From the IMG/VR virus record IMGVR_UViG_3300046529_000047, positions 1 to 21,324 of that record: a stretch of 21,324 nucleotides of DNA; one strand, written 5' to 3'. The stretch's first letter is position 1, and each line of letters starts with the position of its first letter. The notes beneath the pieces are model-generated. The model ran no database searches, was not told where the DNA came from, and worked only from the letters and a program-made list of their open reading frames with translations. The DNA is from a virus. The position numbers and the translations under genes are program-made. Of this stretch, positions 1 through 21,324 are shown piece by piece.

Positions 1-444
1 GTACTGCGTCGGCGTACCGTTTAGGAATCCGCCAAAGTAGAGGCCATCAGCCATATCAAACACCCGGCCAGAACCGGGATTAGCCTGCGCCTTCGACGCC
101 TTTACCGATGAGATGTCGCGGCTTGCGAATCCACACATGCCGATGTCGCCAACCTGCGGGTCGAGAATGATCGCGTTCGTGCCGCCCTGGAGCCGGAAGT
201 AGGGCAGGCCGTAGACGATGCCGTGAGGCGTAGCATTCCCCGCGCCGTCCACCTGATTCACCAGCGGCTGAACATCGACAAAGCCGACTGGCGAGACGCC
301 GCCGTTGTTCGTGACAGAGACGATCTTGACCAGCGTGATCGTGCTGATGCGCGCGAGAATCTGATTGACCAGAAAGGAAAGGGCGCCGAAGTCTCCGGCG
401 CCCGATGCTGGCTCCTGCGTTCCGGTGTATCCGAAATTGTTCAT
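1..444 (-). CDS. Baseplate spike / Gp138 N-terminal-domain protein (partial, C-terminus off left edge)
   Basis: This reading frame starts at ATG 444 and stays open to base 1, giving 148 codons with no stop, so the C-terminus lies outside the window. The ATG overlaps the TGA of the upstream hub gene (ATGA, 441-444), which supports the start. The start of the protein (MNNFGYTGTQEP) is followed by a stretch around residues 20-120 containing SPVGFVDVQPLVNQVDG, LPYFRLQGGTNAIILDPQVG and FASRDISSVKA. This matches my memory of the Gp138_N OB-fold family, the N-terminal part of puncturing-spike proteins at the tip of contractile tails. Its place directly after the hub gene fits that role. The expected C-terminal beta-helix or needle would lie to the left. 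The family call is by eye. Confidence 0.82.
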   Translation of the reverse strand, partial: MNNFGYTGTQEPASGAGDFGALSFLVNQILARISTITLVKIVSVTNNGGVSPVGFVDVQPLVNQVDGAGNATPHGIVYGLPYFRLQGGTNAIILDPQVGDIGMCGFASRDISSVKASKAQANPGSGRVFDMADGLYFGGFLNGTPTQY

Positions 445-1298
445 ATGCCGAGCTTGTAGCAGCCGATATGCGAGAACCAGGCTCCGCCAGGCATCTCGCT
501 TTCCAACTCATGGACGATGCTGAAAACGTTCCAGATTCCGTTTGCGACGGTGATCGAGCTATTGACATTCACCTGACCGCCCAACTTCAGATCGGGATTG
601 AATTCGGTCGTCAGGCCGATGCCATTGCCCGAGAAAACTGGATACCCGACCATTCCGGTCGCTGGGGAGATCGGGATTGGATCGCCCGTACGCGCTGCCG
701 TCTTTGGCCATATGGCTACTGTTCCGCGGTCTACAGTGAAGTAGATGTTCGCCGCTCGAGCGCAAGACTTGAGCTGCTCGTACGCGGTTCCACTGAAGTA
801 CGGGCTGGAAAGTTGCGCCGTTACCCCGTTGTTCTCGAACGCAAAGCCCATCGTCTGGGCTATGCCCTGGATAACCGTAGCCGCATCAGTCGGGCCGCGG
901 AAACTGATGGCATTGACTGGCTTTACCGCTTGAAGTGAGGCAGACAGTGCCGTGATGTTAAATGCAACGTCGGGCGCGCTCTGGAACTCACCGAATGCAG
1001 AAGCAAAGGTTCCCTGATAGACGGTGGACATCGCGCCACCATCGTTGCCGGCCGCCACAAGAATCCGGTTGTCGCGACGTTGCTGCATGATCGGGCCAAC
1101 CGTTGTGAGCTGGTTGATCATGCTCAGCGGCAGTCCGTTGACTCGCAACTGCATCTGGCCTTGCGCATCGCCGTTGTACGTGACAATGGACGCCTTCGCT
1201 CTTAATCCGCTGAGTGTGACATCTGGCCCCTGTGTTTCTCCGAATTGGCCTTCTGCGAGACTGATGGTCACATCGATCCGGCGCTTTACGAAGGTCAT
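441..1298 (-). CDS. Baseplate hub protein (gp27/gp44-like)
   Basis: A 285-residue protein starting at ATG 1298, whose first bases overlap the stop of the preceding plug gene (ATGA). It begins MTFVKRRIDVTISLAEGQF, then has the alternating beta-rich pattern of phage hub proteins. Recognisable stretches are LSGLRAKASIVTYNGDAQGQMQLRVNGLP (split here only by eye), AAGNDGG and a C-terminal GIWNVFSIVHELESEMPGG. Hub proteins form the ring at the baseplate centre that holds the spike, and the spike gene follows with a 4-base overlap. No enzymatic motif is visible. Family assignment rests on sequence pattern and on the order plug-hub-spike; the latter is typical of this group of myophages. Confidence 0.75.
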   Translation of the reverse strand: MTFVKRRIDVTISLAEGQFGETQGPDVTLSGLRAKASIVTYNGDAQGQMQLRVNGLPLSMINQLTTVGPIMQQRRDNRILVAAGNDGGAMSTVYQGTFASAFGEFQSAPDVAFNITALSASLQAVKPVNAISFRGPTDAATVIQGIAQTMGFAFENNGVTAQLSSPYFSGTAYEQLKSCARAANIYFTVDRGTVAIWPKTAARTGDPIPISPATGMVGYPVFSGNGIGLTTEFNPDLKLGGQVNVNSSITVANGIWNVFSIVHELESEMPGGAWFSHIGCYKLGI

Positions 1299-1594
1299 AG
1301 ATCACTTGCTTCCAGATAGAGCAAAACGAACCGCGACCCGAGACCCGTATAGACCGGATCGCTTGTGCCTTGCGTGTCGGTGAACGAGAGATCGCCGATA
1401 AACCCTAGGTACGTCTCGCGCACCATGCGAACGCGATCGAGGCAGATCGTTGCGGTGATGATCGGAGAGTTGCTGACGTACAGGTCCAGATACATCCCCG
1501 TCGATTTCTGATAGACGTTGATCTGGCAATTCTGGCCGGCCAGCAGAACGCTCAGTGACTGGCTCGGAGTGGCCTGCAGTGGGATCGTCAACAT
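1295..1594 (-). CDS. Baseplate plug family protein
   Basis: A 99-residue protein starting at ATG 1594 inside a TAATG junction with the Dit-like gene. It has the features of the small baseplate plug family (Pam3 gp18-like): an N-terminal MLTIPLQATPSQSLSVLLAGQNCQINVYQKS, then LYVSNSPI, then a C-terminal SDPVYTGLGSRFVLLYLE. These small beta-sandwich proteins sit inside the baseplate between hub and initiator proteins. They are regularly encoded between a Dit-like gene and a hub gene, as here. Start and end are fixed by one-base and four-base overlaps with the neighbours. No catalytic motif or membrane segment is seen. Confidence 0.78.
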   Translation of the reverse strand: MLTIPLQATPSQSLSVLLAGQNCQINVYQKSTGMYLDLYVSNSPIITATICLDRVRMVRETYLGFIGDLSFTDTQGTSDPVYTGLGSRFVLLYLEASDL

Positions 1595-2265
1595 TACGCG
1601 AATTGACCAAGAGGGCCGGACAAGACGGCTGGGGTTTGGACCGGCGTGACCGCCTGAATCTGGCCGTTGCTGATGGAGTCCGCAGCGCTCGGAGATTGCA
1701 CCTGACTTGCAGCAAGAGGCGAGCTTGACGCGCTCGCGCTGAACTGAGCGGTAGCGTTCTCGCGGACCTCAAGAAACCACATGTCAACAGTGATCATCGT
1801 CGCGCCATTCTTCGTCTCGCGGCGATAATCAACGTTCTCGACGGTCGCGTTGACGTAGGTCTTTTCAGGCGTGACGACGTTGAACGTATCAATCGAGGAA
1901 AGCATCGCATCGCATTGGGCGATGAACGCGGTACGGCTCGCCAGGTCAGAGCCGATAGCCATGCGAACCCGTACATCGTACGGAGTCGCGACCTTGTTGT
2001 AGCTTGCGAACGCGCCCTGTTCCTGCGGGTAGTCAGAAACGCGGGAGTTGTTCTTGTAGTCCAGTGCGAGGAACGAATCCGGCTGAAGCACCTGATTGCC
2101 ATTCAGGTCGAAGATCCCCCAGACGGGCGCCGAGAATCCGAGCAGCGAGGCAAGCGCCCCCAATGCTCCGACTTCCAACGCCTCCGGGGTCGGCACTGTC
2201 ACGCTTCGCAACAGCGCCGGCACTCCCGGAACAGCCGGAACATTCGGAAATTGGATAAATGGCAC
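1594..2265 (-). CDS. Dit-like baseplate / distal tail protein
   Basis: A 223-residue protein with a GTG start at 2265, one base after the TAA of the tape measure gene; no ATG lies near and no clear Shine-Dalgarno is visible, so coupled re-initiation is likely. Residues about 45-165 hold the best-conserved part: APVWGIFDLNGNQVL, LALDYKNNSRVSDYPQEQG, TPYDVRVRMA, and VDYRRETKNGATMITVDMWFLEVRE. This pattern resembles the N-terminal domain of Dit-like phage tail proteins, which link the tube to the baseplate. The last 60 residues are a Ser/Ala/Gln/Pro-rich low-complexity tail. The position directly after the tape measure supports a baseplate initiator role. Confidence 0.72.
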   Translation of the reverse strand: MPFIQFPNVPAVPGVPALLRSVTVPTPEALEVGALGALASLLGFSAPVWGIFDLNGNQVLQPDSFLALDYKNNSRVSDYPQEQGAFASYNKVATPYDVRVRMAIGSDLASRTAFIAQCDAMLSSIDTFNVVTPEKTYVNATVENVDYRRETKNGATMITVDMWFLEVRENATAQFSASASSSPLAASQVQSPSAADSISNGQIQAVTPVQTPAVLSGPLGQFA

Positions 2266-2266
2266 G

Positions 2267-4084
2267 TTAGGTCAGTCCAGTGTTGGCTTGCGCGACGAAG
2301 TGGTACTTGCTGATTTCCGAACCCAGACCACGGGCCACGCCAGCAGCATCGGTAGCCTGCGTATGGACGTTGATCGGACCGTTGATGTTGACTTCGCTGC
2401 TGCTGGTGTTCGACGTCGATGCGACCGGCGGCGCAGATACGCTTGAGCCAACGGGCAGAGAGGCGACCGCAGCGGCATTAGCCTGACCGAGCGACGCATA
2501 CACGCTGTTCGCATACCCTTGTCGCCGGGCGATGTTTGCCTCCGCAGCGCCAGGCCGCTCAAACTCGCGCGCGTGAATCTCCGCAGCTTGTGCGGCGGTC
2601 TTCGCAAGGCGAATGCGGCTATCAGCCAGCTTCTCTGTCGTCTTCAGCTCCTGAAGCATGAAGTCCGTCTGCTCACCGAACGTCGATTCCTTCAGCGAGT
2701 GGCCAAACTGCTGCTTGAATGCCTTAGCCCGAGGACCGAGCCATTGTGCGATGCCAGTTGCGCCCGATGTCGTGTTGACGGCGTTCGGATCAAGTCCGCT
2801 TTCCTGCATGAGGCTGCCGATGATCCCCGCGACTTGGGCATCGCTATAACCCGCTCCCTTGAGTCGGCCAGCCAGGTACTTCTGGCGATCGGAGAGTGAT
2901 CCAGAATTTGCGCCTTGCCGAGCCTTTCCGACCGGATCGCCGTCCCACGTTGAACCTTGGTGCGCCTTTAGGTAGTCGTCTTCGCCAGTGTTGAGGCCTT
3001 TGCTATAGACCATCGCACCGATACCGCCGAGCACAGCAAGAGCGGTAGCACCGATGCCGCCTCCAATGACGCCAAGAGCGGAACCAACTGAGCCAAGAGC
3101 GCCGGCGAGGCTAAGAAGCGGCGACACCATGCCAAGGACTTTGATCGCAGCCAGCCCGATCAGAACGTTTTTCCAGCCACCTACGGCTTCAGCAGCATCA
3201 TTGGCGATCTTGGCAAAGTCCTGGATCGACTTGACCGCGCCATTCACCCAGTTGGTGATGTCGTCCTTATGCGAGACGACCCAGTCGCCAAGTTGCTTGA
3301 TGTAGCCGATCAGCGTATCGAACGCAGGCATCAGCGCTTCAACGACCTTGATCCCGACGAGGGTAAAGGTGCGCTCAACGCCGAGCCACTTCTTGCGCAG
3401 TTCATCAGCCTGACGGGCATCCTCCGCAGAGATCGCGGACAACTTCTCCATCGCCGCGACCTGATCCAATACAGCAGAACGGCCTTGCTTCAGCAGATTG
3501 AACTGGTCATCGCTGATACCCATCTGTGACGCGACGAGTTGCGCGCGGCCCGGATCGGTCTTGTAGATCTTGGAAATGATGTCAGCGCGGGCCAGAAGAT
3601 AGGAATTTCCATCCTTCAAATCTTCTTTGTTACCACCCATCCGCCAGAACCATTGAAGCGACTCGCTTGATTGCCCCACCTTGAACTGCGCGATGGTCTT
3701 CTGCGATTCCTTCAACTGGGCGGTCATGCCCTCGGCCGTGCCGCCCGCATCTTCGGCCACGCGCTGCCACGCGGACAGGCGCTCTGTGCTTATCCCTAGG
3801 TTCTGGGACAGGCGCCCGAGGCTGGCCGCGCCGACGATCGTATTCTCAACGAAGTTCTTGATGCCGACGCCGGCAGTGAACACGCCGATCAGGGCAAGCG
3901 CCTCGTTGCGGATCTTGGAGAAGTATTGCGCTGCGACCTTGCCGGATGCCTCCATCTCTCTCGCGCGCTTCTGTGCTTCGTCGGACGTCGCCTTGAGATC
4001 CGTGCGGGCCTGCGCTGAACCGGTTTTGAATGCCTTCGGGTCAAGACCGAGTGTCACGACCAGCGAATCGATAACGGTGGCCAT
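2267..4084 (-). CDS. Tape measure protein with tail lysozyme domain
   Basis: A 605-residue protein starting at ATG 4084, two bases after the stop of the frameshifted chaperone extension. Residues 1-300 are helical and Ala/Lys/Glu-rich, as expected of a tape measure that sets tail length. Residues about 305-360 are hydrophobic and Gly/Ala-rich (LAGALGSVGSALGVIGGG), a possible membrane-active segment. Residues about 398-530 look like the Phage_lysozyme2 (tail lysozyme) domain, with AGIIGSLMQESGLDP (candidate catalytic Glu at about 428) and SGATGIAQWLG. The C-terminus is Ser/Asn-rich and ends in VNINGPINVHTQATD, a common tape-measure ending. The length is short for a tape measure, which suggests a short tail. 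The lysozyme domain would cut peptidoglycan during DNA entry. Confidence 0.88.
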   Translation of the reverse strand: MATVIDSLVVTLGLDPKAFKTGSAQARTDLKATSDEAQKRAREMEASGKVAAQYFSKIRNEALALIGVFTAGVGIKNFVENTIVGAASLGRLSQNLGISTERLSAWQRVAEDAGGTAEGMTAQLKESQKTIAQFKVGQSSESLQWFWRMGGNKEDLKDGNSYLLARADIISKIYKTDPGRAQLVASQMGISDDQFNLLKQGRSAVLDQVAAMEKLSAISAEDARQADELRKKWLGVERTFTLVGIKVVEALMPAFDTLIGYIKQLGDWVVSHKDDITNWVNGAVKSIQDFAKIANDAAEAVGGWKNVLIGLAAIKVLGMVSPLLSLAGALGSVGSALGVIGGGIGATALAVLGGIGAMVYSKGLNTGEDDYLKAHQGSTWDGDPVGKARQGANSGSLSDRQKYLAGRLKGAGYSDAQVAGIIGSLMQESGLDPNAVNTTSGATGIAQWLGPRAKAFKQQFGHSLKESTFGEQTDFMLQELKTTEKLADSRIRLAKTAAQAAEIHAREFERPGAAEANIARRQGYANSVYASLGQANAAAVASLPVGSSVSAPPVASTSNTSSSEVNINGPINVHTQATDAAGVARGLGSEISKYHFVAQANTGLT

Positions 4085-4086
4085 GA

Positions 4087-4685
4087 TTATTTACCTTGCT
4101 TTGAAAGCACGCGTTCGTTGTAGTTGTCGATCACTAGAACCTCCAACAAGTTGTAGAGGTCTTCGGCGCCGTAGACAGACTGCAACTCGTGCAGAGTCGC
4201 CATGCGTCGCGAAACGATGGTGCCAATCGAACGCGGCAGGTTTGCGTACTCAATGAGGCGCGAATTCGGAATACCGGGTGGCCCCGTATCGATTACGCGC
4301 CTACGGTAAAAAAATCCGTATGCAGATTCCAGATCGCCTTGCGCAGCGTGAGCATCGTTGCAACTTCTTCGATGTCATCTGGGATCAACGACCGAACGAC
4401 GCCGGGACTCGGCTGGATCTGGACGCACTCCATCATCTTGTCCAGAAGCGGCTTCGCGGCGTCGAACGGAAGTTTCGTGATTGCCTTGATACCCATCGCC
4501 GCGAGACCGGCGAGACCGGCCTCAGCGATGTTGTCGGGGATCTCGACGCCGGCGTTCATCAGGGCGAAGAGGGCGCGGCCGGCCCACTCTTCGGATTCGG
4601 CCGTGGGCAGTTCGGTCAAGACGAAAGATTTCCCTTTGTCCCGACCTTTCGCGTCGATCGTAATGATTGCAGTTTTACGTGCCAT
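4087..4685 (-). CDS. Tail assembly chaperone GT fusion made by -1 frameshift
   Basis: Inferred longer product of the chaperone gene. The zero frame reads GAT TTT TTT ACC near its end, with the T7 run at 4308-4314. Slipping back one base reads TAC CGT AGG and stays open for 73 codons to TAA at 4087-4089, instead of stopping at 4293-4295. The predicted fusion is about 199 residues. The extension ends in ATLHELQSVYGAEDLYNLLE and VLVIDNYNERVLS, a motif I recognise from T-type extensions of phage tail chaperones. It fills the whole gap to the tape measure start at 4084. The same arrangement (G, GT, tape measure) is classical in lambda. The shift itself is predicted, not shown. The extension could also be a separate 38-residue ORF starting at an internal ATG. 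Confidence 0.8.
4293..4685 (-). CDS. Tail assembly chaperone (gpG-like)
   Basis: A 130-residue protein starting at ATG 4685, one base after the TGA of the tail tube gene (TGATATG). It begins MARKTAIITIDAKGRDKGKSF and contains LTELPTAESEEWAGRALFAL, a pattern seen in tail chaperones of DUF3383/DUF3277 myophages. The remainder is mostly helical (DNIAEAGLAGLAAMGIKAI, KPLLDKMMECV). Such proteins are not part of the virion; they coat the tape measure before the tube polymerises around it. The position between tube and tape measure, and the slippery T-run eight codons from the end, support the call more than the sequence alone does. Confidence 0.82.
   Translation of the reverse strand: MARKTAIITIDAKGRDKGKSFVLTELPTAESEEWAGRALFALMNAGVEIPDNIAEAGLAGLAAMGIKAITKLPFDAAKPLLDKMMECVQIQPSPGVVRSLIPDDIEEVATMLTLRKAIWNLHTDFFTVGA
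4308..4314 (-). promoter_or_regulatory. Slippery heptamer for -1 programmed ribosomal frameshift
   Basis: Seven A on the plus strand read as T TTT TTT on the coding strand, placed exactly as X XXY YYZ relative to the zero frame. It lies four codons before the zero-frame stop and is the only homopolymer of this length in the chaperone gene. No convincing stimulatory stem-loop is seen at the usual spacing; weak CCGT/ACGG and TACCG/CGGTA pairings are possible downstream. Confidence 0.75.
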
Positions 4686-4686
4686 A

Positions 4687-5118
4687 TCAGAACGGAGCCG
4701 GGCTGACAGATTCGAAGGTGATTGCCCATTTACGCGGCTGAAGGATTTTCTTGCCGGTGGGCATCTTGCTTTTGCTGGTCATGATGCCTTTGGTGCAGGC
4801 GAACTTTTGTCCGGTGCCGGGCAGCAGGATCGTCAGTTGAGCAATGAAGATTTCACGCGCCGTATCTTCTGCGGTACCCCACGTATCGAAAATGAACGCG
4901 GACGCGGAATCGGCCTGCAAAGTAATTTCGATAATCGTAGGGTACGGCGTGTAGCCACCCGACAGTTTGCCGTCCACGCCCATCACGGCTTCAGCGGAGG
5001 TCACGTCTGCAGACGAGAACATGTCGTCGACGCTGTACCCCTGAAGTTGCTGTGGCACCGGGAAAATGCCACCGACCGATAACATTAAGACCGAGTTTGC
5101 GTTTGTTAAGGTAGCCAA
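4687..5118 (-). CDS. Tail tube protein (DUF3277 family)
   Basis: About 143 residues. I chose the TTG at 5116-5118 as start because GGAG lies at 5125-5128 with a 6-base spacer and no usable ATG is near; an in-frame TTG at 5130 would give four more residues but overlaps that Shine-Dalgarno. The protein runs ATLTNANSVLMLSVGGIFP, then LQGYSVDDMFSSADVTSAEAVMGVDGKLSGGY, TPYPTIIEITLQADSASA and ends KWAITFESVSPAPF. This matches the DUF3277 tail tube family: beta-rich subunits that stack inside the sheath. It lies next to the sheath gene apart from an intruding HNH gene. A terminator-like hairpin ends just 16 bases upstream of the start codon. Confidence 0.83.
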   Translation of the reverse strand: MATLTNANSVLMLSVGGIFPVPQQLQGYSVDDMFSSADVTSAEAVMGVDGKLSGGYTPYPTIIEITLQADSASAFIFDTWGTAEDTAREIFIAQLTILLPGTGQKFACTKGIMTSKSKMPTGKKILQPRKWAITFESVSPAPF

Positions 5119-5133
5119 TTCAAGCTCCAAAAG

Positions 5134-5163
5134 AAAAACCCGCTGAGCTTGCGCTGAGCGGGT
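5134..5163 (-). terminator. Rho-independent terminator-like hairpin before tail tube gene
   Basis: On the minus strand ACCCGCT (5157-5163) pairs with AGCGGGT (5138-5144), with a short inner GC pairing in the loop, followed by TTTTC. It lies after the HNH gene and runs up to the Shine-Dalgarno of the tube gene, so it may act in RNA processing or stability as well as termination. Confidence 0.75.
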
Positions 5164-5190
5164 CTAGATGATGTTGTGTCTGACTACCTG

Positions 5191-5775
5191 TTACGGCATG
5201 TCGGGCCAATAGCTATTAGATTTGGACCGGTTCTCGGAACCACGCAATACCTGCAAATTCGCCTCACAATGCAGGCCACATACACGCTTGCTTTGTAGCG
5301 GAACAATATGATCCACGTGATACCACTCGCCGGTGACCATACTCAAAAATTGAGCGGCGAAATAGAATTCTTCGATTTTGCTATTACTTGCCCACTTCGG
5401 CGTGGCTAGCAATTTTGATGCAGTGCGGCGCGCAATGGCAGCGATAACTCTGTGCTTGTTAGCTGCCTTCCAGGCTATGTTCCTCGCGCGCGCCCCATTG
5501 GGATCTGATGCATATGCTTGGGCGCTCCAGATCCGTACTTGGTCGACATTATTGGTGCGCCAGTCCGCCGCTCTTTTCCGCAGAGACTCTTGATGATCCG
5601 CATAATACTGCCGACTTTCTGAGTTGCGCCGATCAGCGTTCTTGTGATGGTATGCGCGGTTGCTGGCGCGCTCACAAAGTATGCATTCGGATCTTGTTCC
5701 AGCCTTCGTCTTGATCGGTCGAAATTCGAGAATGTGCTTAACTTCTCCGCACTTCGTGCAGTTTTTTGATTCCAT
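5191..5775 (-). CDS. HNH homing endonuclease (free-standing)
   Basis: A 194-residue protein, ATG at 5775. The N-terminus has two CxxC pairs, CTKCGEVKHILEF (residues 6-9) and ECILCERASNRAY (about 31-34), which would form a zinc-binding treble-clef-like module. The middle is basic with Trp/Arg/Tyr-rich repeats. The C-terminus holds the HNH core, WYHVDHIVPLQSK then VCGLHCEANLQVLRGSENRSKS, with D-H, the central Asn and the final basic Asn/Lys region present. Such enzymes nick DNA and copy themselves into intron-less or gene-free sites of related phages. Its base use is visibly more AT-rich than its neighbours, a sign of separate origin. Both flanking genes are intact, so it is not inside a split gene. 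Confidence 0.88.
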   Translation of the reverse strand: MESKNCTKCGEVKHILEFRPIKTKAGTRSECILCERASNRAYHHKNADRRNSESRQYYADHQESLRKRAADWRTNNVDQVRIWSAQAYASDPNGARARNIAWKAANKHRVIAAIARRTASKLLATPKWASNSKIEEFYFAAQFLSMVTGEWYHVDHIVPLQSKRVCGLHCEANLQVLRGSENRSKSNSYWPDMP

Positions 5776-5776
5776 C

Positions 5777-5794
5777 GTTTGCCCCTAAGCAAAC
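5777..5794 (-). promoter_or_regulatory. Hairpin holding the HNH ribosome binding site
   Basis: Immediately before the HNH start codon, GTTTGC pairs with GCAAAC around the loop TTAGGG on the minus strand. The Shine-Dalgarno AGGGG (5782-5786) falls in the loop and first stem base, six bases before the ATG. Hairpins that limit ribosome access are known for free-standing phage homing endonuclease genes; a control role here is inferred. Confidence 0.5.
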
Positions 5795-5805
5795 CCTAGT
5801 GAATG

Positions 5806-5857
5806 GTGCGGGAAGCCAGCTAGGGAACTGGCTTGTCGGATGCCTCCTATCCCGCAC
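5806..5857. repeat. Nested inverted repeat between sheath and HNH genes
   Basis: GTGCGGGA (5806-5813) and TCCCGCAC (5850-5857) form an 8-bp outer stem enclosing AGCCAG/CTGGCT (5814-5819 and 5828-5833) and a weak GGA/TCC pair. The plus strand continues with TTTTT, so the plus-strand reading looks like a terminator, while the minus strand lacks a T-run after the stem. The 5776-5884 gap holds only this element and the ribosome-binding-site hairpin. Confidence 0.6.
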
Positions 5858-5884
5858 TTTTTCATTTTACAGCAGTTAAGCTGG

Positions 5885-7363
5885 TTATTGCACGTCGAGA
5901 CTCGCCAAAGACAGGCTTTGCACGGCGCCTCCGTCGGCGAACCACAAGGTATCCGCAGTCGGCCCTCTAGCCACACGTATTGCCGCGGTTGCTGGCCCGC
6001 GTTGGAAATACCAGCCCCGCGTGGAAATTGTCGGAGCTATCGTAATTCCGGCCGCGTTATTAATTTCTGCCGACTGCAGCGCAGATAACGTAACGCCGGT
6101 CCGAATGGCCCCAAAGTTCAATGCGGCATTGATGGCGTCCATATATGCTTGCTCGACAAGCGCATCGCCAGCCGGGTTGTACGGAACCGAATCGACTTGC
6201 GTCAGCAGATCCATGCCGGCGACCTGAAGCGAATCGTTCAGCCACATCTGGTTGAAGTAGGCATCAGCCCACAGGAACGGGCCGCTGATCTGGCCATTCG
6301 CGAGGAACGTCCAGCCGTTGTTCCGCGACGCCCATGCGCCATAGAACGAATACCCGTTAGCGGTGAGTGTGTCGCCGGTCGTTTCGTCGGTCACAGTCGC
6401 CGTCAGCCCGCTCTGCGAACGGAACATGAAGGTAGTGCGACCGTTGGTGCGCGCAAAGTCGAGCGATGCGGCGATGCCGAGCACGAACGCGGCAACCTGA
6501 GGATCTTTGTAGATCGACATGATTCCGGAGTAACCAGCTGCCTTGACGAGTGCCCCGAAGCACGTCGTGCTGTTCTGGACCGTTGCCTGTGCGTCCGTGT
6601 CCCATGCGACGTACGCATAGCGATTGTTCTTGGAGTTCGTCCATGCCGCGAAAGCAACCTTGTCGGCGGTGACCGGCTCGAACACGGTCATGAACGCCGC
6701 CCAGTTCTGGGAGACCTGGACGATGCCTTGCATGTTCGTTGCCGGAACACCTGCGACAGCACCTTGCGAGGTGACGGCGCCGGTTGCCGACGTCAGGTTC
6801 AGGCCAGCCGCCAGCGTGCCAGACACGAAGCTGATGGTCGACGAAGCGCCGGTCGTAGCGGAAGTGATCTTGAATGCCGCGCGCTGGCTGTCGTAGCTGA
6901 CCGTGCCGCCTAGCGAAGTAAAGCCGGCAGCGATAATCGTGGCGGCATTGGAAAAACTGGTCGCTGCGGACAGATTGATGGCCGACGAGGTCTTGAGAAC
7001 GCCGTCAATGGTCACGATCAGCGTGCCCGATAGCGCTTGCAACTGGGTCAGCGTCAGGCCGGCAACGGATGCGCCGCGCACATAGGCAGCTACTGACGTC
7101 GTCGGATACTGAGCGAAGAGAATGGCGCCCGGCGTCTTCGTGGCATTCACGTATGACAGGAAGTAGTTCCCTGCATAGATTGCCTCGGGGGCGGTCGCGC
7201 CGAAGAACGCGTCAACATCATCGCCGTTCGCGAAAGACATGACTGTGCCGATCGGCACAGAAGTATCGGCCGTCAGGATCAGGCCGTTCAGGTCAAATGC
7301 CGATCCGCCCGCGCCAACGACGCCCGGCTGAACATTAACAATGTCCGAGGCAGGAATGCTCAT
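5885..7363 (-). CDS. Contractile tail sheath protein (DUF3383 family)
   Basis: A 492-residue protein, ATG at 7363, with GGAG six bases upstream. It starts MSIPASDIVNVQPGVVGAGG and contains FFGATAPEAIYAGNYFLSY, a Ser/Thr/Ala-rich middle insertion, WAAFMTVFEP, FAAWTNSKNNRYAYVAWDT and, near the C-terminus, AYFNQMWLNDSLQVAGMDLL and RGWYFQRGPATAAIRVARGP. This set is characteristic of the DUF3383 sheath family. Sheath subunits surround the tube and contract to drive it through the envelope. The gene follows the neck terminator gene and a terminator-like hairpin, and it is the strongest single sign that the phage is a myovirus. Length is in the usual range for the family. Confidence 0.9.
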   Translation of the reverse strand: MSIPASDIVNVQPGVVGAGGSAFDLNGLILTADTSVPIGTVMSFANGDDVDAFFGATAPEAIYAGNYFLSYVNATKTPGAILFAQYPTTSVAAYVRGASVAGLTLTQLQALSGTLIVTIDGVLKTSSAINLSAATSFSNAATIIAAGFTSLGGTVSYDSQRAAFKITSATTGASSTISFVSGTLAAGLNLTSATGAVTSQGAVAGVPATNMQGIVQVSQNWAAFMTVFEPVTADKVAFAAWTNSKNNRYAYVAWDTDAQATVQNSTTCFGALVKAAGYSGIMSIYKDPQVAAFVLGIAASLDFARTNGRTTFMFRSQSGLTATVTDETTGDTLTANGYSFYGAWASRNNGWTFLANGQISGPFLWADAYFNQMWLNDSLQVAGMDLLTQVDSVPYNPAGDALVEQAYMDAINAALNFGAIRTGVTLSALQSAEINNAAGITIAPTISTRGWYFQRGPATAAIRVARGPTADTLWFADGGAVQSLSLASLDVQ

Positions 7364-7401
7364 GTAAAACTCCAGGTTGGCCGTTTCCGGCGCTCAAATG
7401 C

Positions 7402-7425
7402 AAAAACCCCGCACTTGGCGGGGTT
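7402..7425 (-). terminator. Rho-independent terminator-like hairpin before sheath gene
   Basis: On the minus strand AACCCCGC (7418-7425) pairs with GCGGGGTT (7405-7412) around a 5-base loop and is followed by TTT. It sits in the 85-base gap between the neck terminator gene (stop at 7449) and the sheath start at 7363. Confidence 0.85.
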
Positions 7426-7448
7426 CGGGGTAGTGGGCGGGGCGAGAA

Positions 7449-7979
7449 TTAAGGCGGGTACACGACATCGACATCGATCAAGCCGACCTCGAGCGAGTCC
7501 GCAAAGTCCTGAGGTACGGTGACGACCGGATTGAACTGAAGCACTGCATCGAATACCCACCGCTCCATGTACTGCTCTTCGCCTGTGACGAACGGCATCT
7601 GATGCGCGTCGTTGGCATATAGCGGCTGCATATCCAGCCCGGACTCGGCAAACTTCTGACACGCATAGTCGCTGCGCAACATCATCGAAAGCATGTTGGC
7701 GTTGTCCATCGCGGACACGCCGTAGCAGTCGATCTGAACGGATAGTTGCGTCGATCGCTTGTTCAGGGAGCCGCTGTTATCCGGTGCGTAGGTCTGCACG
7801 TTCGTCGAGAGTGGGCTGCTCAGAGACGCAGTGATTTCGATGAAATCGCCAGCTGGCATCGCGACGCGATTCTGAAGCCCGCGGATAACATGGTCGCCGT
7901 CAAGGCTGACCAGCGACAGAATGAACGAGCGCAATACCGTCAGCACCTGCGTTTCTGTGATGGAGACGGTAGCGGGCAT
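7449..7979 (-). CDS. Neck / tail terminator protein (gp12-like)
   Basis: 176 residues from the ATG at 7979, which shares a base with the TGA of the upstream gene (TGATG); an in-frame ATG at 8015 would add 12 residues but would overlap the previous gene by 37 bases. The sequence MPATVSITETQVLTVLRSFIL is followed by VAMPAGDFIEITAS, STQLSVQIDCYGVSAMDNANMLS and a C-terminal FNPVVTVPQDFADSL, then VDVVYPP. I recognise this as the neck terminator family that usually precedes DUF3383 sheath genes. It would form the ring closing the tail at the head-tail junction. Family call by eye and by position. Confidence 0.75.
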   Translation of the reverse strand: MPATVSITETQVLTVLRSFILSLVSLDGDHVIRGLQNRVAMPAGDFIEITASLSSPLSTNVQTYAPDNSGSLNKRSTQLSVQIDCYGVSAMDNANMLSMMLRSDYACQKFAESGLDMQPLYANDAHQMPFVTGEEQYMERWVFDAVLQFNPVVTVPQDFADSLEVGLIDVDVVYPP

Positions 7980-8377
7980 CAAGTGTTCATCTGGAGCGAG
8001 ACACCGACCTTGCACCAGCCGGTATCCCAGGTTTCGATTACGGCTTTCACAAGCCAGGTGGTGTTCGCCAGAGAGAGGGGCACGCCGCCGCCGAACATGA
8101 ACAGGTCACCGCCTTGGCCGAGGGGGCGTACCACGCCTTGCGAGTTGCCGTTCAGGTAAAACGCGCGTTGCACACCCTGGACGTTCAATCCTTCGAGATG
8201 CCGGAGATCGCCCGCGGTCAGCGCCTGCACCTGAACCATGACGCCGTCGACATCGACGTAGGCCGGGGTTTGCGAACCATCAGGCCCGGTCGTGTAGCCG
8301 CTGCTGTAGCGGATTGTGGCGGGGCGGAAGGGGTTGATCGTGCCGATCGCGCCAGCGACAACGTTGTGAAGGTTCAC
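7979..8377 (-). CDS. Head-tail neck protein, function unassigned
   Basis: A 132-residue protein, ATG at 8377 overlapping the preceding stop by four bases (ATGA). It is beta-rich and Gly-rich (MNLHNVVAGAIGTINPF, RYSSGYTTGPDGSQTPAY, VQVQALTAGDLRHLEGLNVQGVQRAFYLNGN) and ends in WDTGWCKVGVSLQMNT. I recall similar proteins in the same slot of DUF4054/DUF3383 phages but no established function. The position between the HK97gp10-like protein and the neck terminator suggests a head-tail joining or stopper role. No enzymatic motif or signal peptide is seen. Confidence 0.6.
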   Translation of the reverse strand: MNLHNVVAGAIGTINPFRPATIRYSSGYTTGPDGSQTPAYVDVDGVMVQVQALTAGDLRHLEGLNVQGVQRAFYLNGNSQGVVRPLGQGGDLFMFGGGVPLSLANTTWLVKAVIETWDTGWCKVGVSLQMNT

Positions 8378-8964
8378 GATCCGTCTCCTTCCTGCACTTC
8401 CGAATCGACACTGTTCAGCATGTGGCCGGAGTCGATCAGCGGATTGTCTTTGCCCTTCTTGGCGATCGTCGATTTCGCATTGCCGGGGCTCGAGAACTCC
8501 CGGATCGATTCCTGAAGCTGCTCAGATACGAGCTTGCCCATGCGACCTAGTGCCAAGTCTTCGTCATAATCCGCTGCCTTGATGATCTTGCCGAGTTGTT
8601 CCGGCCATTCGCCCTTGCGCTTCTGGATCATGTCGCGGAAGAACGGACGCGACGGGATTGTTACTGTGTGCTCTTCTACATGATGCGTCGTCGAGAAATT
8701 CGCCTTGTCGGCTTTCACGAACTGGCCATTCTTATTGAATGTGCCGTCGCTCTTGATGCTGCGGTTGATGGTGACGTCATGCGCCGGCACGGTGACCGTA
8801 CCGCCGTACTCGTTTGTGGCCGCGATCAGCGCGACAGGCGTACCGTCTGGATACGTCGCGTCTTCGAGGAAGCCGACGCGAACCGTGTTGGGCTTGCCGA
8901 CCTTGGCCGCGATCTCGCGAAGCTTGGCTTCGAGTGCGGCGCCGCCGGTGAATGCGTTGCCCAT
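8374..8964 (-). CDS. HK97 gp10-like tail completion / virion morphogenesis protein
   Basis: 196 residues from ATG 8964. This start has GGAGG five bases upstream and shares a base with the TGA of the DUF4054 gene (TGATG), so it is preferred over the in-frame upstream start at 8991. The protein has MGNAFTGGAALEAKLREIA, TVRVGFLEDATYPDGTPVALIAATNEYGG and IPSRPFFRDMIQKRKGEW, the usual hallmarks of the gp10-like family (VGF, the NEYG-type turn, PSRPFFR). The C-terminal part has DNPLIDSGHMLNSVDSEV, again typical. These proteins act at the upper tail or neck. Confidence 0.75.
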   Translation of the reverse strand: MGNAFTGGAALEAKLREIAAKVGKPNTVRVGFLEDATYPDGTPVALIAATNEYGGTVTVPAHDVTINRSIKSDGTFNKNGQFVKADKANFSTTHHVEEHTVTIPSRPFFRDMIQKRKGEWPEQLGKIIKAADYDEDLALGRMGKLVSEQLQESIREFSSPGNAKSTIAKKGKDNPLIDSGHMLNSVDSEVQEGDGS

Positions 8965-9404
8965 CACCGCCTCCAGGGTCCGCGTTCCCACGGATTAGCG
9001 ATCGGCGTTGGCCCGGGAACATAGCGCATGGAGCGGAACTGGACGGTAGCCTGCCAGAATGCGAGGCCATATTTCGTCTGGCTGTACCACTGCGCCGATC
9101 CTGCTGGCATGTCCAGTTGCGTCCCCACTGAGACGCTGCCCTCAGTCGCATTACTTATGCGCCCGACCAAGGGAGACGATGCTTCGCCGTTCAGCGGAGC
9201 ATTCAGGGCGGCAATGTGCGCCGTCACCATGTTGAGCAACACCGCCCTCAGGCACAGATCCTGAATGATGCTGCCGGGCGAGTTGTCGCAGTAAAGTTGC
9301 GCTTCCCAGAAATACTGCTGGGCGAGCGGTTGAGGAACAGACGTCGCAAGTTCCGGATACCGCAAAGCCCATGCCGAGTAATCGAAACTTACGACGCCGT
9401 TCAT
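8964..9404 (-). CDS. Head-tail connector (DUF4054 family)
   Basis: A 146-residue protein, ATG at 9404 in a TAATG junction. It starts MNGVVSFDYSAWALRYPELATSV, continues with AQQYFWEAQLYCDNSPGSIIQD, a helical LCLRAVLLNMVTAHIAALNAP, then GRISNATEGSVSV and WYSQTKYGLAFWQAT, and ends PIANPWERGPWRR. This order of motifs is that of DUF4054, an adaptor of the gp6/gp15 connector type that binds under the portal. The gene lies in the expected slot between capsid and neck genes. Confidence 0.85.
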   Translation of the reverse strand: MNGVVSFDYSAWALRYPELATSVPQPLAQQYFWEAQLYCDNSPGSIIQDLCLRAVLLNMVTAHIAALNAPLNGEASSPLVGRISNATEGSVSVGTQLDMPAGSAQWYSQTKYGLAFWQATVQFRSMRYVPGPTPIANPWERGPWRR

Positions 9405-9883
9405 TACGATGCCCGCCGGAAGCCGTCAGACGTTTCAAGACCCTTCGGGAGCTTGCTCGGATCGAGACGCTCCAAGCCGGACTTTTCGGTTTCTTTTTCG
9501 CGGGCTTCTGCCATCGTGCTCGCATTGTCCGCGTGTGCGAACAGCATGCCGTTCACGATGTATTCCGCCTCTTTGTGCTGCTCGACCCATTCGTCCCAGA
9601 ACGCTTTCGGGATGCCATGCGTGATCGCATAGCCGAACGTGAGTTGCTGATGCGGACCCTTGTTCTGCGGAAAAGAATTGCCCTGCACGACGAACGTCTT
9701 CGCACCGCGGCGCGGCTCCGCGATCTTGTACGTGCGAGCGCCGCCACCCATGACCGGCTCATTGCGTTCACGAAAGTCGTAGAGCTTCAGCACAAAGTCG
9801 AACGGCATCTTGCTTGCCACCGTGACCGTTGCATTCGACGGGGATTCGTTGTGCTTCTTGATTGAAAGCGTATCGCCAGCCAT
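9404..9883 (-). CDS. Conserved phage structural-region protein, function unknown
   Basis: A 159-residue protein, ATG at 9883 with AGGCGG about five bases upstream. It contains TVASKMPFDFVLKLYDFRERNEPVMGGGARTYK, FVVQGNSFPQNKGPH, TFGYAITHGIPKAFWDEWVEQHK and VNGMLFAHAD, followed by a charged, probably flexible C-terminus (TMAEAREKETEKSG). I recall similar proteins between the capsid and DUF4054 genes of related phages, without an assigned function. A head-completion or internal virion role is possible from position only. It is the first gene after the capsid terminator and the nested inverted repeat. Confidence 0.65.
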   Translation of the reverse strand: MAGDTLSIKKHNESPSNATVTVASKMPFDFVLKLYDFRERNEPVMGGGARTYKIAEPRRGAKTFVVQGNSFPQNKGPHQQLTFGYAITHGIPKAFWDEWVEQHKEAEYIVNGMLFAHADNASTMAEAREKETEKSGLERLDPSKLPKGLETSDGFRRAS

Positions 9884-9924
9884 ATTGACCGCCTGTAAAA
9901 AAGGAAAACCGCGAAGAGAGAGGG

Positions 9925-9980
9925 GCGTGCCGCCAACGCTGCGGTCAGGGCGCTTTCGGGAATGACCCTAGGCGGCACGC
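9925..9980. repeat. Nested 10-bp inverted repeat downstream of capsid gene
   Basis: GCGTGCCGCC (9925-9934) and GGCGGCACGC (9971-9980) are a perfect 10-bp inverted repeat. Inside it GGTCA (9943-9947) pairs with TGACC (9963-9967), so the whole 56 bases can fold into one long stem-loop. It lies in the 153-base gap between the capsid terminator and the next gene's start. Confidence 0.7.
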
Positions 9981-9989
9981 TTTGCTGCA

Positions 9990-10015
9990 AAAGAAAAGCC
10001 GCCCGGAGGCGGCTT
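9990..10015 (-). terminator. Rho-independent terminator after major capsid gene
   Basis: On the minus strand AAGCCGCC (10008-10015) and GGCGGCTT (9996-10003) form an 8-bp GC-rich stem with a 4-base loop, followed by a T-rich run TTTTCTTTT. It begins about 20 bases after the capsid stop codon. Confidence 0.88.
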
Positions 10016-10036
10016 ATTACTTCTGGTGAAACTCGC

Positions 10037-11137
10037 TCACACGCCGACCATCTGCGCCATGGCAAACGGCTGGCGAAGAATGAAACCCGCCGAGCCTTGC
10101 GCCATCTTCTGCTTGTATGCCGACAGTTCGCGAACGACCGGACCTGCCCACAGCTTCGCGTTGAAGCTGCAATAACCGGAGTCCTGACCGGTTGCGTCCG
10201 GGCACCAGAGTTGCACGATCTCACCGATCGCCGAACCTTGCGGGTTCTGTGCGGTCAGCGCGCCGTATTGCACAGCGGTCTTGACTTCCAGGTTCGGGAA
10301 GTTGTTCTTCAACAGCGCCGCCACGTTCACGTTGAACGTGTTCGTTGCGGTCATCGCACCTTCGCGGCTCGGCGACATTGCCAGCACGAAGCGCGACTTG
10401 GTGTTGATGCGACCCGACGACTGGTTGATGAGCTGGATCACGAGACCTTGAATGTCCTCGAAAATCTCGTTCGCCGTGGCATTGATCGCGGTGCCATTCA
10501 GCCACGCCACGCCACCATTAGCCTTCGGTGCCGGGGCAATTGCCGGGTAGAGCGACGGATCATTCAGCGCCCCGTAGTTCTGGAGACCGTCGACGCCCTT
10601 GAAGTACGTCAGGTTCTGGAACTTGTTCAGGCCGTCGATCGCAGCTTCTTTCTGCTCGGCGACGAATCCGATCTTCGCGAGGCCGACGCGGTCGATCTCA
10701 AGATCACCGTACTCGACGATGGTCTGATACAGATACGGCTGGCGTTCCGGAAAGTTCGTGTTGATTCCGGCGCGACCGTTGTTGTTGTGATCACCATACG
10801 AGGAAACTTCGTAGGTACGTTCCACAACCGGGAAGATCAGCGTCGTGCTGGTCCATTCGCCTTTCTGCTTCTCGCCGAAGATGTCGGCGCCTTCGTTGGC
10901 CGCCGTCAGGACTCGGAGAATGTCCGGGTCCATGAAGAAGGTCAGGTATGCCGGGACGCCGGAGTTCGGAGCCGTAACGAGTGCCGGCTGGGCATCCATC
11001 GCGAGATTGAGGTTTTCTTTCCACTCCGGGCGGCAGAATGCCTGCGTTCCCGGAAAGTCGATACCCCAGCGCGTGCGGTGATAGTCAATCGCTGCCCGCT
11101 GGTCGGCGGGCGACATGTCATATGCCAGTTTGGGCAT
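10037..11137 (-). CDS. Major capsid protein (DUF2184 family)
   Basis: A 366-residue protein, ATG at 11137 with AGGA seven bases upstream. It starts MPKLAYDMSPADQRAAIDYHR, then FMDPDILRVLTAANEGADIFGE, then TSTTLIFPVVERTYEVSSYGDHNNNGRA, VEYGDLEIDRVGLAKIGFVAEQKEAAI and FKGVDGLQNYGALNDPSLYPAI, and ends RQPFAMAQMVGV. This is the DUF2184 capsid family, a variant of the HK97 fold in which assembled subunits form the shell. The gene is bracketed by strong hairpins on both sides, as expected for a highly expressed structural gene. The protease/scaffold and the cement protein are encoded just upstream. No delta-domain-like N-terminal extension is obvious. Confidence 0.88.
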   Translation of the reverse strand: MPKLAYDMSPADQRAAIDYHRTRWGIDFPGTQAFCRPEWKENLNLAMDAQPALVTAPNSGVPAYLTFFMDPDILRVLTAANEGADIFGEKQKGEWTSTTLIFPVVERTYEVSSYGDHNNNGRAGINTNFPERQPYLYQTIVEYGDLEIDRVGLAKIGFVAEQKEAAIDGLNKFQNLTYFKGVDGLQNYGALNDPSLYPAIAPAPKANGGVAWLNGTAINATANEIFEDIQGLVIQLINQSSGRINTKSRFVLAMSPSREGAMTATNTFNVNVAALLKNNFPNLEVKTAVQYGALTAQNPQGSAIGEIVQLWCPDATGQDSGYCSFNAKLWAGPVVRELSAYKQKMAQGSAGFILRQPFAMAQMVGV

Positions 11138-11156
11138 GATTTAATCCTTTGGGCAA

Positions 11157-11180
11157 TAAAAAAGCCGCCCTTAGGCGGCT
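11157..11180 (-). terminator. Rho-independent terminator between cement and capsid genes
   Basis: On the minus strand AGCCGCC (11174-11180) pairs with GGCGGCT (11163-11169) around a 4-base loop and is followed by TTTTT. It lies in the 69-base gap after the cement gene and ends 20 bases before the capsid start codon, with only the capsid ribosome binding site between. Confidence 0.88.
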
Positions 11181-11206
11181 TGATGCGTTGATGGTGGACT
11201 GTGGCG

Positions 11207-12112
11207 TTAGCCGAGAACCCAGGTGGTCATCTTGACCAGTTCGCCCGGTGCGGCGACGGAAGCGGCGACCCATTTCGTCTGGGTGCCGGCCGCGACCGTG
11301 ATCGTTCCGGATGCGAAGGTCTGACCGATGTTCACGGCGTACGTCCCGTTGCCACCAGTGCCCGTCAGGAAATCCGTGATAGCGGTGCCAGCGGTAATGC
11401 CACTACCGCTCAAGGCATCGCCGAGTGCCAGGGCGCCCGAGCCGACAGCCGTCACCGTGAGCGTGCCGCCAGAGCCGGTAATTGCCGTGCTGGCGACCGT
11501 CTGTGCGGCGCTGACCTGATAGGTGCCGATGCCGCCGGCCGTGCCAGTGAGCTGGCTGAGAATCTGCGTGCCAGCGGTGACGTTCGTGCCGCTGATCGTC
11601 TGGCCGTTCGTCAGAACCCCGGTCGTGACCGCGGTAACCGTCAGCGTCGTGCCGGCGATCGATCCCGTCACCACGTTAGCAGCGATCGAGCCAGTCACGG
11701 TTGCGCCAGTGAAGTTCGAGCCGAACTGAACTGCACCGGTGGAGTTCTGCGCATAAGCAGCCTGGCCGACCGCGGTCGTGCTCGATCCGGCGTTCACAAC
11801 CCAGAAGCCGCCCGCGCTGAACAGCGTGATCGGCGCGCCCTGGTAAATGGTGAGCGTGCGCTCGGCGAGGTAGTCGGTGATGATGGCTTGCTGGTCACGC
11901 AGCACGAAGCCCGAAGGTGCGCCAGCGCCGTAGTTGTTCACGGTGCGGCCGTCTTCCGGGTTGACCCAGGCGAAACGGCCAACAGTGACGCCACCGGGAC
12001 CGGCGACGAGTGCGCCTTGACCGGCATTGACGGTCGCGCGCGGGTTGTTATCGCAGAAGTCACCCAGTACTGCGGGTGCCGCCTGCACATTGACTTGACG
12101 GGGGAATCCCAT
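11207..12112 (-). CDS. Structural cement (head decoration) protein with a two-repeat insertion
   Basis: A 301-residue protein, ATG at 12112 with AGGAG six bases upstream. Residues 1-130 ([64 protein letters not shown]) and the last 25 ([23 protein letters not shown]) are those of the phage cement protein family that decorates and stabilises the shell. Between them, residues about 154-212 and 216-273 are two similar Gly/Thr/Ser-rich beta repeats, each with LTVTAV, an SG.G/N.TAGT turn and GTY.V.....ASTAIT-like end. Such repeats are common in phage surface proteins. Usual family members appear shorter, so the repeats look like an added module facing outward. Confidence 0.8.
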
Positions 12113-12135
12113 GTTCTACTCCTGTGTCCTGTTGA

Positions 12136-14058
12136 TTAGCGGCCGAGGCGATGCGCGTTCGGGAAGGCGTCCGAAAAATCGCCCGGTAGCTGGCTGTCCG
12201 ATGCGATGCGCGCCTTCGGCGGAGCATCACCCGGCTTCGGCTGGGCAACCAGCACAGCCTTGTATGCGCTCGGGTGGACGCCAGCGACGTCGATCTTGAG
12301 CACGTCGAGGGCTGCCTTGTAGATGGCCTCGGCGCTGTCCATGGCGGTCAGCTTGCCGACATACGGCTTGGCGATTTCTTCGGCTTCAGCGATGCCGCGC
12401 AGGCGGGCGATCGTCTTCTGTTCTGCATCGCGCGCTGCTGCGTCGCAGGCGAGTTTGATCGCCTTGTCCATTGCTGCCTTGCTCATCGGAAGCGGCTCCT
12501 TGTTCGTGTCATCGCGCGGGGTTGCGTTTGCGCCACCCGGCGTTTGCGGCGGTTCATCCATTGCGGCGGGATCGGCAGGTTCTGCCGGCGTCGGTTCGTC
12601 GACCGCCTGACCGGCAGCCGGCGCGCTCAATTTGGCTTCGATCTGTGCGAGGTCTTCGTCGCTGATCTTGCCGCGAAGCATGTCGAGGATTTCGGCGCAC
12701 TTCGGATCGACGTTGTCTTCGGCGACATCGTCGTTATCCGGCTGTTCACCATCCAGCTTGTCGAGCAACTCGACGACATCTGCCAGATCGGTGTCCTGCG
12801 CCAGATGGGACTTGATCGCAGCAACGATGCCAGGCTTCTTCGCCAGCCAGTTGCTTTTTTTCACGCCCGCCAGAATCGAGTTCAGATCGATTGCGGCATC
12901 AGCGGCCATCTTCGGCTTCAGGACGGCGAGCAACGCCCCCTTAGCCATTACAGCTTTCTTACTCAGGGACTTGCTCACTGTTAGTGCTCCCATAGGGTTA
13001 ATAGAATCTGCTACAAGGACGTCAGGGCCTGCTCGGCCCTTTTCTACGAGTGCTACGTGGTTGAATCTGAGATTGCGTATGACCCCGTCATAAGGGACGC
13101 CCTCATACGTTCCCGGCGTCATGTCCGGGTCGTAGTAGTAGGCGCTGGAGATTTCCTGCTGCGCTCCGGTCTCGATTCCCCGGATAGCCCTATCGGTCCA
13201 GATGACAAGCGAGTTGTCGAGATAGGGCGCGTTGAACGCGGCGTCTGTGCCAGTCGACCCGACAATCAGATCGGGGCGGTGGTCCGAGGAATTGACCGGA
13301 ACGTGTTCGCTCAGAACCGGGATGTTGTTCGCGGTCGACGCAGCCTTAGCGAGTTCGTCCGGATCGCGGAGCAGCATGTAGATGCGCTCGGGCTCGAGGC
13401 CCAACTTGTCCCAGTCGGGGATTTCATTGCCGCGGTACGGGCAGACGTTTGCCTTGCTAATGTGCGTCAGCTCGACGTGCATGCGGCCGTCCTGGTCCGT
13501 CATGCGCACGCTGGCCTTGTCGAAGGCGAGGCGGTCCATTGCTGGCTTGTCGTCGTCGGCTGTCTGAGTGCCCAGAGCAACCTCGACGGTGCCCTTGACG
13601 CCAGGGTGAAGGGGCTGCGGCGGCTCGTCGAGCTTCGCCCACTTGAACGCGGTGTGTTCCTCGCGTTGCAGCTTGGGCGTGAACTTGCGCATGATGTCCA
13701 TGCGGAACGTGATGAAGTCGACGCCCTCCAGATCCTCGACGCTCGTCATGAGGCGAAGTTCGCCATAGGGGAGGCCGCCGATCTCTTCACGAGTCTCGCG
13801 GATCGCCGTTTGCTCGGGCGTTTCGTTATCGTCTGCTTTGCCGCCGGGGAAATCCCATTCGTTCGGATGATTCGACGTCGGGCTACGCAGAAGGAACAGG
13901 GCTTCGCCATCAGGCGTCACCATACAGATGCCAGCGCCGCGAATCTTTTCGTCCTTCGCGACAAACTCCTTTCCGACACTCTTGGGGATGCCGAGATTGC
14001 TTTTCCCCTCAGCCGCGGCGTACATCGCGCGCTTCTGCTTTTCGGATACGGTCGGCAT
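12136..14058 (-). CDS. NUDIX domain fused to DUF2213 prohead protease and scaffold
   Basis: 640 residues from ATG 14058, two bases after the stop of a 52-aa ORF. The ORF extends upstream to 14214, but those 52 residues are Arg-rich, unlike a protein start, and lie out of frame over that small gene. Residues 1-35 ([25 protein letters not shown]) are a phage N-terminal motif. Residues 40-150 are a NUDIX fold with an intact box (G73, E79, R87-E88, E91-E92, G94). Residues 175-350 are DUF2213, a putative prohead protease with candidate His252 (SEHVPV) and Ser304/305 (EISSAYYYD). The rest is acidic and Pro-rich (about 430-520), then helical, like a scaffold. It precedes cement and capsid genes as expected. 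NUDIX substrate unknown. Confidence 0.85.
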
Positions 14059-14060
14059 GG

Positions 14061-14219
14061 CTATGTGCAGGTAATGCGTACGCCACGCATGGCGACGCGC
14101 GATGCGATGAGGGCGGCTCGATCGGCGCCCACGAACGGGAAGATTGCGAAAGCGCAGATTTTCGCTGCGGGCATTGCCCAGCGCGCGAATTTCACGTTGA
14201 CTCGAATCACGCACTCCAT
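14061..14219 (-). CDS. Small 52-aa protein with a hydrophobic segment
   Basis: ATG at 14219 lies one base after the TGA of the 96-aa gene (TGATATG, a junction also used twice elsewhere in this window). The stop TAG at 14061-14063 is followed two bases later by the NUDIX-protease ATG. It begins [20 protein letters not shown] and continues [20 protein letters not shown], then [11 protein letters not shown]. This is a basic protein with an amphipathic or short membrane-like stretch at about residues 14-32. Small proteins of this shape occur in phage head operons, but I cannot name a family. No strong Shine-Dalgarno is seen; coupling from the upstream gene is likely. It competes with the N-terminal extension of the NUDIX frame, and I judge it more likely to be real. 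Confidence 0.6.
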
Positions 14220-14220
14220 A

Positions 14221-14511
14221 TCAAGTGCCCACTGCGATATTCAGACCCACAACACCGGATAACGTGATCGCTGCGAGGTTGGTGTTGACGCCTATCGTCA
14301 AGGCGACGGGCGATCCGGGGAGGACCGCCATCGCTTCGTATTGGACGGCTTCCACCGCGTCATCGCCCATCGCCACGAATACGACACGCTGACCGAGATT
14401 GGTCACGATTGCGACTGTAGGCGAACCGGTCGTCGGCAGTTCGACGGATGACGACACATTGGTCGCCTGTAGTTCGACGGCGTCAGTCGGTGCGAAAGAT
14501 GGGATAGTCAT
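14221..14511 (-). CDS. Small beta-rich protein of the head module, unknown
   Basis: A 96-residue protein, ATG at 14511 overlapping the upstream stop (ATGA). It is beta-rich and acidic with many Val, Thr and Ala: VELQATNVSSSVELPTTGSPT, AIVTNLGQRVVFVAMGDDAVEAVQYEAM, VLPGSPVALTIGVNTNLAAITLSG. The pattern resembles small decoration or fibre-base proteins of phage heads, but no family is recognised with confidence. Placement between the minor head gene and the protease gene is compatible with a capsid accessory role. No signal peptide or Cys residues. Confidence 0.6.
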   Translation of the reverse strand: MTIPSFAPTDAVELQATNVSSSVELPTTGSPTVAIVTNLGQRVVFVAMGDDAVEAVQYEAMAVLPGSPVALTIGVNTNLAAITLSGVVGLNIAVGT

Positions 14512-14702
14512 TTCACAAGCTCATGAATGGGGTGATACGGGTGAAATGGAAACCCTGCTTCGGCATTGATGCGGATCACATCCTCAATCGGAGGAAACCC
14601 CCGGCGCCACTTATGTTCATCACGCCAACGAGCGGCATCCCGATCCCATTCATCCACCGCCGGATCTTTGGGCTTCTGTTTGAACCAGTTGAGGATTGCC
14701 AT
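14508..14702 (-). CDS. Small 64-aa protein, unknown
   Basis: ATG at 14702, one base after the TGA of the minor head gene (TGATATG), ending in an ATGA overlap with the next gene, so both ends are fixed by coupling. It is rich in Trp, Pro and charged residues: MAILNWFKQKPKDPAVDEWDR, ARWRDEHKWRRGFPP, IEDVIRINAEAGFPFHPYHPI. No membrane segment or known motif. Function unknown; it lies within the head module. Confidence 0.6.
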   Translation of the reverse strand: MAILNWFKQKPKDPAVDEWDRDAARWRDEHKWRRGFPPIEDVIRINAEAGFPFHPYHPIHELVK

Positions 14703-14703
14703 A

Positions 14704-15552
14704 TCAGTTGTCCAGTCCGGGGATGATGCTTTGCGCTGTGCATCTGCAGTTCGGCAGTTCGCCCGGCCAGATGTATTCGCCGTCGATCAAACATCCCTTC
14801 GCGATGTCGTAAATCTTTCCCTTGCCGCCGTCTGCCTGACTGGCTGCAACATGGGACTGGCGCGGATGCTTACCGCCATGCGAGTGGCGCCAATGCGCCT
14901 GCGTGATGCCGAGTTCCGCCTGACGCGTGCGGTTGATTACTGCGGTCATCTTGTTGGCTTGGTCGCGCGCGATAAAAGCGGCCCGGCGTTTCGTGACGCC
15001 ATATCGCTTGGTCAGTTCTTCGGTCAGATCACCGAGGTTGCGGCCTTGGGTCATTGACCGCATGACGAGACCTTCGACGTCGCTCAGATGCTGCTGAGCG
15101 ATGCTCTTGATCAGCCCGACGTTCTCGCCCACTGCGGCCTGCATGGCATTGTTGACGTCAGCCGTTGTCTTGAACTTGACTGTGAATCCGGCGCTCTTAA
15201 GGATTGACTCCAACTGAACGTCCGTTGCTCCGGCCGCCCGGTCGACAAAATACTGGGCGAGTTCGTCGGCGCCCTTGTCGAACGCCTTCATCCAGCGCCG
15301 CGACATACGGTGGATCGCCCGGCGCATGGCGTTAGCGGGGCTGCCGTCGCGGAAAGACTCGAATCCGGCGTCCTGTGCTAGGCTAGGCGGTGGGTTTGCC
15401 CGGTATTGAGCGGTGATCCAGTAGCTGAGCGACTTGTGAAGCGCGTCCACCCATTTCTGTAGCGCGCGGTTATACGACGCCTCAATACCAGCGTTTGCCC
15501 GCACCGGCCGCAGGACAACATCCTTGCCGGTCGGAGAAACGAGCTTTGCCAT
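14704..15552 (-). CDS. Minor head protein (Mu gpF / SPP1 gp7-like)
   Basis: A 282-residue protein, ATG at 15552. The C-terminal third carries the Mu F-type head morphogenesis domain: RNLGDLTEELTKRYGVTKRRAAFIARDQANKM (about 170-202), QAHWRHSHGGKHPRQSHVA and the closing GEYIWPGELPNCRCTAQSI with the conserved P.LPNCRC. These proteins bind the portal and are packaged in small numbers. The gene follows the portal, as usual, but here 250 bases separate the two and hold a plus-strand gene. No minus-strand Shine-Dalgarno is seen before the ATG, while the plus-strand gene's AGGAG overlaps this region, so starts of both genes lie 11 bases apart, back to back. Confidence 0.88.
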   Translation of the reverse strand: MAKLVSPTGKDVVLRPVRANAGIEASYNRALQKWVDALHKSLSYWITAQYRANPPPSLAQDAGFESFRDGSPANAMRRAIHRMSRRWMKAFDKGADELAQYFVDRAAGATDVQLESILKSAGFTVKFKTTADVNNAMQAAVGENVGLIKSIAQQHLSDVEGLVMRSMTQGRNLGDLTEELTKRYGVTKRRAAFIARDQANKMTAVINRTRQAELGITQAHWRHSHGGKHPRQSHVAASQADGGKGKIYDIAKGCLIDGEYIWPGELPNCRCTAQSIIPGLDN

Positions 15553-15563
15553 CAGGAGCCAGA

Positions 15564-15812
15564 ATGAAAGAAGGAATTGCGGTCGACTATGTCGGCTACG
15601 ACCACGAAGAGCCGCAGCGCGTCGTGGTCTATGTCGGCGAGAACGACGAATACTCGGCGCGCTTTAACCTGTCTGATCTGCTTGATACCGAGCTGGACAT
15701 GTTCAAGCTGAAAAGCGGCCTGACAGACAGTGCCGGCAAGCCGCGTTTCGATGCGATGGAGTTGGAGCTAACCGAAATGGTCAGGCGAATCAGGGCGATC
15801 AAGTACGGCTAG
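15564..15812 (+). CDS. Small plus-strand gene inside the minus-strand head operon, unknown
   Basis: 82 residues from ATG 15564, with CAGGAG at 15552-15557 and a 6-base spacer, a strong ribosome binding site. The frame is open further upstream to 15495, but that part antisense-overlaps the minor head gene and has no site. The protein is acidic and mixed alpha/beta: MKEGIAVDYVGYDHEEPQRV, VYVGENDEYSARFNLSDLLD, then FKLKSGLTDSAGKPRFDAME and ELTEMVRRIRAIKYG. No family is recognised. It exactly fills the gap between portal and minor head, which otherwise has no gene. Its TAG stop and the portal's TAG share one CTAG (15809-15812). Opposite orientation suggests a moron-like gene with its own control; no clear promoter is seen. 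Confidence 0.8.
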   Translation: MKEGIAVDYVGYDHEEPQRVVVYVGENDEYSARFNLSDLLDTELDMFKLKSGLTDSAGKPRFDAMELELTEMVRRIRAIKYG

Positions 15813-17377
15813 ACCGTCTCTTCCTCGCCTTCTTCCTGCTCATTGCCGGTCAGCTTCTCGGCATGAACCTCTAGGCCAACCTCAGGATTCGGCGGCTCAG
15901 GCATCAGGCTCAGGTCGAGCCCCGCATAGGGAGAATCAACTTCACCCGCCACGCGACTCCGGCTTTCTTCCGGCGCGATTACTGCGGCGCCGATCAGAAC
16001 CGCATCCGTATCGGCCTCGACCTTCCGGATATTCGCGCGCTTCTCTTCATCCATCGTGCGCATCGGCTCCCATTCGAAACCAATCTCGGGATCGATTTCG
16101 CCGAAGAGCGATAGCTGAACGACGTTCAGGATCTTCGACAGGTGCGGCGTGTAGATCTGCTGATTGGCCGATAGTGTGTCTTGGAAGACCTCAATCTCAC
16201 CGTCTGACGTGGCGTTCAGGCCGCTCGGCGTAATGCCGGTCAGATAGACCAGAGGCAACCCGGTCGGCGCGCACATCTGCTCCTGGCTTTGCGCCTGAAG
16301 CTTGTCCAGACTACCCAGCGGGGCAGAGATGTTGTCGAACTCTTCGTCGCTCTTGCTGATCGCATTGACGCCGTGATTGTCACGGGTCAAATTGAACAGG
16401 CTCATCCGGTTGTAGAAGTTAGACAAACCTTCTGCATTGGTGAGTTGCGACATGTCCGTCTTGAGCGTCCACACCGTGAAGGCGTGGATCAGATCAGATA
16501 CGGACTGACGCGTACGAAGCCAGTTATCGACGTACGGCTTGATCATCTGCGACAGCGACAGGCCCGCAAACGCATACGCCGGCTTGAGGATGTCGGGCAC
16601 TTCCCGCGTGACGACCGTCAACAGGCGGCTGGAGTGAATCTCCTTGCCCATGACGAACCAACTCGTCGGCTTGTAGAACGTCGTATCCAGCGGGTCGTTG
16701 GCGTTGTACCGGTTCGGGTATGACCAGTTCGGATCGATGACCGTCAGGCGCTTGATGGCACCCAGGCCGATCTTTGCCGGCGATTCGACCAGCTCCGTCT
16801 TCAACTCAGCCGTGTCGATCTGGTCCGAGACCATACCGACGTCGATGAAGATCTGCGAGCGACCGAAGAATCCATCCTGCTCAATCGCTTCGCGGAACTT
16901 GGCCTGCACATTCAGGCGCTTGAATTCGGCTTCGATCTTCTTGATCTTGTCCGACTTGTCTACTTCGCCCGACGCCTTGATCTTGACCCACTTGCGGGTC
17001 ATTTCCCGCGCGTAGACCTCAGCGGGCTTACGGAACTCGGGTATCTGCGCCCAGTTGGCAAGCGCAACGAAGCCGGGGAAAGCATAGCCCTGCTCGAATG
17101 CCGTATTGATGTTGTCCAACAGACCGAAACTGAGGGCGGAGCTTTCGCTGTAGCCCGCGTCCATCGCGATCTTGGCGCCAGTCCGCTCAGGGGGCAGAAC
17201 GCCCTTGAGCGGCTCGTAGGGGCGAAACAATTGCTCTTTGTTGACCTTCGTCGCCGGCTTAGCGCGCATCGCCAGCAATGCATCAAACGTCACCTTCATT
17301 GCCGCAGACTTCGCCGGCGCGATGGGCGCGACGTGCTGCGCGGCCATCTGGGCTTTTTTGCGTTGTCTGCGGTTCAT
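15809..17377 (-). CDS. Portal protein (DUF1073 family)
   Basis: A 522-residue protein, ATG at 17377 overlapping the terminase stop (ATGA). The first 40 residues are basic and Ala-rich. From about 85 on it carries the DUF1073 portal pattern: FPGFVALANWAQIPEFRKPAE, DGFFGRSQIFIDVG, ELVESPAKIGLGAIKRLTVIDPNW, GKEIHSSRLLTVVTREVPDIL, CAPTGLPLVYLTGITPSGLNAT and FQDTLSANQQIYTPHL. The C-terminal 70 residues are acidic and end EEGEEETV. Twelve copies would form the DNA entry ring at one capsid vertex. Order terminase-portal-minor head fits. The Acb1 anti-CBASS family was named partly from DUF1073-bearing proteins; nothing here points to more than the portal function. Confidence 0.9.
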   Translation of the reverse strand: MNRRQRKKAQMAAQHVAPIAPAKSAAMKVTFDALLAMRAKPATKVNKEQLFRPYEPLKGVLPPERTGAKIAMDAGYSESSALSFGLLDNINTAFEQGYAFPGFVALANWAQIPEFRKPAEVYAREMTRKWVKIKASGEVDKSDKIKKIEAEFKRLNVQAKFREAIEQDGFFGRSQIFIDVGMVSDQIDTAELKTELVESPAKIGLGAIKRLTVIDPNWSYPNRYNANDPLDTTFYKPTSWFVMGKEIHSSRLLTVVTREVPDILKPAYAFAGLSLSQMIKPYVDNWLRTRQSVSDLIHAFTVWTLKTDMSQLTNAEGLSNFYNRMSLFNLTRDNHGVNAISKSDEEFDNISAPLGSLDKLQAQSQEQMCAPTGLPLVYLTGITPSGLNATSDGEIEVFQDTLSANQQIYTPHLSKILNVVQLSLFGEIDPEIGFEWEPMRTMDEEKRANIRKVEADTDAVLIGAAVIAPEESRSRVAGEVDSPYAGLDLSLMPEPPNPEVGLEVHAEKLTGNEQEEGEEETV

Positions 17378-18798
17378 CGAGTGTGACCCATGCGGGCGAG
17401 TTGTTTGAGAGCGTCTTGCGATATCTGCATGGGCTCAAGACCGGGAGCAAATATCATCACGAAGGCATCAGCCAGGTTCGGCGACGCAACCTCACGTTTC
17501 GCCAGATCCTTTTTGCTTTCAACCTTGACCTTGCCGTTGTTGTCGTAGTCCCGCTTGGGCGTGGACAACTCGTCAATCAACTGGTCGAGATAGGGAAGGT
17601 CGCTCGAGATGCTGATCATCTCGTCGTCGCTGAACTTCTCGCCCTTGCGGATAGCGTTGTAGGTATTGCGGAACCGATCGGCGACCAGCCACCATGTCTG
17701 GGCCTTCAGATTCAGGAACATGTCCTTGTTCTTCGTGCCCGTCTGGTATTCGGCGTCGGGCTTGAACACCGCGGCGCCAGCGTTGAACTTCTGATACTGG
17801 ATGCGACCGTCGACGACTGTGGAGTTCAGTTCGCCGAACTTGGCGCCTGCGCTTGCGCCGACACCAATAGAGTCGTACGTGACCGCCGCGCTGCGCTCCT
17901 GAGCGGCCTTCCAGACGCGAGTACAGGACTTGAGTAATTCGTCCTCACCAGCCTTCCAGAGGTCTGCCCACGACACCACAGAGCCATGCGCATACACATT
18001 TGCGCACTTGTCCGAGCCAGAATCGGCAATGTCGTAACCGATGCGCTTGCGGCCCGAGGCTTCGAACCCTAGCACCTTGTGTGCATCGATCGCGGCCATG
18101 ATCCACGAACGCTTGATGATCGAATCGTCGTCGTTGTCCTTTGGGACGCCGAGGTAGATATGCGCGAACTCGTCTTCGTCTTCGTCCCTGGCTGCGGCGA
18201 TGACATCCAGCATCGTCTGCGACAGGAACGGATTCTCGTCGTAGTTGATGAGCCGGACTAATGTTCCAGGGGGCGGATTGATAACGAAACGACGATATGC
18301 GAAATCCGTCGCGAGCCGCGGGTTGAACACAATCCAGACCTGCGAGCCCTGTTTGCGGATCGTCGCCTCAAGGATCTTCCACTGCTCCTCGGTGAGGTTG
18401 TGGCCTTCCTCTATCCAGAGGACGTCGATACCTTCCAGCGACTTGATTTCGTCGATCGACCGCCACAAGCCATAAAACAGGAACTCGGCGCCCGTCTTGC
18501 GCCCGATGATCTTGTTGTCGAGCACCCGGAACTGGCTGCTCAGCCCGAACCGGTCAATCTGGTTCTTGAGCAGGGTATATACCGACTCCTCAATCTTGTT
18601 CTGAAACTGACGGACACAGAGAAAACGTAACTTTGCGTTGCTGGCCAGATATGTCGCGAACCCTGCTGCATCCCATGACTTGGACGATGCACGACCGCCA
18701 TACAGGACACGGTTCCGTACCGGCTTATCACCGACTATCTTTGCCGCCCAGAAGGCGCGCAGAACCGGATTCAGCGTCGGCGGGCTAGCTTGCTCCAT
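17374..18798 (-). CDS. terL: Terminase large subunit (ATPase/nuclease)
   Basis: I use ATG 18798 (474 residues, 14-base overlap with the small subunit gene); a GTG at 18840 would add 14 residues and a 56-base overlap. Residue numbers here follow the longer form. The N-terminal ATPase has GGRASSKSW (48-56, Walker A of the PBSX/Terminase_3 type), LWIEEGHNL (141-149, Walker B with catalytic Glu) and VFNP (171-174, coupling motif). The nuclease half has candidate metal-binding acids in GYDIADSG (D270), TYDSIGVG (D323) and NLADAFVM (D458). The motor pumps DNA into the prohead through the portal encoded next. Headful packaging is possible but not shown. Confidence 0.93.
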   Translation of the reverse strand: MEQASPPTLNPVLRAFWAAKIVGDKPVRNRVLYGGRASSKSWDAAGFATYLASNAKLRFLCVRQFQNKIEESVYTLLKNQIDRFGLSSQFRVLDNKIIGRKTGAEFLFYGLWRSIDEIKSLEGIDVLWIEEGHNLTEEQWKILEATIRKQGSQVWIVFNPRLATDFAYRRFVINPPPGTLVRLINYDENPFLSQTMLDVIAAARDEDEDEFAHIYLGVPKDNDDDSIIKRSWIMAAIDAHKVLGFEASGRKRIGYDIADSGSDKCANVYAHGSVVSWADLWKAGEDELLKSCTRVWKAAQERSAAVTYDSIGVGASAGAKFGELNSTVVDGRIQYQKFNAGAAVFKPDAEYQTGTKNKDMFLNLKAQTWWLVADRFRNTYNAIRKGEKFSDDEMISISSDLPYLDQLIDELSTPKRDYDNNGKVKVESKKDLAKREVASPNLADAFVMIFAPGLEPMQISQDALKQLARMGHTR

Positions 18799-19399
18799 AG
18801 AAGTGATCGAGGCTCGTTGGTACGTCTTCGCCCGGGCCACCTTGCTCGACGGTCAGCCCATAAGCTTCGCGTTCAAGCGCCACCAGCGTTTTCAGCGTCT
18901 CTGCCAGCTTCTTCATGCTGTCTATGCGACCTGCGCTGGAGATGACCTTCATGTACAGGTCATTGCGCTTGTCATTACCGCGGTCATCCGGCGAACGAAG
19001 AATCTCGCCAAGTTGCTCGAACAACTCACGGTTCTCGGTGACCTGCTCAAGTTCGTCCAGCATCGCCATTGCGAGGCGGCGGGACTTGGCAATGTCTTTG
19101 CGATGAGCGAGTCGGATGCCCGCGATGACTTCCGCGTTGGCCTCGACAATCGCCCGGTCAGTTACCGCCTGTTCCGTGGTAACCGAGGTGGTAACCGTGC
19201 GCGTGGTAACTAGCTGCTCAGCCTTATCCTGTATGCGTTTGCTGAGATCGCGCACCCATCCGTCGCGCTTCGCACGCTTGGCGATAGCCACATGCGACAC
19301 GCCTTGTGATGCCGCAATCTCCCGCACCGACAACAAGCCGGCCCGGTAGTCGGCTTCAATGCGCTCCCAGTCCGGCGCGGCTTTCTTTGGCTGCGCCAT
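18785..19399 (-). CDS. terS: Terminase small subunit
   Basis: A 204-residue protein, ATG at 19399 with AAGG seven bases upstream. Residues about 10-50 form a helix-turn-helix (WERIEADYRAGLLSVREIA, then SQGVSHVAIAKRAKRDGW) of the type that binds the packaging site. A long helical middle region (KRIQDKAEQLVTTRTVTTS, then HRKDIAKSRRLAMAMLDELE) would mediate ring formation. The C-terminus (LVALEREAYGLTVEQGGPG) is the typical segment that contacts the large subunit. It sits directly before terL and overlaps it. Cos or pac site type cannot be read from the window. Confidence 0.85.
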   Translation of the reverse strand: MAQPKKAAPDWERIEADYRAGLLSVREIAASQGVSHVAIAKRAKRDGWVRDLSKRIQDKAEQLVTTRTVTTSVTTEQAVTDRAIVEANAEVIAGIRLAHRKDIAKSRRLAMAMLDELEQVTENRELFEQLGEILRSPDDRGNDKRNDLYMKVISSAGRIDSMKKLAETLKTLVALEREAYGLTVEQGGPGEDVPTSLDHFYGAS

Positions 19400-19454
19400 G
19401 TTTAACCTTGAGTGATTTGTTTCTTGCGGCTCGCGGGCGCTTGGAGGAATTTAC

Positions 19455-20630
19455 TCAAGCCGCCTCAAACATCTCAGGCGTGACCGTATTGCGAGCCACC
19501 TGCCCGTATTTCTCGTGATAGGTGATCGCAGTAGCCGACCGCTCCGAGATCCAGCCACCGCGGGCCGCGTAGGCGTCGCGTGCGGCGATCGTCGGATGCT
19601 GGATGACGGTCATTCCCGAATGCTCTTTCTCTTCGATGTGGTGCCGGTGCCCTGTATGGCACACGCGTTTCAGTGTATTGCCCCAGATCTTCGGGAACTG
19701 GCTGGCGAAGAGAAGCGGCAGATCGTCGTTCTTCTTCATATGCCCGTGGTGAAACGCCAGCATGGTTTGACCGTGCTGATAGGCGTAGTAGGGCAGCTCA
19801 GACTCCACAACCTGAACGCGGGGCTCGTTCTCGTACAAAGCCTTGAACATGGCGCGAAGCCAGATGCTAGATGACATGTCGTGATTGCCTTCCGCCATCA
19901 GGACGACAACCGTTTCATGCTTCACCAAGGCGAAGTCGACAATCCGGCGCAGGATGCGAATGGCGGTTCCCACCAGCTTCGAGAAGCGGCCGTCCTGGTC
20001 GAGAACGTGCCCATGCATCGGCGTCACCGGCATCAGACCGTTACTGCCGTCCGAATGCAGGAAGTCGCCGAGCTGGTTGATAAATCCAACCTTTGCATTG
20101 GGTGCGGCATTGACCATGTGGGCGAAAGCTGCAGTCAGTGTTTGCTCTGCGATCTTCAGATCCCAGTCCGCTCCGCCTTCAAATCGCCACGCGAGGGCGC
20201 CCACATGACAGTCCGTCAGTGTGTAGACGTTGCAGAGGGCGGCATCTACTCCAGCAGGCACCGGCGCAGCATGAACGCGCGGCAGCGTTTCCGCCATCGC
20301 AGCGCATGCCTCGCGGAAGATTGCCTCCTGCCGATCGTGGTCAATCTGGCTCTTTACCCATTGGCCAGTGAGAACGCCGTCCTTGTTGAAATAGGAGGAG
20401 ACGCCTTTTGTCAGGAAGCCATCGGGCACGACCCGAGTCATGTGGCACTCTGGCGCATACCCCATCTTTGCTGCTTTCTTCTTCAGCGCGGCGAGGGCAT
20501 TCCCGATCGTGCCGTGACTCAGGCCCAACTCAGCAGCGGCTTTCCGCTCGGAGCCCAGCCGATCTACGACCTCGAGGAATTCGAGTTGCCTCGGCGTGGC
20601 AAACTGGCGAAGGTTTTCGTCTATTGCCAC
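19455..20630 (-). CDS. Helix-turn-helix / calcineurin-like metallophosphoesterase protein
   Basis: 391 residues with a GTG start at 20630, preceded by a strong GAGGGG five bases away. Residues about 8-55 are a helix-turn-helix (TPRQLEFLEVVDRLGSERKAA, ELGLSHGTIGNALAALKKKA). Residues 135-335 carry the five metallophosphoesterase blocks: TDCHVG (139-144), QLGDFLHSD (GD at 188-189), EGNHD (247-251), FHHGHM (293-298) and CHTGHRHH (324-331). All metal ligands appear intact, so it should hydrolyse a phosphoester, substrate unknown. Phage genes of this two-domain type occur near terminases. A DNA repair, nuclease or regulatory role is possible; none is shown. It lies nine bases after a Cys-rich gene and before terS. 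Confidence 0.85.
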   Translation of the reverse strand: MAIDENLRQFATPRQLEFLEVVDRLGSERKAAAELGLSHGTIGNALAALKKKAAKMGYAPECHMTRVVPDGFLTKGVSSYFNKDGVLTGQWVKSQIDHDRQEAIFREACAAMAETLPRVHAAPVPAGVDAALCNVYTLTDCHVGALAWRFEGGADWDLKIAEQTLTAAFAHMVNAAPNAKVGFINQLGDFLHSDGSNGLMPVTPMHGHVLDQDGRFSKLVGTAIRILRRIVDFALVKHETVVVLMAEGNHDMSSSIWLRAMFKALYENEPRVQVVESELPYYAYQHGQTMLAFHHGHMKKNDDLPLLFASQFPKIWGNTLKRVCHTGHRHHIEEKEHSGMTVIQHPTIAARDAYAARGGWISERSATAITYHEKYGQVARNTVTPEMFEAA

Positions 20631-20639
20631 GGCTTCCCC

Positions 20640-20849
20640 TCAAGAGCTTAGTTTTGGACTGAATTCACCGCATGCGTCCGTCACATGTACGATGGGCCAG
20701 CAGCTATCTACGTGCGCGCCCTCCGCATCGAATGACGGGACGGGCGGGTAACGCCGGCAGTGAATCAGATCACCGAACGCTGCGTGCTTGCAGGACTTAC
20801 AAGTACTCGTCGGCTCCTCGATCACCGCTGCTTTGGCTTTTCGAGGCAT
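20640..20849 (-). CDS. Small Cys-rich (putative zinc-binding) protein
   Basis: A 69-residue protein, ATG at 20849, first minus-strand gene of the cluster. After a basic N-terminus (MPRKAKAAVIEEP) it has CKSCKHA (residues 17-20), HCRRYPPVPSF (Cys31), SCWPIV (Cys50) and ACGEFSP (Cys60). The spacing C-x2-C, CRRYPP, WP and CGEF recalls small phage and bacterial proteins with a presumed zinc or iron-sulfur site; function unknown. The next gene starts nine bases after its stop. No strong Shine-Dalgarno is seen before the ATG. Confidence 0.72.
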   Translation of the reverse strand: MPRKAKAAVIEEPTSTCKSCKHAAFGDLIHCRRYPPVPSFDAEGAHVDSCWPIVHVTDACGEFSPKLSS

Positions 20850-20865
20850 GGACGGTACCGGATGT

Positions 20866-20893
20866 AAAAAAGCCCATGCCTTTCAGCGCGGGC
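20866..20893 (-). terminator. Possible terminator or leader attenuator upstream of the Cys-rich gene
   Basis: On the minus strand GCCC (20890-20893) pairs with GGGC (20872-20875), with two more GC pairs inside beyond an AT bulge, followed by TTTTTT (20866-20871). The stem is weaker than the other terminators here. Since it precedes the first gene of the operon, it could end an incoming transcript or act as a leader attenuator for late transcription. Confidence 0.4.
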
Positions 20894-20895
20894 GA

Positions 20896-20912
20896 CTAGC
20901 AGGGGAAGCTAG
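20896..20912. repeat. Short hairpin CTAGC/GCTAG
   Basis: CTAGC (20896-20900) and GCTAG (20908-20912) are a perfect 5-bp inverted repeat with a 7-base loop, next to the possible terminator. Small and of unknown meaning. Confidence 0.4.
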
Positions 20913-21001
20913 TGGGAATTGGGTGAAGGCTTGACGCTTGGCCCGCATGGCGCAGTGGCTCCCTATCGGGACGCGCGGCCAACTCTGCCTTACCTTCGTG
21001 G

Positions 21002-21289
21002 ATGGCGGCTGACCAGAACGGTCGTCAACTCAATTCGGATTTGTGCACAACCCGATTTGATACCCGGAGTTTCACCGGTATGAGCCAGTCGCCATGCATG
21101 AAAGCCGTCCGTTGTGCCGCAGGGGTGGACGAAGCCCGGATGTTACGGCGGGTTGAGGGCGATGGCCACATCTCCGCGGCTTTTGCGCTTTACCCTTGCT
21201 CTGCTCACCCTCACGACTGGCGGCTCAACCCTATAAGGTGGGCTCGTGCCAGCGACGCGTACTGGCATACGCGGAGCCGCCATGCGTGA
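21002..21289 (+). CDS. Possible plus-strand leader ORF (uncertain)
   Basis: A 95-codon frame from ATG 21002 to TGA 21289. Its product includes MAADQNGRQLNSDLCTTRFD, CAAGVDEARMLRRVEGDGH and a Trp/Arg-rich end WARASDAYWHTRSRHA. The stop overlaps the ATG (21282) of a second plus-strand frame in another register, an arrangement suited to coupling. The wording RMLRRVEGDGHISAAFALYP and the ending RHA recall leader-like ORFs upstream of regulatory genes in enterobacterial prophages (Ash-type regions), but this is from memory and unverified. No good Shine-Dalgarno precedes the ATG. It may equally be chance in a structured noncoding region. Confidence 0.3.
   Translation: MAADQNGRQLNSDLCTTRFDTRSFTGMSQSPCMKAVRCAAGVDEARMLRRVEGDGHISAAFALYPCSAHPHDWRLNPIRWARASDAYWHTRSRHA
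21041..21050. promoter_or_regulatory. Perfect 10-bp palindrome, candidate operator
   Basis: TTGTGCACAA is a perfect palindrome, and its flanks TCGG and CCGA extend the dyad with a one-base asymmetry. It lies between the minus-strand operon and the plus-strand frame at the right edge, where a repressor binding site would be expected. No paired copy was found. Confidence 0.35.
21220..21281. repeat. Nested inverted repeat before the right-edge plus-strand start
   Basis: GGCGGCTC (21220-21227) and GAGCCGCC (21274-21281) form an 8-bp stem. Inside, TGCCAG and CTGGCA form a 6-bp stem with a 9-base loop, or alternatively GCGTA/TACGC pair. The right arm contains the GGAG that would serve as ribosome binding site for ATG 21282, so folding would hide it. 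Confidence 0.6.
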
Positions 21290-21324
21290 AGATGCTCTAG
21301 GGCTACCAAATCAGCGATTCCGCC
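21282..21324 (+). CDS. Start of a plus-strand gene cut by the right edge
   Basis: ATG at 21282 with GGAG (21273-21276) five bases upstream opens a frame with no stop to the window end: MREDALGLPNQRFR. Only 14 residues are visible, too few to name. Its direction is opposite to the structural operon, so 20850-21281 would be a divergent intergenic region. The competing minus-strand frame open from the edge (ending near 21208) cannot be excluded as the tail of another gene. Confidence 0.4.
   Translation, partial: MREDALGLPNQRFR

Follow-up and report, generated by a model that had tools for sequence, protein, structure and literature searches.

A probable programmed -1 frameshift joins G- and T-type tail chaperone frames in a family of contractile-tailed phages

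The DNA analysed here (the window) is a linear stretch of 21,324 bases from IMG/VR virus record IMGVR_UViG_3300046529_000047, and its structural genes lie on the minus strand (Table 1). Its genes from terminase and portal onward form a contractile-tail (myovirus-type) module, which includes baseplate genes (Dit-like, Pam3_gp18 and E217_GP41). A tube role is assigned to the E217_Gp32-family gene because of its position after the sheath gene, and the PHROG families matched by the lysozyme-domain protein are those of tape measure and lytic tail protein. The G/GT locus (4685-4087) sits between the tube and tape measure genes.

Between the sheath and tube genes the window also carries a 194-aa ORF (5191-5775, minus strand) with CxxC pairs and an HNH endonuclease-like H-V-D-H-I-V-P-L stretch; a Pfam search with this ORF returned no match, and a GC hairpin and T-run that resemble an intrinsic terminator follow it directly before the tube gene. 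The ORF looks like a homing-type gene inserted within the tail operon. A Rha-family regulator gene lies between the tube and chaperone genes of Klebsiella phage ST899-OXA48phi17.1 (L009:864-1421), and is another cargo insertion in this region of the tail module. Elsewhere in the window, in the head protease/scaffold position, a single 692-aa ORF (12136-14214, minus strand) joins NUDIX (residues 92-204) to DUF2213 (238-404).

Table 1. Features of the window that bear on the chaperone locus, with the evidence for each.
Feature	Coordinates	Strand	Evidence
Terminase	17374-18840	-	PF04466
Portal	15809-17377	-	PF06381
Tail sheath (DUF3383)	5885..7363	-	PF11863, E 9e-136; homologs annotated tail sheath
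Tail tube protein, presumed partner of the T extension	4687..5130	-	PF22764 E217_Gp32, E 1e-20
G-type tail assembly chaperone (putative), 130 aa, zero frame	4293..4685	-	PHROG 1932; AF2 model
Slippery heptamer (candidate) T TTT TTT, codons GAT TTT TTT	4308..4314	-	Sequence; TTT in 84/84 distinct relatives
Possible stimulatory stem-loop, not established	4256..4302	-	Fold z -2.05; covariation not beyond shuffles
Zero-frame stop TAA ending the short form	4293..4295	-	Sequence
T-type extension in -1 frame, 73 codons plus TAA; fusion 199 aa	4087..4308	-	PHROG 3976; -1 in 84/84
Tape measure protein, presumed partner, with tail lysozyme domain	2267..4084	-	PHROG 9570/2013/2276; PF18013

The zero-frame reading around the end of G is CAT ACG GAT TTT TTT ACC GTA GGC GCG TAA, which encodes the C-terminus ...LHTDFFTVGA*. 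GAT TTT TTT ACC is in register at 4316-4305, and the heptamer precedes the G stop by four codons; the initial annotation had placed a slip site here, and its coordinates and residues proved to be right. Such a site is rare in the window: across 15 other window genes with 4,828 codons in all, T TTT TTN does not recur in the same register, NNT TTT occurs only five times, and the phenylalanine codon is TTT in 39 of 206 cases in other window genes. The -1 reading from the slip site, YRRRVIDTGPPG...VIDNYNERVLSKQGK, stays open for 73 codons (4308-4090) and ends with TAA at 4089-4087, which leaves a gap of two bases to the tape measure ATG (4084-4082), as had also been claimed. The open -1 frame by itself is weak evidence, since in the other genes of the window, too, 14% of stretches of 73 codons are open in -1.

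G matches PHROG 1932 (tail assembly chaperone) at E 4.8e-43 and the extension matches PHROG 3976 (listed as of unknown function) at E 1.9e-19; a match to PHROG 18181 covers both halves (E 7e-6), and the fusion proteins of four relatives hit the same two PHROG families as that of the window. An AF2 model of G built on a 38-row alignment of relatives reached a pLDDT of 85, and single-sequence AF2 was poor (pLDDT 41). Comparison of the model with BFVD viral models gave matches with E below 1e-5; gp01 of Acinetobacter phage AB1 is among them, as is one protein annotated as a tail assembly chaperone. Among PDB structures the model had no match at E<=0.001, YqbN (3klu) appearing only at E 8.6; the family profile found nothing among PDB sequences, and no Pfam or NCBIfam model matches G or T. 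The profile match and the predicted fold, the latter through its viral counterparts, identify G as a tail assembly chaperone.

We collected relatives of the locus by tblastn with the fusion protein (103 phage records), by pattern scans (at least 570 confirmed IMG/VR contigs) and by a single-sequence scan of genome contigs, which yielded five Achromobacter loci. We analysed 128 loci, leaving two truncated ones unscored; 84 of them differ within the 210 bases that surround the site and come from isolates, prophages and metagenomes, and since they are related they do not represent 84 independent events. Every one of the 84 carries the extension in -1 relative to G, and the aligned slip codon is TTT in all of them; elsewhere in the same genes TTT accounts for 96 of 352 phenylalanine codons (27%). 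In an alignment of the window with 12 relatives that are 30-85% identical to it, TTT occupies this position in 13 of 13 representatives, an outcome with a probability near 5e-8 by chance at 27% if the representatives are treated as independent. The initial annotation had held that a shift would be refuted by relatives with neither the T-run nor an open -1 frame; the opposite was seen, with TTT and the -1 extension kept in 84 of 84.

The base before the slip codon is T in 82 of 84 loci, the remaining two reading GAG TTT TTT. A strict T TTT TTN like that of the window is found in 62 of the 84; others have GAT TTT TCN (15/84), GGT TTT TCT (3/84, which fits G GGT TTT) or GCT TTT GTA (2/84). About a fifth of relatives have no heptamer and keep only NNT TTT; some relatives can do without the strict heptamer. 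Distances from the site to the G stop range from 5 to 33 codons, which indicates that the site is fixed and the tail of G is free. One locus does not obviously fit a rule of T followed by TTT: Yersinia phage P744 (L133:1441-1677) has a homolog of the extension in -1, and the matching place in its G gene reads AGT TTC TTC, without a T-run.

Two records in this collection are unusual in other respects. The 62-kb contig IMGVR_UViG_2700989241_000001 has two chaperone loci of different types (L022/L051 and L043) about 20 kb apart, an arrangement that a tandem of two related prophages would give. Record OZ035751.1 (L008), titled Lambdavirus PDP110P1, carries a contractile-tail-type chaperone locus, and its genus label therefore looks doubtful.

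Purifying selection acts on the extension at the protein level when it is read in -1. In the clade that contains the window its dN/dS is 0.08 in that frame versus 1.5 and 4.7 in the other two, and dN/dS of G is likewise 0.08; in the 30 codons that directly follow the slip and precede an ATG at 4203-4201 it is 0.06, an approximate value because synonymous divergence is high. Of two other clades, found partly in Achromobacter, one has a dN/dS of 0.26 over the whole extension and 0.32 over its first 30 codons, and the other has 0.14 and 0.24. All of these values were computed within clades, pooled values over distant pairs being saturated. Immediately behind the slip the family keeps the conserved residues F-Y/F-R-R-R-x-I/V-D-x-G. 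Since both the selection and the conserved residues start directly after the slip, translation from the slip site onward is needed.

From these observations it seems very probable that G and a G-T fusion are made from one gene through a -1 ribosomal slip on the T-run, and the initial proposal of two tail chaperone frames joined by such a shift is supported, G by its profile and fold matches and the extension as a conserved family that is always in -1. Most ribosomes would read G and terminate at 4295-4293; a minority would slip on GAT UUU UUU, where the phenylalanine tRNA or tRNAs would move back by one base and pair anew with the U-run, and translation in -1 would then give the 199-aa fusion. 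By analogy with lambda, many copies of G and few of GT may coat the tape measure protein, the T part may recruit tube subunits, and both proteins may leave the finished tail. Slippage in the cell, its efficiency and these roles of G and GT are what we infer from sequence and analogy. Several points count against a slip here: in E. coli, U_UUU_UUU slips less readily than A_AAA_AAG (PMC5009743), the candidate stem is weak, a Shine-Dalgarno-like stimulator was not found at 10-14 nt, and the G model has no significant match among solved structures.

The variant sites suggest what the slip may require. At T TTT TTN both tRNAs can re-pair; at TTT TCN and TTT GTA sites the A-site tRNA re-pairs poorly, and the P-site phenylalanine tRNA can re-pair UUU to UUU. 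Because the TCN and GUA sites thus allow only P-site re-pairing well, the common denominator would be a P-site TTT with a T before it. It is possible, if on balance somewhat doubtful, that the minimal -1 signal of this family is NNU UUU, with tRNA-Phe on U_UUU in the P site and a free choice of A-site codon, and that heptamers and stems are lineage-specific boosters.

Three other origins of the two frames were weighed. Slippage of RNA polymerase on the T-run would produce mRNAs with altered numbers of U, and the fusion would then be read from these edited transcripts. Occasional slippage of this kind is conceivable on the T7 run of the window and on the runs of T8 or longer in some relatives; however, many relatives keep the -1 extension with only four to six T (TTT TCN, TTT GTA, TTT TTC/TTA/TTG), and the codon phase is always kept. 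Runs of four to six T are too short for efficient polymerase slippage, which argues against it as the shared mechanism, and we regard it as very unlikely. A sequencing error or a decaying gene might be suspected, since homopolymers are prone to error, but the identical T7 run recurs in two separately assembled contigs (L012 and L013), which makes an error unlikely. The frame relation and the TTT codon in 84 distinct loci, together with low dN/dS on both parts, refute error and decay, and the chance that either explains the locus is negligible.

T might instead be a separate small protein, made by re-initiation or from its own start inside the -1 frame; a separate hypothetical ORF is indeed present there in the records of AP22, AsaM-56, PA-1, KPP10 and other phages, and the window extension contains one in-frame ATG, that at 4203-4201. 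This ATG, however, has no Shine-Dalgarno sequence and is not kept in two relatives (L017 and L019), the codons that precede it are under purifying selection, and no start codon common to the relatives' extensions was found. In addition, ATG, GTG and TTG are absent throughout the extension in two distinct loci, one of which is Acetobacter phage phiAO1 (L010), and a separately started T is strongly argued against there. We consider a separate T extremely improbable, and the ribosomal slip remains our preferred reading.

Stimulators of the putative slip were also sought. The initial annotation had stated that an obvious stimulatory stem is lacking, which is partly wrong. A candidate 7-bp stem is predicted in the window 5 nt past the heptamer, in which AGGCGCG (4302-4296) pairs with CGCGCCU (4262-4256) around an inner helix; its folding energy is -23.7 kcal/mol vs -18.1 for shuffles (z -2.05), and it is not the sole possible fold, since inclusion of 7 more bases changes the minimum-energy fold. 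In eight relatives the stem register pairs best of eight registers tried, and its share of paired cells was equalled by 16 of 500 shuffles. One relative (L014) has two double changes that preserve stem pairs, and three (L016, L017 and L018) break the window register; covariation counts as high were reached by 10-30% of 500 shuffles, so covariation gives no support beyond shuffles. Across the family the 70 nt downstream of the site fold like shuffles (median z -0.27, with 13 of 84 below -2), and no Shine-Dalgarno-like stimulator is conserved at the usual 10-14 nt. A lineage-specific stem in the window is possible.

It had been predicted that automatic annotation would miss the extension, and this proved right: of the first ten relatives consulted, four leave it unannotated, five show it as a separate hypothetical ORF, and one has a record without any annotation. 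Our search of the open-access literature found no description of a frameshifted chaperone for the DUF3383/Obolenskvirus-like group. In a large family of contractile-tailed phages and prophages (Acinetobacter, Aeromonas, Pseudomonas, Klebsiella and Achromobacter are concerned, with hundreds of IMG/VR contigs) GT is split or missing, and the present analysis corrects their annotation. The natural series of slip sites (TTT TTT, TTT TTC, TTT TCT, TTT GTA) should be useful for gauging the minimal needs of bacterial -1 shifts.

Tail chaperones made by programmed -1 frameshifting form an established class (PMC5009743), and the view that the window locus is an unannotated member of this G/GT class is well supported. 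The tail assembly chaperones of Vandenendeviridae and Andersonviridae (Adele; KPP10) use a -1 frameshift at GTTTTT (PMC12846349), a sequence that fits the rule of T plus P-site TTT. They resemble the window in gene order, in having a short and a long chaperone and in shifting to -1 at a phenylalanine TTT near the end of G, and the KPP10 extension shares with that of the window an LHELQTxYxxEDLYxLLE block; unlike them, the window has a full T TTT TTT preceded by GA rather than GTTTTT, and the G parts are highly diverged. We found GTT TTT in KPP10 and Pseudomonas phage 254, and GGT TTT TTC in a Bordetella phage, in each case in register and with a -1 extension. In the Haemophilus/Aggregatibacter phage Aaphi23 (NC_004827), ORF54-54' shows the same sheath-tube-chaperone-tape order with GAT TTT TTT in register, and its -1 extension is annotated as a two-piece joined CDS; the arrangement is thus already annotated in a distant relative, whose extension is only about 43% identical to that of the window over 44 residues and whose G has diverged. 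Obolenskvirus AP22, Popoffvirus AsaM-56, Pantoea PA-1 and Pseudomonas Amjad_SA have G and T homologs in the -1 relation with a TTT slip codon, but were deposited as two genes and not as a frameshift. In position and in the kind of shift, lambda G/GT and P2 E/E' resemble the window: they also precede the tape measure gene and shift to -1 near the end of G. Unlike the window, lambda slips on G GGA AAG; the P2 slip site, T TTT TTG, is nearly the same as that of the window.
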